A DNA stretch of 64,000 nucleotides, from positions 1 to 64,000 of the forward strand of contig VXMJ01000073.1 in the NCBI GenBank assembly GCA_009841145.1, written 5' to 3'. The notes under the pieces were generated by a model that was given only the letters and a program-made list of their open reading frames with translations, was not told the DNA's origin and did not search any database. Positions 1 through 64,000 of this stretch are shown here, in pieces. How positions within the stretch are numbered: position 1 is the stretch's first letter; every line of letters begins with the position of its first letter. The stretch is from Caldilineaceae bacterium SB0661_bin_34. GTDB taxonomy: Bacteria > Chloroflexota > Anaerolineae > Caldilineales > Caldilineaceae. Position numbers and translations under genes: made by a program.

Positions 1-34
1 GCAGTAGGCCCCGGCTGCAGCCGGGGCCTACTGC
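1..34. repeat. 34-bp perfect palindrome beside an IS-end-like sequence
   Basis: The first 34 bases read the same on both strands (half-site GCAGTAGGCCCCGGCTG). Read on the minus strand, the flank at 36-51 resembles the sequence just before the second long palindrome at 15411-15450, where it is the last codons of an IS5-type transposase. I infer the decayed 3' end of a related element, cut by the window edge. It would also fold as a strong hairpin. Confidence 0.5.
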
Positions 35-237
35 GTTTGGCTAACATACTAGTTACTGCAGCACGCCTAAATCTCACTTCCAGACAGCCGGGATCGATGG
101 GTTGCCTTCAGGAAACGGCCGACATCGTCCCCGCACTGATGCGGCACCCGACCATGCGCATGGTCAAGCTTCAGATGAAGGTTTTCCAACTGCTTCTGCA
201 ACTTGATAGGGAAGGTTCCCTTCGCTCGGGCAAGGCC

Positions 238-1662
238 TTAGGACCTGAGGGAGATCGAGTTCTCCGCACTGCTGGTTGTGGTGGCGTTGGGGGACTGTTT
301 CAGTTTGGCCTTGATTTCTTCGTGGTAGGTCTTGGTGATGGGGTAGTACCTGATTACCCAAAGCGATCCGGCAACCATCAAAGTAGGCAGAATGCCAATG
401 ATAAAGCGCAGGGCCACCACCACGGTCTGTGGTTGGGCTATATCCGTTCCGGCCGTGCCCTCAATGAGGCCTGAGCGCGCCAGGATGAAGTTTACGACCA
501 AGACCGCCAAGGCGGATCCCAGTTTCCGAAAAAATGTCAAGTAGGCTGTGAAGATCCCTTCCCGCCGTTCACCGGTTTGTAGTTCGTCGTATTCTATGAC
601 GTCAGGCAACATGGCCCCCGGCACCGTTATGCCAGCCCCATAGATAAAGCCCAGCCAAAGACAGTAGGGCACGAAGGCCCTGAACCCACCGGTCGGGAAC
701 ATGGCAGCAAGTGGGATCGACACTATCCAGGCCGCACCCACCAGGAGATAGGAATTGCGCTTGCCAAATCGGGTTATCAGGAGGTTTGTCAGAGGCATTG
801 TGACCAAGGCCCCCAACAACAGCAGGCCTGCCAGGGTGTCGTCCATGCCGGCGGGAGCCTGTAACACAAATTGCAAATACCAGATGAAGGAAACCACCAC
901 GAATTCCAGACCCGTGAACGCCAAGAAGTAGGACGCGGAAAGAGCACGGAAAGGCTGATTTCGAAATACCGCCTGAAAGGCACTTAACGGATTGATTTGC
1001 TTGGGAACCCGTACATGCGCGGGTTCCCGAAGGCGCCAGAAGATGAGAACCGGCGCGATCATCAGGGACAGTCCAAACAGCCAACCGGCCACCATATACC
1101 CCTGCAAAATGTTGTCAGCCCATCCCCACGCGATCGTGAAGTCTTCGGCAACCCTTTTGAACATGCCCGCCGTGATCAGGGCTCCCAGCAGGTAGAAGGC
1201 ATTGCGCCAGGCCACGATCGAGATGCGGTGACTATAGTCATGCGTGATTTCGGCCAGTAGTGCCGTATGGGGTACGGCGAAAACGGTGTACACCGTGTCC
1301 AGAGCCAAGCTGACTATCACAAAATAGACAAACAGCCACGCGGTACTTGCTGCGGGTGGGCGGAACCACAACAGGGCAAACAGCAACCCCAGGGGCAACG
1401 CCGCCATCAACATCATGGGGCGCCTACGTCCCCACCGCGTACTCAGGCGATCACTGATGACGCCGACCAGGGGATCATTGACTGCGTCCCAGATGCGGCC
1501 CAACAGCAGGATTAGGCCCACCATGTTGGGGACCAGCCCTACCACACTCACCAGGAAATAATTCAGGAAGAGGGACCGCGTTGTGCCGGCAATGGCGGAA
1601 GTCCATTCACCGGAGCCATAGACCACTTTATCCAGGAGTGACAATCTTTCTTCAACAGTCAT
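238..1662 (-). CDS. GPH-family sugar:cation symporter (MFS)
   Basis: A 474-aa polytopic membrane protein predicted to import a glycoside, pentoside or hexuronide with a cation. The N-terminal half contains the family's loop pattern (DAVNDPLVGVISDR followed by RWGRRRP, about residues 60-82), the cytoplasmic loop 2-3 signature of MelB-like transporters, and about twelve hydrophobic segments follow. Length is normal for the family. The ATG at 1662 is the first start, with a weak AGG about 8 bases upstream. The substrate cannot be read from sequence. The sugar-catabolic content of the rest of the window makes a plant or algal oligosaccharide plausible. It stands alone, next to a decayed methylase fragment. 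Confidence 0.85.
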   Translation of the reverse strand: MTVEERLSLLDKVVYGSGEWTSAIAGTTRSLFLNYFLVSVVGLVPNMVGLILLLGRIWDAVNDPLVGVISDRLSTRWGRRRPMMLMAALPLGLLFALLWFRPPAASTAWLFVYFVIVSLALDTVYTVFAVPHTALLAEITHDYSHRISIVAWRNAFYLLGALITAGMFKRVAEDFTIAWGWADNILQGYMVAGWLFGLSLMIAPVLIFWRLREPAHVRVPKQINPLSAFQAVFRNQPFRALSASYFLAFTGLEFVVVSFIWYLQFVLQAPAGMDDTLAGLLLLGALVTMPLTNLLITRFGKRNSYLLVGAAWIVSIPLAAMFPTGGFRAFVPYCLWLGFIYGAGITVPGAMLPDVIEYDELQTGERREGIFTAYLTFFRKLGSALAVLVVNFILARSGLIEGTAGTDIAQPQTVVVALRFIIGILPTLMVAGSLWVIRYYPITKTYHEEIKAKLKQSPNATTTSSAENSISLRS

Positions 1663-1725
1663 TTGGGACCTAGGAGTGCAACGAAACTTGATGACGTTGG
1701 AACAGCCGCGCGCAGTACGTCCGGC

Positions 1726-1996
1726 GGCGGGCCTGAGGACATGGCAGGCTGGTTTGTCGATACGGACTACAACGAAGAGTATCTTCGTGCGACAGGTCTG
1801 CTTCCTCGGCGAGAAGGACCCCCACAGGGCACTTCAAACTACGCTGAAGGTAGAGATTGACAAGGATACGTGGGCCACACTGAAACGGGCGACCTTCCGT
1901 CCGTTTGACAAGTCGAAAACGGGACGGATTGCGGTGAAGGTCATCAATCACTTGGGCGACGAGGTGATGAAGGGGCTCAACGTGTCCTGGAATTGA
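1726..1996 (+). pseudogene. C-terminal remnant of a type III-like DNA methylase
   Basis: Two frames on the plus strand together match the last ~85 residues of the intact methylase at 16754-19594. The first frame gives GWFVDTDYNEE (intact copy: CWFIDTDYNQE). After a frameshift near 1780 the second gives FVRQVCFLGEKDPHRALQTT, then RPFDKSKTGRIAVKVINHLG. There is no start codon and no catalytic region, so this is a dead 3' scrap from recombination with, or decay of, a second restriction-modification locus. Confidence 0.85.
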
Positions 1997-2052
1997 CAGC
2001 GAGGATCGGAATGGACGGAACCCTGGAGGCAGTTCTTCGTTTCAGGTGAGGT

Positions 2053-3303
2053 CTACTCTGGAATCACTGCATTGGGTGCAAAGCCCTCCGCCAGCCAGTG
2101 CATGCAGATGGTGCAACCGGGCCGGCCCAGATGAGTGCCAAGCTCGGGGGCAATGCCTTCGAGATCGGACTGCGTCAGTGAGACGCCGGCCGGGACGACC
2201 AGGTTGCCTTGATTGTCGCGGATGGGGCCGGTGAAGATGTCGAAATGGGTGAACTCCCCGCTCTGCATGGCCTGCAGGACGGCGCGTACTTCCGGCACGA
2301 CCCAGTCCGGGACTGTCGGTTGAGGAACCTGTCCCTCCATGAAGCCGTAGATGCCCAGCATGTCTTCCGGGAATCCGTAGTAGTGGTTGCCTGATGGGAG
2401 GGTTCCGTCCATCATGTCCTGGACAATGAGGACATAGGCGGGACCCCATCGCCAGTAGGTGGCGGTCAGGCAAGCGTCGGGCGCGTCTTCGCAGGCACTG
2501 GCGCGCTTGTCCGGAATGTACATGAAACTTCTGCCATCTCCAAGCAGGAGAGGGAGCGGAGCGCTCGTGGCACTCGCGATCACTGTGATGCCGGCATCCA
2601 GCATGGAGGCTGCCGCCACAGCCTCCGCCTCTGGATCGTCCCAACTCATAAGCCAATGCAGATCCATCACACAGTCGGGGCAGGTACGTCGCATGCCCAG
2701 GGCTAGGGCATTGCCCAGCCGTACAATCTCGGGGACGGGGACCGTGGCCAGATATCCGACCCTGTAACTACCGTCCTCGGCCGCCCGTGCCCCGGCAACC
2801 ATACCGGCCAAGTACTTGGATGCCTCCATGGCCCCGAAGAGGCTTGCGTAATTTGTGTCGTTGCTCTGTTGGCCCGAAACATTGACAAAGCCTTGGTTCG
2901 GAAACTCTTGGGCGACGGTGGCTGTCGCGTCCATGAAGCCGAAGGAAGTGGTGATGATCAGGTCGAAGCCCTTGTCGGCCAGATCGCGGAGGACGGATTC
3001 GCGCGTGACATCGTCCGTCACGTTTTCGACATGGGCGGTGGCTACACCTTCGACGGTGCGTTCAAGGTAGAGGCGGCCCTCGTTGTGGGCATGGTCCCAT
3101 CCACCGGCGGCAACTTCACCACCGTGGACAAGGACTGCGTTGAACGAGCCATCCACGGGATCCGGCAGGGCGGCAAACTGCTTGGCCTCTTCCTCTGCAG
3201 CCGGGGCCATGGCGGAACCATCTGCCGGCGGTGGCATCACACAGCCGGTCAGCAGCGTGGTCAGGAGGGCGAGGACGATCAGTGGCAAGGGACGGCCTGA
3301 CAT
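2053..3303 (-). CDS. BMP-family ABC substrate-binding lipoprotein
   Basis: A 416-aa secreted lipoprotein of the basic membrane protein (BMP/PnrA-like, periplasmic-binding type 1) family; known members bind nucleosides or related small molecules for ABC import. The open frame extends further upstream, but the ATG at 3303 is chosen because it gives a lipoprotein signal (hydrophobic run, then LLTGC) and has AAGGAA at suitable spacing. The mature part has family-like stretches: FDLIITTSFGFMDAT, YLAGMVAGARA and the YRVGYLATVPVPEIVRLGNA region. No permease or ATPase gene is adjacent, so its transporter partners must lie elsewhere or it acts as a sensor. Confidence 0.85.
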   Translation of the reverse strand: MSGRPLPLIVLALLTTLLTGCVMPPPADGSAMAPAAEEEAKQFAALPDPVDGSFNAVLVHGGEVAAGGWDHAHNEGRLYLERTVEGVATAHVENVTDDVTRESVLRDLADKGFDLIITTSFGFMDATATVAQEFPNQGFVNVSGQQSNDTNYASLFGAMEASKYLAGMVAGARAAEDGSYRVGYLATVPVPEIVRLGNALALGMRRTCPDCVMDLHWLMSWDDPEAEAVAAASMLDAGITVIASATSAPLPLLLGDGRSFMYIPDKRASACEDAPDACLTATYWRWGPAYVLIVQDMMDGTLPSGNHYYGFPEDMLGIYGFMEGQVPQPTVPDWVVPEVRAVLQAMQSGEFTHFDIFTGPIRDNQGNLVVPAGVSLTQSDLEGIAPELGTHLGRPGCTICMHWLAEGFAPNAVIPE

Positions 3304-3772
3304 GGGAAGTTTCCTTGGTGGTGAACCTGTGACGCTCTGGTGGCTGCTGTTGTGGCCGTTCAGGGGGGAACGGCTTGCCGGAGATGTCGGGATCCTGCAT
3401 CGGTTCGGCGCGCAGGGCCAGTACCGTAGGACCACCGACAAGCCGTCAGCTGATAGGGAGTGTGGTGACGCGACCGATATTCTGTTCTTCATCGGACCAA
3501 TGGGTACAGTTTCGGATTCGTTGACAGGTCGAGGCTGGAAGGGACGAAGAGGCCCATTGGGCTCCGATGAGGCCAATCCGGCCCCCTGGTGTTGTTCTTG
3601 GCAGGCTATTGGGAGTTATTGTCCTGCACTGGTTAGCCTGGGTCATTCTGATGGCCCTGCGTCTCTTGACCTAAACCGTACCGCCCACTCTGTACAAAAG
3701 CCCCAATGACTACAATGTGCTTTAAGCCAAGGTCAGGTCCGGCTGGGTAGGGGAGGCCCAAGGGGATGAAGC
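3304..3772. other. Intergenic, divergent promoter space
   Basis: About 470 bases between the divergently oriented BMP lipoprotein and the DprA-like gene. I see no coding pattern, RNA gene or convincing hairpin. It should hold the promoters of both flanking genes. AAGGGGATGAAGC immediately before 3773 is a good ribosome-binding site for the DprA-like reading frame. Confidence 0.4.
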
Positions 3773-4672
3773 ATGACGCCGAAGACTATGCCGGAACACT
3801 CGTTGTTCACAGCGCGTCCGGTTTCACCGTTCCTTGAAATGGGTGCCTATGAGGCACTGTGGTCCAAGCACGGAACCACGTTCAAATCACTGTCGGAAAG
3901 GTTTGCCCGGCATCCCGGCAGCGTTCCGTCGGACTTCGTCCCGCAAAGCGAGGCGCGCGACTGTGCAATGTTGGTCAAGCGACGCTTCGACGCGGCCGAA
4001 GCCAAGGGATTTGGAGTACACGTCCACGGCACGGGTGAATACCCATGCAACTGCGCGATGCCGTCCACCCTGTTGCGTTGCTCTACTACAAGGGGTGGTG
4101 GGACTTGGTGAACTCGCGCTCGGTCGCGGTTGTCAGCTCCCGGAAGCCTTCACTCGAAGGGTTGTCACGAGCACGCCGCCTTGTTCGTGAGTTGGTGGCG
4201 GACGACTTCACCGTCGTATCAGGTCTCGCTGCAGGCATCGACCGCGTCGTCCATGAGACAGTCATTGAGGAAGATGGCCGTACGATTGCAGTCATCGGCA
4301 CGCCGCTGTCACACGTCTACCCCAAGGAAAACATCTCACTGCAATACCACATTGCGACCCACTTCCTAGTCGTCAGTCAAGTTCCTCTCATTCGGTACGA
4401 GTCTCAAGACTACCGCCTCAACCGCTTCTTCTTTCCCGAGCGCAATGCCACCATGTCGGCATTGACCGAGGCAACGATTATCGTCGAAGCAGGTGAGAAG
4501 TCGGGTACGCTCATCCAGGCTCGCGCTGCGGCAAAAACGCAAGCTGTTTGTACTTGATAGCTGTTTCCGCAATCCGCGGTTGACATGGCCGGCCAGACTT
4601 GTGAAGCAAGGGGCCATCAGGATCAGGGACTACGATGAAGTTAAGCAGTACCTTTCCTCATCGTCTCATTGA
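3773..4672 (+). pseudogene. DprA/Smf-like protein, interrupted by two frameshifts
   Basis: Three frames in order encode one DprA-like Rossmann protein of about 300 aa: 3773 to ~4050 (starting MTPKTMPEHSLF), ~4050 to ~4540, then ~4540 to 4672 (starting near RKLFVLDSCF). The middle frame holds the family core: VVSGLAAGID, the HVYPKENISLQ region, FFFPERN, and IIVEAGEKSGTL. DprA proteins bind single-stranded DNA and load RecA during transformation; standalone DprA-like proteins also occur in defence islands. Both frame breaks are at short homopolymers (CCC near 4050, AAAAA near 4535), so assembly error is a real alternative to genuine decay. Neighbours are a TIR protein and restriction genes. Confidence 0.75.
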
Positions 4673-4832
4673 GGTTGACAACTTAACGCTATCGGATTAG
4701 GAACAAGGAGGGGTTGAGGGCTCCGGACGGTGGTCGAGCCATGTACGCGGCTTGGCTGCATTCTTGAGCCATCTCATGGAACTGCCACGATAGGACAACC
4801 CTCGGCGTGATTTGTGGGAGGGGAGATGCAAG

Positions 4833-5090
4833 TCAGTTCCTGAACAGGGCCGAATCCACGGGGATGACCGGGCGGATGTCCAGATTGTCGATGTGCCTTG
4901 TCAGCCTCTGGCGGCCGTCGGCAGTGGGGCGCGAGCCTTCGCTGCGCATGTGAATAGCTGGGCTGCGGCATTGGCCGACCGGACTAGTTGCCCGAACCGT
5001 GGAACACCAGTTGGTGATGCGTGCTGACCTCTCTGGGTGACAGCGTAGCCGAGACCTTCTCCTCCTGTCCCTCCGGCAGAGTGATCATGT
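4833..5090 (-). pseudogene. C-terminal fragment of phytanoyl-CoA dioxygenase
   Basis: The minus strand encodes a degenerate copy of the last ~85 residues of the intact dioxygenase at 20141-20938: MITLPEGQ, then VSTHHQLVFHGSGN, and in another frame LTRHIDNLDIRPVIPVD ending ALFRN-stop. At least one frameshift separates the parts, and the HxD iron-binding half is absent. It abuts an ISAs1 transposase fragment, which suggests IS-mediated rearrangement. Confidence 0.8.
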
Positions 5091-5209
5091 CCTGGGGGTG
5101 TCTCGAACGCCGTGGTCGGCGGCGCGGCCGCGGCCCCCGACCGGAGTGAAACTGTGAAGCGAGGCAAGGACGGGTCGAGCGGTGCCCCTGCGCGATCATG
5201 GGTGGGCAT

Positions 5210-5437
5210 CCGGGACGAGCTTGATCCCGACCACTGCTGGGCGGCGCTGGGCTGTGCGCGTCCGGATCACGCGGTCCTGCTACCACAACACCAACTTGCC
5301 TGTGGCATCGGGGCCCGCACAGCCGACCTGGTGCGCAGCCACTGGGACCTTGAGAACCGTTTGTACCGGGTGCTGGACAACACCTTCCAGGAGGACCGCT
5401 GCCGCCTGCACACCGGCCATGCCGCGCGCAACTACTG
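5210..5437 (+). pseudogene. ISAs1-family transposase fragment
   Basis: One frame reads LVRSHWDLENRLYRVLDNTF then QEDRCRLHTGHAARN, which is the conserved C-terminal block around the last catalytic glutamate of ISAs1-family DDE transposases (typically RGHWGIEN...FREDxxRxRxGHA). Upstream and downstream parts are missing, so it cannot be active. Its 3' edge runs into an IS-end motif at 5471. Confidence 0.7.
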
Positions 5438-5470
5438 TCAGCCTGTCTTTCTCTTTATTCCGACTTCAAG

Positions 5471-5487
5471 TTGTACAAAGTCCAGCT
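5471..5487 (+). repeat. Dispersed IS-end motif TTGTACAAAGTCCAG (copy 1)
   Basis: TTGTACAAAGTCCAGCT recurs at 12936-12950 just upstream of an IS701-like transposase, and as a head-to-head palindrome at 47047-47072. The position relative to the transposase suggests this is the terminal repeat of that IS family. Confidence 0.5.
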
Positions 5488-5539
5488 TATGGTTTCCTCA
5501 CTGGACGCAACCTGCCCGGCCCTGGGCCATTGTGCCCCA

Positions 5540-6406
5540 TTACAGGATACCCGCCTGTTTCAGGTGTGCGATTATTTTCTGGCTGGCCCGCTCCCAATCG
5601 GTCGTCAGGGCTTGTTCCCTCGCCACCATGCCTACAGGGTCCACGCCTCCTAACTTCACGAACACCCGGGATACACCTCGCATATAGGCGTAGCCTACTT
5701 CTTGGTCGGGCCATCCGCCGTTGTGGAAGTCATCGGTTATGAACCCAATGAATACGTCCATTGTGTTCAGTGCGTTGAGTATCTCGTTCTGCCATATCGT
5801 GCTGGGGGTTACGTCTTCGTGAGCGAGGAAGCAGCTCAACCCCTGACTCTCCAGATGCTCACGCACATGGGCGATCTGTCCCCGATGGCTTGCGCGGTGG
5901 CTCAAGAACACTAGCTTCTTCCTATTGTAGTCGTCGCCCCAGACCCGGTTCATGTCTGCTTCTGACAACACAATCGGGAGGTTGCTGGCTTCGTGCAGCA
6001 ACCTCGTTGTTACTTCGAAAAGGTCAATGTCCTTGACTGCCCAATGGGTTCTGCGCCGCTCGAAAGGCATATTCCCCATTCCCAAGGCTTCAAATATCCT
6101 TTCTTCATTCATCACGATTTTGGGGTAAATGTTGGGAAGGGTGTAAGCGATCTCGAATCTCCGGTTGTCCAACTTCACTTCATTGATTCTTCCGATGACC
6201 CCCACAACGTCAATGCCTTCATAAGTGAAAAGGCAAGGAAGTTTCATCAGCGCATCAAAATCTGGACCGTCGCGGCCGGTGAATTGCTCCTTGACTGTAT
6301 CGTCCGTTTGCTCGAAGACACGTCCCTTCAGGAATCTAACATCGTGCAAACGGTCTTGATGATGTTCCCACTCGTCGTGAAACTGAGCTTTCAATAGGTT
6401 GTACAT
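5540..6406 (-). CDS. TIR-domain protein, candidate defence effector
   Basis: A 288-aa protein. Residues ~163-288 form a TIR domain: strand A KKLVFLSH, helix A with HLESQG, FLAHED (BB-loop region), the segment around MDVFIGFITDDF, then GGWPDQEVGYAY, whose Glu236 sits where catalytic TIR NADases carry their glutamate. The N-terminal ~160 residues match no domain I recognise and may be a sensor or scaffold. Bacterial TIR proteins usually consume NAD+ or make cyclic-ADPR signals during phage infection. No SIR2/ThsA-like or Argonaute partner lies beside it, so it would be an orphan TIR system. The ATG at 6406 is used. IS remnants flank it on both sides. Confidence 0.8.
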   Translation of the reverse strand: MYNLLKAQFHDEWEHHQDRLHDVRFLKGRVFEQTDDTVKEQFTGRDGPDFDALMKLPCLFTYEGIDVVGVIGRINEVKLDNRRFEIAYTLPNIYPKIVMNEERIFEALGMGNMPFERRRTHWAVKDIDLFEVTTRLLHEASNLPIVLSEADMNRVWGDDYNRKKLVFLSHRASHRGQIAHVREHLESQGLSCFLAHEDVTPSTIWQNEILNALNTMDVFIGFITDDFHNGGWPDQEVGYAYMRGVSRVFVKLGGVDPVGMVAREQALTTDWERASQKIIAHLKQAGIL

Positions 6407-6439
6407 TCCAAATCATCCCTTCTTCACAACGCCTCTTCC

Positions 6440-6770
6440 ATGTCCCGTCCCGCCACACGCTTCACAACGCTGCATGCCAAGCTCTGTATCACCATGTGTG
6501 ACGAGACTCCGAGGTCGGTGCCGACCGATAACCTTCGCCGCTTTCTGCACGGGGTTGTGAATTTGGGGCGTACGGGCATTTCCTGGCGGGATCTGCTGCC
6601 TCGTTTCGGCCACTGGAATAGCATCTTTTATCGCTTCCGACGCTGATGCCAGGCCGGACTCTGGGCGCGTATGCGGGCGACCGTGGCCAAGGACTGGGCG
6701 AATGCACGGATGCATCTGGACTCCCCTCACGTTAGCACAGCAGAGGCTCCGGGCGGCGCGGGAAGGCTCA
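6440..6770 (+). pseudogene. IS5-family transposase N-terminal remnant
   Basis: RRFLHGVVNLGRTGISWRDL then PRFGHWNSIFYRFRR is the conserved N-terminal block of IS5-family transposases (GxxWRDLPxxFGxWxSxxxRFRRW). A stop at ~6646 and a frame change lead into GLWARMRATVAKDWANARMH and LDSPHV, the start of the first catalytic region. The rest is gone; ISAs1 sequence follows directly. Confidence 0.7.
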
Positions 6771-6799
6771 GGACCGGAACCGGTGCAGTTACTGCACCA

Positions 6800-7343
6800 A
6801 GCTACATATCCTGAGCGATACCATCGGACGGTTGTCGCGCGTGCTTCTGACCTCTTCGACGATGCCGAGCGGGGCGCCTTCACGCCTGAGGCGGAGGACC
6901 GCTGCGAAACCGTCGAGTGGAACGGCGGACACACCTGCACGGTCCTGGGCGGCCCCGGCCTCGGCGAGTGGGTGGCAGACCCTGAGGCGTGGCCCGGCCT
7001 GCACACCTTGGTCCGGGTGCGCACGGAACGCAACAGGTACAGGGCCACCGACAGCGCGCCGTGCGCTACTTCATTTCCAGCCGGCCGGTGACCGCCGAGC
7101 CCTGCTGCAGCTGGTCCGTGGGGCATCGAGAACGGTCTGCACCGCACTCTGGACGTGCAGTTCCGGGAGGACGACTGTCGCCTGCGCCGGGGCCATGCTC
7201 CCGCCGTCATGGTTATCCTCAGACGGGCTGCCATGAACCTGGTGCGCCCGGTTCAGCAGCATTTCAGACCGGACTTGTCCATCGGGCTGCTGCGGGACAA
7301 GATCGGGCGCAACCCGGTCCTCCTGGCCCCGATCCTGACCTGA
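6800..7343 (+). pseudogene. ISAs1-family transposase remnant, frameshifted
   Basis: Successive frames give EWVADPEAWPGLHTLVRVRT, RAVRYFISSRPV, then GIENGLHRTLDVQFREDD with GHAP and LRRAAMNLV, ending at a stop at 7341-7343. This is the usual order of the C-terminal half of ISAs1 transposases. At least two frame changes are needed, so it is inactive. It is a more complete relative of the fragment at 5210-5437. Confidence 0.75.
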
Positions 7344-7796
7344 CCGCCACTTTGCGGTTGTCCAGGTCGGACACCTCGTCCAAATTCGCGTGTCAACTGA
7401 CTCCACATTCCGACCCGAACCACACCTCCGACTCAACCGCTTCGTTTGCTGGAAGTGTCTGGGTGGGTTGTGGATTTGTCAATAACCCACTTCCAACATT
7501 ACCTGCCGCCCATCACCGGATATGAAGCTGTCACCTTTGCTAGTTGGCGGGTATCCACACCTTGGCTCAAGCGATACTGACTGGGAATAACAGGGTCCTG
7601 TTGCCCCGTACGACCAGGCAGTGTTCCATCCGTGCAACGAGGCCGATTGCACCACTGCCCGTCGCGGACCGGCGGAAAGGTCATGCAAGGATTTACAATG
7701 CCGACTCGGGTTGACGGGTGAATGAGCCTCTGTTCGAGGGGCTGAGTACACTGAAGAAACCCACCCAAACGGACGATATCTGACCAAACTAGACGG
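7344..7796. other. Non-coding stretch before the helicase gene
   Basis: About 450 bases without a supported gene. An inverted repeat GTGGGTT (7463-7469) / AACCCAC (7484-7490) could form a small hairpin, and GGGTGGGTT here is echoed inverted near 7757-7766. The promoter for the restriction helicase should lie here, but I see no clear -35/-10 pair. Confidence 0.35.
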
Positions 7797-10700
7797 TTGC
7801 CAGTGGAGAACGACTTCTTTGCCAGTCCAATCCTCAATTCCCCGTACAAGTATCCGGCTAGACACTGGGAATTGGACGAACAAGGGCAACCTACGCAGCG
7901 GATCAAGCCCGAAAGGCGTCCCGCGGACTTTGTCACGCCCATCCCCCAACCTCGGAAGGGCAAGGGGCGAGGCTTGCAGCAGAGCCCGTTCCTCTTCGAT
8001 GAAGCCGACGGGTTGTCCTCGGCGGAGCAGCAGTACGAACCCACTGCCTTCATCAATCTGATTCGCGATCAAGTCGACCAATGGCGCAAGCTACCGCTCG
8101 GCAGCCAGGGGGTGACACCGGAAACGGGGCGGCTGCTTCAGCACTGGCGCAATCACGAGTTCAGCAGCATCCGGCCGTTTTTCTGCCAGGTCGAAGCTGT
8201 CGAGACGATCATCTGGCTGATCGAGGCCCCAAAGTCACCCCTCATTGGGCGGCGAATACGGACCCATCTCGACCACGTCAGCCAAGTTGCCAATCCCGGA
8301 CTTGCACGACTCGCCCTGAAACTGGCCACCGGTGCCGGCAAGACCACCGTCATGGCCATGCTGATTGCCTGGCAGACCATCAACGCCGTGCGCAGGCCCG
8401 GAAGCAGGCGTTTCACCAGTGGGTTCCTGGTCGTCACACCGGGCTTGACCATCAGGGATCGTCTGCGCGTGCTGCAACCCAACGATCCAGACAGCTACTA
8501 CGCCAGTCGGGAACTGGTACCGCGCGACATGTTGGGCACCTTGGAACGCGCGCGAATCATCATCACCAACTACCACGCCTTCCAATTGCGGGAACGCATG
8601 GACCTGTCCTCGGGCGGACGGCGGCTGCTTCAGGGCCGGGGCGGCGAACTTGAGACCAAGGAGACTGAAGGCCAGATGCTCCAGCGGATCATGCCAGAGC
8701 TGATGGGCATGCAGAACATTCTGGTCATCAACGACGAGGGCCATCACTGCTATCGCGAGAAACCGGATGACAGCGATGAGGGAACCCTGAAGGGCGATGA
8801 TCGTACCGAGGCCAAGAAGAACAACGAGGCGGCCCGGGTTTGGATATCCGGCCTTGAAGCCGTCAAGCGTCGGGTGGGAGCTTCGCAGGTCATAGACCTG
8901 TCCGCGACCCCGTTCTTCCTGCGCGGCTCCGGTTATGCAGAAGGCACCCTTTTCCCTTGGACTGTCAGCGATTTCTCCCTGATGGATGCCATTGAGTGCG
9001 GCATCGTAAAGCTCCCGCGCGTGCCCGTGGCCGACAACGTGCCCACCGATGACATGCCAATGTACCGCAACCTGTGGGAACACATTCGGTCCAGCATGCC
9101 CAAAGGCACACGGAGCTCTACCCGAAATCTCGATCCCCTGAACCTCCCCGTGGAATTGCAAACAGCGCTGGACGCTCTCTACGGGCACTACTGCAAGACC
9201 GACGAACTCTGGAGGAAGGCCGGGATACCCGTTCCGCCGTGCTTCATTGTCATCTGCAACAACACGGCCTCATCCAAGCTGGTGTACGACTACATCGCCG
9301 GTTTCGAGCGGGAGAATGAAGATGGCACGACACGTCCGGTGCCTGGCCGTCTACCACAGTTCCGAAACTTCGACGATGAAGGCCACCGCTTGCCCCGGCC
9401 CCGAACCCTGTTGATAGACAGCGCGCAGCTTGAGTCCGGAGACGCGTTGGACAGAAACTTTCGTGCCATGGCAGCCGACGCAATCGACCGTTTCCGCCGG
9501 GAGATCATCGCGCGTACGGGCGATCGCCGCCAAGCCGATAACATCACGGATCAGGATCTCCTGCGGGAGGCAATGAACACTGTTGGCAAGGAGGGGCGAC
9601 TTGGCGAGTCCATCCGGTGTGTGGTGTCCGTGTCCATGCTTACTGAAGGTTGGGATGCGAGCACGGTTACACATGTGCTCGGTGTCAGAGCCTTCGGCAC
9701 ACAACTGCTGTGTGAACAGGCGGTGGGCCGATCCCTGCGGCGCCAGTCCTACGACCTCAACGATGAAGGCTTGTTTGATGTCGAGTATGCGGATGTACTT
9801 GGGATTCCCTTTGACTTCACTGCCAAGCCTGTTCCGGCACCACCCCTACCGCCGCGTCCGACCATCGAGGTCAAGGCTGTGCGCCCTAACCGCGATCATC
9901 TTGAAATCCGTTTTCCGCGCGTGTCGGGCTATCGGGTGGAACTGCCTGAAGATGAACTCTGTGCTGAGTTCAACGACGACTCCCGCCTTGTGCTGACCCC
10001 TGAATTGGTAGGACCTACTGTGACTCGCAACGAGGGCATCATCGGAGAGGGAATCGATCTCGATCTGGCGCATCTCAGGGATTTCCGGATCGCCACTCTG
10101 GAGTTCCATCTCACCCTGCATCTGCTCCAACGGTACTTCCGCGATGCCAACGAGGAGCCCAAGCACCATCTGTTTGGCAAGCTACGGCGGATTGTCAGAC
10201 AGTGGATGGGTGACTGTCTGGTTTGCCAAGGTGACACGTTTCCCACACAACTCATGTACCGGCCCTTGGCAGACTTGGCTTGCCAGCGGATATCGGCGGC
10301 GATCACTGCCACCCATGGCGAGGACTATCCGGTCCAGGTTGTGCTTGACCCCTACAATCCGGCCGGATCGACGCGCGACGTGCATTTCACCACGACCAAG
10401 TCCAATCGCTGGCGGACTGATCCCCGGAAGTGTCACGTCAACTACGCGTTGCTGGACAGCAGCTGGGAAGGCGAATTCTGCCGCGTGGTCGAGGCTCATC
10501 CCAAGGTCCGGGCCTATGTCAAGAATCACAACTTGGGCCTGGAGGTGCCCTATCGCATGGGTGCTGTCCCGCGGATCTACCTCCCCGACTTCGTCGTGCT
10601 CGTCGATGATGGTGGGAAGAATTCCCTTAACCTGGTAGTCGAGATCAAGGGATACCGCGGTGAGGACGCCAACGTCAAGAAGCTCACGATGGAGAACTAC

Positions 10701-10907
10701 TGGGTGCCTGGAATCAACCGCCTGACCGAGTACGGTAGGTGGGACTTCACTGAGATAACCGATGTCCACTCGATGGAGAACGTGCTAGACCAGTTGGCAT
10801 CAGCTGTACCCATGGATGTGTCCAAGGCGGCCCGAAGGCTCGCGCTTGCAGGTGGCAGCGAACCTCAACTTAAGCCTATCCCGCGGCGAAGAAGTGCAGT
10901 CGATTGA
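7797..10907 (+). CDS. Type III-like restriction helicase/nuclease
   Basis: A 1036-aa superfamily 2 helicase with a C-terminal nuclease, of the type annotated as BPTD_3080-like restriction endonuclease. Walker A ATGAGKT is at residues 177-183, motif II is DEGHH (313-317), motif III SATPF starts at 369, and the motif VI region reads CEQAVGRSLRR. The C-terminal PD-(D/E)xK site is Asp931 with Glu949-x-Lys951 (EIKG). It should translocate on and cut DNA lacking the partner methylation. The methylase at 16754-19594 is the obvious partner, although IS remnants and other genes now separate them. The start is TTG at 7797; GTG at 7803 is an alternative. An IS-end-like sequence begins at the stop codon. 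Confidence 0.85.
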   Translation: MPVENDFFASPILNSPYKYPARHWELDEQGQPTQRIKPERRPADFVTPIPQPRKGKGRGLQQSPFLFDEADGLSSAEQQYEPTAFINLIRDQVDQWRKLPLGSQGVTPETGRLLQHWRNHEFSSIRPFFCQVEAVETIIWLIEAPKSPLIGRRIRTHLDHVSQVANPGLARLALKLATGAGKTTVMAMLIAWQTINAVRRPGSRRFTSGFLVVTPGLTIRDRLRVLQPNDPDSYYASRELVPRDMLGTLERARIIITNYHAFQLRERMDLSSGGRRLLQGRGGELETKETEGQMLQRIMPELMGMQNILVINDEGHHCYREKPDDSDEGTLKGDDRTEAKKNNEAARVWISGLEAVKRRVGASQVIDLSATPFFLRGSGYAEGTLFPWTVSDFSLMDAIECGIVKLPRVPVADNVPTDDMPMYRNLWEHIRSSMPKGTRSSTRNLDPLNLPVELQTALDALYGHYCKTDELWRKAGIPVPPCFIVICNNTASSKLVYDYIAGFERENEDGTTRPVPGRLPQFRNFDDEGHRLPRPRTLLIDSAQLESGDALDRNFRAMAADAIDRFRREIIARTGDRRQADNITDQDLLREAMNTVGKEGRLGESIRCVVSVSMLTEGWDASTVTHVLGVRAFGTQLLCEQAVGRSLRRQSYDLNDEGLFDVEYADVLGIPFDFTAKPVPAPPLPPRPTIEVKAVRPNRDHLEIRFPRVSGYRVELPEDELCAEFNDDSRLVLTPELVGPTVTRNEGIIGEGIDLDLAHLRDFRIATLEFHLTLHLLQRYFRDANEEPKHHLFGKLRRIVRQWMGDCLVCQGDTFPTQLMYRPLADLACQRISAAITATHGEDYPVQVVLDPYNPAGSTRDVHFTTTKSNRWRTDPRKCHVNYALLDSSWEGEFCRVVEAHPKVRAYVKNHNLGLEVPYRMGAVPRIYLPDFVVLVDDGGKNSLNLVVEIKGYRGEDANVKKLTMENYWVPGINRLTEYGRWDFTEITDVHSMENVLDQLASAVPMDVSKAARRLALAGGSEPQLKPIPRRRSAVD

Positions 10908-11058
10908 TGACACAGTTTCACTTTCGTTGATTTTGGCGGAATTGTTTCAATCAGCGTGGGATCCGGTGGAGCGGCGCGGCAAAGGTTGCCCGGATCCGAA
11001 GCCGTCAAGCGTGCACGTGGGTGACGGCGTGTAAGAAGTTGCAGGTGTCGGTCGCTGT
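10908..11058. repeat. Decayed IS terminal repeat beside the helicase stop
   Basis: CAGTTTCACTTTCGTTGA (about 10910-10928) closely matches the ends of the elements at 47095-47639 and 52387-52969 (GGCACTGTTTCACTTTCGTT). No internal part of that element is recognisable here. The rest of the interval is the downstream edge of an IS630 remnant. Confidence 0.5.
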
Positions 11059-11795
11059 CTAGTGTTTTGTCCCAGAAATAGCCATGCATAATCTCTGGAT
11101 CTTGTGGAGGATGGAGTCGGCGGTCGCGGTCCACACAAAGGGCCAGGCGCCGGGGTTGTAGTGGTCGTGAAGCGGCGGATCCTCTCCTTGAGCTGGGTGA
11201 CGGAGGAGAAGGAACCGCGGCGGATGGTCTTCTGCGTGATGAGGTGGAACCAGATCTCGACTTGGTTGAGCCAGGAGGCATAGGTGGGGGTGAAGTGGAG
11301 ATGGTAGCGGGGCCGGTCGGCGAGCCAGTGCTTGACGCGGGCGTGCTTGTGGGTGCCATAGTTGTCGACGACGAGGTGGATGTTGAGGTCCGGAGGCACG
11401 TTGGCATCGATGTGTTGGAGGAAGCTCAGGAACTCCTGGTGGCGGTGTCGCGGCCTGCATTGGGCGAGGACCCGGCCGGTGGCAACATCCAGGGCAGCGA
11501 AGAGGGTGGTGGTGCCGTGGCGGATGTAGCCGTGCGTGACGCCTTCGACGTAGCCCAACCCGAGAGGCAGGAGGGGCTGGGTGCGCTCCAGCGCCTGGGT
11601 CTGGCTCTTCTCGTCGACGCACAGCACCGTGGCATGGTCGGGCGGATGGAGGTAGAGGCCGACGATGTCGCGGACCTTCTCGACGAAGAAGGGATCGGTG
11701 GAAAGCTGGAAGTGCTTCTGCCGGTGGGGCTGGAGGTGGAACGCGGTCCAGAGGCGCTGGACCATGGACTTCGACAGCCCGGTGGCGTCGGCCAT
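11059..11795 (-). pseudogene. IS630-family transposase, N-terminally truncated and frameshifted
   Basis: The minus strand encodes GLSKSMVQRLWTAFHLQPHR, VLCVDEKSQTQALERTQP, LNIHLVVDNYGTHKH and FHFTPTYASWLNQVEIWF-type blocks, the DDE core of IS630-family transposases (DEK, DNxxxH, SWLNQxE). Near 11168 the frame breaks; the other frame continues with DHYNPGAWPFVWTATAD and ends AISGTKH at 11059. The N-terminal helix-turn-helix part is missing because the element is joined at ~11795 to an unrelated IS701-like transposase. Confidence 0.85.
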
Positions 11796-12867
11796 GGCAC
11801 GGCAGGTCCAGATGTGTGCGCACGGCCTGGAAGGTGACCTCCACCTGCCAGCGACGCAGGGACCAAGCCACCATCGTGTGCGGGGCGCGCTGCGGGTCGG
11901 TGCAGAGCAGGACCGTCGGTGCGCGGACCCCGGCCGGGTCGCGCAGCAGTACCCAGCGCAGGGGCACGACAGGCTGGCCGGAGTGGTACCAGAGGGCCGT
12001 GCCCGTGGCATAGGCATAGTCCAGGACCTGACGGAACCCGTCGTACCAGCGCACGGTCAGCGGTCGCCAAGTCGTCTGCGGGTTTGCCAGCCGCTGCCGC
12101 AGCGAGGGCAGACGCGCACCCTTGAGCCGCGGGCGGCCCGTCTGGCCCGGTGTCCGGGGTGGCGGCGGCGCATACAGGGCCGCGTCCAGGCGCAGGCGCA
12201 GGCGCACGACGGCCACGAGGGCCCATCGTTGACAGGCCGCCAGCAGGCGCAGGGTGGCATAGGTCCGGTCGGCCACCACGACCAGGTCCCGGTCGGGCAG
12301 CCAGCGGCGCAGGAGACCCAGCATCTGGCGCGCCCAGTCGGTAAGCGTCTTGTGGCGCCGGCCCTGTTCCCCATGGTAGCGGGCCGACGGGGCCAGGACC
12401 GTGAGGAAGGGCAGGGCCCAGACCCGCTGCGCCCACGGGATCCGGACGAGCCACATCAAGCTGAGCCAGCGTAGGCCCATGGCCTTGACGAAGTGGCTGT
12501 GCGAGGAGCGCACCGCGTCCCGGTACACCCCCTTGGCTTCAATGCGCGGCCCCGCGCGCCGCTCGATGGTCTCGTCCAGGCCAAACACCAGGGGACCGCC
12601 CGGGTCCAGGTGGCGCAGCAGCAGGGCCAGCAGTTGTCGGCTGGCCGCCAGGGCGGACCAACGGGCCCGGTTGAGCACCTGGTGGTAGAGGGCAAAGTCG
12701 GGCTCGGCCTGCCGTCCCAGCACCCGCAGGCAGGCGCACACCGTGCGCCGACCGGGGGCCAGCACGGCTCCGATCAGCAGTCGTTGTGCCTTGCGCCAGG
12801 TACGGGCGTCGAACAGCGACGCGAAGGGCGACAGCAACGGTACAATGGCGTCCGGCAGGCTGGGCAT
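11796..12867 (-). pseudogene. IS701-like transposase, C-terminally truncated
   Basis: The frame from ATG 12867 encodes ~355 residues of an IS4/IS701-type DDE transposase: VFGLDETIERR (first Asp, with DExxxxR), DRDLVVVADRTYATL (second Asp), and RRWQVEVTFQAVRTHLD, containing the glutamate of the YREK-like region. Beyond ~11796 the frame runs into IS630 sequence, so the 602-aa open frame is a chance fusion of two elements. A TTGTACAAAGTCCAG motif ~70 bases upstream (12936-12950) is probably its terminal repeat. Confidence 0.75.
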
Positions 12868-12935
12868 GATGAACCTTTGGTGATGAATTGGTTCATTCTG
12901 CCAGCCTGCTTTTCCCTCCCTATGCCGACATCAAG

Positions 12936-12950
12936 TTGTACAAAGTCCAG
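12936..12950 (+). repeat. IS-end motif TTGTACAAAGTCCAG (copy 2)
   Basis: Same 15-mer as at 5471 and within the 47047-47072 palindrome. It lies just outside the 5' end of the truncated IS701-like transposase gene, where a terminal inverted repeat is expected. Confidence 0.55.
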
Positions 12951-13191
12951 GTTAGGCCCGGCTTCAGTTCCGTCAACACACGACGTTGGGTCTTGGGCAC
13001 TGGGGGGGTAACGGTCGAGGATTCCCACCTGGTGGAATCAGGTCGCGTGGTCCCGTGTGAAGTCGGCTGATCCTCACTGATAGTCTTGGCAAGTTTTGAC
13101 GCGGTATTCCGATGCTTGTACCCTTGATCCTGTTTTTACTTGGATGTACGGGTTTTGCTTCCTATTCAGTAGACAAAAGTGAGGTGCATCA

Positions 13192-13884
13192 TTGGCCTCT
13201 GAGAAACAGGTCTTTCCTACCATTCCTGCCAAATCATGGTGGACTCTTCGCAAGAGGTTCATTCAAGCCATTCCCAAACAAGTCACACCGGCATACCTTG
13301 TTACCGTGCTCGGTGGCAAGGAGCAGTCGGCCAAAACAAACGTGCTGCGGGGTCTACAGGTTGTTGGGTTAGTTGACGAAGAAGGCTTCACGACGAACAA
13401 GGCCACGCTGTGGCGAGACGACACCACCTACCCAGAGGTGTGTAAGCAGATTCTGGACGAACTCTATCCCACGGAGTTGCAAGATGCCGTCCCCGATCCA
13501 GCGAGCGACAGGGAAGCAGCAAAGACTTGGTTCAAGGCCACTACAAGCTGTGGGGAAACAGCAGCGCGGCAGATGACTGCTTTGTACGCACTGCTTATGG
13601 AGGCAGATCCGTCCGTTGGGAATGAGACCAAGGAACGCAAGACAGAGAAGACTAAGTCGCGAGAGTCGACAAGACAACCAACGCCATCTGGTAAGCTCCA
13701 GCAGTCGGAACTCGCAAATCAACAACAGGAGCCTCCACGTGTACCTACCCGTGGTCTCGAAATGCCTGAGATGCGCCTCAGTCTTGAGATTCGGATCGAC
13801 GCGAGCGTCACGCCAGAGCAAATTGACCTGATCTTCGCGAGCATGGCGAAGCACTTGTACCGCCGTGACGATGAGGGACAGTAA
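13192..13884 (+). CDS. DUF5343-like protein
   Basis: A 230-aa protein resembling DUF5343 proteins found beside restriction and nuclease genes. Residues 1-90 look like a winged-helix-type fold (PAKSWWTLRKRFIQAIPKQV ... NVLRGLQVVGLVDEEG). A polar low-complexity linker (~145-195) follows, then a conserved tail EIRIDASVTPEQIDLIFASM. The start is TTG at 13192. It overlaps the next gene by 20 bases, so the two are probably translationally coupled. The function of the family is unknown; the tail may mediate interaction with the partner. Its place between the helicase/nuclease and the PLD/methylase genes suggests an accessory role in that defence locus. Confidence 0.65.
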   Translation: MASEKQVFPTIPAKSWWTLRKRFIQAIPKQVTPAYLVTVLGGKEQSAKTNVLRGLQVVGLVDEEGFTTNKATLWRDDTTYPEVCKQILDELYPTELQDAVPDPASDREAAKTWFKATTSCGETAARQMTALYALLMEADPSVGNETKERKTEKTKSRESTRQPTPSGKLQQSELANQQQEPPRVPTRGLEMPEMRLSLEIRIDASVTPEQIDLIFASMAKHLYRRDDEGQ

Positions 13885-14398
13885 CCTTGAAGCTGCCAAG
13901 GCGAGCCTTGCAGTTCTCAAACAACTCGAACATGCAACGCGTGAACTGCGACAACCGCCAGAAGTAGGGACAGCCTCACGAACACAGCCGGTTTTGACTT
14001 TCTCCGTGGTCGAGGGTACACGAGGATACTTGGAGGCCATTACACATCAGATCAACGGCACATACGAGAACGGGTGGTACGATGCCTGCGCCGTAATGAT
14101 GAGAAAGCTTATGGAGACTCTTATTATCGAAGTATTCGAGCAGCGCGGGATGGCGAAGAAGATCCAAACATCTGCTGGTGACTTCGAACAGCTCGCGACG
14201 CTTATTGGGAAAGTGGTCGGTGAATCTGATTGGAACCTAAGTCGGAATACCAGACGGGCACTATCCGATGTAAAGGAACTCGGTGACAACTCGGCACATG
14301 GTCGTCGGTTCGCTGCCCATCGTAGTGATATTGATGGTCTCAGAATTGGATTTCGGGCTGCAGTCCAAGAACTTGCCCAACTGTGTGGGTGGTCATAA
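13865..14398 (+). CDS. HEPN-like partner of the DUF5343 protein
   Basis: A 177-aa, mostly helical protein overlapping the upstream gene by 20 bases. The core YDACAVMMRKLMETLIIEVF followed by VKELGDNSAHGRR resembles DUF4145/HEPN-like helical proteins, where N-x-x-H (here NSAH) lies in the last helices; a strict Rx4-6H HEPN motif is not clear. The start is GTG at 13865 or ATG at 13871. With the DUF5343 protein it forms a two-gene unit ended by a strong hairpin at 14450-14488. Its role is unknown, but coupling and location suggest a defence accessory or toxin-like partner. Confidence 0.6.
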   Translation: MTMRDSNLEAAKASLAVLKQLEHATRELRQPPEVGTASRTQPVLTFSVVEGTRGYLEAITHQINGTYENGWYDACAVMMRKLMETLIIEVFEQRGMAKKIQTSAGDFEQLATLIGKVVGESDWNLSRNTRRALSDVKELGDNSAHGRRFAAHRSDIDGLRIGFRAAVQELAQLCGWS

Positions 14399-14449
14399 GG
14401 GACCAGTTCTTCACCTTCTCACAATGTTCTCTCGCCGTGCTGCTAGCTC

Positions 14450-14488
14450 AGGCACATTCGCTATAGTCGTGACATAGCAAATGTGCCT
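14450..14488 (+). terminator. Long hairpin, likely terminator
   Basis: AGGCACATTCGCTAT (14450-14464) pairs with ATAGCAAATGTGCCT (14474-14488) with one mismatch and a 9-base loop. It is 50 bases downstream of the DUF5343/HEPN-like operon. There is no T-run, so it may instead be an RNA-stabilising 3' hairpin. Confidence 0.6.
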
Positions 14489-14556
14489 GTTCACCATTAG
14501 GATGCTAAAAAACGCGGTCGGTTAGAATTCCTGCATCCAGGACGGAGGAATCCCCG

Positions 14557-15406
14557 ATGCGCGGTTGCCCCAACCCCAACGCTCCATGCTGGCCATTGTG
14601 GACTTGGAGGAACGGATACTCCGGGACCATCCGTTGTGGCGGATCAAGGCAATGGCCAATGAGGCCCTGGCGCGGCTGTTGCCGGAGTTCGATCGCATGT
14701 ATGCCCGCGTGGGCCGCACCCTGTTCGACGAGGTGGTGTGGGCGACCGACGAGGAGGGACTGCTATCGGACGAGCACTTCAGTGTAGACGGGACCCTGAT
14801 CGAGGCAGCTGCCAGCCCAGGAGCTTCCGGCCCAAGGAAGGTTCGTCGCTGCCTGCAGATAACGATCCGGGCAACCTGTCCGTGGACTTCCGCGGGGAGC
14901 GCCGGAGCAACGCGACTCACGCTAGCACCACGGATCCCGGAGGCGCGTCTCTTGTGCAAGGGCCAGGGACAGGAAGCCCGGTTGGCGTTCCTGGGGCATG
15001 CCCTGATGGAGAACCACCACGGTCTGCAGATGGACTTCACGGTCAACCAGGTCTCCGGCATGGCGGAACGGGATGCGGTGCCGAAGCTCCTGGACGGGGT
15101 GCGGGCACGCGGCTATTGGTCCCGCATGCTGGGTACCGACTGCGGCTACGGCACCCAGGATTGTGTATAGGACATCCGTGCACGACGGGTGACCCCCCAT
15201 GTGGCACAGAAGAAGCACTCGGCCATCGACGCCCGCACGACCCGTCATGCCGGCTACGCGGTGAGCCTGCGCTTCTGCAAGCGGGCGGAGGAGATCTTCG
15301 GCTGGATGAAGACAGTAGGCGGCCTGCGGTACACCGCTACCGAGGCGTGGCGCGCACGGGGCTGACCAGCTATCTGGTGGCGACGGCCTACAACCTAGTA
15401 TGTTGG
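14557..15406 (+). pseudogene. IS5-type transposase, internally deleted and frameshifted
   Basis: Frames give VDLEERILRDHPLWRIKAMA and RMYARVGRTLFDEVVWATDE, then GLLSDEHFSVDGTLIEA (first catalytic Asp region), FRGERRSNATHASTTDP, KGQGQEARLAFLGHALMENH, and finally VTPHVAQKKHSAIDARTTRH with EEIFGWMKTVGGL. About 60 residues normally found between the N-terminus and the first catalytic motif are deleted. Stops and frame changes (near 14820, 14940 and 15168) kill the gene. It ends at a 40-bp palindrome. Confidence 0.85.
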
Positions 15407-15410
15407 CTAA

Positions 15411-15450
15411 CTGTCAGTATCCAGGGGCGGCCGCCCCTGGATACTGACAG
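15411..15450. repeat. 40-bp perfect palindrome at the end of the IS5-type remnant
   Basis: CTGTCAGTATCCAGGGGCGG at 15411-15430 is followed by its exact reverse complement. It lies immediately after the last codons of the transposase (YNLVCWLT). Its flank CTAGTATGTTGGCTAA resembles the flank of the 34-bp palindrome at position 1 on the opposite strand, although the palindromes differ in sequence. Confidence 0.7.
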
Positions 15451-15673
15451 GGCGTGACTGACCGTTTTGCAATCTGGGTCCGGCCAGCCGAGACCGTGGT
15501 GCCACAACGGTCGCAGGGCTCCAGAGTGAAACAGGCATCCGTGAATGGTCCGTATCGCAACTGTACAATGGACCATGGAGGCTTCGCAGGTTGGGTGGTG
15601 TAACAACCCACTCCCTATCACTTGAACCCTCGTGCGCGCCCTCGTGCCGAATCACACGGCCCCGTGACGAACA

Positions 15674-16732
15674 TCAATAGAAACCGTACCGTCTAGGACG
15701 CTGACCATGAGTCGCGCCGATATGCCCCGCGAGATTAGCCGATTGTTCCCAATCGCCGAACGCATCGCTGTTGACGTCTGTGACATCAAATTCAAACTTA
15801 CGGGGTTCATCTGTCCTCTTGAATCGAATCGCGCGCTCAGCGATGGGCGGTCCACCTCTTGTCTGTGTGGGCATACCAAGTCGCCATATTTCTACCCCAT
15901 AGTTCGTTGTTTTGAACGAAAGAGGTCGATCATTCCAAGTTTGTCCCGCGGTCTGGAGGATGATGTTTTCGCGCTGATAAGAAACTTCCCCAAAGAATCG
16001 AGCCAGCTCTCTTGGAAATTCGACTTGATGGCGACGGCCCGGAGGACCAGAACCTGCTCCAACTTCTAGGAAAAAGTAGCGAGCTGAAACAATTGTGTCG
16101 GGTGTTTCTACCGTAGCTCGGACGATCGGATTCTGCTCAAGCACCTGTTGCCGCAATTGAGCGTAGTGAAGAATAAAGCGCTTATCGACTATGCGCGACG
16201 CGTCCCACAATTTTGTCCACCAAGCCGCGAATCTACTGTCTGAGTCCAGCTCCCTGCTGCCAGAAGTACCAATGTACATACCCATCTCATAGTTTGCAGT
16301 AGGTCTACCGATTGCGGCAGCAGATAGATTGGAGGAACCTGCTTGAATTGCCATCAACATGTGGTTAGCATTGAGTGCTATCACCTTTGGGTGAAACACT
16401 GGCTTCATCGCGAAAATACCTTTCCGCAGTCTCCTGCCTGGCACAAAAGCGCGAATCTCGATTTGGTCCAGACTGCGTAGTCTCTCTAGAGCGGCGGGCT
16501 CAGTAATTGCATTATGAATTCCAACTAGAATCCGTTTCCTAACTGCCTGCCAATTCTGCGCAGTTGCAATGATTGTGAGAAACTCATCGACACCGCTGTA
16601 TGTCGCATAAGCAAATGCTGCTCTGACCTCTGCATCGCAAATAGACGTGTTTCCAAGCACTTCAGCGAATCTACCAAAGAGTTCGTGAGGCTGATCTGGC
16701 GTAACGGGTAGTATCTGAAACTCGATGGACAT
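15674..16732 (-). CDS. PLD-like nuclease of the restriction locus
   Basis: A 352-aa protein with one phospholipase-D-like half-site: FHPKVIAL (His114, Lys116) and AGSSNLSAAAI (132-141) followed by a downstream acidic NYE (Glu149). This is the arrangement of single-HKD nucleases such as BfiI-type enzymes, which dimerise to complete the active site. The N-terminal ~100 residues and the C-terminal half are not recognised. It lies 21 bases downstream of the methylase on the same strand, so it belongs to that operon. I infer it is a second nuclease, or a regulator, in a methylase/helicase restriction system. ATG at 16732. Confidence 0.7.
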   Translation of the reverse strand: MSIEFQILPVTPDQPHELFGRFAEVLGNTSICDAEVRAAFAYATYSGVDEFLTIIATAQNWQAVRKRILVGIHNAITEPAALERLRSLDQIEIRAFVPGRRLRKGIFAMKPVFHPKVIALNANHMLMAIQAGSSNLSAAAIGRPTANYEMGMYIGTSGSRELDSDSRFAAWWTKLWDASRIVDKRFILHYAQLRQQVLEQNPIVRATVETPDTIVSARYFFLEVGAGSGPPGRRHQVEFPRELARFFGEVSYQRENIILQTAGQTWNDRPLSFKTTNYGVEIWRLGMPTQTRGGPPIAERAIRFKRTDEPRKFEFDVTDVNSDAFGDWEQSANLAGHIGATHGQRPRRYGFY

Positions 16733-16753
16733 ATCACAGATCTCTCATAGTTC

Positions 16754-19594
16754 CTACAGACGGTAGACTTTCATCACTTCATCGCCGAGGTAGTTGATGA
16801 CCTTCACCGCGATGCGGCCAGATTTTGGCTTATCGAAGGGCCGCGAAGTGTCACTGCACAACGTCTCCCAGGCCTCTTCGTTGATCTCGGCCCTCAGTGT
16901 GGTCTTGAGGGCCTTGTACGGATCGTTCTGGCCGAGGAAGTAGGCCTGGCGGACGAAGAAACTCTCCTGGTTGTAGTCGGTATCAATGAACCAACAAGCT
17001 ATGCCCTCTGGGCCGTCGCTACGCACCTCGCCGGTGTTAGGATGGAACACGTCCACACCGTTGACGCGGACTCTGACCTGTCCAGGATCGGCATCGTCGT
17101 CGGAAGCGTCAAGGATGTCGATGTCCGGTTCACCAAAAATTACGAAGAGGTTGCCCTTGCCGGTGTTTTTGAGCTCACCAGCCATGTGTAGATCGGCATT
17201 CATACGCGCCTTGAGGACGGGGATGCGGCCGAGCTTGTTGAACTCGGTAACGTGCGCCTCGTAGTTGAAGGCACAAGCGATGAGCACATCGAAACTCGCT
17301 TCTGCAGCCTCGCGGGCAGCTTCTACGAGATCCGGTCGCGAAACAGTGCCGAACTCGGGACCGATGAAGATCCCGGCTCGCTTCTCTACACCCATGCCGT
17401 TGGAGCGACTTCCGTCCTCGATGTAGCGCCCTTCAGCGCAGATCAGCCTGCCCGGCCACGGAGAGACCGAAGAAAATGCGATATGGTCCTCTTTGCGTGC
17501 CTGCTGCACACCTGCGGTCCGCAGGTGTGCAAGGATCATCGAGCTGAAGTCCTGTGTCTTGCCGTACGCACCCTGTGACTGGGTGATGCCTTCAATGAGC
17601 TCATCATCCTCGTTGATTCCGAGAATGCGATGGGGTGAGAGGTTTTCAACCGTGAACGGTCCGGCAACGCGCACCTTACGGCTGTCTTGGTAAGGTTTAT
17701 CATAGAGGTACTCGAATTCTGCCTTTGCGGCGATCGAAGCATCAATTTCGCGCTGGCGATCGATGCGCTGCTTCCACCACTGCTGGTGCAGCACCTGTGC
17801 TTTGGGAGGCCACCCAGCCTTGGCTTCGCGCGGGATTTCCCACTCCTGCCACGACTCTCCCAACGATGCATTCAAGCGCTCGCGCAGTGGTTCAAGGGTG
17901 CATTGAAACTGCTCCCAGATGATATCAATTTCTGAATTATTCGAGATATGGCGGAGTTGGATGTGGGGCACGCGCTCGTAGACAAAACCCTGGCGAATAT
18001 CGCCGTACGACACAGTGTCGGAAACTTCGGCGCGCGCCACCTCCGCCTCTTTCTTCTTCCCTTCGTAGCTGTCAGAAAGTAAGTAGTAGGGGTAGCGAGC
18101 ACCCATGATCCGCGCTCGTGCAAGGGCAAGGGCAACCCTTGAAGTGTCGATTGTAATCCAGCGTCTGCCCCACTGCTCCGCGACGTAGGCAGTTGTTCCA
18201 GAACCACAGGTTGGATCCAAAACAAGATCGCCGGGATCAGTGGTCATGAGTAAGCAGCGTTGTATCACCGATGCTGCTGTTTGAACGACATAGCTTTTAT
18301 TGGCCGCAGCGAATGTATCGATCCATACATCAGTGATGACTTCACTGGGCGCATCGTCGAAGAAGTAGCGCCATCTTAGGCTGGTTTTTAGTGGATGGAG
18401 TCGATCAGCGAACTGAAGTCGACGCATGCCGACCTTGTTCGTCTTCCAACTCTTGCCCCGGGGATGAGAGTAGGTCCTCCCTTGGATGGTAACATCGAAC
18501 ATGCATGAGGGCGTATATCCTGAGGAGCCGAGGTTTTGTGCAGACAAGAAACGAATGTGCTTGTCGGTCGCGAACTGGTTTGCTTGTGCCCGGGAGACGA
18601 TGTGGCCGTTTCCCACGAGTGCGAGTGAAAACTCCGGATGAGCGTCAATATTCTTCGGAACGCGCAGCCGTCTAAACTTCATCGCGTCAGGGTTCCGCGC
18701 GTACCATAGAAGGAAGTCGGTTGTACGGGCGAGATCTGAGATTCCAAGAGGGCTCTTAACGCGGAAGGTAATCTGAGCAACGAAAGCTTCCTCACCGAAG
18801 ACTTCGTCTAGGACCACTCGGACACGATGGACGTTCTGATCCCCAATCTGCACGAACACAGAGCCAGAGTCGGCCAGCAGATCGCGAGCAACCTCGAGAC
18901 GGTCGCGGAGATACGAGAGGTAGGAGTGGATGCCGTTGCGCCAAGTGTCGCGGAACGCCTTCACCTGCTCCGGCTCACGCGTGATGTGATCCGGTCGACC
19001 GTCGCGCACGTCGCGGCTCGTTGTGGACCACTGGAAGTTGGAATTGAATTTGATGCCGTATGGTGGGTCGATGTAGATGCACTGTACCTTGCCGCGCAAG
19101 CCCTCGCGCTCCGCCAACGAAGCCATCACCTGCAAACTATCACCGAGGATCATGCGGTTTGACCAATTGGCGTCGTGCTCGTAGAAGTCGGTACGGTCAG
19201 CGCCTTCGGGTAGCCCATTGAAGTCGGCAAACAGGTCGTACTGCAAACCTTCGACGGACGCGGTTTGGTTGGCCTCGATGCGATTGCTGCGCTGCATCAG
19301 ATCATCGATGAGTACCTTGGGGTGGACCTTTTCCTGGATGTAGAACGGCGGTGCCTGCACGACAAGGTCGGAGAGATCTCGTTCGTCCTTACCCCGCCAG
19401 ACAAGCTGTGGGTCGAGGTCGCGGTTGCGACGAGCGTATGCTACCTTGATGGGGCCACGGTCGTTGTCGGCCATCATGGAACTGTACTCAACTGTAGGGA
19501 TGTTAGGCCGTTTCGCATTGTCATGAACTATCGTCTCGACCTGTTTCGGACGATTTTGTTTACGGGGTATGGGTGACATCTTGCCTCTTGGCAT
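16754..19594 (-). CDS. Type III-like site-specific DNA methyltransferase (Mod)
   Basis: A 946-aa adenine-N6 DNA methyltransferase of beta-class motif order: catalytic DPPYG at residues 176-180 comes before the AdoMet-binding DPTCGSGT (460-467). The central region between them would hold target recognition. A long C-terminal extension ends in FVRQAYFLGQNDPYKALKTT and GRIAVKVINYLGDEV, the block duplicated as a pseudogene at 1726-1996. It should protect host DNA from the helicase/nuclease at 7797-10907. The start overlaps the end of a small upstream ORF by 35 bases, and the PLD-like nuclease gene follows, so the three form one operon. ATG at 19594; ATG at 19579 is an alternative. Confidence 0.85.
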   Translation of the reverse strand: MPRGKMSPIPRKQNRPKQVETIVHDNAKRPNIPTVEYSSMMADNDRGPIKVAYARRNRDLDPQLVWRGKDERDLSDLVVQAPPFYIQEKVHPKVLIDDLMQRSNRIEANQTASVEGLQYDLFADFNGLPEGADRTDFYEHDANWSNRMILGDSLQVMASLAEREGLRGKVQCIYIDPPYGIKFNSNFQWSTTSRDVRDGRPDHITREPEQVKAFRDTWRNGIHSYLSYLRDRLEVARDLLADSGSVFVQIGDQNVHRVRVVLDEVFGEEAFVAQITFRVKSPLGISDLARTTDFLLWYARNPDAMKFRRLRVPKNIDAHPEFSLALVGNGHIVSRAQANQFATDKHIRFLSAQNLGSSGYTPSCMFDVTIQGRTYSHPRGKSWKTNKVGMRRLQFADRLHPLKTSLRWRYFFDDAPSEVITDVWIDTFAAANKSYVVQTAASVIQRCLLMTTDPGDLVLDPTCGSGTTAYVAEQWGRRWITIDTSRVALALARARIMGARYPYYLLSDSYEGKKKEAEVARAEVSDTVSYGDIRQGFVYERVPHIQLRHISNNSEIDIIWEQFQCTLEPLRERLNASLGESWQEWEIPREAKAGWPPKAQVLHQQWWKQRIDRQREIDASIAAKAEFEYLYDKPYQDSRKVRVAGPFTVENLSPHRILGINEDDELIEGITQSQGAYGKTQDFSSMILAHLRTAGVQQARKEDHIAFSSVSPWPGRLICAEGRYIEDGSRSNGMGVEKRAGIFIGPEFGTVSRPDLVEAAREAAEASFDVLIACAFNYEAHVTEFNKLGRIPVLKARMNADLHMAGELKNTGKGNLFVIFGEPDIDILDASDDDADPGQVRVRVNGVDVFHPNTGEVRSDGPEGIACWFIDTDYNQESFFVRQAYFLGQNDPYKALKTTLRAEINEEAWETLCSDTSRPFDKPKSGRIAVKVINYLGDEVMKVYRL

Positions 19595-19823
19595 TGAGCT
19601 TGTACTCGAAACATCGGCTGAACAGATTCTCGAAGCACTTCAGCACGTCAGAACACCTTTTCCTCCAGCCGCGCTTACCACGTATTGAGACGAGGATGTT
19701 GATTTTGCTGTCCAACTTTGTTTTGACGCGGGCGGTGTAGCCGAACAGCGTTGGATCGACGGTGCCGAAGCTTTGGGTGACACCAATTTTTGCTCGCACA
19801 GAAGACACTTTGCTCCTACTCAT
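19560..19823 (-). CDS. Small basic protein upstream of the methylase
   Basis: An 87-aa ORF starting MSRSKVSSVRAKIG from ATG 19823, rich in Lys/Arg, with SKINILVSIRGKRGWRKRCS in the middle and a cysteine-containing helix DVLKCFENLFSRCFEYKL. It overlaps the methylase start by 35 bases, the arrangement of a coupled operon leader gene. I do not recognise the family. The basic character would fit DNA binding, for example a controller protein, but this is inference. Its ribosome-binding site is weak, so a chance ORF remains possible. Confidence 0.45.
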   Translation of the reverse strand: MSRSKVSSVRAKIGVTQSFGTVDPTLFGYTARVKTKLDSKINILVSIRGKRGWRKRCSDVLKCFENLFSRCFEYKLNAKRQDVTHTP

Positions 19824-20140
19824 CGCCTGTTCAACAATCCTGAACCTCTGGATGTGCCTTTGTACTGCCTCTATCCTGCCACGGTTGGGCCGGTACCCGC
19901 GGTAGTTTCGGGGACTGTTGCAATCAGCTTGGGACTTGGTTGTGGTTATTAGCGGGGACACCGGGAGTCCAAACCCTTTGCGCACCACCAAACCAAAATC
20001 CATGCGCATTGAAACAATGCGGAAACGAAACGGCAGACTGCTAGCAGCGGAGCGGGGGACCCTAGCCCTGTGTATCCGCGCGGCACCGAATTGCTTTGGA
20101 CAAGAATAGCCAGGGACACCTCTGTAGTCTAGTCGTCGGG
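19824..20140. other. Intergenic, nothing recognised
   Basis: About 320 bases between the phytanoyl-CoA dioxygenase stop and the small ORF upstream of the methylase. No gene, RNA or strong hairpin is seen. It should contain the promoter of the methylase operon. Confidence 0.35.
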
Positions 20141-20938
20141 TTAGTCCCTGAACAGCCCCGGATCCCCGTGGATGACCGGGCAGATGTCCAGGTTGTCGAT
20201 GTGCCGGGTCAGCCCCTCGCGGCCGCCGTCGGCTGGACGGGAACCTTCGCTGCGCATGTGAATGGCCAGGCTGCGACGCGGCCGGCCGGACTGGTTGGGC
20301 CCCGAACCGTGGAACACCAGGTGGTGATGGGTGCTGACACCGCCGGGTGGCAGAAGGGCCGAGACTTCCTCCCACTGCTGGCCTTCCGGTACGGTGATCA
20401 TGTCCCGGGTCGCTTCGAAGTCCGTGGCCTGGAAGGTACCCTCGCCAGTGAAGCCCCAGTGGTGGGAACCGCGCACGAACTGCATGGGGCCGGACGCCTC
20501 GTCCACATCGGACAGGGCCACCCAGGCCGTGAAGAGGTTGGATTCATTGGACCAGATGCGCCAGAAGTAGCGATCCTGATGCCAGCCGATGACCGGAGCG
20601 GAGGTGGCGGTTGCCGACGGCTTGTAGAGCAACTGCGTCCACCACACCTGGATCGCTTCCGAACCCGTGACTTCGGCTACATGGGCTCCCAACCCGCAAT
20701 CGGACACCAGGTCCCGGATGCCCCGCGAGGCCATCTGCGGCATCTCGATCTTGCACAAGGCGTTGGGATCGTCGCCGGGCTTCCACTGGGACTCCTCCGG
20801 CGCCCGACCAGTGTCATAGTGACCCTCCCGGATCTGGTCCATGCCCTGCACGGCCGCGGCGACGGTGTCCGCCGACAGGACCGGCCCGGGCTCCAGCTGG
20901 AAACCGTCGGCCTGGTAGGTTGCATGGCGGTCGTTCAT
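20141..20938 (-). CDS. Phytanoyl-CoA dioxygenase (PhyH) family protein
   Basis: A 265-aa Fe(II)/2-oxoglutarate-dependent oxygenase. The metal triad is visible as WHQDRYFW (HxD) and the distal histidine in HHHLVFHGSGPN, followed by RRSLAIHMRSEG, whose arginine would bind 2-oxoglutarate. The long insert and overall size suit bacterial PhyH proteins that hydroxylate unknown small molecules. The ATG at 20938 is preferred over an upstream TTG. It follows the MalG-type permease by 57 bases on the same strand, so it is probably co-transcribed and may act on the imported compound. A decayed 3' copy lies at 4833-5090. Confidence 0.85.
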   Translation of the reverse strand: MNDRHATYQADGFQLEPGPVLSADTVAAAVQGMDQIREGHYDTGRAPEESQWKPGDDPNALCKIEMPQMASRGIRDLVSDCGLGAHVAEVTGSEAIQVWWTQLLYKPSATATSAPVIGWHQDRYFWRIWSNESNLFTAWVALSDVDEASGPMQFVRGSHHWGFTGEGTFQATDFEATRDMITVPEGQQWEEVSALLPPGGVSTHHHLVFHGSGPNQSGRPRRSLAIHMRSEGSRPADGGREGLTRHIDNLDICPVIHGDPGLFRD

Positions 20939-20995
20939 GGGTGCCTGGAGTTCGTAGTGTGAATTGGATTGATACAAACGGCGGCTGGGACCGTA

Positions 20996-21886
20996 TCAGC
21001 CCTTGAGGCCGCTCATCGTGATGCCGGTCACGAAGTGTTTCTGGGCGAAGAAGAACAGCAGGATCACGGGGGCCACCATCATTGTGGAGGCAGCCATCAA
21101 CAGGCCCCACTCCCCTCCGTAGGCATCCGTAAACACTTGCAAGCCCAGCGACAGCACGTACTGCTTCTTGTTGCTGAGGTAGATGAGAGGCCCCATGTAC
21201 TCGTTCCAGCTGGCCATGAAGGCGAAGATGGTCACCGTGGCCAGTACCGGCTTGGCCAAGGGCAAAACGATGCCGGTGAAGGTGCGCAGACGGCTGGAGC
21301 CGTCAATGAACGCCGCGTCCTCCAGTTCGCGGGGAATGGTCAGGAAGAACTGGCGCAGCAGGAAGACGAAGAAGGCGCTGCCCATCAGGTAGGGGATCAC
21401 GAGCGGCTTGAAGCCTCCCACCCAGCGCAGCTTGGCGAAGAGGATGTAGGTCGGGATCATCGTGACGAAGGCCGGCACCATCATCGTGGAGAGCAGGACG
21501 ATGAAGATGGCGTTCTTGCCGGGTGCCCGCAGTCGGGCAAAGGCGTAGGCTGCCAGTGAGGAGGTGAAGACTGCACCGAAGATCGCCGGCAGCACCAGAA
21601 AGAGGGTGTTGACGAAGTAGAGGTGCATCGGCGCGTAGTGGAAGACCTCGGGATAGTTCGCCCATAGGACCGGATTCGGAATCAACTCGGGCGGGAACAA
21701 TGCGATCTGCCGCAGGGCCTTGAGCGACGTGGATACCATGAAGACCAGCGGGATCACGAAGAAGACCACGCCCGGCAGCAGGATCACGTGCCGGAAGACG
21801 GCCATGAGGCCGGACCGCCTGCGCAGCGGCCGCGGCTGCGCCGCAGCTACGGCGGGGGCCGGTTGGACCCGGGTGTCGGTGGCCAT
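20996..21886 (-). CDS. Carbohydrate ABC permease, MalG type
   Basis: A 296-aa inner-membrane permease with six predicted helices. A cytoplasmic N-terminus precedes FRHVILLPGVVFFVIPLVFM, and the ATPase-contacting EAA loop is LEDAAFIDGSSRLRTFTGIV followed by LPLAKP. It starts 9 bases after the partner permease stops, so the two are co-translated. Together with the binding proteins upstream it forms a CUT1-type sugar importer. No ATPase gene is nearby; such systems commonly share an MsmK/UgpC-like ATPase encoded elsewhere. Confidence 0.9.
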   Translation of the reverse strand: MATDTRVQPAPAVAAAQPRPLRRRSGLMAVFRHVILLPGVVFFVIPLVFMVSTSLKALRQIALFPPELIPNPVLWANYPEVFHYAPMHLYFVNTLFLVLPAIFGAVFTSSLAAYAFARLRAPGKNAIFIVLLSTMMVPAFVTMIPTYILFAKLRWVGGFKPLVIPYLMGSAFFVFLLRQFFLTIPRELEDAAFIDGSSRLRTFTGIVLPLAKPVLATVTIFAFMASWNEYMGPLIYLSNKKQYVLSLGLQVFTDAYGGEWGLLMAASTMMVAPVILLFFFAQKHFVTGITMSGLKG

Positions 21887-21895
21887 GGTTCCGAA

Positions 21896-22837
21896 CTATT
21901 CCATTTCCACTTCGGAGTAGACCCATCTGCCGGCCAGGCGCACATTGGCAAGAGTCAACACCAGGATGATCAGGAACAGGATCAGGGAGAGGGCCGAGGC
22001 ATAGCCCATCCGGAAGAAGACAAAGGCGTTCCGGTACACGTAGATTAGGTAGACAAGCGTGGAGTTGAGGGGTCCGCCCATGCCGTCGGTCAGGACAAAG
22101 ACCACGGAAAAGACCTGGAACGTGCCGATGATGCCCATCACCAGCGTGAAGAAGATGGTCGGCGTCATCAGCGGGATGGTCACGTGCACCAGTCGGCGCA
22201 GCCAGGAGGCACCGTCGATGGAGGCTGCTTCGTAGAGGGTGTCCGGAATATCCTGCAGGCCGGCCAGGTAGATGATCATCGTGCCGCCCGAGGCCCAGAC
22301 CATGAGCATGATGATGGATGGTTTGGACCAGGTGGTTGAGGCCAGCCAAGTGGGGCCCTTGATGCCGAACAGGTCAAGGAAGCCGTTGACCAGGCCCCAT
22401 TGGGGCTGCAGCAGGTAGAGCCAGAGGGCGGCGGAGGCCACCGCGGGCACGATCGAGGGGATGAAGTAGCCGGTCCGGTAGGCCGCCATGCCCCTGACCT
22501 TCTGGTTGAGCAGCAGCGCAATCAGGAAGGAGACCACCATGCCCAGCGGCACAGCCATCAGCACGATGTAGACCGTGTTCCCCAGGGAGATGCGGAAGAG
22601 GGGATCGGCAATCAGATCCCGGAAGTTTTTCAGTCCCACCCACTTGGCGGGCAGGATGATGTCGTACTGGGTGAAGCCCAGCGCCAGCGAGGCCAGGATT
22701 GGCCCCAGGATGAAGGCCAGGAACCCCAGGGTCCAGGGCGCGATGAAAAGGTAGAACGAAAGTGCTTCCCGTCCCCTCAGCGACTTCCAGAAGCCGCGGG
22801 CCGTCGGAGTGGACAGGGTAGGGGTGGTTGCAGCCAC
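21896..22837 (-). CDS. Carbohydrate ABC permease, MalF/UgpA type
   Basis: A 313-aa permease with six helices (first: FYLFIAPWTLGFLAFILGP) and the EAA loop YEAASIDGASWLRRLVHVTI followed by PLM. I choose GTG 22837, which has AGGA nearby, because the paralogous fragment at 24548-24766 aligns from this point. The frame is open up to an upstream start at 22900. It lies between the binding protein and the MalG-type permease in a four-gene import operon. A tandem duplication left a truncated copy of its first ~75 codons upstream. Confidence 0.88.
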   Translation of the reverse strand: MAATTPTLSTPTARGFWKSLRGREALSFYLFIAPWTLGFLAFILGPILASLALGFTQYDIILPAKWVGLKNFRDLIADPLFRISLGNTVYIVLMAVPLGMVVSFLIALLLNQKVRGMAAYRTGYFIPSIVPAVASAALWLYLLQPQWGLVNGFLDLFGIKGPTWLASTTWSKPSIIMLMVWASGGTMIIYLAGLQDIPDTLYEAASIDGASWLRRLVHVTIPLMTPTIFFTLVMGIIGTFQVFSVVFVLTDGMGGPLNSTLVYLIYVYRNAFVFFRMGYASALSLILFLIILVLTLANVRLAGRWVYSEVEME

Positions 22838-22934
22838 GGACAGGGTTCCTATGAAGAGGCCGGCAACTTGCGGCCGAACCCGGCCCCGGCACAGGGGCAA
22901 CCGCCGGCTGCCCCTGTGTAGAGCCTATATTGCA

Positions 22935-24362
22935 TCACGCGTTGTCGATGCTTTCCCAAGCCTGGTCGGTGGCTTCCTGCACCAGGGTCTTGCAATTGAG
23001 CATCGCCTCTTCCGGCGTCATCTGCTTGGAGAGGGCGTTGCGAGCGGCGTTGTCCATCTCTACCCAGTACTGGAGGGCGGCGAGGCCCATCACGCTGCCA
23101 CAGCCGTGGGTCCAGTTGCGCAGGGCGTCCAGGGACAGGGCCCAGGTGGAATTCTCGATTTCGCCCAGTTCAGGTAGGTAGGTTTTTTCCAAATGCTCGA
23201 GTGCTGGTAGGTAGCAAGCAAGCCGTGGCCAGAATTTCGGATCGCCTTCCAACTGCTCCCGTTCCCAGGTGCGCTTGGCTTCAGCTACATCAGCTGTGGC
23301 CAAGGCATCCCAGCCCGGAGTGCCGGTGAACCAACGCATGACTTGGAAGGCTTCCTCGGGATGCTCGGATCCAGGAGCCATGATGATGGAGAATCCGCAT
23401 GACCAAGTGCTTTTCATACCGCCAGCTGGAATTGGCGCTGGTGCTGTCCCGTAGTCCACACCCGGTGAGCGCAGCAGATCGCCGACGTGCCAGCTGCCCG
23501 TGGCCGACATTGAGGTCTTGCCGGCCACAAACGGCAGGCCCAGTCCGGCCGACTGGAGGCCCTGCTGGAAGGAGTTGGCCGACTCGAAGTCGCCTACATA
23601 GTTGTCGTAGAAGTCGACCAACCACTGAAGCGTGTCAATCCAAATCTGGTCGTCGCACAGAACCGTGCGTTTGTCATCACTGAGGGAGGGAGCGCCGGCC
23701 TGAAAAGCCCACAACCACATCCAGGAGTTGCCATAGAGGTAAGGTACAAAGCCGTAGCGAACCACCTCATCTCCATCGCGGATATTCAGCTTATCCGTGT
23801 ATTCCTCAAGTTCCGCCCATGTGGTCGGTGGCTGATCGGGGTCCAGACCTACCTCCGCAAAGTGGTCACGGTTCCAATAGAGGAAGCGGACATCTGTGTC
23901 CCAGGGCAGACCGTAGATCTTGCCTTCCCACACGGTTTCGTTGAGTTGCACCGGCGTGTAGTCGTCCCGGTTCAGGTCGGAGGCGTCGAATTGGTCGGTC
24001 ACGTCATAGTAGAGGCCCTTGGCGGCGAACTGCAGGAACGTGTGGCGGCCCTGCAGGGCTGTGTCTGGCCCAGTGCCAGCCGCAACTGCTGTGAGGTATT
24101 TTTGATCGCCGAATACGATATCTCCGATTTCGGTCGGATTAACCTTCAGGTTGGGGTAGGTATCTGGAATGGCTTCCCAAATGGATTCCCAGATCGGGCC
24201 GGAGAAACCCCAGTGGTTCAGTTCGATGGTTTCCATCATGGGCTCGCCCTCGCCGGCTGCCGGAGCGACCTCGGGCGCGACGCAGGCGGCGGCGACCAGG
24301 GAGGCCGCGGCCGTGCCGGACAGGGCCAGGAAGTTGCGACGGGACAACGCGCGTGTGGACAT
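22935..24362 (-). CDS. Sugar ABC substrate-binding lipoprotein, copy B
   Basis: A 475-aa family 1 extracellular solute-binding protein. The N-terminus has a Tat-type SRRNFLALSG followed by a lipobox-like AAACVAP, so it should be exported folded and lipid-anchored. The start ATG 24362 is the inner of two starts and aligns with copy A. The body is nearly the same as copy A (24861-26288), with about one residue in ten changed and many third-position changes towards A/T. It lies directly upstream of the two permeases. This copy is the one adjacent to functional permease genes and is probably the main binding protein. Confidence 0.9.
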   Translation of the reverse strand: MSTRALSRRNFLALSGTAAASLVAAACVAPEVAPAAGEGEPMMETIELNHWGFSGPIWESIWEAIPDTYPNLKVNPTEIGDIVFGDQKYLTAVAAGTGPDTALQGRHTFLQFAAKGLYYDVTDQFDASDLNRDDYTPVQLNETVWEGKIYGLPWDTDVRFLYWNRDHFAEVGLDPDQPPTTWAELEEYTDKLNIRDGDEVVRYGFVPYLYGNSWMWLWAFQAGAPSLSDDKRTVLCDDQIWIDTLQWLVDFYDNYVGDFESANSFQQGLQSAGLGLPFVAGKTSMSATGSWHVGDLLRSPGVDYGTAPAPIPAGGMKSTWSCGFSIIMAPGSEHPEEAFQVMRWFTGTPGWDALATADVAEAKRTWEREQLEGDPKFWPRLACYLPALEHLEKTYLPELGEIENSTWALSLDALRNWTHGCGSVMGLAALQYWVEMDNAARNALSKQMTPEEAMLNCKTLVQEATDQAWESIDNA

Positions 24363-24402
24363 GGCCAGACTCCTCATCGGGTCATGTGGTGTACAAGGTT
24401 CA

Positions 24403-24421
24403 GGTTGGGCTCTGCCCAACC
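24403..24421 (-). promoter_or_regulatory. Leader hairpin of binding protein copy B
   Basis: GGTTGGGC (24403-24410) pairs with GCCCAACC (24414-24421) around a TCT loop, about 40 bases upstream of the copy B start. The equivalent leader of copy A (26329-26347) has GGTCGGG/CCCGACC: a T-to-C change on one arm is matched by A-to-G on the other. The paired change suggests that the stem, or its dyad symmetry as an operator, is selected. Confidence 0.6.
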
Positions 24422-24547
24422 ACGAGGGATTGCCCCGTATTGTGCCATGTTGAAGGCATGGACCCGACCGGACAACCGGCGGGATGGCACCGCCGGGATC
24501 GGACCCGCTCCATAATCGATGCTCTCCCCACTTCCGTATCCCCAGAT

Positions 24548-24766
24548 CCCGGGAATTTTCCAGTCCCACCCACTTGGCAGGCAGGATGATGTCGTACCGG
24601 GTGAAGCCCAGCACCAGCGAGGCCACGATTGGCCCCAGGATGAAGGCCAGAACCCTCAGGGTCCAGGGCGCGATGAGGAAGTAGAAGGAGAGCGCTTCCC
24701 ATCCCTCCGGGACTTCCAGAAGCCGTGGGTTTCCGCGGCGGACAGCGCGGGAGTGGTGGCGGCCAC
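24548..24766 (-). pseudogene. Duplicated N-terminal fragment of the MalF-type permease
   Basis: The minus strand repeats the first ~75 codons of the permease at 21896-22837, including ASLVLGFTRYDIILPAKWVG (intact: ASLALGFTQYDIILPAKWVG). It breaks off at ~24548 and contains frame disturbances. It lies between the two binding-protein genes exactly where a tandem duplication of [binding protein + permease start] would leave it, and the junction region then runs into the leader of copy B. Confidence 0.85.
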
Positions 24767-24860
24767 GGACGGGGTACCTGCGGGTGTGCCGGTTCCTTGC
24801 GGCCGACCGGACCCGGCCGGGGGCGGACGAGCGCCGCCCCCGCGCCGGATTCGTCAGACG

Positions 24861-26288
24861 TTACGCGTTGTCGATGGCTTCCCAAGCCTGGTCGGTGGCT
24901 TCCTGCACCAGGGTCTTGCAGTTGAGCATCGCCTCTTCCGGCGTCATCTGCTTGGAGAGGGCGTTGCGGGCGGCATTGTCCATCTCCACCCAGTACTGGA
25001 GGGCGGCCACACCCATGACGCTGCCGCAGCCGTGGGTCCAGTTGCGCAGGGCGTCTAAGGACAGGGTCCAGGTGGAATTCTCAATCTCGCCCAGTTCGGG
25101 CAGGTACTTCTGCTCCATGGCCTCCAGGGCCGGCAGGTAGCAGGCCAGGCGCGGCCAGAATTTCGGCTCGCCTTCCAGCTGCTCCCGCTCCCAGGTGCGC
25201 TTGGTTTCGGCCACGTCGGCCGCGGCCAGCGCATCCCAGCCGGGCGTGCCCGTGAACCAGCGCATGAGTTGGAACGCTTCGTCGGGATGCTCGGAGCCGG
25301 GGGCCATAACGATGGAGAAGCCGCAGGACCAGGTGCTCTTCATGCCGCCGGGGGGAATCGGCATCGGCGCCGTTCCGTAGTCCACGCCGGGCGAGCGCAG
25401 CAGATCGCGGACGTGCCAGTCTCCCGTGGCCGACATCGAGGTCTTGCCGGCCACGAAGGGCAGGCCCAGTCCGGCCGACCGGATGCCCTGCTGGAAGGAA
25501 TTGGCCAGTTCGAAGTCGCCCACGTAGTTGTCGTAGAAGTTCACCATCCACTGGAGCGTGTCGATCCAGCGCTGGTCGTCGCAAAGGATGGTGCGCTTGT
25601 CGTCGCTGAGGGAGGGAGCGCCGGCCAGGAAGCCGTACAGCCACATCCAGGAGTTGCCGTAGAGGTAGGGCACGAAGCCGTAGCGCACCACTTCGTCGCC
25701 GTCGCGGATGTTGAGCTTGTCCGCGTACTCCTCAAGCTCCGCCCAGGTGGTCGGCGGCTGTTCCGGATCCAGTCCCACTTCGGCGAAGTGATCCTTGTTC
25801 CAGTAGAGGTAGCGAACGTCCGTGCCCCAGGGCAGGCCGTACATCTTGCCTTCCCACACGGTCTCGTTGAGCTGCACCGGCGTGTAGTCGTCCCGGTTCA
25901 GGTCGGAGGCGTCGAACCGTTCGGTCACGTCCTGGTAGAGGCCCTTGGCGGCAAACTGCAGGAACGTGTGGCGGTTCTGCATGGCGGTATCCGGACCGGT
26001 GCCGGCCGCAACCGCTGTGGTGAACTTCTGATCTCCGAAGACGATGTCGCCGATTTCGGTCGGGTTCACGGTCATATTGGGGTAGGTGTCGGGAACGGCA
26101 TCCCAAATCGTTTCCCAGATCGGGCCGGAGAAGCCCCAGTGATTCAGTTCGATGGTCTCCATCATGGGCTCGCCCTCGCCGGCCGCCGGAGCGCCCTCGG
26201 GCGCGACGCAGGCGGCGGCGACCAGGGAGGCCGCGGCCGTGCCGGACAGGACCAGGAAATTGCGACGGGACAACGCGCGTGTGGACAT
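24861..26288 (-). CDS. Sugar ABC substrate-binding lipoprotein, copy A
   Basis: A 475-aa family 1 solute-binding protein with Tat-type signal SRRNFLVLSG and AAACVAP lipobox region. The start ATG 26288 has GAGGAG 8-10 bases upstream. Shared landmarks with copy B include GIRSAGLGLPFVAGKTSMSA and the tail ATDQAWEAIDNA. It is followed only by a truncated permease, so it would feed the same transporter as copy B or bind a related sugar. Third positions are more GC-rich than in copy B, closer to the genome's style, so copy A may be the less drifted one. Confidence 0.9.
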   Translation of the reverse strand: MSTRALSRRNFLVLSGTAAASLVAAACVAPEGAPAAGEGEPMMETIELNHWGFSGPIWETIWDAVPDTYPNMTVNPTEIGDIVFGDQKFTTAVAAGTGPDTAMQNRHTFLQFAAKGLYQDVTERFDASDLNRDDYTPVQLNETVWEGKMYGLPWGTDVRYLYWNKDHFAEVGLDPEQPPTTWAELEEYADKLNIRDGDEVVRYGFVPYLYGNSWMWLYGFLAGAPSLSDDKRTILCDDQRWIDTLQWMVNFYDNYVGDFELANSFQQGIRSAGLGLPFVAGKTSMSATGDWHVRDLLRSPGVDYGTAPMPIPPGGMKSTWSCGFSIVMAPGSEHPDEAFQLMRWFTGTPGWDALAAADVAETKRTWEREQLEGEPKFWPRLACYLPALEAMEQKYLPELGEIENSTWTLSLDALRNWTHGCGSVMGVAALQYWVEMDNAARNALSKQMTPEEAMLNCKTLVQEATDQAWEAIDNA

Positions 26289-26328
26289 GGACAGACTCCT
26301 CATCGGGTCATTTGGTATACAAGGTTCG

Positions 26329-26347
26329 GGTCGGGCAAAACCCGACC
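26329..26347 (-). promoter_or_regulatory. Leader hairpin of binding protein copy A
   Basis: GGTCGGG (26329-26335) pairs with CCCGACC (26341-26347) around CAAAA, about 40 bases upstream of the copy A start codon. It occupies the same position as the copy B hairpin at 24403-24421 and differs from it by a compensated base pair. Confidence 0.6.
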
Positions 26348-26490
26348 ATGGGGTGAACCCGTATTGTGCCTTAAGGGGACCAGGAACCCAATCGAACACC
26401 CCGGAACAAGTCGGGTTTCGGCGGGAGACAGCCCTCTCAAAGACATCCGGCGGAACCAATGGACATGTCCGCCGGGATGACAAATGCGTG

Positions 26491-27564
26491 CTACGTGTCC
26501 TCGGGCGGCATGAGCGTCGACCAGTCGCTCGATCCGACCAGAACATTCAGGACATCCGCGGCATCGGGCACCCATTGGGCTCTCTGCCAAGCCGAGGCCA
26601 GAGTGTCTGGCACATGGGATGCCAATTCCCCCTGGGTAGCCCGCAGTTTCAGTTGGGAGAGGAAGTTTGTCTGGGAGGTGGTCAGTGTAGTGTCCTGAAC
26701 TGCTTCTTGGACCGCCTCTTGCTTGGCCTCGTCGGCATCCAGGTCCCTGGCCCGCGTTGGGTCCAGCCAGACACCGCGTGTTGCGTCCCAGGTCTGGAAG
26801 GTGTGGATGTCCCCACCCTCATCCAGCATCCTGAATGTGCCCAGAACCTCGCTGCGGTAGACGGGCAACCCGTCCGCCATGCGGAACAGTTCAATGTCCT
26901 TGTACTCCCCGTCGGTCGACAGGCGCAGGCCCCACAGCCGGGGTTTGCCTTCCCGGCGATGCAAGTGTTCCGGGTCGTAGAGAAAGTACTCCCGTACCCC
27001 CATGGCCCGGTAGATTTCAACCTTGGGCCCCAGGTCGTGGTGGAAGGTGGACTCGGACAGCACCTCCAGCACGAACAGGATGGGATTGTCCGGGTCGTAG
27101 GCGACTTCGTGCCGGTTGTCGTCGGGCCGGGGCTGCTTCTGGATGAAGACATCCGGCATGACCTGTCCGCTGCGGGCATAGCGGTTGGTCCGGGGCACGC
27201 CCAGATCGGGCAGTTTCAGGCACCGATCACTGAAGACCCGGTTGAAGCCCAGCAGGCGCTGGGCTTCATCAAAGCAGCCATTGATGCTGGTCCGATGGTA
27301 CGGAGCCGCCATGAAGGTCACGCCGTCCTTGCCGTAGGCGTCGTCGTCCGTCCAGTCGGGTCCGTAGATGTGGCGGGGATCGTAGGGGTAGTTGGGGTCG
27401 TAGTGGTCGAGCGCTTGGATGTGGGCCCACCAGGCACTGGAGGCCGTATCGCCGTAGGAAGCCGCCGCGGGGGCAAGGGGCGTTGCGGAACCGGGCTCAA
27501 GGATGGTTGCCAGACTGCTGTCCCGTGCAGGCACGGACAATTCGGTTTTCAGTTCCGCGTTCAT
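26491..27564 (-). CDS. Uma2-family putative endonuclease
   Basis: A 357-aa protein with the Uma2/DUF820 nuclease core at about residues 130-200: MPDVFIQKQPRPDD, ILFVLEVLSEST, then KVEIYRAMGVREYFLYDP. The order Asp...Glu-x-Leu/Ser...Lys matches the PD-(D/E)xK-like fold of the family, which is expanded in cyanobacteria and Chloroflexota and of unknown role. An N-terminal extension of ~90 residues and a C-terminal helical tail (DADEAKQEAVQEAVQD) surround it. ATG 27564 is chosen over a TTG at 27588. It stands alone between two transporter loci. Confidence 0.75.
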   Translation of the reverse strand: MNAELKTELSVPARDSSLATILEPGSATPLAPAAASYGDTASSAWWAHIQALDHYDPNYPYDPRHIYGPDWTDDDAYGKDGVTFMAAPYHRTSINGCFDEAQRLLGFNRVFSDRCLKLPDLGVPRTNRYARSGQVMPDVFIQKQPRPDDNRHEVAYDPDNPILFVLEVLSESTFHHDLGPKVEIYRAMGVREYFLYDPEHLHRREGKPRLWGLRLSTDGEYKDIELFRMADGLPVYRSEVLGTFRMLDEGGDIHTFQTWDATRGVWLDPTRARDLDADEAKQEAVQEAVQDTTLTTSQTNFLSQLKLRATQGELASHVPDTLASAWQRAQWVPDAADVLNVLVGSSDWSTLMPPEDT

Positions 27565-27873
27565 GGTGCACAACCCACTGCCATCCAAGGGCCGTCATCC
27601 CGTCAAGCGCAGTGTAGCAGGTGCGCCGGAACACCAGGACACCGGAACACCTAGTGGCACAGAGCCTGCTCTATAATCGATGCTCTCCCCGGATGTTCGG
27701 CACCTCCGCCACGGAATGCGGCGACCCGCTTGGCACAGGTCCCGTGTGAAATCGGAACCGGTTGGTTGCGGACTTCCCCCATGGGCGTTCCCGATTGACC
27801 GACGAGGGAACTGCGGCGAGACGTGTCGCTTGAAAGTTGTAGGCATTCGATTCACGACAGCAAGGAGCATGCA

Positions 27874-29637
27874 ATGTCCGACATGAAGAAACTCACGCGA
27901 GCCACCCTCAGGATGCCTGTGGTCGTCTTGTTGCTGGCGACCATGGTGGCCCTGTTGGCCGCCTGTGCAGCCCCGGCTGAGACCGACACCGCAGCTCCGG
28001 TCGAGCCTGAAGTCAAGGAACTCACAATCCTCTACTGGCAGGCTGCCTCCCTCCCCGGTCCGTTCCTGTCCGGCGGGACCAAGGATCAGGATGCCGGTGC
28101 CGTCACGCTCGAACCCCTGGCCAGCGTCGATCCCGACGGCGTGCTGGTGCCGCGCCTCGCCGCCGCAATTCCCACGATCGAGAACGGCGGAGTATCCGAG
28201 GATGGCCTCACCATCACCTGGACGCTGCAGGAAGGACTGTTGTGGTCGGATGGCACGTCCATGACGGCCGACGACGCGGTGTTTACTTGGGAATACTGCA
28301 CCCATCCGGAGACCGGCTGTGCCTCCGTCGACACCTACGACGGAGTCGTGAGCGTGGAAGCCCCGGACGACACCACGGTCGTGGTCACCTTCGACAAGTT
28401 CACCCCCTATCCCTATACGGCCTTCGTGACGGCACAGTCGCCGATCATCTCGCGGGCGCAGTTCGGCGAGTGCGTGGGCGCGGCGGCCCAGGCATGCAGC
28501 GAGCAGAACCTCGCTCCGCTGGGGACCGGGGCCTATCGCCTGACCGACTTCAAGGTCAACGATGTGGCCACCTACGAGCGCAACCCCCATTACCGCGGGG
28601 AGCCGGCCTACTTTGACCGGGTCATCTTCAAGGGCGGCGGCGACGCGGCCTCGGCGGCCCGGGCCGTGCTGGAAACCGGCGAGGCCGACTACGCCTGGAA
28701 CCTGCAGGTCGAACCCCAGATCCTGGCGGAGATGGAGGCCAAGGGCCAAGGCGAGATCATCGTGGCCTTCGACAGTCTGGTCGAACGGCTGCTGGTGAAC
28801 CAGACCAATCCGGACGAGGGGCTGGGCGATGATCGCTCGGAGTACCTGGACGGCACCAACCCGCATCCGTTCCTGGTCGGCACCCCGGTGGCCCAGGCCA
28901 TGTCCATGGCCATTGACCGCTCCGTGATCGCCGAGAACCTCTACGGCTTCGCCGGCCAGCCCGTCTGCAACGTCATCCCCGGTCCGAAACACTACGTGTC
29001 CACGGCCAATGACGGCTGCCTGGTGCAGGACATCGACGGTGCCAACGCACTCCTCGACGAGGCGGGCATCGTGGACACCGACGGCGACGGCATCCGGGAG
29101 TACAACGGCATGCCGCTGTCGGTGCGCTACCAGACCTCGACCAACAGCGTGCGGCAGAAGACCCAGGCCGTGATCAAGCAGTGGTGGGCGGAAATCGGCA
29201 TCGAGACCGAGCTGCTGAACCACGACGCCTCCGTCTTCTTCGGCGGCGACCCGAACAGCCCCGACACGTACCAGAAGTTCTACACGGACATCCAGATGTA
29301 CACCACGGGTCCTTCCATCGACCCGCAGATTCACCTGTCCCAGTGGCAGTGTCAGTACATTCCGGAACGGGCCAACTCGTGGGCCGGCGGCAACATCTTC
29401 CGCGGTTGCGACCCCGAGTACGACGAACTCTTCCAGTTGCTGGTCGAGACGCCTGTGGGGCCCGAACGCGAGCGGCTGGTCAAGACCCTGAACGACATGA
29501 ACGTCCAGTCCGGCATGCAGATCCCGCTGGTCTACCGCGGCCGGGTGGCTGCCCGCACGAATTCCCTGCAGGGCGTGTGGATCAATGGCTGGGACACGGA
29601 GCTGTGGAACGTCGGTGATTGGGCCAGGGAGGAATAG
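27874..29637 (+). CDS. Family 5 ABC substrate-binding lipoprotein
   Basis: A 587-aa peptide/nickel/oligosaccharide-type (SBP family 5) lipoprotein. The signal MKKLTRATLRMPVVVLLLAT ends at the lipobox ALLAAC. Family landmarks follow, such as LEPLASVDPDG, FTWEYCTHPETG, GTGAYRLTDFKV and YLDGTNPHPF. The ATG 27874 has AAGGAG 8 bases upstream; the frame's earlier start at 27823 lacks one. It begins a four-gene unit with two permeases and xylulokinase, so it may bind a xylose-containing oligosaccharide rather than peptides. That substrate assignment is inferred from context only. Confidence 0.88.
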   Translation: MSDMKKLTRATLRMPVVVLLLATMVALLAACAAPAETDTAAPVEPEVKELTILYWQAASLPGPFLSGGTKDQDAGAVTLEPLASVDPDGVLVPRLAAAIPTIENGGVSEDGLTITWTLQEGLLWSDGTSMTADDAVFTWEYCTHPETGCASVDTYDGVVSVEAPDDTTVVVTFDKFTPYPYTAFVTAQSPIISRAQFGECVGAAAQACSEQNLAPLGTGAYRLTDFKVNDVATYERNPHYRGEPAYFDRVIFKGGGDAASAARAVLETGEADYAWNLQVEPQILAEMEAKGQGEIIVAFDSLVERLLVNQTNPDEGLGDDRSEYLDGTNPHPFLVGTPVAQAMSMAIDRSVIAENLYGFAGQPVCNVIPGPKHYVSTANDGCLVQDIDGANALLDEAGIVDTDGDGIREYNGMPLSVRYQTSTNSVRQKTQAVIKQWWAEIGIETELLNHDASVFFGGDPNSPDTYQKFYTDIQMYTTGPSIDPQIHLSQWQCQYIPERANSWAGGNIFRGCDPEYDELFQLLVETPVGPERERLVKTLNDMNVQSGMQIPLVYRGRVAARTNSLQGVWINGWDTELWNVGDWAREE

Positions 29638-29791
29638 CGTCCAACATTGACTTGATTGTTCGGCCGTTGCCGAACTGCGGGCCGCAGGCGCCGTGCGGCT
29701 GTCTGTGGCCCGCCGCGGCCGACGGTTGCAAACCAAGTGACGCTCCGCGGCCGCAGGCACGGAGCGCGGTTGAATCGGGAGCGGTTGGCAC

Positions 29792-30808
29792 GTGAGCAGG
29801 TACCTGGCCCGTCGGCTGCTGACCGCTGTCCCGACCCTGCTGGCCATCAGCATGGTGATCTTCGCCGTGTTGGACTTGGCGCCCGGCGACCCGACCGGGG
29901 CCCTGCCGGAGACCATTCGGCCGGAAGTGCGCCAGATGATCAGGGAAGCCATGGGCCTCGACAAGCCCATGCACATCAAGTACCTGCTCTGGCTGCGGCA
30001 GTTCTTCTGGAACGAGCCGATCGGACTGCTGGAAGGCGCGCTCGGCATCGAGATCGGTGATTCCGAGTCCCGTTTGCGCATCACCTCCTGGGGCAGCCGC
30101 GGCACCCCGGTCTTCGACCTGATTGCGCAACGGGTGCCCCAAACCCTGTGGGTCGTCGGGCTCGCCTACCTGATATCCGTCCTGATCGCCGTGCCGGTAG
30201 GAGTGATTTCGGCCGTCCGCCAGTACTCCGTGTTCGATCAACTGGGCACGCTCTTCTCGCTGATCGGCTATTCCGTGCCGACCTTCTTCACCGGCCTGCT
30301 CCTGATTATCGTCTTCAGCGTGAACCTGAACTGGCTGCCGTCCATCTACGACACCAACCTGGAGGTTCGGGACTGGCGCTCCCTGGTGGCGCAGCTGCGG
30401 CAGATGGCCATGCCGGTGGCGGTCCTGGCCTTCTTCCAGACGGCCGCCCTGGTGCGCTTCACGCGATCGTCCATGTTGGACAACCTGACCCAGGACTACG
30501 TGCGCACCGTCAAGGCCAAGGGCTTCCGGGAGCGCTACGTCGTGATCCGCCACATCCTGCGCAATTCCCTGATTCCGGTTATCACCCTGGTGGCCCTGGG
30601 CGTGCCCACCATCTTCAGCGGAGCCATCATCACCGAGCAGATCTTCCGCGTGAACGGCCTGGGGGCGCTGCTGATCAGTTCGATCCAGGTCAACGACATC
30701 CCCATGATCCAGACGGTTACGTTCATCTTCGCCGTCCTGATCGTGATCTTCAATCTGATTGCGGACATCATCTACGGCGTGCTCGATCCCAGGATCCGCT
30801 ATGCCTGA
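29792..30808 (+). CDS. Opp/Dpp-type ABC permease, B subunit
   Basis: A 338-aa permease with the typical OppB/DppB start RYLARRLLTAVPTLLAIS, a large periplasmic loop, and the ATPase-contact loop DYVRTVKAKGFRERYVVIRH. The start is GTG at 29792. It follows the binding protein by 154 bases and precedes the C subunit by 42 bases on the same strand. The family imports peptides, nickel or oligosaccharides. Confidence 0.9.
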   Translation: MSRYLARRLLTAVPTLLAISMVIFAVLDLAPGDPTGALPETIRPEVRQMIREAMGLDKPMHIKYLLWLRQFFWNEPIGLLEGALGIEIGDSESRLRITSWGSRGTPVFDLIAQRVPQTLWVVGLAYLISVLIAVPVGVISAVRQYSVFDQLGTLFSLIGYSVPTFFTGLLLIIVFSVNLNWLPSIYDTNLEVRDWRSLVAQLRQMAMPVAVLAFFQTAALVRFTRSSMLDNLTQDYVRTVKAKGFRERYVVIRHILRNSLIPVITLVALGVPTIFSGAIITEQIFRVNGLGALLISSIQVNDIPMIQTVTFIFAVLIVIFNLIADIIYGVLDPRIRYA

Positions 30809-30850
30809 CCCGCAGTCCGGCCGCCGGGACCGTCCGCCTCGGAACCTCGC

Positions 30851-31774
30851 ATGACCGCCACCGCCGACGCCCCGGCCGCGGGAGTGCTGGGCCAACGTGC
30901 CCCGCGTACACTCTGGGGCGATGTCTACCGCCGGTTCATCCGCCACAAGCTGGCCGTCACCGGGCTGGTAATTCAGGTCCTGCTGATCCTGGGCATCCTG
31001 GTTGGGCCGATCATCTATCCGGAGGACGCGGAGTACATCGACATCCTGCGTGCCGATGCACGGCCTTCGTTGGAATTTCCCATGGGCACCGACGATTTGG
31101 GCCGCGACACCCTGGCGCGCAATATGGAGGGTGGCCGCATCTCCCTGGCGGTCGGGGTCGTGGCCATGGCCGTGGCCATCATTCTGGGCACCTTGGTGGG
31201 ATTGCTGTCCGGCTACTTCCGATCGCTGGACAATCCGCTGATGCGCTTCACCGACATGATGCTGGCCCTGCCCAGCCTGCCCCTGCTGATGGTGATCATC
31301 ATGCTGTTCCGGGACAAGATGCGCAATCTGCTGGGGCCGGAGCTGGGCATCTTCGTGCTGGTGGTCTACGTCATCGGCGCGCTGGGCTGGATGCCGACGG
31401 CCCGCATCGTGCGCGGGACCGTGCTCTCCATCAAGGAGAAGGAATTCATCGAGGCGGCCGTCAGTATTGGTGTACGGCAGCACATGATCCTGTGGCGCCA
31501 CGTGCTTCCCAACATCCTGTCGCCCATCATCGTCTCGGCCACTCTGGGCGTGGCCAGTGCCATCCTCATCGAGTCGGCTCTCTCCTTCCTCGGGTTGGGC
31601 TTTCCGCCGGATGTGCCCACTTGGGGCCGCCTCCTGTTCGAGAACAAGGACTTCATCACCTACAACCCGGCCCTGATCATCTTCCCGGGCCTGTTCATCT
31701 CCCTCACGATCCTCAGCATCAACTTCATGGGGGACGGACTTCGGGACGCCCTGGATCCCCGCCTGCGGCTGTAG
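30851..31774 (+). CDS. Opp/Dpp-type ABC permease, C subunit
   Basis: A 307-aa permease with the OppC/DppC N-terminal region (FIRHKLAVTGLVIQVLLILG), the family landmark GTDDLGRDTLARNMEGGRIS and the EAA-like loop KEKEFIEAAVSIGVRQHMIL, ending DALDPRLRL. ATG 30851. The usual OppD and OppF ATPase genes do not follow; xylulokinase begins 24 bases later. The importer must therefore recruit ATPases encoded elsewhere. Confidence 0.9.
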   Translation: MTATADAPAAGVLGQRAPRTLWGDVYRRFIRHKLAVTGLVIQVLLILGILVGPIIYPEDAEYIDILRADARPSLEFPMGTDDLGRDTLARNMEGGRISLAVGVVAMAVAIILGTLVGLLSGYFRSLDNPLMRFTDMMLALPSLPLLMVIIMLFRDKMRNLLGPELGIFVLVVYVIGALGWMPTARIVRGTVLSIKEKEFIEAAVSIGVRQHMILWRHVLPNILSPIIVSATLGVASAILIESALSFLGLGFPPDVPTWGRLLFENKDFITYNPALIIFPGLFISLTILSINFMGDGLRDALDPRLRL

Positions 31775-31797
31775 GTCCATTCAGTCAGGAACACGCC

Positions 31798-33300
31798 ATG
31801 ACCGATGCCCTCGTCCTGGGTCTGGACATCTCGACCACCGCCACCAAGGCTATTCTCGTCGATTCCGTTGGCCGTGTCGTGGCCTCCGCCGCCTCGGAGT
31901 ACGACTTCCAAACTCCGCAGCCGCTGTGGAGCGAACAGGATCCGGATTTGTGGTGGCAAGGCACGCGCCACAGTGTCCGCGCGGTTCTGGCACAGGAAGA
32001 CGTGCAGCCGGAGCAGGTGGCCGCCATCGGCCTTTCCGGCCAGATGCACGGCTTGGTTCTGTTGGACGCACGGCAGGAGGTGCTGCGCCCCTGCATTCTC
32101 TGGAACGATCAGCGGACCGGGAGCCAGTGCGACACCATTCGAGCGCGGTTGGGTTTCGAGCGCCTTCTGGAGATCACCGGCAACGATGCCCTGACCGGCT
32201 TCACGGCACCCAAAATCCTGTGGGTGCAGGAGGAGGAGCCGGAGATCTGGGAACGCACCCGGCACATCCTGCTGCCGAAGGACTATGTGCGGTTCAAGCT
32301 TAGCGGCGAGTTTGCCGCGGACGCGGCGGACGGCTCCGGCATGCTCCTGCTGGATTTGAAGGGCAGGACCTGGTCCCACGACATGCTGGCCGCCTTGGAT
32401 ATCCCCGAGACCTATATGCCCGCGGCCTGCGAGGGAACCGCCGTCTCGGCCCGGTTGTCTCCTGCGGCGGCCGGAGAGCTGGGGCTGCCCGTTGGTCTTC
32501 CGATCGCCGGTGGGGGCGGCGACCAGGCGGCCCAAGCCGTGGGCGTGGGGGCCGTGCAGGAAGGCATGGCCGCGGTCACCCTGGGAACCTCGGGAGTGGT
32601 CTTTGCCACCAGTGCCGAGCCGCGGGTGGAGAAGGAGGGCCGGCTCCATGCCTTCTGCCATTCCGTCCCCGACCGCTGGCATTTCATGGGCGTCATGCTG
32701 AGCGCTGCCGGCAGTCTCCGCTGGTTTCGGGACACCTGTGCACCCGGCCGCGATTTCGGCGAGCTCACGGCCGCGGCCGCCGCGGCCCCCGCGGGGTGCG
32801 ACGGCCTGATCTTCCTGCCGTACCTGACCGGCGAGCGCACGCCCCACCCCGATCCCCTGGCCCGCGGGGCCTTTGTCGGCCTGACGGTTCGGCATGACCT
32901 GAACCACATGACCCGGGCAGTGCTGGAGGGGGTGGCCTGTGGCCTGAAGGACGGGTTCGATCTGATGGACGGTGCCGGTTTGCCCGAACTGCAAACCGTG
33001 CGCCTGTCGGGTGGTGGGTCCCAAAGTCCCCTCTGGCGCCAAATCCTAGCGGATACGCTGGGCCGGGAACTGGTGACGGTCGCCGAAGGCGAGGGCGCCG
33101 CCATGGGGGCCGCCGTACTGGGCGGTGTGGCCGGCGGTGTCTGGCCCGATGTGGACGCGGCCACCGCTTCGCTCGTGGCGGAGACGGGTTCGGTGCGGCC
33201 GAATCCGGACACGGTCGAAACCATGAAGGAAGTGCATGCGCGGTACCGGGATCTGTATCCGGCTCTGAGTCCCTACAACCGGAGCGTGGCTCCTGATTGA
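31798..33300 (+). CDS. xylB: Xylulokinase (FGGY family)
   Basis: A 500-aa sugar kinase phosphorylating D-xylulose to xylulose 5-phosphate. Visible signatures: LGLDISTTATKAILVD (phosphate-binding 1), GLSGQMHGLVLLD (the xylulokinase-specific SGQMHG), CILWNDQRT, GGGGDQAAQAVG, TLGTSGVVFATS and the adenosine-binding RLSGGGSQSPLWRQI. Length is typical. ATG 31798 lies within a longer open frame that is not itself a gene. It is 24 bases after the permease, so it is co-transcribed with the importer, which points to uptake and catabolism of xylose or xylosides. No xylose isomerase is in the window. FGGY kinases vary in specificity, so another pentulose is possible. Confidence 0.88.
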   Translation: MTDALVLGLDISTTATKAILVDSVGRVVASAASEYDFQTPQPLWSEQDPDLWWQGTRHSVRAVLAQEDVQPEQVAAIGLSGQMHGLVLLDARQEVLRPCILWNDQRTGSQCDTIRARLGFERLLEITGNDALTGFTAPKILWVQEEEPEIWERTRHILLPKDYVRFKLSGEFAADAADGSGMLLLDLKGRTWSHDMLAALDIPETYMPAACEGTAVSARLSPAAAGELGLPVGLPIAGGGGDQAAQAVGVGAVQEGMAAVTLGTSGVVFATSAEPRVEKEGRLHAFCHSVPDRWHFMGVMLSAAGSLRWFRDTCAPGRDFGELTAAAAAAPAGCDGLIFLPYLTGERTPHPDPLARGAFVGLTVRHDLNHMTRAVLEGVACGLKDGFDLMDGAGLPELQTVRLSGGGSQSPLWRQILADTLGRELVTVAEGEGAAMGAAVLGGVAGGVWPDVDAATASLVAETGSVRPNPDTVETMKEVHARYRDLYPALSPYNRSVAPD

Positions 33301-33354
33301 CGCGCTGCGGACACAGGGGACGAGCCCCGGTCCGGTACCGGCATCGTAGGATCG

Positions 33355-34167
33355 ATGATTCACCTTCGCTCCGTGGCTTTCAGGCCACCGGCCGCGCGGC
33401 AACGGGCCGAGTGGCCCTTCACGGTACCGGTGATCGCGGAATGGTCGGCACCGCTTGAGTTTGATCATCCGGTGACCTTTCTGGTCGGAGAGAACGGCTG
33501 CGGCAAGTCCACTTTGCTGGAAGGCATCGCCTGTCATGCAGGGCTGCCGGCCGCGGGCCGTGAGGAACTGGATCGGGATTCCTCCCTGGCCAAGGTGCGC
33601 GGTCTTGCAAAATGCCTCAAGGCTGCCTGGAACCAACGCAGCCACCGCGGGTTCTTTCTGCGTGCGGAGGACTTCTTTGGCTTCGTACAGCGCATGGGTG
33701 CCATGGCGCAGTCCCTCCGGGCCGACCTGGAGGAGGTGGATCGGACCTACGCCGGACGATCGGCCGCGGCCCGCATGTATGCGCGCACCCCGTATGCCAA
33801 CGAATTACACGGCATCTTGGAGCGCTACGGTGGGGACATGGACGCCCAGTCGCACGGCGAGGGCTTCCTGGCCTTCTTCCAGGCCCGGTTTGTGCCCGAC
33901 GGCCTGTACCTGCTGGACGAACCGGAAACGCCCCTGTCCCCGTTGCGGCAGTTGGGGTTGCTGTCCCTGCTGCGGGAAATGGTGGAGGAGCGGGGTGCGC
34001 AGTTTGTGATTTCCACCCACTCGCCCATTCTGATGGCCTACCCGGGTGCCACCATTCTCAGTCTGGACGAGTCCCCCTGGCAGCAGGTTGCCTGGGATGA
34101 ACTGGAGCACGTACGGCTGACCAGGTCCTTTCTCAACAACCCGTCGACATACACGAAGCACCTGTAG
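33355..34167 (+). CDS. AAA-family ATPase (ABC-type head, COG3910-like)
   Basis: A 270-aa cytoplasmic ATPase. Walker A is GENGCGKST (about residues 43-51) and Walker B is LYLLDEPETPLSP, with an ABC-like region SHGEGFLAFFQARF before it and the switch histidine in FVISTHSPILMA. The whole protein is one ATPase head with a short helical insert, the size of small SMC/OLD-like predicted ATPases. No nuclease partner gene is fused or adjacent, except for the helicase 183 bases downstream on the same strand. ATG 33355. Possible roles are DNA repair or stress response; no specific function can be read. Confidence 0.8.
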   Translation: MIHLRSVAFRPPAARQRAEWPFTVPVIAEWSAPLEFDHPVTFLVGENGCGKSTLLEGIACHAGLPAAGREELDRDSSLAKVRGLAKCLKAAWNQRSHRGFFLRAEDFFGFVQRMGAMAQSLRADLEEVDRTYAGRSAAARMYARTPYANELHGILERYGGDMDAQSHGEGFLAFFQARFVPDGLYLLDEPETPLSPLRQLGLLSLLREMVEERGAQFVISTHSPILMAYPGATILSLDESPWQQVAWDELEHVRLTRSFLNNPSTYTKHL

Positions 34168-34350
34168 GTGGGCCGATCGGCCTTGCGCACAGCGGCTGAA
34201 CGGGGGCAACCGAGGTTGGTGCGGGCCGGTTCCCGCAGCGCCGCGCGGGTACCCAATGCAGATAATGCAACGGGAACAGCCCGTCCGGGTTCGCCGGCAC
34301 CGGCCGAGTCACCCAACTGACCGTTCACATTTCGCTCACTGCCTCAAACC

Positions 34351-37005
34351 ATGATCCCGGTTGCCGAACTGCTGGCCGACATGCGGTCGGACCCCTACTA
34401 CGAGGCCCACGTTACCCATGCGGAACGACTCCCGGCCGGGTCTCCGCAGTGGACCGACGTGCCGGAATGGCTGCACCCTCATGTCCGTCGCATGCTGGCC
34501 GGACTGGGCCGCAAGCGGCTCTACAGCCATCAAGGCCAGGCCCTGGAACTGGTTCGGTCCGGAAAGGATGTCCTCGTCACCACTCCCACGGCCAGCGGCA
34601 AGTCGCTGTGTTACCAGCTGCCGATTCTGGACCGCCTGGTCCGCGACCCGTACGCCAGAGCCATCTACATGGCTCCGACGAAGGCGCTGGCCCGCGATCA
34701 ACTGGTCGAGTTTCAGGACATGGCGGCCGCGCTGCCGACGGGCAGCCCCCTCAAGCCCCATCACGTGGCCGCCTACGATGGCGACGTGCCCGTCGCGGAG
34801 CGCGGCGAACTCCGCAACCGGGCGCGCCTGATCATCACCAACCCGGACATGCTTCACCATTCCATCCTGCCGTGGCACAGGCAGGACTGGGGAGCCTTCC
34901 TGTCCGACCTGGCCTTTGTGGCGGTGGACGAAGTCCACTACTTCCGGGGTCTGTTCGGCAGCCATGTGGCCAATGTCCTGCGCCGCTTGCATCGGCTGTT
35001 GGCACTGGCCGGCAACCGCGATGTCCGGTATATCTGCGCCAGCGCGACTGTGGCCAATGAGCAGGATCTGGCCTGGCGGCTGCTCGATCGGGAGGTGGCG
35101 GTCGTGTCGGAGAACGGAGCCCCCACCGCAGCCCGTCACTGCATCTTCTGCAATCCGCCCCTGGACCCGGACGGCGTGCGGCGCGAAACCATGGAGGCCA
35201 CGCTCTGGTTCGAGAGCCAACTGCGGCGGGAACGGCTGCAGACGCTGATCTTCAACCGTTCGCGGCGCGGTGTTGAGAACACCATCCGCTGGTTGCGCAC
35301 GCATGCCATCGAAAGCGGCATCCGAGGCCACGAGGCGACACGGCTGATCCGCGGCTACCGCGGAGGCTACCTGCCCAAGGAACGGCGCGAGATTGAATCG
35401 GGATTGCGCAACGGTGAGATCCTGACCGTGGCCGCCACCAATGCACTGGAACTGGGCATCGACATCGGACAGCTACAGTGCGTAATCTCCTCCGGCTATG
35501 CCGGCACGGTTGCGAGCACGCGACAACAGTGGGGACGCGCCGGCCGGCGGGGTGAGGAGGCGGAGGCCCTGGTGGTGTTTGTCGCTTCGGCGGATCCCCT
35601 CGACCAGTACATGATCCTGGATCCCGAGTTCCTGCTGGCCGGCAGTCCCGAGCATGCCCGGCTGGATCCGGACCACCCGACCCTGTTGCGGCAGCACCTG
35701 CCTTGTGTGCTCAACGAGGGTCCGTTGCGGGTGCGGCCGCCGCGGAAGGAACAACCGCGCCGGACCCATGCCGTCTTCGCGGGCCTCCAGGACCTGGAAC
35801 GCGCCCAGCGCGCGTTTCACCGCAACTTCACCTGGGCCTTCTGTGGACAGCCGCAGGACCTGCGGTTCGGCCTGCGCAACATGGAGGGTTCGGTGGACAT
35901 CGTGCTGAAGTCCGGACGGGGCCGGCCCGAGGTCCTGGGCACGGTGGACTTCGAGAGTGCGGACACCATGGTGCACGAAGGTGCCGTCTACTGGCACGAC
36001 GGACGCCGCTACCTGGTCAAGGAACTGGACTACATCGACAAGGTGGCCAGAGTCACAGTATCAAGGTCCGGGACTTACACCACGGAGCCGGTCCAGGATG
36101 TGGATGTGGTGGTCACCCGCATTGATGATCAAGAGCCCAGACAGGGAGCCCTGGTCGGCCACGGTGAACTGAAGATGACCTCTCAGGTGGTGGGCTACCG
36201 CAAGATCTACATGGACCGGGACAACCGGGGCGTGCCCGGCTGGGACCCCACGGATCTGGTTCCCCTGGAGTGTCCGGAACGCACCCTGAATACCCGCGGC
36301 TACTGGATGCAGGTGCGGCCGGAAACCCAACGGCGACTGGAGGCCGAAGACGCGTGGCGGGACAGCGAAAACGACTATGGACCCAACTGGGACAGCCAGC
36401 GTCTCAGGGCCATCGAGCGCAACGGAGGGGTTTGCAGCCACTGCGGCAAGGCTCCCTCGCCGGGCAGGCCCCTGCACGTGCACCACAGGAAGCGGTTCCG
36501 CCAGTTCGGCTATGTGCCGGGCCGCAACGACAACCACCTGAAGGCCAACCGCCTGGAGAACCTCCAAGTTCTGTGTCCGGCCTGCCACAAGCTGCTGGAG
36601 CCCATCGCCGGGCGCGGCCTGCACGGCATGGATGCCCTGGGCGTGGCCCTGAGTCGCATCGCACCCCTCCACCTGATGTGCGATCCGGGCGACCTGTCCG
36701 TGCACGATGTCCTGGCCAAGGCCGGAGGCACCAAGCTGAAGCCGGTGAAGGATCCCGCCTGCTTCCAGCCCCACCTGGCCACGCTCTTCATCCACGAGCG
36801 GTTTGAGGGCGGTCTTGGCTATGGCGAAACCCTCTTCGGTCTCCACGATCAGTTGCTGGGCAAGGCAACCCAACTGATTAAGCGTTGCAACTGTGTCACT
36901 GGCTGCCCCGCCTGTGTCGGCCCTTCGGCCCAGCCGGTGGACTACGCGGCCGAAAGCACGAACCGCAAGAGCCTAGCACGGGCACTGGTGGACGCCCTGC
37001 GCTGA
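34351..37005 (+). CDS. MrfA/YprA-like DEAD-box helicase carrying an HNH domain
   Basis: An 884-aa superfamily 2 helicase of the MrfA/YprA (DUF1998) type. Walker A region: TPTASGKSLCYQLPI; motif II: VDEVHYF; the motif V-VI region: TNALELGIDIGQLQCVIS and QWGRAGRRGEE. The C-terminal zinc site C846-x-C848...C852-x-x-C855 (CNCVTGCPAC) matches the MrfA family, whose members repair mitomycin-type damage. Unusually, residues ~690-750 form an HNH-nuclease-like unit: C695-x-x-C698, HVHH at 709-712 and CPACH at 742-746, inserted before the final zinc cluster. This would couple a nuclease to the helicase. ATG 34351. Confidence 0.85.
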   Translation: MIPVAELLADMRSDPYYEAHVTHAERLPAGSPQWTDVPEWLHPHVRRMLAGLGRKRLYSHQGQALELVRSGKDVLVTTPTASGKSLCYQLPILDRLVRDPYARAIYMAPTKALARDQLVEFQDMAAALPTGSPLKPHHVAAYDGDVPVAERGELRNRARLIITNPDMLHHSILPWHRQDWGAFLSDLAFVAVDEVHYFRGLFGSHVANVLRRLHRLLALAGNRDVRYICASATVANEQDLAWRLLDREVAVVSENGAPTAARHCIFCNPPLDPDGVRRETMEATLWFESQLRRERLQTLIFNRSRRGVENTIRWLRTHAIESGIRGHEATRLIRGYRGGYLPKERREIESGLRNGEILTVAATNALELGIDIGQLQCVISSGYAGTVASTRQQWGRAGRRGEEAEALVVFVASADPLDQYMILDPEFLLAGSPEHARLDPDHPTLLRQHLPCVLNEGPLRVRPPRKEQPRRTHAVFAGLQDLERAQRAFHRNFTWAFCGQPQDLRFGLRNMEGSVDIVLKSGRGRPEVLGTVDFESADTMVHEGAVYWHDGRRYLVKELDYIDKVARVTVSRSGTYTTEPVQDVDVVVTRIDDQEPRQGALVGHGELKMTSQVVGYRKIYMDRDNRGVPGWDPTDLVPLECPERTLNTRGYWMQVRPETQRRLEAEDAWRDSENDYGPNWDSQRLRAIERNGGVCSHCGKAPSPGRPLHVHHRKRFRQFGYVPGRNDNHLKANRLENLQVLCPACHKLLEPIAGRGLHGMDALGVALSRIAPLHLMCDPGDLSVHDVLAKAGGTKLKPVKDPACFQPHLATLFIHERFEGGLGYGETLFGLHDQLLGKATQLIKRCNCVTGCPACVGPSAQPVDYAAESTNRKSLARALVDALR

Positions 37006-37260
37006 CGCAAGGGAACCGTTGCCCGATCTACGGGTTTGGCACTGCGGGATTTCGGACAAATGCCGACGGCGCGAACTGCCGGCAGGTCTATAATCCAGCA
37101 GAGTCAGGCCTGTGTATCCATCCGGCATTCCCTGTCCGGATTCCGATCCCCCACCCCTCGTTAGACAGGCTGGCCCTGGAGCCAAGGCATTGCCTTGACA
37201 CGGGGGTTCGTATCGCCCGGGCCGGCTCTCCTGTCCAACTCATCCACAAGGAACAGCTGC

Positions 37261-38145
37261 ATGAAGGTGCTGGTAACCGGCGCGTCGGGACGCCTAGGGG
37301 ATTTTGTGTTTCATGAACTGCTGAGGCGCGGCCACGAACCGGTGCTCTTCTCCCGTTCCAGGCCCACCACCGACTACGGCGATCTGGAGTGGATTCAAGG
37401 CGACTTGGGGAACTACGACGACTGTCTCAAGGCCGTGCGGGATGTGGAGGCCGTGCAGCACTTGGGTGCGCGTCCCAACCCGACCGATCATCCGGCCCTG
37501 CGCCAGCAGAGCTCGCAGACCTTCGATGCCACGTTCAAGACCAACATGCTGGGCACCTACTACCTGATGCAGGCCGTGGTTGAAGCCAAGGTGGGCACGG
37601 TGGTTATGGCCGGCAGCAACTGTGCCTTGGGGCACGGGTTTCGGATCAGCGATTCCCCGTTTCCGATCCGATACCTGCCCATCGACGAATCGCATCCCAC
37701 TTTCGTCGAGGATACCTACAGCTACTCGAAGCTGGCGGGCGAGGAACTGCTGGCGTCCTACACCCGGGCCTTTGGCGTCCGCACGTACGTGACCCGCATC
37801 TGTGGGATCTTTCCGCCGGAGCGCAGGGCGGAGCTGGCACGCACCGTCAAGCCCGTCAACAGCTGGCAGGACTATCTCTGGTGCTACGTGGCAAGCGAGG
37901 ACGTGGCCACTGCGCACTGCCAGTTGATGGAGGCCAGCCAGGATCTGCCTCCGCACGACGTCTACTTCCTTAACGCGGACGACACCACCGCCCTTGAGGT
38001 GTCCAGGGACCTGGTCGAAACTTTCCGTCCCGACTTGTTGCCCGTCACCGGTCGGCTGGACAACCACCAATCGTTCATCAGTGCCGCCAAGCTGAAGGCC
38101 GCGGTCGGGTGGTATACGAGTCCCTCCTGGCGGGAACTGCTGTAG
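37261..38145 (+). CDS. NAD-dependent epimerase/dehydratase (extended SDR)
   Basis: A 294-aa nucleotide-sugar-type oxidoreductase. The Rossmann motif is VTGASGRLGDF (residues 5-15), and the catalytic YSYSKLAGEE supplies Tyr and Lys. SNCALGH gives the serine-bearing strand, and an RICGIFPPERR substrate loop follows. Length is slightly short of classic epimerases but normal for this group. ATG 37261 is used; the frame opens earlier without a better start. It follows the helicase by 255 bases and has no metabolic neighbour, so the substrate is unknown. Confidence 0.85.
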   Translation: MKVLVTGASGRLGDFVFHELLRRGHEPVLFSRSRPTTDYGDLEWIQGDLGNYDDCLKAVRDVEAVQHLGARPNPTDHPALRQQSSQTFDATFKTNMLGTYYLMQAVVEAKVGTVVMAGSNCALGHGFRISDSPFPIRYLPIDESHPTFVEDTYSYSKLAGEELLASYTRAFGVRTYVTRICGIFPPERRAELARTVKPVNSWQDYLWCYVASEDVATAHCQLMEASQDLPPHDVYFLNADDTTALEVSRDLVETFRPDLLPVTGRLDNHQSFISAAKLKAAVGWYTSPSWRELL

Positions 38146-38488
38146 GGCGGAGCCGCAGAGGTGATCGGGTATCGGGTTCTCACGGTGCAAGCGGCGGCAC
38201 CGTAGTAAACCACCAGCCATGACTTCGGTGGTGTTGCAGGGCCGAGTCGCCGACTCGTCGCCTACCGCCGGACCGCATCCCGGCTGGTACCTGTACCACA
38301 GGTTTGGGGAGGCGGTGATTCGGGACGCCAGTGTCTGCCTGGGTTGACCAATGGTCCGGCACAGGTCCTGCTCGTCAGTGTGTTGGTGTCCCACATTGTT
38401 GCTTCGAGGCTGCCACGCTTCCCTCACCCCTGATTGGATGGATGGAGTAAGATATCCGCCCTTGGTTTGCCAGCCAGATGACCCCGAG
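38146..38488. other. Intergenic, nothing recognised
   Basis: About 340 bases between the SDR gene and the PIN-domain pair. Several short GC-rich inverted repeats occur, but none has a T-run or clear symmetry worth calling. It should include the promoter of the PIN pair. Confidence 0.35.
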
Positions 38489-38782
38489 ATGGATCGCACA
38501 GAGGCATTTGAAGTTGCAAAGACGGCCCTCCGGGAGACGTTCGATCCGGAAGGACACAAAAATTACTCTCTCGAAGGGTGGGAAGATCACCACGATTGTT
38601 GGCTTGTACTCCTGAGCACCGTGTCTTTTCAGCCTGCAGGTGTCCCAGGCCACACCTTGTCTCAGTTGCTCGGCGGTCGTCGGACTTACTACAAAGTCTC
38701 GGTTAAGAAGAGCTCAGGGGTTGTCCAAAGCGTCCAGCCTGTCCCCAATCCCTATGCAGTTGCCCAATCAACTGATACTTGA
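38489..38782 (+). CDS. Small protein paired with a PIN-domain gene
   Basis: A 97-aa soluble protein from ATG 38489, with no signal or membrane helix. It alternates a helix (RTEAFEVAKTALRETFD) with strands (CWLVLLSTVSF, RTYYKVSVKKSSGVVQSV), giving an alpha+beta fold. I do not recognise a family, and it lacks the usual antitoxin DNA-binding signatures. It overlaps the following PIN gene by 29 bases, so the two are translationally coupled. By position it could be an antitoxin or immunity partner. Confidence 0.6.
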   Translation: MDRTEAFEVAKTALRETFDPEGHKNYSLEGWEDHHDCWLVLLSTVSFQPAGVPGHTLSQLLGGRRTYYKVSVKKSSGVVQSVQPVPNPYAVAQSTDT

Positions 38783-39242
38783 TACCGGCCCCTTGGTGTT
38801 GCTGGCCCTTTCCTGGTTCTACGAACAGACCTCATCGGCTGCGTCGTTGGCCTTGAAGGACAGTCTGGCGAGCAACTACACACTGGAACAGTTGGAAAGC
38901 CTAGAATCCCTATCGAAGCGGGCACACAGGGTACTGCTCTCGCCATACTGCCTGGCAGAGAGTACCAATCTAATCAAGAGCCGGGACCAGCGACTAGCAT
39001 TGGCCGAAATTGCGGGAACTCTTGAGCCCTGTCGGGAAAACTCCATCGGGATTCTTCAACATCCCAGGTTGCCTCAACTTGGTGTGGCCGATGTCAGTCT
39101 TCTACTGCTTGCCCAAAATCCGCGAACGTACACACTCACCGCGGACGGAGATCTATTTGAAGCCTTGTGTTCTGCAGACTGCACCGTGGTTTATTTTTCT
39201 GTGAAACAGGATCAACAGTACATAGTAAGCTATCCGGAATAG
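38754..39242 (+). CDS. PIN-domain protein, possible toxin ribonuclease
   Basis: A 162-aa protein with the PIN acidic tetrad: Asp10 in LILDTGPLVLLAL, Glu69 in CLAESTNL, Asp113 in GVADVSLLLLA, and Asp131/Asp133 in LTADGDLFEAL. PIN proteins are Mg2+-dependent ribonucleases and the common toxins of VapBC pairs. The start ATG 38754 overlaps the upstream gene by 29 bases. The size is at the upper end for VapC toxins and the partner is not a VapB type, so this may be a variant toxin-antitoxin pair or a housekeeping PIN protein. Confidence 0.75.
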   Translation: MQLPNQLILDTGPLVLLALSWFYEQTSSAASLALKDSLASNYTLEQLESLESLSKRAHRVLLSPYCLAESTNLIKSRDQRLALAEIAGTLEPCRENSIGILQHPRLPQLGVADVSLLLLAQNPRTYTLTADGDLFEALCSADCTVVYFSVKQDQQYIVSYPE

Positions 39243-39337
39243 AGAAATCAAGTCAGGTTCTGTCAATGGATATCATAGTAGTGGCCATCCAATAATCCTA
39301 TCGGCAGTCTTGAATTTTTCGCAACAAGGCAGACATC

Positions 39338-40900
39338 ATGGCCGACGCTGATGACAACCGTGTTTTGTTCAACGGCAGCCCTAACAACATCGAGGCTGGC
39401 TGGAACCGTAGCTATGAGAGGTTCCACTTGTTCCATTCCTGGAGCAAACCGGAAAATGGACTGTGGGCTGCAGATGAGCACACCGACCTGCAGAAATCCT
39501 ACCGATCACAACTGTTGGTATCGGTTGTCTTGTGTCTGCTGGCAACCCTTGCCGCAGCCTGCACTGATCTGATACCGGTTCCGGTATCAGAGGCTCTGGA
39601 TGTAGCAGTCAGGATCCCAACAGCCAACCTGAGGGAGGGTCCCGGTCCATCACATCCCGTTGCATCCCAGGTGTCGCAGGGAACCCTTCTCAAGGTTCAG
39701 GGACGCAACTCCGGCGGGGATTGGATTCAAGTTGTCCATGAAGGGCAGACGTTCTGGATTCATGCAGACCATACCGATCTGGCCACCGAGAGACTGGCTG
39801 GCCTGCCTGTCAAGGCAATCCCGACTCCCCTGCCGGATCCCGCTCCGGCCACTCCAACGCCTGTCTCCGTGGCGCTCACCGTCACCGGAACCGTCGTCAA
39901 TGTACGAGCAGGTCCGGGCCTTGACTTTCCTGTCCGCACGCAGGTACGACAGGGCGATCAGTTGCTGCCCCAAGGTCTGAACGCTGCAGGGGATTGGGTA
40001 CAAGTCTCGGATCCGACGGGAGGCACGGAACTTCTGTGGATCTATGCTCCGCTCACGGACTTGGAAGCGCACCACCGGGCGGTCCTTCCGGCAGTAGCCG
40101 CTCCCGCTCTTCCCGATACTCCGACACCGGAACCCACCCCCACTGTCCCTGTGGCCCAGGATGTTCCCTGCCCCTTGGTGTGGTCCGATGAATTTGAGGA
40201 AGACGGCCTTCCCGATTCCGCCAAGTGGTGGTTTGACCAGCGACCAAATCGATGGTATTCGGACGCTCTGACCTATTGGACAAAACGCAGGGAAGCCAAC
40301 GCCCGTATCGAAGATGGCCGTCTCATTATTGAAGCCCACAAAGAGGATTATGGGGGCAGGGAATTCACGGTGGCCCGGCTTACGTCCAAACAGGCATGGA
40401 CATATGGGTGGTATGAGATTTCGGCCCGACTGCCCGAGGGGCGGGGCGTCAAGTCCGCCATCTGGATGGTCTCGAATTCCAATCCATACGGCAGTTGGCC
40501 GGGCAGCGGTGAAATCGACATTATGGAATTCGTGGGCTATAAACCGGGCATCATTCATGCCACGGTGCATACGGAAGCGTACAACCACAGGATTGGGAAT
40601 CATCAGGTCAAAAGACTCCAGATACCGGATGCGAGTTCGGAATTCCACCTTTACGGGATGGAATGGACCGAATCAGCCATCAAGATCCATGTGGATGACA
40701 CCCACTACTACACATTCGAAAACGAACGGTTGCAAAATTCCTCTGCGGATCAGAGGCACTGGCCCTTCGATCATCCCTTCCATTTCATTCTGACCATTTC
40801 CGTGGGAGGCAACTGGGCCGGCACCGAGGGCGTCGATCCCGACATATGGCCGCAGCGCATGGAACTCGACTACATGCGCGTTTATGCGTGCAAGCCTTAG
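39338..40900 (+). CDS. GH16 glycoside hydrolase lipoprotein with two SH3 domains
   Basis: A 520-aa secreted enzyme. Residues ~57-75 form a lipoprotein signal (VVLCLLATLAAAC), preceded by an unusually long N-terminal tail, so a later non-ATG start is possible. Two bacterial SH3 repeats follow (~85-150, with ANLREGPGPSHPVASQVSQG, and ~185-250, with VVNVRAGPGLDFPVRTQVRQ). A Pro/Thr linker precedes the family 16 beta-glucanase domain. Its catalytic EIDIMEF gives nucleophile Glu392, Asp394 and acid/base Glu397. It should cleave beta-glucans such as laminarin at the cell surface. The mobile element at 40915 begins just after its stop. Confidence 0.88.
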   Translation: MADADDNRVLFNGSPNNIEAGWNRSYERFHLFHSWSKPENGLWAADEHTDLQKSYRSQLLVSVVLCLLATLAAACTDLIPVPVSEALDVAVRIPTANLREGPGPSHPVASQVSQGTLLKVQGRNSGGDWIQVVHEGQTFWIHADHTDLATERLAGLPVKAIPTPLPDPAPATPTPVSVALTVTGTVVNVRAGPGLDFPVRTQVRQGDQLLPQGLNAAGDWVQVSDPTGGTELLWIYAPLTDLEAHHRAVLPAVAAPALPDTPTPEPTPTVPVAQDVPCPLVWSDEFEEDGLPDSAKWWFDQRPNRWYSDALTYWTKRREANARIEDGRLIIEAHKEDYGGREFTVARLTSKQAWTYGWYEISARLPEGRGVKSAIWMVSNSNPYGSWPGSGEIDIMEFVGYKPGIIHATVHTEAYNHRIGNHQVKRLQIPDASSEFHLYGMEWTESAIKIHVDDTHYYTFENERLQNSSADQRHWPFDHPFHFILTISVGGNWAGTEGVDPDIWPQRMELDYMRVYACKP

Positions 40901-41013
40901 CGTGTTCATTCTGTGGCAGGTACAAGATAGGGGCTAATGGCTGGAAATGCCAAACTTTGCATGTTGTTGTTCCACAATGACATGGCGGGTATAAGGGGGA
41001 ACAGCGTACGAAG

Positions 41014-41463
41014 TTATGAATGATGTTTGTTTCGTGTCAACCAAAGGGTTCTCCAGTTTCTTTTGCCCAGTCTTTTTTTAATCCACTCAAGTTTTTGGTA
41101 CGGCTTGCAACGATCTAAATACCCTTCTTTGCTTATGATTGTTATGCCAGAGGCGGCATTTTGTGCCAGTTGAAATTCTCCACGTTTCCGAATAGACAGG
41201 TATTGTAATCTTGTTAAAATAAACATGTTCATTTCATGTTGATATGGATTCGCTATAGCATCAAATTTAGCACTGCTCTTTTCGTCGTCTGAAATATTGG
41301 AAATATCATGGACATAGTTATTGATCAATTTGGCAAGATATGAAATTTGTTGTTGTTCTCGTACTGTGTCACGAATCCAAAAATATAAACCAACGATTAA
41401 TGATGTGGAGATTGTTGCAGATACACCAATAACAACACCTTGAATTACATTCGACCAGTCCAT
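41014..41463 (-). CDS. Small membrane-anchored protein of unknown function
   Basis: A 149-aa protein with one N-terminal membrane helix (VIQGVVIGVSATISTSLIVG) and a charged, mostly helical cytoplasmic tail (VREQQQISYLAKLINNYVHD, then KRGEFQLAQNAASG). No domain recognised. ATG 41463. It is the first gene inside the 3.85-kb element, with the AT-rich codon use of that block. The topology resembles small phage or plasmid membrane proteins, but nothing more specific can be said. Confidence 0.55.
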   Translation of the reverse strand: MDWSNVIQGVVIGVSATISTSLIVGLYFWIRDTVREQQQISYLAKLINNYVHDISNISDDEKSSAKFDAIANPYQHEMNMFILTRLQYLSIRKRGEFQLAQNAASGITIISKEGYLDRCKPYQKLEWIKKRLGKRNWRTLWLTRNKHHS

Positions 41464-41716
41464 TGTTGTTTACCCTTATCAGTTGAAGTTTATAAAGCTT
41501 TGCACAATGGCTTAGGATACCATGAGAGACGGCTGTGCGGAAAGGAGTGATTGACACCACATGGCATAGGGGAGGCAGGGCTTCGGGTTCAATAACGGCG
41601 TCTGCAGTAGGATTGGCACTCACGTTAGCGCTAATACGGTGCTTCATATGCTTATCCTTGATTCTGTTTTGGATGTAGTCTGGTAAAATATCAATCCTGC
41701 CTTTGGCCCCGGAGTC

Positions 41717-41744
41717 TTGACTCCCCCATGCCATGCGGTATACT
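41717..41744 (+). promoter_or_regulatory. Sigma-70-type promoter
   Basis: TTGACT (41717-41722) and TATACT (41739-41744) are separated by 16 bases, about 40 bases upstream of the exonuclease start at 41783, which has a GGAG ribosome-binding site. It is the best promoter match I see in the window and lies inside the mobile element. Confidence 0.6.
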
Positions 41745-41782
41745 GGAGTATAACACAACATAGAAATTTTCGGAGCGAACCC

Positions 41783-42018
41783 ATGAACTTGACATTCAAG
41801 GCAATCGATATAGAAACAGCCAATGCCGACAGGTCAAGCATTTGTCAGATAGGTATCGTGAACGTAGTCAATGGTGTTGTTGTGAGCGCATGGCAATCAC
41901 TGATCAATCCCGAATGCCACTTTGATTCGTTCAATACAAGACTTCATGGCATTGATGAACAGACTGTGCAACACTCTCCAACTCTGACTGAAATACATGA
42001 TGAAATCCGGCAAATTTT
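41783..42018 (+). pseudogene. DEDDh 3'-5' exonuclease, truncated by IS1595 sequence
   Basis: Starting at ATG 41783 the frame reads FKAIDIETANADRSSICQIG, the ExoI motif (DxE) of DnaQ-like exonucleases, and continues through INPECHFDSFNTRLHGIDEQ and VQHSPTLTEIHDEIRQIL, where family members carry the helix before ExoII. It then runs directly into IS1595 transposase codons. The ExoII and ExoIII motifs are lost, so no nuclease activity is expected. Confidence 0.75.
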
Positions 42019-42339
42019 GTGTCGAAGGATGCGATGCTCATGACGGATGGCTTGGCTGCCTACGGTACGATGAGTTGGTACTTTGCCGAGCATGGCGTTG
42101 TGGATCATGATGATGAGTTTGTGTCCAGCGAGGACAGTACCATCCATACCAACACCATCGAGAGTTTCTGGCGGCGGCTAAAAGGCCAGTGGTACGGGAC
42201 GCATACACAGTACAGTCCACAGTACGCCAATGCCTATGCAACGGAGTTGTGCTACAAGCACAATCATCGGGACGACAAGGACCAGTTTGGAGATTTCATT
42301 GAGAAGGCGGCCAAGCCCAAGTCGCGGTTGACACGCTAA
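42019..42339 (+). pseudogene. IS1595-family transposase C-terminal fragment
   Basis: About 106 residues with MTDGLAAYGTMSWYFAEHGV, IHTNTIESFWRRLKGQWYGT and YANAYATELCYKHNHRDDKD, the second Asp and final Glu region of IS1595 DDE transposases (HTNxxESFW). The N-terminal zinc ribbon and first Asp are missing. It follows the exonuclease fragment without a gap, so a deletion joined them. A second, separate IS1595-type remnant is at 47715-48646. Confidence 0.8.
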
Positions 42340-42380
42340 CGAGGGCTGTGGTATACACTTGACAAGGGGTTGAGCAGTTG

Positions 42381-42477
42381 TACAGACGGTGCGACTTGAA
42401 CCCACAAGGGCTGCTCGGTTGATGGATCAGACCGCCGTATCCAACTACGGTGCGTATGCCTGTTCCGCCACGCCTGC
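42381..42477 (-). tRNA. Type II tRNA-like sequence with abnormal anticodon loop
   Basis: Read on the minus strand, GCAGGCG (5') pairs with CGTCTGT (3') over 7 bp with two G-U pairs. The D-arm is GCGGAACAGGCATACGC. A long variable arm CGGT...ACCG resembles tRNA-Leu/Ser, and the T-arm has the canonical loop TTCAAGT with one mismatched stem pair. The anticodon arm CCGTAGTTGGATACGG closes either a 6-base loop or, with a 4-bp stem, an 8-base loop, not 7. CCA is not encoded. It may be a degenerate element-borne tRNA, or a non-canonical decoder. Confidence 0.45.
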
Positions 42478-42622
42478 ACATGACTGGATTATACCAGTTG
42501 GCCTGACCCGCTGTATTGCCCTGTTGAGGGTGAATCAATGAAGCAGGCTTTTGCAGTTAGCCCTGGTCGCTGCCAACACCTGTCCGTGTATGAATGTTGT
42601 TCAACGCAACGGAAGCACCGTG

Positions 42623-43306
42623 TCAGTCAAAGCACAGTGCTTCCATTGTGTCGGCGGACGCTTGCATGAATTCAACTGCCTTGTCCAACCTTTCCCCTCC
42701 GGTTTCTAGCCAGTGGGGTTGTTTCCATATAACATATTGTTCAAAGGCTTGTGCTGCTCGTACATGCCAAAGGATTGAATTCAACAGGTGGTCGTACACT
42801 TCCTTGAATTCGGAAGGTGGAGTCATTGCAAACGTGTCGATGTAAATGTTTTTTATGTCATTGAGAACATCGTTGTTTGCATCCGAATCAACAAGATTCT
42901 GTAGCCACAATTCAGTCCTGTCTCCAATCTCAAGTACTTCATCTATGAATTGAATTGCCTTTCGTGATTGGCAAAACTGATTGAATGATTGCACTGTGGC
43001 GGTCGAGGTTGGCAGTGGAATTGGAGTAGGCGTAACCGTAGCCGGAGTCTTTGGTGTGCTGGTTGGTGTATTCGTTGGAGTTGATATTGGTTTTTGTGCA
43101 GGAAAGGGTGTTGGAGTATTGGTCGGCAGCGCAGTATGACTTACGATGGGTGTGAATGTGGGTACGGGTTTAGGCGCCTGTGGTATTGACTCCGTATGTG
43201 TAACCGCTGATATTTCAGGGGGTTGTAGATACAGGTTCAATAAAACAACAAGCAATATGATACAGATAACGGCAACAACGATTGAGATCCATGTCAGTGC
43301 TTTAAT
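42623..43306 (-). CDS. Membrane-anchored protein with Thr/Pro-rich stalk
   Basis: The obvious frame starts with a TTG at 43255. However, the reading frame continues upstream through a complete membrane helix (LTWISIVVAVICIILLVVLL) to an ATT at 43306 preceded by AGGGGG, so I extend it to ~227 aa. After the helix comes a Thr/Pro stalk (about residues 50-95, TNTPTPFPAQKP and similar), then a ~120-aa helical extracellular domain ending EFMQASADTMEALCFD. No family recognised. It sits in the mobile element, convergent with the truncated exonuclease. The start codon is uncertain. Confidence 0.5.
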   Translation of the reverse strand: MKALTWISIVVAVICIILLVVLLNLYLQPPEISAVTHTESIPQAPKPVPTFTPIVSHTALPTNTPTPFPAQKPISTPTNTPTSTPKTPATVTPTPIPLPTSTATVQSFNQFCQSRKAIQFIDEVLEIGDRTELWLQNLVDSDANNDVLNDIKNIYIDTFAMTPPSEFKEVYDHLLNSILWHVRAAQAFEQYVIWKQPHWLETGGERLDKAVEFMQASADTMEALCFD

Positions 43307-43310
43307 GACA

Positions 43311-43434
43311 AGCCCCCTTGTGGTAAGGATGATGCATTACCACACACATGAATCCGTTTAGCCAGCAAGGGGGCACGGATCACGCACCATCTGACTGGCC
43401 AAGGCGGACTCCGCCCGGATTCATATGTGTGGTA
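43311..43434. ncRNA. Structured intergenic segment, possible RNA or recombination site
   Basis: Three nested or adjacent inverted repeats lie within 124 bases: TACCACACACATGAATCCG (43338-43356) with CGGATTCATATGTGTGGTA (43416-43434), one mismatch; GCCCCCTTG (43312-43320) with CAAGGGGGC (43366-43374); and the hairpin GGCGG-ACT-CCGCC (43404-43416). The segment lies between the two tRNA-like sequences of the mobile element. It could be a structured RNA, a replication or recombination site, or a decayed small element. Confidence 0.35.
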
Positions 43435-43521
43435 GAGAAACCATACCACAGGTCCAAGGGGCTTGTCAATGTCGTAGAAACGACTGGTGTAAAGGGAATA
43501 TGTATAATAGTAAAAACAAAA

Positions 43522-43592
43522 CACTGGAGCGGACTTGAACCCACGATCCCTAGCCTGTAAAACTAGGTGGCTTACCACTTGCCTGTCCAGTA
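43522..43592 (-). tRNA. tRNA-like sequence, possibly tRNA-Val(TAC)-like
   Basis: On the minus strand TACTGGA pairs with TCCAGTG (7 bp). The D-arm is GGC-AAGTGGTAA-GCC. The anticodon arm CCTAGTTTTACAGGCTAGG folds with a T-G closing pair into a 7-base loop TTTACAG, placing TAC as anticodon. The T-arm GTGGGTTCAAGTCCGC lacks one base compared with a standard stem-loop, and CCA is not encoded. It may therefore be a degenerate tRNA. It resembles the other tRNA-like sequence 1 kb away in its T-loop. Confidence 0.45.
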
Positions 43593-43619
43593 TGTGTTAA
43601 AATATACAGTTGTCAATAA

Positions 43620-43916
43620 ATGACGGACGTGGAAATGTACAAGGTATTGTTGAATGACATTAGGGATGATTGCAAAAGGCAGTCCATGCAACTTGGTGTA
43701 ACACTGATTGACTACCTGTTCAAGAACGAAGCGATGTTGGACAAATTACATTTTCCCTTTGTCCATGATCAGTTTGAGAAACTGATGGAGGTTCTTCCCC
43801 GCAAGTACCTGAATGACATTCGTGAAATGCAAAGGTTGTACAGTGAGGAAGGATTCACATTGAGGGAAATCATGGACATGCCGATCCTGCCGATTCACAA
43901 GAAGTCGGTCGGATAG
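43620..43916 (+). CDS. Small helical protein, unknown
   Basis: A 98-aa soluble protein (MTDVEMYKVLLNDIRDDC start, then KRQSMQLGVTLIDYLFKN) predicted mostly helical with no signal, membrane helix or cysteine cluster. I recognise no domain. It is the first of three consecutive plus-strand small genes in the right half of the mobile element. A TATAAT at 43503-43508 could be its -10 box, though no matching -35 is clear. Confidence 0.5.
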   Translation: MTDVEMYKVLLNDIRDDCKRQSMQLGVTLIDYLFKNEAMLDKLHFPFVHDQFEKLMEVLPRKYLNDIREMQRLYSEEGFTLREIMDMPILPIHKKSVG

Positions 43917-44030
43917 GAAACAGGGAGGGTGCAGTGCTACAGAGAATAAACAGGAACGTGCTCAATGTAGCGGTTTGACGACGGTTGACAGCTGTGATAC
44001 GATGATGGTGTCTTGAAACACAAGAGGTGA

Positions 44031-44261
44031 ATGATGAACAGTGAACAGGTATACAGCGTCGAAGTAAAAGGTGGTAGGATCATACGTCTTACCAATCCGG
44101 ACAATCAAAATCAAATCACATATGGTTTGGATCAAGTGTCCAGCGTTGAAACCAGTGGCAAGGAACTTGTGCAAATCAGTTTCAAGGATGGAAAGACGTA
44201 TCATGTGTCAGGGGAAGATAGAGTAACATTTTGGTTGAACAAGAAGAAGAAAGAGAGGTAA
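44031..44261 (+). CDS. Small beta-rich protein, unknown
   Basis: A 76-aa protein alternating short strands (VYSVEVKGGRIIRLT, QITYGLDQVSSVE, LVQISFKDGKTYHV) and ending with a basic KKKKER tail. This looks like a small beta-barrel or PH-like fold; no family recognised. AAGAGGTG lies just before the start. It ends 4 bases before the next gene, so the two are co-transcribed. Confidence 0.55.
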   Translation: MMNSEQVYSVEVKGGRIIRLTNPDNQNQITYGLDQVSSVETSGKELVQISFKDGKTYHVSGEDRVTFWLNKKKKER

Positions 44262-44265
44262 AGCA

Positions 44266-44631
44266 GTGGCAATTCAACCTGTCAAGAATGGTAAACGGCA
44301 TCAATGTTCTGTACAGAAAAAGCCTTCCAGTGTTACAAGGGAGGAGTTTGATGAACTTACAAGTACTGTTTACAGTGTGGCGCGTATTGCTGTTGACAAC
44401 AGGCATATGATTAATGGTGTACAAAATGCTTTGGTGGCATTGGACGAAGAAGATGCTCGATTGAAACAAAAGATGTTTGAGATCGATCAAGGCATGGAAA
44501 ACAATCGGAGGATTATCAAGGAGGCGATTAAAAGTATCGGTGATCGAATGAGTGAAAGCGAACAACTTGTAGGTGAATTGGTTGAACGCTTGGGTATCAA
44601 GGATGTATCACTTGATGAGCAACAACCATGA
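44266..44631 (+). CDS. Coiled-coil protein, unknown
   Basis: A 121-aa protein. A basic N-terminus (KNGKRHQCSVQKKPSSV) is followed by a long heptad-like helix from about residue 25 to 115, with stretches such as NALVALDEEDARLKQKMFEI and MSESEQLVGELVERLGI. It is probably an oligomeric coiled coil. The start is GTG at 44266, 4 bases after the preceding gene, with AGAGAGG upstream. A strong terminator follows at 44657, closing the element's small-gene operon. Confidence 0.55.
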   Translation: MAIQPVKNGKRHQCSVQKKPSSVTREEFDELTSTVYSVARIAVDNRHMINGVQNALVALDEEDARLKQKMFEIDQGMENNRRIIKEAIKSIGDRMSESEQLVGELVERLGIKDVSLDEQQP

Positions 44632-44656
44632 GCACACTAAGCCAGAAGCATACAGA

Positions 44657-44679
44657 CAGGCCCCACACGGGGCCTGTTT
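44657..44679 (+). terminator. Rho-independent terminator
   Basis: CAGGCCCC (44657-44664), loop ACAC, GGGGCCTG (44669-44676), then TTT. Perfect 8-bp GC-rich stem 25 bases after the coiled-coil gene. Confidence 0.8.
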
Positions 44680-44824
44680 GCTTCATGGCTACTTTGAGGC
44701 TAGGACATGCAACAACGCCCGCATTTGGACTGCAAGGAGCCTTTAGCCCCTATCTTGTACCTGCCCATTCTGTGTCGTGACATCCAGCCCAATGTGGACA
44801 TCCGGCAAGAGCGGATTTCGGTCG

Positions 44825-44957
44825 CAGCTCTCGGCGGCCGAAGAAGGGCGCGTAGCGTGCCTAGTAGGCCCGCAGCCGTCCGCGCACCGAGGCGATGTCG
44901 GCGCGGCTCAGGGAGACGTCGGGCAGGGACACGGGGGTGGTGGCCAGGGTCATGGCG
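44825..44957 (-). pseudogene. IS701-like transposase N-terminal remnant
   Basis: The minus strand reads VSLSRADIASVRGRLRAY, stop, ARYAPFFGRRE, the N-terminal block of many IS701-family transposases. An in-frame stop and loss of everything downstream make it dead. It is a different member from the truncated one at 11796-12867. The 3.85-kb element lies immediately beside it. The surrounding 44774-45119 holds nothing else I can support. Confidence 0.55.
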
Positions 44958-45128
44958 AGGTGGGGACTGAGGGAATCCAAACACCGGGATTCTACCTCTC
45001 AATGTTTCGTTGCACTACTAGGATCCATAGGACCAACTAAACACCGATCCTGCGCACCATCGTGGTTGCCAATGTCATCCGAAACCTATTTTTCCGCAGC
45101 ATCTAGGGTCAAAATAGGAGTTCAATGC

Positions 45129-46201
45129 GGCACTGTTTCAATCTCGTTGATTTTGGTTGCAGGCTGTTATATGCCTATTTTCTGTACCAGTGGGTTCCGT
45201 GTGTCGCTTCAGGCCATACTGCGGGCTATCAGGCGCACGAAGCCCCTGCCTCGGTCTTCAGTCCCGGTGTCAGGCGGGTCCAGGGCTTGAAGCTGCCAAA
45301 CCAACTCTCCAACCGGGTGGTGGAGGCGGGCACCTTGGGGTTCCCTTGGCTGCATACCAAGTTGTGCCGGCGTTCCAAGAGGTGCCACAACTGCTTCTGC
45401 ACCTCCTGCTGCAGACCTACACAGCCCTGCATCACCGCCCCCTAGAGTGCCAGCAGGACTGGTCCCGCCTCCAGCGGTCGTTCTCGGGCCGGGCGTTGCA
45501 GGATCGGCAGCAGGACCCGGTCCAGGTGGGGCAGGTCGTCTTCGTCGATACCCCGGATATGCCGTCTCACGGTGCGCTGCATGTGCACGGCGCACTGTTG
45601 CCGGTCCAGATCCGCTGTCTCCAGAGCCGGGCGTAGACCGGGTCGTCGTCGGTCGTAGCTCCCTGTATCTTGCGCGCGGCCAGGAACGTGAACTGTCGAA
45701 GCCGGGACCACTCAGGCGCAGGTCCAGCCGTTCGCCCTTGGGGTCCAGGACCACCGCCATCGGGCGCTTGACGCCCTCGATGAACAGCCAGGTCTCGTCC
45801 ACCTTGACCGAGGTGGGATAGATCCCGGAAACTGACACAGTGCCCGTACAGGTCGGTCACCAGAGCCCGGAAAGTCTGCGGCTGTTGGCGGAAGGTTACG
45901 TCGGGCGGCAGGGACGAGGCGCTACCCAGGTAGGCCTTGTACGGCCAGCGCTGGACGCACAGGCGGCCGAGGACGACCAGATCGCGGGCATAGGTGCCGT
46001 TGCGCCGCCAGGCACAGGCCCCGTAATGACGGCAGGTGCCCGGGTCGTCGGGCAATGCACGTTGGCGTTCGGGATGGGCAGGCGCTAGGATGAAGTCCTC
46101 CACACCGAGGGGCCCTCTTTGGTTGTCACGACAACACTATTGTAGGGAGCCCTCATCGTGTGCGCGTCCAGAACCAACATCAACGAGATTGAAACAGTGC
46201 C
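45129..46201 (-). mobile_element. IS with GGCACTGTTTCA ends, transposase decayed (copy 1)
   Basis: GGCACTGTTTCAATCTCGTT starts at 45129 and its reverse complement ends at 46201. The nonamer GTTCAATGC flanks both sides (45120-45128, 46202-46210), a perfect target duplication. The minus strand carries a broken DDE transposase: a decayed zinc-ribbon-like CRHYGACAWRRNGTYARDLV, then SVKVDETWLFIEGVKRPMAV, and in another frame TRLESWFGSFKPWTRLTPGL with LKTEAG. The ends resemble IS6-family ends (GGCACTGTTGCA) and target duplications of about 8 bp fit that family, but assignment is uncertain. Frameshifts and stops make it inactive. Confidence 0.8.
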
Positions 46202-46273
46202 GTTCAATGCCCGTCTGCAATGCAAAGGCCTGTGATAAAATTACAGTACTGACTGTTTTTATGGGGATGTTAG

Positions 46274-46813
46274 ATGTTGGCTTCACTGTGGCAATTCCTA
46301 ACTGACAACAGTCTATTTCTATTAGCAATTTATGCTTTTGCGTGGCTGATACGAACCAATATCACAGCGCAAAGAAAATATGAAGAAACTGTCCGGGACA
46401 AGAGACTAGAAACATACGAAGACATACTACATCCATTCATTACTGTCCTAACCACAGCATCGGGAAGCGATAAAGAAAAAGCCCAAAGCCAACAAAAAGC
46501 CTTGGCACGAATCAAGTCGCAGAAATATCGTGAACTCGCATTCAAACTGACCTTCATTGGTTCTGACAAAACGGTGAGGGCATTTAACCGCCTTTGGTGG
46601 CATTTCTATGCGCTAGACGAGAATCCAGAACTTGATGCCGAAATAGGACTGCGACGTTTGGGAGATCTGCTCTTGAATATTCGCCGCGATCTCGGTAGTA
46701 GATCAACATCTCTAGATAGTATGGAAATGCTGGCTTGGATGCTCACTGATTATCAGCTGCCGCGTTTCTGGTGGATACCCGGCAGGAAGTATTTCTGGTG
46801 GATGTCCGACTGA
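46274..46813 (+). CDS. Single-helix membrane protein, unknown
   Basis: A 179-aa protein from ATG 46274 with an N-terminal membrane helix (LFLLAIYAFAWLI), then a charged helical region (QRKYEETVRDKRLETYEDIL, then a KEKAQSQQKALARIKSQKYR stretch) and a Trp-rich C-terminus (FWWIPGRKYFWWM). No domain recognised. It lies alone between two IS copies. The general plan (short anchor plus helical cytoplasmic region of ~150 aa) is seen in many uncharacterised accessory proteins near defence genes, but the sequence gives no function. Confidence 0.55.
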   Translation: MLASLWQFLTDNSLFLLAIYAFAWLIRTNITAQRKYEETVRDKRLETYEDILHPFITVLTTASGSDKEKAQSQQKALARIKSQKYRELAFKLTFIGSDKTVRAFNRLWWHFYALDENPELDAEIGLRRLGDLLLNIRRDLGSRSTSLDSMEMLAWMLTDYQLPRFWWIPGRKYFWWMSD

Positions 46814-47046
46814 GATAATGGAATCGAATGATGGATTGGGTAAACACTAAGAATCCACGCTCAATAGAAAAATCTGGAATGAATTCTGGGATCCGATCAA
46901 CTTCAGGCTGAATTGCTAAACTAAACTCGAGATCAGAGGTCATGAGTGCGGTGTCCAATACCAGGCCAATGACCGCGCTGCGCCAGAATTCGATACGGGT
47001 CAGGCAACAGGACGACTTGGTAAGCCCGGTTTTTCGCGGGGCTCAA

Positions 47047-47072
47047 AGCTGGACTTTGTACAAAGTCCAGCT
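47047..47072. repeat. 26-bp palindrome made of two IS-end motifs head to head
   Basis: AGCTGGACTTTGTACAAAGT then CCAGCT: the TTGTACAAAGTCCAG motif of copies 1 and 2 (5471, 12936) occurs here on both strands, sharing the central TGTACA. It may be the abutted ends of a circularised or tandem IS, or the scar left after excision. Confidence 0.55.
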
Positions 47073-47094
47073 GAGGGGATTACCGGCACTGTTT

Positions 47095-47639
47095 CACTTT
47101 CGTTGAAAACGGTTCAGGCCCGGAACAAGACGAGAGGCCCTGTACCCTTGGTTTGACGTCAATCAACCAAGCAAGGATCTCTCACCATGTCTTTCACGGT
47201 AGTCCCTGAAGAGCCCGCGCGTCAACTCGCGGATCCCGGTTCGCCCGAGGCGTGTCCCCATTGCGGCCGGCGCACCTTTTGGCGCAACGGCTGCTACGAG
47301 CGCCATCTGCTGCTGCTGGTCTGCTGCGAGTGGGCCCACCAGGGCGTGGTCCGGCTGTCGCCGCCCGTGTTGGCCCTGGTGGAGCATGTCATGGACCGCT
47401 GGAACGACCTCGTCCGCTGTGTGCGCGACCCCGCCATCCCCTCCAGCACGAACGGCTGGTTTGGACGCTTCAAGCCCCGGGCGCGGCTGGCCCGCGGCCT
47501 GAAGACACCGCAGGGCGCACAGGCCTTCCTGCACCTGCTGGCCGGAAACCTGGCTTGAAACCGGCCGGCCCACCAGGACCGGGCCCAAGGAGCCGTTCAT
47601 GTCCAACTGAACCGTTTTCAACGAAAGTGAAACAGTGCC
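47095..47639 (+). mobile_element. Internally deleted IS, MITE-like (copy 2)
   Basis: GGCACTGTTTCACTTTCGTT at 47095 and its reverse complement ending at 47639 are flanked by GGATTACC on both sides (47087-47094, 47640-47647). The inside reads as a 123-aa frame from 47187: the transposase N-terminal zinc site CPHCGRRTFWRNGCYERH is joined in frame to the C-terminal end WFGRFKPRARLARGLKT. The catalytic centre is deleted, giving a short non-autonomous derivative. Confidence 0.85.
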
Positions 47640-47714
47640 GGATTACCAAGATAACTCTACAAATGGCGCTGGTTTAGGTAGACTCATCTCATCATTCAAC
47701 GACGGGGGTGGGTC

Positions 47715-48646
47715 ATGGCCGACAAGGGGTTGAGCCTCATCGAATTGATGGAGTTGTTTCCCGATGAAGAGACCGCCCGCGCCTGGTTCGAGTAGATTCG
47801 CTGGCCCGCAGGTCGCATGTGCGCCCACTGTGGCAGTGAGCGAACCCGCACCGTACCAACGCCAAGCCAATGCCCTACTGGTGCACTGACTGCCGCTCCT
47901 ACTTCAGCGTCAAGGTTGGAACAGTCATGCAGGCATCCAAAATACCGCTCTGCCAATGGGCCATCGCCTTCTACCAGATGACCACGAATCTGAAAGGTGT
48001 CAGCAGCCTGAAGCTGCATCAGGACCTGGGCATTTCCCAGACTTCCGCCTGGTTCATGGGGCATCGCATCCGGTAGGCGATGCAGGGCGACGATCCCGTG
48101 TTCTCCGGACCGAGCGAGGCCGATGATACCTATGTCGGCGGCAAGGAAGCCAACAAGCACGCATCCAAGAAACAGAAGCAGGGTCGCGACTCCGTGGGCA
48201 AGGCTCCGACAGCCGGTGTCAAGGACCGCCGGACAGGCTAGGTGGCCGCGGATGCCGTGGCCAAGGTGGATGGTGAAGCGGTCCACCGGTTTATCCCATC
48301 AGCGCACAGAATTGATGGCGATGGTCTACACCGATGAAGCGACCGTCTATGCCGGCATGAGAGTGTGGCTCACAGCGTTGGGGAATTCGTACGGGACATG
48401 GTATACACAAACGGCTTGGAGTCGTTCTGGTCCATGCTCAAACGTGACTACGTGGGGGTCTATCTTCAGATGTTCCACAAGCACCTGAATCGGTACGTCA
48501 CTAAGTTCGCGGGTCGCCACAACGTCCGTAGGCAGGATACGCCGACGCAGATGTCCGATCTGGTGCGCGGTGGCATCGGCACGTGGTTATGGTATGCGGA
48601 CCTGATCGCCAATCCCGTCATGACCGCTCCGACCCGCTGTTCCTGA
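47715..48646 (+). pseudogene. IS1595-family transposase, multiply interrupted
   Basis: Frames in order: MADKGLSLIELMELFPDEET with AGRMCAHCGSERT (zinc ribbon), YWCTDCRSYFSVKVGTVMQA, LHQDLGISQTSAWFMGHRIR, DDTYVGGKEANKH (first Asp region), and GLESFWSMLKRDYVGVY with FAGRHNVR. Stops at ~47794, 48076 and 48241 and a frame change near 48260 make it dead. It lies directly upstream of the type I restriction operon; hsdM starts 131 bases later. Confidence 0.85.
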
Positions 48647-48776
48647 TCAAGGTGATTGGTGCAATATTGCTTTGCGTCGCGGTTACAGCGATCCCGCATA
48701 ACGCCATAGACGTCGAGTGACCCGTGGCTTGGCTACAATTGCCGTACGTGCCCTGCTGTGGGAGGGTAATTCAACA

Positions 48777-50341
<1,565 letters not shown>

Positions 50342-50345
<4 letters not shown>

Positions 50346-50761
50346 AACTCGACTACTCATCCTTGGAAAACGCCTTCGCTCAGCTCCAGAGGAGCTTCGA
50401 CTATCTGCACGGCGACCTTGCCCGTATGGACCCCGATCTTCGAGAGCAGTTTCGAGCTGCTACCATCCAGGCATTCGAGTTCACCTACGAGCTGGCAGTC
50501 AAGATGATCCAGAGGCAACTGGCCCAGATTGCCGCCAATCCCGACGCCTTGCGGATGATGGACTTCGCTGACCAAATGCGCGACGCGGCCGATGCCGGGA
50601 TCATTCGTGAGGCTCTATCCTACGTCCGTTACCGGGAGCTAAGGAACAAGACATCCCACACGTACGATGTAGATCGGGCCGAGGAGACGGTCCTAATGAT
50701 TGACGAGTTCTTGCGCGACATGCGTTTTCTGCTTCAAGAGCTCTCGAAGCGCAACCCGTGA
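50342..50761 (+). CDS. HEPN (HI0074-type) protein inside the type I operon
   Basis: A 139-aa helical protein of the HI0074/nucleotidyltransferase-substrate-binding family. Landmarks are [18 protein letters not shown] and, in the last helices, [12 protein letters not shown], which contains the HEPN catalytic pattern R-N-K-T-S-H (Rx4H). HEPN proteins of HEPN/MNT pairs are ribonuclease toxins restrained by nucleotidyl transfer from the MNT antitoxin. The start GTG 50342 overlaps hsdM's stop, and its own stop overlaps the next start, again as GTGA. The MNT partner is the N-terminal domain of the next protein. An earlier start at 50249 would lie within hsdM and is rejected. Confidence 0.85.
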
Positions 50762-52371
50762 CTCCGATTGACATCCGACCCGTGGATCTGGAAACGGTTC
50801 GGCGCATTCTGCGCGAACATGTGTCCACACTGGAGGTACGCGCCTTTGGCTCGCGGGTCGACTGGAACGCGCGGGAGACCTCCGATCTCGACCTGGTGCT
50901 GATGACGGACGAACCCCTGACTGTATCGCAAATGGCGGATCTGCGAGCCGCCTTCACGAGTGCCGCCCTGCCGTTTCGCGTAGACATTTTGGATTGGGCG
51001 AGCACGTCGGAGGCTTTTCAGAGAGTCGTCGAGGCAGAATACGCAGTGCTGGTTGATGGCAGCGGCGGTCATCACGGAGATGCATGGCCTGTCCGGTCAA
51101 TTCAAGACATGTGTTTGCGGGTGACAAGTGGAGGGACACCAAGCCGACGTCGGCCGTCGTTCTACGAGGATGGCCGCTGGCCTTGGCTCAAAACGCAGGA
51201 GTTGCGGGATGGATGGCTCGATGATTCTGAAGAGCACATAACGGATGACGCTGTTGCCTCGTCGTCGGCTAAAGTGCTGCCGGAGAACACCGTCCTGATG
51301 GCGATGTACGGTGCGACAGTCGGCCGGCTTGGCATCTTGCGGCGTCCGATGACGTGCAACCAAGCCTGCTGTGCGATGATTGTCGATCCCGAGTGCGCGG
51401 ACTACCGCTACTTGTTCTATCAACTCCTACACGCCCGGCCGCAGATAAGAAACCTCGCGACGGGTGCGGCACAGCAGAACCTCAGTGGCCGATTGATCAA
51501 GTCCCTGAAGTTCCCCTTTCCGCCCCTCCCTGAGCAGCGGTGGATCGCCCACATCCTAGGCGCGCTGGACGACAAGATTGAGTTGAACCGGCAGATGAAC
51601 AAGACGCTGGAGGCCATGGCCCGCGCCATCTTCAAGGACTGGTTTGTGGACTTCGGCCCCGTCCGCGCCAAGCTGGCGGGCCGCGTACCCTACCTGCCAC
51701 CGAAGCTGTGGAACCTGTTCCCCAACCGCCTGGTGGACTCCGAGTTGGGCGAAATACCTGTAGGATGGGAGGTGAAGGCACTGGGGGAGGTGATCGATGT
51801 CGTTGGAGGAACAACGCCAAGTACCAAAAGAGCAGATTATTGGGAGGGTGGAACACATTGTTGGGCTACACCCAAAGACCTATCCGCCCTGCGCTCGCCA
51901 GTCATTTTTGACACCGAACGGAAGATCACAGATTCTGGATTAGCAAAGATTCCTTCTGGTCTTTTGCCTGCAGGAACATTGTTGCTGTCATCGCGGGCTC
52001 CAATCGGTTACTTGGCAATCTGCCAGATGTCGACAGCAATTAATCAGGGGTTTATCGCAATTCTACCCAGGAAGACCATTTCCAATTACTTCATGCTGAA
52101 CTGGAGCCAAGTATTCCACGACGAAATCGCGAATCACGCCAACGGTTCCACTTTCCTTGAAATCAGTAAGAGCAACTTTCGAAAAATTAGGCTTGTTATA
52201 TCGCATGAACAGGTGCTGGCGCATTTTGACGCCCGTGTTCAATTGCTTTATGAGAGAATCGCGAGCAATGAACGCGAGTCCCGCGCTTTGGCAACCTTAC
52301 GGGATGCGCTACTGCCAAAGCTGGTGTCGGGAGGTGTGAGGTTGACGCGGACTGAAGGCAATGGGGGCTGA
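50758..52371 (+). CDS. MNT nucleotidyltransferase fused to type I specificity subunit HsdS
   Basis: A 537-aa fusion. Residues 1-100 are an HI0073-type minimal nucleotidyltransferase: FGSRVDW with Gly31-Ser32 and Asp43-Leu-Asp45 (GSx10DxD), then LPFRVDILDWASTSEAFQ. After a short Gly/His linker, HsdS begins at ~109. It has two target-recognition domains, the first starting IQDMCLRVTSGGTP and the second at GWEVKALGEVIDVVGGTTPS. The conserved helices are KFPFPPLPEQRWIAHILGAL and the RDALLPKLVSG end. The start is GTG 50758, overlapping the HEPN stop. The frame shows no break at the junction. HsdS would direct DNA recognition for both methylation and cutting. The fusion suggests the antitoxin domain is tethered to the restriction complex. 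Confidence 0.88.
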   Translation: MTPIDIRPVDLETVRRILREHVSTLEVRAFGSRVDWNARETSDLDLVLMTDEPLTVSQMADLRAAFTSAALPFRVDILDWASTSEAFQRVVEAEYAVLVDGSGGHHGDAWPVRSIQDMCLRVTSGGTPSRRRPSFYEDGRWPWLKTQELRDGWLDDSEEHITDDAVASSSAKVLPENTVLMAMYGATVGRLGILRRPMTCNQACCAMIVDPECADYRYLFYQLLHARPQIRNLATGAAQQNLSGRLIKSLKFPFPPLPEQRWIAHILGALDDKIELNRQMNKTLEAMARAIFKDWFVDFGPVRAKLAGRVPYLPPKLWNLFPNRLVDSELGEIPVGWEVKALGEVIDVVGGTTPSTKRADYWEGGTHCWATPKDLSALRSPVIFDTERKITDSGLAKIPSGLLPAGTLLLSSRAPIGYLAICQMSTAINQGFIAILPRKTISNYFMLNWSQVFHDEIANHANGSTFLEISKSNFRKIRLVISHEQVLAHFDARVQLLYERIASNERESRALATLRDALLPKLVSGGVRLTRTEGNGG

Positions 52372-52386
52372 GCATGCTGAATCAAA

Positions 52387-52969
52387 GGCACTGTTTCACT
52401 TTCGTTGAAAACGGTTCAGGCCTGGAACAAGACGAGAAGCCCTGTACCCTTGGTTTGATGTCATTCAACTCAAACAAGGACCTCCCGCCATGTCTTTCAC
52501 GGTAGTCCCTGAAGATACCGCACGTCAACTCGCGGACCCCGGTCCGCCGGAGGCGTGTCCCCATGGCGGCCGGCGCACCTTTTGGCGCAACGGCTGCTAT
52601 GAGCGCCATCTGCTACTGCTGAGTCCCTGCCAGAGCTACGGGCGCACCCATTCGCGCCCGCTGGAGGGGGTGACCCGCCAGCAGCGCACGCGGTCCTGGC
52701 AGGCAATCCTGATGCGCCTGTATTTGCTGGGCGTCAGCCTGCGCACGACCGCGGCCAGCCTGGAGGTTCTGGGCTGCTTCGTGAGCCTCGCCAGCCTGTG
52801 GCGGGACCTGCAGCGGTTGCAGGCGGAGGCCCTCTGGGACTCGGCGGCGAAGTTGCCCGGGGTGGTCCTGGTTGGCCGGCTTCAAGCTAGGTGGCCGGCC
52901 AACCAGGACCGGGCCAAAGGAGCTGTTCATGTCCAACTGAACCGTTTTCAACGAAAGTGAAACAGTGCC
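52387..52969 (+). mobile_element. Internally deleted IS between hsdS and hsdR (copy 3)
   Basis: GGCACTGTTTCACTTTCGTT at 52387, its complement ending at 52969, and the octamer GAATCAAA on both sides (52379-52386, 52970-52977). It encodes the transposase N-terminus (first ~110 aa from 52490, including RRTFWRNGCYERHLLLL and LYLLGVSLRTTAASLEVLGC), with one zinc-site cysteine changed (CPHGG for CPHCG). The catalytic and C-terminal parts are missing. The last ~80 bases match copy 2 almost exactly. Its insertion separates hsdR from the other subunits and may affect hsdR expression. Confidence 0.85.
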
Positions 52970-52977
52970 GAATCAAA

Positions 52978-53293
52978 GTCCAACCATAAGTTTGAGTCCC
53001 GTCTTGCTGCGGTGGGCGCGGATTCGGGTCGGTTTCGAATACAACCAGATGGTGGCAGAGCTCAAGGTCAAACCAGCGACCGTTGAGGTGAAGGACGAGT
53101 GTGCGAGTGTGGCGGACGGTTGGTTGGCCGCATATGCCGCAGTATATGGTTTCGTCACCAATGAGGTGCCAGGACCAACTGCGCAAAGGCGAGTGTCCCT
53201 ACCCGATTTGTGCAGTTAGTTCCACACGGAATTTTGCAATACCGTTGACTTGCTTTGGGGTTTGGACGTGAAGTTCGATTTGAGGTCGTTCCG
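52978..53293. other. Short interval upstream of hsdR
   Basis: About 315 bases between IS copy 3 and hsdR. The minus strand contains YCGICGQPTVRHTRTLVLHL followed by NGRWFDLEL, reminiscent of the first half of a YgiT-type zinc-finger antitoxin, but the second CxxC is absent and no complete gene results. A promoter for hsdR would be expected here now that the IS has cut it from the upstream operon. Confidence 0.3.
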
Positions 53294-56464
<3,171 letters not shown>

Positions 56465-56693
56465 GGAATGGCACCAACTGCAAACCTGTTACGCCGGGAT
56501 GGTGTTGGGGGCATTGCAACGCCTTGTGAGGTTCGGCACACCAGTGCCGCAGGTCAAGTTATCTTGGCATTCCTTCTTGCTCATCTCAAAAAACCGTTCA
56601 TACCATTGATTGGAGAACCAGCCGGAGAAAGCAAGTTGGCCCTTCAGGGAACTGACTGATTGATGTAGTAATTTCACCGAGAGGCATGGTAAT

Positions 56694-57179
56694 CTATTGT
56701 GATCTGACAATCGATGCAATCCCGATCAAAGTCCTAATGAACAATGCTGTTGTCATTAACGCTGAAACAGACACAACCCAAAATACCCAATTTACCCATT
56801 CAATTGGTTGCTCAACAGTGTCAATCTGACGCGCCGCAAGGCAAACAACAGTGTTCATAAACAATAACCAGATAGTCGTTTTCAGCTGCGACCATATTAC
56901 GCTAGTGTGGTGTGACGAGGCCGTAATTGGCCGCATCTTTGGATTTGTCCACCAACTTGTGAGAATGGTCAAGTTGGTCAACACGATGCCAGTCATTGTA
57001 CCGGACATCACCGCTACGGTGGCGTAAATGTCCCTAGGTACCGTAACAACTTGGACCAACGGCCAATCGCAGATCGTGGGAATATGCCGCATGGCCGGGA
57101 TCAGAAGGCCGATTGCTATTCCAGAAACGACAGTTGTTGATGTTGGGTATTGCTGCCAGAAGTTGGTATTATGTACCAT
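56694..57179 (-). CDS. Four-helix membrane protein of an unknown two-gene locus
   Basis: A 161-aa inner-membrane protein with about four helices (VVSGIAIGLLIPA, VAVMSGTMTGIVLTNLTILT, TIWLLFMNTVVCLAA, WVFWVVSVSALMTTALFIRT). Its start ATG 57179 lies inside the end of the upstream gene (64-base overlap), implying coupled translation. I recognise no family. Small multi-helix membrane proteins overlapping a larger cytosolic gene are typical effectors in defence modules, but the sequence gives no direct function. The locus sits between hsdR and the sugar operon. Confidence 0.6.
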   Translation of the reverse strand: MVHNTNFWQQYPTSTTVVSGIAIGLLIPAMRHIPTICDWPLVQVVTVPRDIYATVAVMSGTMTGIVLTNLTILTSWWTNPKMRPITASSHHTSVIWSQLKTTIWLLFMNTVVCLAARQIDTVEQPIEWVNWVFWVVSVSALMTTALFIRTLIGIASIVRSQ

Positions 57180-58108
57180 TGTTCGTCCTCATTGTCAGTG
57201 CCAATGTATTTGAAAGTATCAGTAATCGCAGTGTTAATTTGCTCGTAAGCGTCTCTATAATCCAGCGAGCCGCTAGGAGGAGGATTTTTGCGAATCTCTT
57301 TTTGTACTGAGCTAACATCAAGCAGCAAATCCAATGTAAAACTGCGAGCAGAAGCTTCTGTCCGGCCCCTGATAGTGAACCTATCAGGTTCGGGATTCCC
57401 CACGCGAAGTGCGAACTCGGCCAAAGGTCTAAGAATCTTGGATTTGAATGATTCCAGTCCTGCGCGGTTAGGATGATATGTCACAGCTACTTTGAACGGA
57501 AACTCGCAGTCATCTGCAACGGCTTTGATTGCTTTTAGTGTAGGTAACCCCAAAATGTACGCATTGACATCGCGTGGCTTGAGCACTATTGTTGCGCGTG
57601 AAATCTCTGCCAAATCCATCACTTGAGATATAATATCTCCACGGGCAATAGGTTCGATCAGAATCGGTTGATCTAAGTTAGCTTTGGCATTGAGATATTG
57701 TGCCAGGCGTCTAGAGGTAGTTGTAGTGTCTTGCGTAGCAATTGCAAGAGTAAATGGTGGGAAAAATACACAGTGCCAAGTGTCTGCTAACCCGTGGTCT
57801 TCCTGTAATTGAAGAGGTGCAAGGAGTCCTTCTGATTCATCATCAGGGTAATCATCAATTCGGGTGGTGACAAATCTAAAGTTGGTCGTGTTAGCAGAGG
57901 GGTCAGTGATTGTAAATGACCGGGTAGCCCTCCTGGTCAAGTAGCGGTTGCCCTTCCCTGGGGGTACCTTTGTAGGTAATGCCTCGACTTCCATTAATAT
58001 TTGTGGAATGTTTGCCGGCCTATAAGTTTGGTCGTTGTTTTGTCCGTTGTGGACATGATAAAACCTGATGGTTCTGGTTACAGAGTCAACTGTTGCGGTG
58101 CTGTTCAT
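57116..58108 (-). CDS. Cytosolic protein paired with a membrane protein, unknown
   Basis: A 330-aa soluble protein from ATG 58108 (MNSTATVDSVTRTIRFYHVH); a start at 58171 is possible. Predicted alternating strands and helices: a beta-rich N-terminal half (RYLTRRATRSFTITDP, CVFFPPFTLAIATQD), then FKVAVTYHPNRAGLESFKSK and a helical C-terminus (DYRDAYEQINTAITDTFKYI). There are no catalytic motifs I can identify. The overall plan of a sensor-like protein followed by an overlapping membrane protein recalls several two-gene anti-phage systems. I cannot match it to a named one. Confidence 0.55.
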   Translation of the reverse strand: MNSTATVDSVTRTIRFYHVHNGQNNDQTYRPANIPQILMEVEALPTKVPPGKGNRYLTRRATRSFTITDPSANTTNFRFVTTRIDDYPDDESEGLLAPLQLQEDHGLADTWHCVFFPPFTLAIATQDTTTTSRRLAQYLNAKANLDQPILIEPIARGDIISQVMDLAEISRATIVLKPRDVNAYILGLPTLKAIKAVADDCEFPFKVAVTYHPNRAGLESFKSKILRPLAEFALRVGNPEPDRFTIRGRTEASARSFTLDLLLDVSSVQKEIRKNPPPSGSLDYRDAYEQINTAITDTFKYIGTDNEDEQWYIIPTSGSNTQHQQLSFLE

Positions 58109-58360
58109 ATGGCACGCTTTGGGGTTGAATGATGGGAAATTGTCTGGGTAGTGAAATGTTATTATTGGCAATTGTGTTCCCGGCGTAATTCAAGGTGGCC
58201 TATGAGCGATCAGAATTGCGTTTGGCGGGAAATCGATGATATGAGATGCGAACGGCAAAATTGTGTATGGCGTATCTTTGAAAAAATGGAGGAGTTGTAA
58301 TAGTGTGAGTTCAAATGGTGGAGTTGGGCAAAATTTGAACTTCGTCGGAGTCTGGTAGAT

Positions 58361-59623
58361 TCATTTCTGGAAAGTTGACTTGTCTAGCCAAACTTCGGTG
58401 TTCAGGTTGTTGGCATTGTTGCCCCCGATGCCGCCCAAGTTGTTGCCCCTGGTCCACATGACATAGGGTTCGGACACGCGGGCATGGTGATTGTTCGGCA
58501 GCCAGTCCTCCACCTGCGGCAGCCAACCCGATACCGCTTCGTTGACTTCGGTCAAAAGGTGGATTCGCGTGTCGTCCATGCGCCTCGGGTCGATGAAGGC
58601 CACATGCACTTCGTGGATGGGATCAAACCAGAGGGTCTCGGTCCTGTCCGGATTGGCGGCAAAGGCCAGGAACAGACGGTTGGAGGGATCGAAGACCATG
58701 TCCATGGCACAGCCTCCGCGCAGGTCGTAGGCAGCCAGCTCCCCACCCAGCAGGTGCCTGACAGGCCCCGTCTCGGTGAATTCGTACAGGTAGCCGGTGG
58801 GGTTGTCCGGGTGCACCACATGCACCCAGGGCCGCTCGTGACAGTCCAGAACCGCACTGTTGAGGCGCAGACCGCCCTGCGGGGACGAACTAAAGGCCTG
58901 CGCACTCTCCGCGGTCACCGGCTCCGTAACCGGAGATCCGTCCTCCTGCAGCCAAGTAGTCCCACCGTCACTGGATACCAGTCGCACTGCGGAGTAGGTC
59001 GTGCAGTCCGCGGCTGAGCCGGACGCCGCGTAGTGGAACTGCAGGAAGAGGTGCAGAACTCCGTCCTCGGTTGCCGCGAAGGAATGCATCCAGTTGCAGT
59101 AGCCGGGCTCCGGGTTTATCGCCAGTGTCACGGGTGGGCTCCATAGGCGGCCCCGGCGCATGTTTCGGTAGACCAGGATCCAGCGATCCGGTCTGGATTC
59201 GCGGCAGGCCAAGTGGAGAGTTCCATCTACATCGCTGACCATGGCCGGATAGGAAGCACGTTCACCCACCGGCTGGGGTGCCGACCAGGCGGCCGGATCC
59301 AGAAGGTCGAACGAGTCGGTCCAGCGGTGGACAAAGGCCCCGTGGTGGGCACCGGACATGAGATGCAGCCGCTGATCGGGATCCAGGGCCAACGCAGGTC
59401 CGCAATGGTTGTCGATTCCTTCTGCCAGACAGACGGAACCTCGGGACTGGCCGGTGGCCGGGTCGGCGGTGCCCAGCATGATGCGGGCTGGGCCGCCTTC
59501 CTGCTTCGGGCTGTCCAGCCAGCCCATCACCAGGTCGTCGCCGCGTCGCAGCAGCTTGCAGCTGGGGTCGTAGGCCGTGGCCCGGTCCGAACCGGTACGG
59601 GATAGGCAAACCGACAGCGTCAT
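58361..59623 (-). CDS. BNR-repeat protein
   Basis: A 420-aa predicted six-bladed beta-propeller of the BNR_4 type. It has recurrent blade motifs such as LALDPDQRLHLMSGAHHGAF, MVSDVDGTLHLACRE, LVSSDGGTTWLQEDG (Asp-box SxDGGxTW) and MVFDPSNRLFLAFA. No signal peptide is evident, so it may act in the cytoplasm or be exported by another route. Such proteins accompany pectin or ulvan polysaccharide-utilisation genes, sometimes as lyases or glycosidases. It overlaps the oxidoreductase start by 4 bases (ATGA), making it the last gene of a five-gene operon. Confidence 0.78.
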   Translation of the reverse strand: MTLSVCLSRTGSDRATAYDPSCKLLRRGDDLVMGWLDSPKQEGGPARIMLGTADPATGQSRGSVCLAEGIDNHCGPALALDPDQRLHLMSGAHHGAFVHRWTDSFDLLDPAAWSAPQPVGERASYPAMVSDVDGTLHLACRESRPDRWILVYRNMRRGRLWSPPVTLAINPEPGYCNWMHSFAATEDGVLHLFLQFHYAASGSAADCTTYSAVRLVSSDGGTTWLQEDGSPVTEPVTAESAQAFSSSPQGGLRLNSAVLDCHERPWVHVVHPDNPTGYLYEFTETGPVRHLLGGELAAYDLRGGCAMDMVFDPSNRLFLAFAANPDRTETLWFDPIHEVHVAFIDPRRMDDTRIHLLTEVNEAVSGWLPQVEDWLPNNHHARVSEPYVMWTRGNNLGGIGGNNANNLNTEVWLDKSTFQK

Positions 59624-60579
59624 TCCTCGCCTTCGATGGCGGCCACCAGTTCCATGGAGTGCACGGTGTCGCGGATATCGGTCAACGGCTGGGTGTTGCT
59701 GCGGATGCAGTCGACGAAGTGCCGGTGCATGTCCAGTGTGCCGTCATAGGCTGCGGAATCGGACTGCTCCACACCAGCCAGGTCCCAACCGTTCAGGTTG
59801 TCCCTTTGCCCGTCGTTGGTGAACAGTGCCAGCCGGGAGGGAATGTCAAAGTAGCATCCGACGGTGGCCGCATGGAGCTGACCCCCCAGGGTGCGGCCGC
59901 CTGAGGCCCGCGTGGCCTCGATGATCCCCGTGGCATCGTTGTCGAACCGGATCAGGGCTCCGTAGACGTTCCAGTGGGGACTGTCGAACTTGGACCGGTG
60001 GGCATGGACCTCGGCCGGTTCGCCGCCGGCCATGAAACGGACCATGTCCACGATGTGGCAGATGTCGTTCCAGAGAGTGGTCGTGAAGCCTCCGGCGGCT
60101 TCGCCCAGCAGCTGCTTGTGGAAGATTCCAACGGCCATTGACACCGGTCCGCCGGCCTGTGCGCGGGCCATGGACTCGCGGACCACGGCCGCGTACCTGC
60201 GCTGGAACCCGACCTGGACCCACACATTGTTGGCCACCGCCGCGTCCCGGATCTGCCGTACCTCGTCCACATTGGCACCGGGTGGTTTTTCAATGAAGAC
60301 GTGCTTGCCGGCGCGGATGCAGTCCAGGACCGGACCCAACGCCCACTGCTCGTTCATGACGCAGTAGACAACATCCGGGTTCGCGCTCTCCAGCATTTCC
60401 TTGTGGTGGGTGTACACCGAAGGGAATCCGTACTGCTCCACCACCATGTCGAGGCGTTCCTCGTCCAGTTCGCAGACGCTTTCCATGGTCACATCGTCCA
60501 GTCGGGCCACGTTCGGATAATGGGCACTGCGGCTGCGGGGACCGGCTCCGATGAAGGCCGCGCGAAGGGAGTTGGTCAT
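59620..60579 (-). CDS. Gfo/Idh/MocA-family sugar oxidoreductase
   Basis: A 319-aa NAD(P)-dependent oxidoreductase: N-terminal Rossmann AAFIGAGPRSRSAHYPNVAR, the substrate-lysine motif EKPPGANVDEVRQIRDAA, and a C-terminal alpha/beta domain with WNDICHIVDMVRFMAG. The family oxidises or epimerises sugars and inositols. ATG 60579; overlaps BNR by 4 bases and follows the isomerase by 35 bases, so it is operonic. The exact sugar is unknown. Confidence 0.88.
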   Translation of the reverse strand: MTNSLRAAFIGAGPRSRSAHYPNVARLDDVTMESVCELDEERLDMVVEQYGFPSVYTHHKEMLESANPDVVYCVMNEQWALGPVLDCIRAGKHVFIEKPPGANVDEVRQIRDAAVANNVWVQVGFQRRYAAVVRESMARAQAGGPVSMAVGIFHKQLLGEAAGGFTTTLWNDICHIVDMVRFMAGGEPAEVHAHRSKFDSPHWNVYGALIRFDNDATGIIEATRASGGRTLGGQLHAATVGCYFDIPSRLALFTNDGQRDNLNGWDLAGVEQSDSAAYDGTLDMHRHFVDCIRSNTQPLTDIRDTVHSMELVAAIEGEE

Positions 60580-60614
60580 GGGGTTGTCCTGCCTGGAAGT
60601 GGTTGGGAACGGGG

Positions 60615-61433
60615 TTAGTTGTCAGCCCGCAAGGCGTTGATGAAACGCACGTCGCAGGCGGCCAGGTCAATCACGGTGGGTACCGGTTCGCCGGCGTATT
60701 CGCTGTGGAAGCTGACCGGACCGGAGAAGTCCATGGCTTCGAGCGCCTCGACGGTGGTTTGCCAGTCGACCAGGCCTTCGCCCATGCGTACACAACGCGT
60801 GGCCGGCATGGCGCGGCCGTTGCGCTGGACCGTCGTGTGGACCAGGTCCTTGAAGGCGCAGACCCGGAGGTGGGACCGCATGATGTCCAGGGCCATGTCG
60901 ATGGGTTCGCCACAGATGGACAGATGGCCCGCGTCGGCGAAGAGTGCTACGTGCGCCGGATCGAATTTGCGTACGATTTGCATGGCCGCGCTGCCGTTGA
61001 GGCCCAGCGAGCGTCCGGAGTGGTTGTGAACCACGGCCGTCACGCCGTGGCGATTGGCAAGTTCGGCAAACCCCTGCAGCCAGTCGTCGACCCGGGCCAT
61101 GGTGTCCCAGTAGTGCTCTTCGGGAGACCAGTGCCAGTAACCCAGCTTGATGTATTGGACTCCGGCCGCGCCGCAGGCGGAGAACAGGTTCTCCGCGTCG
61201 GGGTTGTCGGGGGTCTGGAAGTTGGTCGGCGTCGTCACCAGCGGAATGTCCAGCCCGGCGTCCCGGAACCGGCGCATGGCATCGGGCAGGGCGGTTGCCG
61301 CGTTCTCCGGCGTGACCGGATAGCCGGGTCGCACGCAGAGGTCGGCTCCCTGGACCCCCACCCGTTGGAGGGTGGCAATGATTTCGTCCAGGTCCAGCCC
61401 CTCGAGGTGCTTGGTGAACATGATGTACTGCAT
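60615..61433 (-). CDS. Sugar phosphate isomerase/epimerase (TIM barrel)
   Basis: A 272-aa xylose-isomerase-like TIM-barrel protein. Metal-binding candidates are the His of VVHNHSG, Asp/His of LFADAGHLSICG and Glu of SFHSEYAGEP. The strand-loop pattern starts at MFTKHLEGLDLDEIIATLQR. Family members interconvert ketoses, hydroxypyruvate or 2-keto sugars. ATG 61433. It lies between the epimerase and the Gfo/Idh/MocA gene and so probably handles a sugar released by the polysaccharide enzymes. Confidence 0.85.
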   Translation of the reverse strand: MQYIMFTKHLEGLDLDEIIATLQRVGVQGADLCVRPGYPVTPENAATALPDAMRRFRDAGLDIPLVTTPTNFQTPDNPDAENLFSACGAAGVQYIKLGYWHWSPEEHYWDTMARVDDWLQGFAELANRHGVTAVVHNHSGRSLGLNGSAAMQIVRKFDPAHVALFADAGHLSICGEPIDMALDIMRSHLRVCAFKDLVHTTVQRNGRAMPATRCVRMGEGLVDWQTTVEALEAMDFSGPVSFHSEYAGEPVPTVIDLAACDVRFINALRADN

Positions 61434-61481
61434 GCTTGCTCTCCTGTGCAGTCGAACGCGACCGGTTGGGTAGGGCCTGGG

Positions 61482-62492
61482 CTATTCCCAGGTGTAGTCA
61501 ATCCAGCCTTCGTCCCGCACCCGCAGGGCGGACTCGAACATGGCTTCCACCGTGCCGCGGGGACGGTAGTTGATCAGGCGTTTGGCCTTGCCGATGGCAT
61601 GGTCGTACCGGTACCACACCGGAACCTGGACTTCCAGGGCCGTTTGGCCGGTGAGTTCCGCCAGCAGCGGCGCGGCATGGGTGTGGTAGAAGGGGGTTGG
61701 GGCTCCGCAGTTGAAGCTTTCGCCCACGGCGGCATCCTCCTCCACGGCGCAGACCAGCATGTGGGCGATGTCGCGGGCGTCGTTGGGCTGGTAGAGCCAG
61801 GAGCGGCCTTCGTCGTCCCGGACGCTGCAGGGCTGGTCGGGATAGGCTGCCTGCGCCTCCACGTCGTGCCACAGCTCGGTGCCGTCGGCCATATACAGCT
61901 CGCCGCGGGGGCTGGCCTGTCCGATCTTGAGAATCTGGACCGCGCGCTCGGCCGTGAATTGGCTGAGGATGGCCGTGCCGGATTGCACATGGCTGGGACG
62001 CACGATCACGGTGCGCAGGCCGGTGTAGTCGGCCGCCATGTTCACGAACTCCTCGCCGATCTGCTTGGACAGGGAGTACTCGCCGTCGGGATGGCGGGGA
62101 TGCTCCTCGTCGACCGGATGGTAGGCGCAGGCAAACTTCTCGCCGTTGTTCGGGAAGACGCCGGAGGAACTCACGTAGACCAGGCGTTCGAGCTGGTCGG
62201 CGCGTTCGCCGCAGACGCGGGCGATGAGGCGGTTGATCTGCAGGTTGTTGTCGAACTGCGGCCCAACGAAATTGGCGGTGTGCACGACCCGGTCTATGCC
62301 GTCAAGGGCGCTGTTGACGAAGGCTTCGTCGGTCAAGTCGCCCTTGGCCAGCTCGATGTCGAGGCCGTCCAGCCGGTCCAGGCACGGATCGTCCGGGAGC
62401 ACGGTGCCCCGCACTTCGTGATTGTGGTCGAGCAGCTGGCGCACCAGGCGACAGCCCACTTGGCCGGCCGCGCCGGCAACCAGGATTTTCAT
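61482..62492 (-). CDS. NAD-dependent epimerase/dehydratase
   Basis: A 336-aa extended SDR: MKILVAGAAGQVGCRLVRQL gives the GxxGxxG nucleotide site, SSSGVF the serine strand, and YSLSKQIGEEF the catalytic Tyr-x-x-x-Lys. Length is typical. ATG 62492, 39 bases after the lyase-like gene stops, so it is in the operon. It resembles the SDR at 37261-38145 in plan, with clear divergence. The substrate is inferred only as a sugar or sugar acid. Confidence 0.87.
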   Translation of the reverse strand: MKILVAGAAGQVGCRLVRQLLDHNHEVRGTVLPDDPCLDRLDGLDIELAKGDLTDEAFVNSALDGIDRVVHTANFVGPQFDNNLQINRLIARVCGERADQLERLVYVSSSGVFPNNGEKFACAYHPVDEEHPRHPDGEYSLSKQIGEEFVNMAADYTGLRTVIVRPSHVQSGTAILSQFTAERAVQILKIGQASPRGELYMADGTELWHDVEAQAAYPDQPCSVRDDEGRSWLYQPNDARDIAHMLVCAVEEDAAVGESFNCGAPTPFYHTHAAPLLAELTGQTALEVQVPVWYRYDHAIGKAKRLINYRPRGTVEAMFESALRVRDEGWIDYTWE

Positions 62493-62531
62493 GGCGTTCG
62501 GGATTTCCTGTGGGTTGTTGAGTCCGCGATT

Positions 62532-64000
62532 TTAGGCCGGCCGTTCCCGGGACGAAGACGACAGCACGGCATCTGCATAAGGGTACTGGTACCAGTCGAG
62601 GAGCCCTTCCTTGGCGGCGGCCGCGGCGAACAGAATGACGGACGAATAGGAATCGGCGAATGATCGCCCGCCGCCGGTGCCGGCCACCACGGCTCCGCCC
62701 GAATCCACGAACTTGGCCCCGTCCCGCCCGTTGACGGGATTGGCTGTCAGGGCGGCAAACTGCCGTGCCGCGATCTTCAGGTAGGTCCGGTCGCCGGTGA
62801 CATGGAAGGCGTGCGTGAGTGCTTCCAGGAAGTGGGGCGTAGGTGAGGTGCGGTTGAGGCTCGGCAGTTCCTTGTAGAAGGTGATGCCGTCGGGCCCCAG
62901 TGTGTGCTCCACCAGATCGTCCACCACCGACACAATGAGCCGATCCACCCGTTCATTGGCATCGATCAGGCGAAACCGGGCCAGGGAGTTGACGGTGATC
63001 GAGATCATGAACGGCACGCGCGGCATGGTGTGGCTGGTGTAGGGAGCCAGCAAGGCGCCGAATTCGTCGTGCCAGTCGAGGAACATGTGGGTCAGGCGCT
63101 CGGCTTCCGCCCGCCAGGGCTCGCCGCCGGTGGCCAGGTGCAGGCCTATCATGGCACGCAGCGCCCATCCGCCTTCGCGCACGGCCGCGGCACCGGGCGT
63201 GCGCATCCTGGGCAGTTCCATATGCCGCATGATGTTGCGGCCGATCGACTCGGCCGCCTCCAGGCCTTCCGCGCGGCCGGTCAGGCACCAGTAGTCGAGC
63301 AGGCCCTCGGTCCACTCGTGGGATGGAACTACCCCGCCTGTGCCGTGATGGGCCGTGTGGATCTTCAAGCCCCCGTCAATCAGGGGGTCGGGATGGTGGT
63401 GGCAGAAGTCGACATCCAGCCAGTGCCGGGCGCAGACGAGTGACGAGTCCAGGAGGTGCCGCTGCCCGGTCAGGCCGTGGAACAGCAGGCTCATGTGGGG
63501 ACGATCATATTCGTTGTTGACCCAAACCGACTCGCCGCGCCCGCGGCCCTGATTCGTGTAGCCGGAGTCCGGCGCGTCTCCGAAGTGCAGCATGCCCAGG
63601 GCGGCCGGACGCCCCTGGTGCAGGTCGTTGAAGCGGGACACGAGACGCCCCGGCACCTTCTCCGGGAAGAAGTCCAGACCCCAGGGATTGTGCTCCCGAT
63701 ACCAGCTGCGGGGCAGGGAGGGCACGTCGGGCAACTGGAACTGGAGGCTGCGGACGCTGAGCGTCTCCAAGTCCGCCGAGCCGTCATGGAACTGCAGCAG
63801 CAGACGGTGGGTCTTGCCCATGCCCTGCAGGATGCGGGCCGGCTCGGCCGAAGCGGGATAGAGATCGGCCCGAATGTCCTTGGTATCAGCGCGCAGGCGC
63901 TTGGGGTAGTGCTGATGGGCCTGGTAGTGGGAGATGGCCAGGCCGCAATCGTCGGTGCGCCAGTCGACCCAGAAGTCCCCGTAGAACGACTCCGAGAAGT
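62532..64000 (-). CDS. RGLX/YetA-like polysaccharide lyase family protein (5' end off window)
   Basis: The frame is open from the window's right edge (no start; first readable residues FSESFYGDFWVDWRTDDCGL) to 62532, about 489 aa visible. An ATG exists at 63821, but the frame continues upstream with sensible sequence (AISHYQAHQHYPKRLRADTK), so the gene is longer. GKTHRLLLQFHDG followed by a helical toroid region (MLHFGDAPDSGYTN, WTEGLLDYWCLTGRAEGLEA, LTHMFLDWHDEFGALL) resembles exo-rhamnogalacturonan lyase-type (PcRGLX/YetA) proteins. It would act first in the operon. Confidence in the family is moderate. Confidence 0.65.
   Translation of the reverse strand, partial: FSESFYGDFWVDWRTDDCGLAISHYQAHQHYPKRLRADTKDIRADLYPASAEPARILQGMGKTHRLLLQFHDGSADLETLSVRSLQFQLPDVPSLPRSWYREHNPWGLDFFPEKVPGRLVSRFNDLHQGRPAALGMLHFGDAPDSGYTNQGRGRGESVWVNNEYDRPHMSLLFHGLTGQRHLLDSSLVCARHWLDVDFCHHHPDPLIDGGLKIHTAHHGTGGVVPSHEWTEGLLDYWCLTGRAEGLEAAESIGRNIMRHMELPRMRTPGAAAVREGGWALRAMIGLHLATGGEPWRAEAERLTHMFLDWHDEFGALLAPYTSHTMPRVPFMISITVNSLARFRLIDANERVDRLIVSVVDDLVEHTLGPDGITFYKELPSLNRTSPTPHFLEALTHAFHVTGDRTYLKIAARQFAALTANPVNGRDGAKFVDSGGAVVAGTGGGRSFADSYSSVILFAAAAAKEGLLDWYQYPYADAVLSSSSRERPA

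Follow-up and report, generated by a model that had tools for sequence, protein, structure and literature searches.

A passenger-carrying IS1595-type transposon with a truncated transposase, tRNA-like genes, and a structured leader RNA in a Chloroflexota genome

Introduction

What is the 3.85-kb unit at positions 40915–44765 of the window (the 64,000-nucleotide stretch analyzed here, from a sponge-associated Chloroflexota genome), and what might the genes between its ends do? A sequence-only reading had proposed an undescribed, non-autonomous, IS1595-type transposon that carries a small gene set. We find that the unit is very probably a transposon of the IS1595 type, now stripped of most of its transposase and persisting as a stranded cargo cassette with a passenger module of a recurring sort.

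Results

The predicted ends, inverted repeats of about 28 bp inside a perfect 8-bp duplication, are present: the terminal inverted repeats (TIRs) are 28 nt long and match at 27 of 28 positions, with CATTCTGT on both sides (Table 1). This combination of TIRs and target-site duplication (TSD) exceeds chance. Shuffles of the 6-kb region were searched for an 8-bp repeat enclosing a 20-bp inverted repeat with at least 16 matches, and none was found in 30 shuffles; the best reached 15, compared with 20/20 at the real site. The interior also has the distinct base composition claimed for it, with a GC content of 45.4% as opposed to 59.5% for the window. The search for further ends and empty sites that the sequence-only reading had suggested gave a mixed outcome. 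No second copy of the exact TIRs was found in the genome itself or in 99 relatives, which we count against our best explanation, and the TIR was found in no viral contig. Two congeneric genomes, in turn, supplied natural empty sites with one copy of the 8-mer each (TATTCTGT in G002 and CATTCCGT in G003), where the joined flanks align unbroken over 465 nt (91%) and 457 nt (87.5%). Because these congeners hold the site unoccupied with a single 8-mer, the insertion was precise: a 3.85-kb unit with matched ends entered at one position and duplicated 8 bp.

Table 1. Features of the element and its target site, in window coordinates
Feature	Position	Strand	Details
Left TSD CATTCTGT	40907..40914	.	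Exact 8-mer; single copy at G002/G003 empty sites
Left TIR GGCAGGTACAAGATAGGGGCTAATGGCT	40915..40942	+	27/28 with right TIR; resembles GGCAATTAGTAGTTAGGGGCTT of complete relatives
ORF, 149 aa	41014..41463	-	Membrane segment predicted at the N terminus; matches no known family
DEDDh (RNase_T) exonuclease, N-terminal fragment	41783..42028	+	Phage DNA-polymerase-exonuclease type; PF00929 E 2e-8; phrog_192 E 2e-15
IS1595 DDE transposase, C-terminal fragment	42019..42339	+	PF12762 positions 75-153 of 153, E 3e-16
Class II tRNA-like gene	42378..42480	-	Acceptor/T-arm scan; fold -39 kcal/mol
Passenger ORF, 227 codons	42623..43306	-	N-terminal transmembrane segment, Thr/Pro-rich linker, helical domain
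Leader RNA	43307..43435	-	Anti-SD, pseudoknot, long basal stem; covariance model R1, 26.5 bits, E 3.4e-4
Shine-Dalgarno (SD) CAAGGGGGC of passenger ORF	43312..43320	-	Pairs with anti-SD GCCCCCTTG
Leader pseudoknot, 3' strand TGCATCATC	43328..43336	-	Pairs with GATGGTGCG
Leader anti-SD GCCCCCTTG	43366..43374	-	Pairs with CAAGGGGGC at 43312-43320
Leader pseudoknot, 5' strand GATGGTGCG	43383..43391	-	Pairs with TGCATCATC at 43328-43336
tRNA-Val(tac), divergent	43520..43593	-	ARAGORN; Rfam tRNA 31.1 bits
ORF, 98 aa	43620..43916	+	No family assigned
ORF, 76 aa	44031..44261	+	No family assigned
ORF, 121 aa	44266..44631	+	Coiled-coil-like; no family assigned
Right TIR	44738..44765	-	28 nt; 27/28 versus left TIR as inverted copy
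Right TSD CATTCTGT	44766..44773	.	Identical to left 8-mer

As the sequence-only reading held, only a C-terminal part of the transposase is present. It is fused to a phage-type exonuclease fragment, which breaks off where the transposase fragment starts and has tblastn matches to phage sequences at 42–51%. The transposase fragment is 37–43% identical to complete relatives; the region of the first catalytic Asp and the zinc ribbon, which these relatives have, are absent, so that a complete transposase with all catalytic residues is lacking. The search of this genome (assembly 98% complete) yielded no intact IS1595 transposase. The family assignment made earlier is borne out by the partial DDE_Tnp_IS1595 domain, the GG-ended TIRs, which are like those of complete relatives (GGCA...AGGGGCT), and the 8-bp target duplication. 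The element has passenger genes between its ends, and its reading as a non-autonomous, cargo-bearing IS1595-type transposon is supported.

The search for full copies with a complete IS1595 transposase, also suggested earlier, gave related complete elements that have the same target-duplication length. Passenger-carrying elements of 1.9–4.7 kb occur in Caldilineaceae and the same class, and 24 of these relatives are complete, with TIRs and a perfect 8-bp TSD; in one of them, L023 (1,900 bp), the transposase is complete at 304 aa and has both the zinc ribbon and the DDE domain. The window element belongs to this population, in which the cargo varies from element to element and tRNA-like genes and one leader RNA recur. 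The passenger proteins of the window element fall into no recognized family, and no homologue was found in the other elements examined. Where the leader places the start of the passenger ORF, the codon is ATT, which could be an AUU start or a lost ATG; the module may therefore be decayed.

The two tRNA-like sequences noticed at the outset differ in standing. The tRNA-Val(tac) was recovered by both ARAGORN and Rfam, whereas the second fits a class II tRNA and was missed by both programs. In this second gene the D-arm is Leu-like, the 6-nt anticodon loop (GUUGGA) contains UGG, the T-stem has a mismatch, and flanking pairs lengthen the acceptor to 10 bp; it is a 7/5 tRNA with outer flanking pairs rather than a 9/3 tRNA (9-bp acceptor, 3-bp T-stem). 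Counting the window element, tRNA or tRNA-like genes are present in seven IS1595 elements; frequently they are non-canonical, with 6- or 8-nt anticodon loops or a 9/3 fold. Five such genes lie in 79.8 kb of element DNA, compared with none in 252 kb of flanking DNA and a shuffle expectation of 0.15; two more tRNA-bearing elements, L200 and L215, were found in addition. No report of tRNA genes as IS cargo was found in the searchable literature, which is weak evidence, as subscription literature was mostly outside reach. We know of no transposons that are regular carriers of tRNA genes.

The leader RNA is about 130 nt long and lies directly upstream of the membrane-anchored cargo gene, its 3' end coinciding with the passenger start position. 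Although left out of model building, the window copy was found by covariance model R1 as the genome's only match at E≤0.01, and it holds all three helices: the basal stem, the loop-to-3' pseudoknot, and the anti-SD:SD pairing. These helices co-vary across 27 leader copies. Each beats all 2000 permutations in a test on unaligned segments, and two-sided changes occur in 10 of 34 pairs versus 5.2 ± 1.5 in shuffles (0/500), with pair counts and model based on a cleaner subset of copies. Among 84,980 species genomes, the leader is confined to Caldilineaceae except for two pattern matches, one cyanobacterial and one in an unplaced Chloroflexi; pattern matches in other families (L127–L132), which have neither the stems nor the SD, were rejected as chance. 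The pattern was found in no viral contig. Leader copies also occur outside IS1595 elements, with related copies preceding GmrSD/RecQ (restriction/helicase) genes. A T-box identity was considered, as AAGGGGGCACCGC resembles the T-box string AAGGGUGGNACCGC, and was rejected: no Rfam T-box match was obtained at E≤10 for L023 or at E≤1 for the window, L112, L113, and L117 copies. No published report of the leader was found in the searchable literature. Judged from its sequence, the leader is a candidate for a new regulatory RNA family.

Discussion

Passenger-carrying insertion sequences, termed tIS, are known in the IS1595 family (Siguier, Gagnevin and Chandler 2009, cited in PMC7986276). The window element resembles these tIS in its IS1595 DDE domain, TIRs starting with GG, 8-bp target duplication, and passengers between the ends, but it differs in having only a C-terminal transposase fragment and in a cargo that adds tRNA-like genes and a structured leader, unreported as far as searched. 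Its relatives have passengers and transposase alike and are tIS in full; the window element has passengers and the fragment only. It also has the structure of mobile insertion cassettes (MICs), in which inverted repeats surround passengers without a transposase (PMC4619425): transposon-type ends flank its passengers, with no working transposase inside. Unlike MICs, it keeps a transposase remnant, and the search gave no partner transposase with matching ends. Because the remnant is present, we regard the element as decayed from an autonomous one. "Undescribed" holds for the combination of cargo and not for the kind of element, since tIS and MICs are already known.

We infer that the element may be transposed in trans and that its leader would repress translation. 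The original insertion, with an 8-bp stagger, would have been made by an ancestor's complete IS1595 transposase or by a transposase supplied in trans, and a later deletion would have joined the exonuclease N terminus to the transposase C terminus, ending autonomous movement. The cargo is a passenger module of a sort seen again in related elements, namely tRNA or tRNA-like genes, singly or in pairs, plus a gene for a membrane or secreted protein behind the pseudoknotted leader. Pairing of the leader's internal anti-SD with the passenger ribosome-binding site would keep translation off by default until the pseudoknot or the anti-SD pairing opens on a signal. Like SD-sequestering pseudoknot riboswitches and translational T-box leaders, the leader combines an anti-SD that pairs with the ribosome-binding site, a pseudoknot, and a downstream ORF; unlike them, it has no match in Rfam 15 and a different co-varying architecture. 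The element tRNAs are presumably accessory rather than housekeeping and would most likely alter or protect translation under stress or in phage encounters, or act as tRNA-like decoys. Mukai et al. (2017, NAR 45:2776; cited in PMC11415595) are reported to have described tRNAs with 8/4 and 9/3 cloverleaves. The second tRNA of L016 and L023, a class II tRNA with a 9-bp acceptor and a 3-bp T-stem (9/3 by inspection in L016), is like these, whereas the window tRNAs are 7/5, their oddity is the 6-nt anticodon loop, and the genes are transposon cargo.

That the tRNA-like sequences are decaying, functionless pseudogenes is a substantial minority possibility. The window tRNA-Val scores lowest of the genome's 47 tRNAs (31.1 bits versus 47–80 for the other 46), the class II copy has its T-stem mismatch and 6-nt loop, and the acceptor is bulged in L066, L068, and L200. 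Against decay, acceptor stems are paired in every copy though their sequences differ, L066 and L068 fold as cloverleaves, both the acceptor and the T stem are complete in Pro(agg) of L023 (55 bits), and 6-nt loops recur independently in three elements. It is less probable, indeed rather unlikely, that the interior is captured phage or plasmid DNA, with tRNAs, exonuclease, and leader as accidental cargo of an ordinary IS1595 relative and without a role for the element. The likeness of the exonuclease fragment to phage DNA-polymerase exonuclease (phrog_192), the varying cargo, the GC content unlike that of the host, and the fact that tRNAs are typical phage cargo would all fit such capture. However, tRNA-like genes occur in seven elements whose other cargo is unrelated, on the strand opposite to the transposase gene in six, their density far exceeds that of flanking DNA, and viral contigs contain neither the TIR nor the leader pattern.

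We consider it very improbable that the leader hairpin is a recombination or regulatory site acting as DNA. Long inverted repeats may serve as DNA sites, and many leader copies lie near contig ends, that is, in repeated regions; yet the pairing is pseudoknotted, makes use of G-U pairs and involves the SD itself as one of its strands, and in most copies a start codon follows the SD at translation distance (about 5–12 nt). A more ambitious proposal is only slightly less improbable: the elements could be dedicated carriers of translation interference, in which non-canonical tRNAs (with 6-nt loops, 9/3 folds, or a Pro anticodon on a class II body) work jointly with the SD-sequestering switch. The switch would respond to a state of translation or one induced by phage and allow the membrane protein to be made, and the tRNAs would meanwhile rescue decoding or rewire it.

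Beyond the stranded cargo cassette itself, tRNA-like cargo, often with a non-canonical anticodon loop, is a recurring feature of a defined IS1595 lineage. The common leader is a candidate regulatory RNA family found both in mobile elements and ahead of restriction/helicase genes.

An insertion with fixed boundaries

The sequence-only reading described a 3.85-kb element with inverted repeats, a perfect 8-bp target duplication, and an interior of deviating base composition, and all three features held up. The inverted end copies are identical at 27/28 positions, and CATTCTGT flanks both sides. When the 6 kb around the element were shuffled 30 times, the best inverted repeat inside an exact 8-bp repeat reached 15/20, compared with 20/20 for the real sequence. 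The GC content of the interior is 45.4% versus 59.5% for the window.

The left flank of the insertion is a GH16 gene that each of the three genomes available for the genus contains. The contig of one of them (G001) stops before the site, and the comparison rests on the other two, G002 and G003. Both have the empty site that the earlier reading had proposed looking for, with a single target copy (TATTCTGT in G002 and CATTCCGT in G003), immediately followed by the right flank of the window, GTCGT(G/A)ACATCC. An empty site built in silico gave unbroken alignments with these two genomes, one of 457 nt (87.5%) and one of 465 nt (91%). The unit was thus inserted precisely, and both of its boundaries are fixed; the insertion would have occurred by IS1595-type transposition.

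MITE-like repeats and transposase-like DNA are found next to the insertion (Table). The downstream region has about 90–105 matches per genome of the genus and represents an expanded IS or the remains of one.

Table. Features in and near the element
Feature	Position	Strand	Basis or description
IS1595-type element	40915-44765		Matched inverted ends and target duplication
C-terminal half of IS1595 DDE domain	42019-42339	+	Frame with domain match
Leader RNA, window copy	43307-43435	minus	Covariance model, 26.5 bits, E 3.4e-4
MITE-like repeats adjoining insertion (~200-240 bp)	44823-45022 and 47085-47500		Many copies in congeners (84-93% identity)
Transposase-like DNA downstream of insertion	45129-46201		Degenerate, frameshifted
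Second IS1595 transposase remnant	48104-48523	+	Stop codons; 3.3 kb downstream of element

Loss of the transposase

The DDE domain match confirms the proposed C-terminal fragment of an IS1595-type transposase and, with it, a non-autonomous element: unlike complete relatives, the fragment has neither the zinc ribbon nor the first catalytic aspartate. Adjoining it is an 82-residue stretch of a DEDDh exonuclease (phage DNA-polymerase-exonuclease type), and the exonuclease homology stops where the transposase homology starts. Because the exonuclease is truncated at this point, two genes were most likely fused by a deletion. The remaining two IS1595 matches of the genome are interrupted by stops. 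The element has lost its transposase and cannot move autonomously in the host genome; its mobilization in trans is possible.

Related elements and their cargo

Relatives were sought in 396 genomes of the class Anaerolineae with the complete 304-aa transposase of two related elements, L016 and L023, and matches were found in 17. Full-length transposases, which the earlier reading had suggested looking for, exist among related elements. Terminal inverted repeat (TIR) pairs and perfect 8-bp duplications were resolved for 24 related elements; beyond them, L022 has a resolved TIR pair and a duplication with one mismatch. Related elements span 1.9 to 4.7 kb, and since the transposase gene alone needs roughly 1.1 kb, passengers are the rule. 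The cargo varies, with a DNA methyltransferase in L019, similar ORFs in L020–L022, and small membrane proteins elsewhere, and cargo types recur among these elements. The window TIR, GGCAGGTACAAGATAGGGGCT, is similar to those of L019–L023 (GGCAATTAGTAGTTAGGGGCT and similar), the transposases of which are among the nearest to the window fragment (36–43%). L023 splits a gene; by inspection, its halves appear to join in frame once the element is removed together with one of the two duplication copies.

The L019 methyltransferase has a weak restriction-endonuclease-like match at its C-terminus. In the genome of another relative (G043), locus L072 (5172–7665) holds a tandem of two near-identical IS1595 transposase copies with the leader, about 2.5 kb apart.

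tRNA and tRNA-like genes as cargo

The two tRNA-like sequences noticed in the element correspond to a Val(tac) gene and a class II tRNA-like gene. A scan that required a paired T-arm plus an acceptor stem counted 5 tRNA-like genes within elements (79.8 kb) versus none in 252 kb of flanking DNA, with 0.15 expected from shuffles; five genes placed at random in the 332 kb would all fall inside elements with P ~0.0008. In two further carriers, L200 and L215, the TIRs match perfectly over 20 bp and 8-bp duplications are present, giving seven (window, L023, L066, L068, L069, L200, and L215), with the right end of L068 lost at a contig end. The tRNA is opposite in strand to the transposase in 6/7, the exception being L069. 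tRNA-Gly genes also lie 1–2.5 kb from a leader copy at L125 and L212, two loci that were counted without defined element ends. L215 (4,737 bp) contains a tandem tRNA-Gly(gcc) pair (288–438), and a similar pair is found at L125, about 0.9 kb from the leader copy.

These tRNAs, which may be functional or decaying, are structurally odd. With 31.1 bits, the window Val(tac) falls below all 46 remaining tRNAs of its genome, which score 47–80 bits. Partly by inspection, anticodon loops are of 6 nt in the window class II tRNA, L066, and L200 and of 8 nt in L068, and L066, L068, and L200 have in common a single additional G on the 3' side of the acceptor stem. In L069, the gene belongs to class II, with UGG (Pro) as anticodon and A at position 73. 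By inspection, the second of the L016/L023 tRNAs combines a 9-bp acceptor with a 3-bp T-stem and the anticodon GAG. Non-canonical 8/4 and 9/3 folds were reportedly described by Mukai in 2017. The main text of a 2026 paper on 4-bp anticodon stems (PMC13092985) does not mention mobile elements, transposons, or phages.

A structured leader before passenger genes

In many of these IS1595 elements, a candidate structured RNA segment of ~130 nt precedes the small cargo ORFs. Its basal stem (CCACAGCG/CGCTGTGG) encloses a loop with a short GCGC-ATT-GCGC hairpin followed by an anti-Shine-Dalgarno (anti-SD) segment, GCCCCCTTGTTGG; 3' of the stem, a strand pairs back into the loop (CCATTCATC with GATGAGTGG), and the SD, CCACCAAGGGGGC, comes next, with a start codon after it. 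Across 27 copies, each of the three pairings beats all 2000 permutations, a test that relatedness inflates somewhat. In an alignment of 18 copies, 91.6% of cells are paired, pairing falls to 36–66% when the partner is slid by 1–3 columns, and two-sided changes occur in 10/34 pairs versus 5.2 ± 1.5 in shuffles (0/500). Pairing of the anti-SD with the ribosome-binding site is conserved.

A covariance model built from the same 18 sequences, with the window copy excluded, identified the window leader as its sole match in that genome at E ≤ 0.01. This copy retains a 19-bp stem, the pseudoknot GATGGTGCG/TGCATCATC, and a 9-bp anti-SD:SD pairing. The expected passenger start codon is ATT (43306, minus strand), which means that translation starts at AUU or that an ATG was lost, and from it runs a 227-codon ORF that opens with a membrane segment.

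Within the family Caldilineaceae, the leader is confined to genera g9 and g1 (19/46 genomes, up to 14 matches). It is part of at least 12 complete IS1595 elements. A search of 84,980 species genomes for its exact core pattern gave 20 places, 18 of them under Caldilineaceae record names and one each in 'Chloroflexi COS1_bin_19' and Pseudanabaena, the last of which may be a chance match. No Rfam family matched the leader.

Biological implications

IS elements with passenger genes go by the name of tIS, and the IS1595 family was reportedly described in a 2009 paper on the IS/transposon frontier (cited in PMC7986276). The element may belong to this kind, having passengers together with a transposase fragment, and it fits the MICs, passenger cassettes between transposon inverted repeats (PMC4619425). 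The element is thus not undescribed in kind; what stands of that claim is that no report of tRNA cargo in IS1595 elements or of the leader was found in the literature searched, which took in a minority of subscription papers.

The leader would repress translation of the passenger gene until some signal releases it. It also occurs outside IS1595 elements, among others at L113 and L111, where a short ORF separates it from the downstream gene, which encodes a GmrSD-RecQ fusion in L113 and a RecQ helicase in L111. GmrSD-like ORFs stand at the same distance from the leader in L112, L116, and L120. A link between the leader and defence genes is possible, and the tRNAs carried by the elements would have an accessory role.

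Follow-up and report, generated by a model that had tools for sequence, protein, structure and literature searches.

Two sequences that derive from tRNAs, termed A and B here, lie within a mobile element in the genome of Caldilineaceae bacterium SB0661_bin_34. The window that we analyzed comprises 64,000 nucleotides (positions 1 to 64000 of contig C100), and the genome amounts to 4.34 Mb in 102 contigs. Our preferred reading, which we give a probability of roughly 60%, is that a foreign element brought in both sequences as passenger tRNA genes, A being a pseudogene and B a borderline case. This AT-rich mobile element would have had phage or plasmid character; the carrier of A and B is a 3.85-kb transposon without an intact transposase, inserted after the species had split from its sisters. 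A is a tRNA-Leu(UAG)-type gene that lost an anticodon base and suffered more damage in the T-stem and the variable arm. Normal decoding by A would no longer be possible, and a pseudogene is its most likely state. B has a regular anticodon loop and would represent a diverged tRNA of the Val(UAC) kind, for which transcription and charging are expected to be weak at best.

The limits of the element were set by its ends, a target-site duplication, an empty site in sister genomes and its base composition (GC content of 0.454 versus 0.595 for the window). The features of the insertion are as follows.

40915 to 44765, no strand: transposon-like element with both tRNA-derived sequences, 3,851 bp
40915 to 40942, plus strand: left terminal inverted repeat, complementary to the right end at 27 of 28 positions
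44738 to 44765, minus strand: right terminal inverted repeat, 28 bp, pairing with the left end at 27 of 28 positions
40907 to 40914, no strand: left copy of the target-site duplication, CATTCTGT, 8 bp
44766 to 44773, no strand: right copy of the target-site duplication, CATTCTGT, an exact 8-bp match to the left copy

The sister genomes G002 and G003 carry a single copy of the target site, which reads TATTCTGT in G002 and CATTCCGT in G003. In G002, the left flank (up to window position 40915) meets the right flank (from 44767) with an overlap of 8 bp, and the junction in G003 is the same to within one base. When the joined flanks were aligned directly to both genomes, the alignments ran unbroken across the site, which is therefore empty in both sisters; flank identity to the window was 84% in G002 and about 92% in G003. 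The corresponding contig of G001 stops short of the insertion site. With inverted ends, a target duplication and an empty site, the element is a genuine and fairly recent insertion that postdates the split from G002 and G003, and the claim of the earlier note that A and B lie within a mobile element was borne out. Both sisters retain a clean single site, which makes a loss from the two of them less likely. The element is present as a single copy in its own genome. Just to its right, about 200 bp (44822 to 45025) are repeated at 84 to 92% in G001 and G002. They are followed by a repeat with 31-bp inverted ends (45128 to 46202; 97%), probably an IS, that is found at many places in the own genome and in three sister species, and by a 559-bp unit (47083 to 47641) whose perfect 35-bp inverted ends resemble those of this repeat.

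Besides A and B, the element contains the following cargo.

41014 to 41463, minus strand: 149-aa protein, judged by eye to have an N-terminal membrane anchor; without a family hit over the cutoff
41783 to 42022, plus strand: N-terminal part of a DnaQ-like 3′-5′ exonuclease (PF00929, E value of 2.4e-8; phrog_192, E value of 2.4e-15)
42019 to 42339, plus strand: C-terminal fragment of an IS1595-type transposase (PF12762, E value of 3.3e-16, profile positions 75 to 153 of 153)
42623 to 43255, minus strand: 210-aa protein whose linker is rich in Thr and Pro; without a family hit over the cutoff
43306 to 43468, no strand: MITE-like insert, 163 bp, with inverted ends starting TGACAAGCCCC
43620 to 43916, plus strand: 98-aa orphan protein; no family above the cutoff
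44031 to 44261, plus strand: 76-aa orphan protein (ORF)
44266 to 44631, plus strand: 121-aa orphan protein; no family above the cutoff

The family scans covered four of the five small ORFs (149, 210, 98 and 121 aa). Both recognizable enzymes are truncated: the exonuclease gene is interrupted by the IS1595 fragment, which looks like a separate, truncated insertion within the element and has relatives in G001, G003, G026 and G031. A transposase of the element's own was not found, this C-terminal fragment being the only one inside. Classification of the element as a whole as an IS1595 transposon was rejected; at five loci with IS1595 relatives, no terminal inverted repeat like that of the element was seen beyond chance. 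A 59-bp stretch of the MITE-like insert is present at 78% in G003, and motifs like its ends (AAGCCCC) adjoin IS1595 transposases in related genomes. Nine relatives of the exonuclease fragment (43 to 52%) were found in viral contigs, and ARAGORN called one tRNA in total at these nine loci. A foreign origin of the element appears probable; its possible phage or plasmid character is suggested by two features, the base composition and the generic exonuclease.

Searches of phages, plasmids and viral contigs, of 61 relatives and of 396 class and 400 phylum genomes, groups that overlap, turned up no element with the tRNAs. The segment of 1.2 kb that holds the tRNAs had matches in three of the 61 genomes; for the whole element, matches came from 20 of the 396 class and 9 of the 400 phylum genomes. 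The own genome is included in each count. These whole-element searches scored two candidates per genome and could miss a diverged copy. By position, the matches corresponded to the Thr/Pro linker, to parts of IS1595 or of the MITE-like insert, to some short stretches elsewhere and, once, to an end of the element (48 bp, in G001); none in the class and phylum genomes covered A or B. Those to the 210-aa protein lie within its Thr/Pro linker. For the 98-aa protein, the 396 class genomes gave one weak match besides the protein itself, and searches of viral contigs, phages and plasmids gave no relative. DNA searches of phages and plasmids gave no match to the region. Five of six element queries were without a relative in a protein search of viral contigs, the exonuclease being the exception. 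Exact stretches of A and B were absent from the viral contigs, and against phages the two gave partial matches at an E value of 3 only. A match of 48 to 49 bp in G001 (C74, 5209 to 5257) is 80% like the right end of the element and stops at the element's last base; it suggests that a related element may exist there, at an E value of 0.008 that applies to one genome and is not significant across 396. The pattern of the terminal inverted repeats, with three mismatches allowed, occurred in 10 of the 396 class genomes, the own genome included. At the nine outside loci, no inverted partner above 19 of 28 was present, and we set these loci aside as chance matches; the one checked by ORF (L047) is an aldehyde-dehydrogenase coding sequence by eye. 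Across genome contigs, the same pattern had one match, in a Bacteroidia genome.

The tRNA-derived sequences and a promoter-like hexamer are located as follows.

42381 to 42477, minus strand: sequence A, tRNA-Leu homologue and likely pseudogene
42488 to 42493, minus strand: exact TATAAT hexamer that precedes A by 10 nt
43520 to 43593, minus strand: sequence B, low-scoring tRNA with the anticodon UAC

For A, we built a covariance model (R1) from 19 Leu tRNAs of the own genome and its relatives and searched 85,458 bases from ten sources. A scored 47.5 bits (E value of 2.7e-9), unchanged with filters off, and matched the model across positions 1 to 84, with a class II cloverleaf, a Leu-type D-arm, a T-loop and A73. 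The host's own four Leu tRNAs, which belonged to the training set, scored 78.5 to 101.4 bits in the same search. Since the other tRNAs, including B, reached 16.8 to 51.1 bits, the score of A by itself is no proof of Leu identity; it is the D-arm (GTGGCGGAA..GGCA.ACGC), A73 and the long variable region that jointly mark A as Leu-type, judged by sequence. In global alignments to the 46 host tRNAs, Leu(TAG) was the best partner of A with a score of 51.0, whereas 60 shuffles did not exceed 40.7. A had no RF00005 match in 10 kb (E value up to 5) or in the genome (E value up to 10), and ARAGORN at default settings missed it.

The anticodon loop of A, GTTGGA, consists of 6 bases on a 5-bp stem (CCGTA/TACGG). 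Alignment to the Leu tRNAs gave U-U-gap-G-G-A for UUAGGA, i.e., a one-base deletion in the anticodon, and the 7-base loop with a Leu anticodon is lost. The earlier note had allowed a loop of 6 or 8 bases. The 6-base loop held, while 8 bases are obtained only when an A-T pair of the stem is opened. The variable region is 29 nt long, in agreement with the long variable arm noted earlier, and has 18 inner variable-loop bases compared to 4 in R1. One T-stem pair is broken by a G-G mismatch. CCA is not encoded after A73, and the minimum-energy fold is no cloverleaf (-33.8 kcal/mol versus -20.7 kcal/mol for the cloverleaf without the variable stem). Two observations speak against A being a pseudogene: the Leu-type D-arm in the 5′ half, the T-loop and A73 are retained beyond what long neutral decay would leave, and the exact TATAAT is fittingly placed upstream. 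The hexamer is only suggestive, and a two-box promoter scan did not report a promoter at this position. LeuRS is not known to read the anticodon; hence, A could still be charged.

B was called tRNA-Val(tac) by ARAGORN and scored 31.1 bits with RF00005, above the cutoff of 29 bits (E value of 0.0025 in 10 kb and 2.5e-4 in the whole genome). At an E value of up to 10, RF00005 found 48 places in the whole genome: 46 tRNAs, which ARAGORN also called in the fetched stretches, B, and one place of 18.4 bits in a tmRNA called by ARAGORN. B was the lowest of the 47 places over the cutoff; the next reached 47.4 bits and the rest 49 to 80. This next-lowest place is an extra Arg-like tRNA elsewhere in the genome (G000, L053, C42:16741-16816), which ARAGORN draws with a 6-base loop and the anticodon 'cg'. 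It is flanked by a transposase-like ORF (by eye) and a TnpB-type gene, and a full-identity copy was present in 0 of 30 relatives. The E values of B (2.5e-4 in the whole genome) and A (2.7e-9) rule out a chance resemblance and confirm that both derive from tRNAs. Both also have the 7-bp acceptor stem described in the earlier note (with G-T pairs in A), the GG of the D-loop and the T-loop TTCAAGT.

B has a D-stem with one mismatch and a variable region of 5 nt. Its anticodon stem, CTAGT/GCTAG, is closed by a T-G pair (T31-G39), as the earlier note had said, and encloses the 7-base loop TTTACAG with U33 and the anticodon UAC. The same note had called this loop abnormal, which was wrong: it is an ordinary Val(UAC) loop that differs from that of the host tRNA, TTTACAC, at base 38 alone. 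Other parts of B are less regular. Position 8 is A (T in 43 of the 46 host tRNAs), and the T-arm can be read either as a 7-bp acceptor with the T-stem GTGGG/CCGCT and two mismatches or, following ARAGORN, as an 8-bp acceptor with a 5-bp T-stem and a 6-base T-loop. A73 is a tRNA-Val identity element, and the discriminator of B is T. The sequence of B does not single out an isotype: neither of the best-aligned host tRNAs (Ala, 35.2; Val, 34.2) outscores the best of 60 shuffles (36.7). The promoter scan of 42200 to 43800 gave four sites versus 2.1 expected by chance, one of which (10/12) overlaps the 5′ end of B; terminators were not found in this region. B, although weak, may still be usable. 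The broken anticodon of A, the T-stem mismatches in A and B and the low score of B together point to probable decay.

The host tRNAs include Val TAC, GAC and CAC as well as Leu TAG, CAG, TAA and CAA; thus, neither A nor B is needed. In six ORFs of the element, 17 of 54 Val codons are GTA, compared to 29 of 377 for 11 genes of the window (p of 4.7e-6); for CTA, the figures are 3 of 62 Leu codons compared to 17 of 497 (p of 0.48). The enrichment of GUA, the codon of B, argues against B as an unused passenger and is explained by general AT-richness. These counts fit AT-rich foreign DNA, with a possible use for B and none for A.

The alternative that we consider possible, albeit unlikely, is that B (perhaps also A) is a working cargo tRNA which supplies GUA decoding to the AT-rich element or its parent phage or plasmid or replaces a host tRNA cut by an anticodon nuclease, a role shown for phage tRNAs. 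B exceeds the Rfam cutoff with a regular UAC loop, GUA is enriched in the element, and phage tRNAs are known to rescue phages from tRNA-cutting defenses (PMC11555353) and to carry anticodon-loop changes (PMC10264068). However, CUA, the codon that an unbroken A would read, is not enriched, B has A at position 8 and a damaged T-stem, and the host already possesses a Val-UAC tRNA. Moreover, an element of 3.85 kb, with its five small ORFs plus one gene fragment, would hardly need tRNAs of its own. Far less probable is a specialized, non-decoding role of A as a tRNA-like RNA that folds, is charged and acts as a decoy for LeuRS, a tRNA nuclease or a toxin. The loss of an anticodon base with retention of the D-arm, T-loop and A73 would suit such a role, but a one-base deletion with a T-stem mismatch is equally expected from decay, no conserved copy was found, and the minimum-energy structure is not a cloverleaf. 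The decoy reading keeps some probability mainly because of the second extra tRNA with a 6-base loop, beside the TnpB-type gene; decay may by chance have produced both of these tRNAs within the same genome. We likewise give little credit to the wider proposal that the transposon keeps folded, perhaps charged, non-decoding tRNA cargo as decoys against tRNA-cutting or tRNA-binding systems.

Two further explanations have hardly any probability. The earlier note had mentioned frameshift-suppressor tRNAs. An 8-base loop can be drawn for A with one A-T pair opened, but the alignment to 19 Leu tRNAs revealed a deletion and no insertion, and the 7-base loop of B is normal, which makes this reading very improbable. 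An origin as remnants of integrase attachment sites is less probable still. tRNA genes are the integration sites of many elements; however, A and B are internal, full-length and far from identical to any host tRNA, the element terminates in inverted repeats flanked by an 8-bp duplication, and its empty site is not a tRNA gene. We retain the reading of A and B as passengers, which on current evidence are mostly a record of decay. A tRNA pair bounded by a transposon, together with an exact empty site, cleanly illustrates a route by which a chromosome acquires extra tRNA genes, and if the broken anticodon of A were conserved, it would indicate non-decoding tRNAs as cargo. Searches of the open PMC library for tRNAs on transposons or other elements, limited to these terms, listed no transposon-borne case.

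IS1595 and other transposon families make 8-bp target duplications. The element resembles them in its 8-bp duplication, its inverted ends starting with GG and its passenger genes and differs in that no transposase matching its ends was found. An altered loop size is known from the yeast mitochondrial tRNA-Thr-UAG, which has an 8-nt anticodon loop (PMC7609411). A likewise departs from the 7-base loop, but with 6 bases and further damage, and any use of A would be hypothetical. tRNA genes are common on phages and plasmids. tRNA arrays are known from mycobacteriophages and plasmids (PMC5966550), and T5-like phages carry tRNAs with a role against tRNA-cutting defense (PMC11555353). Like these genes, A and B are foreign-type tRNAs on a mobile element that duplicate host isoacceptors; unlike the arrays, there are only two of them, one with a broken anticodon, and the carrier is a small transposon in which no phage or plasmid backbone was found. 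The defense idea of the earlier note has a precedent in phage tRNAs whose mutated anticodon loops let them escape anticodon nucleases (PMC10264068, with PMC11555353). A resembles them as an element-borne tRNA with an altered anticodon-loop region; the phage mutations, however, are predicted to block cleavage in tRNAs presumed to work, whereas A has lost an anticodon base.
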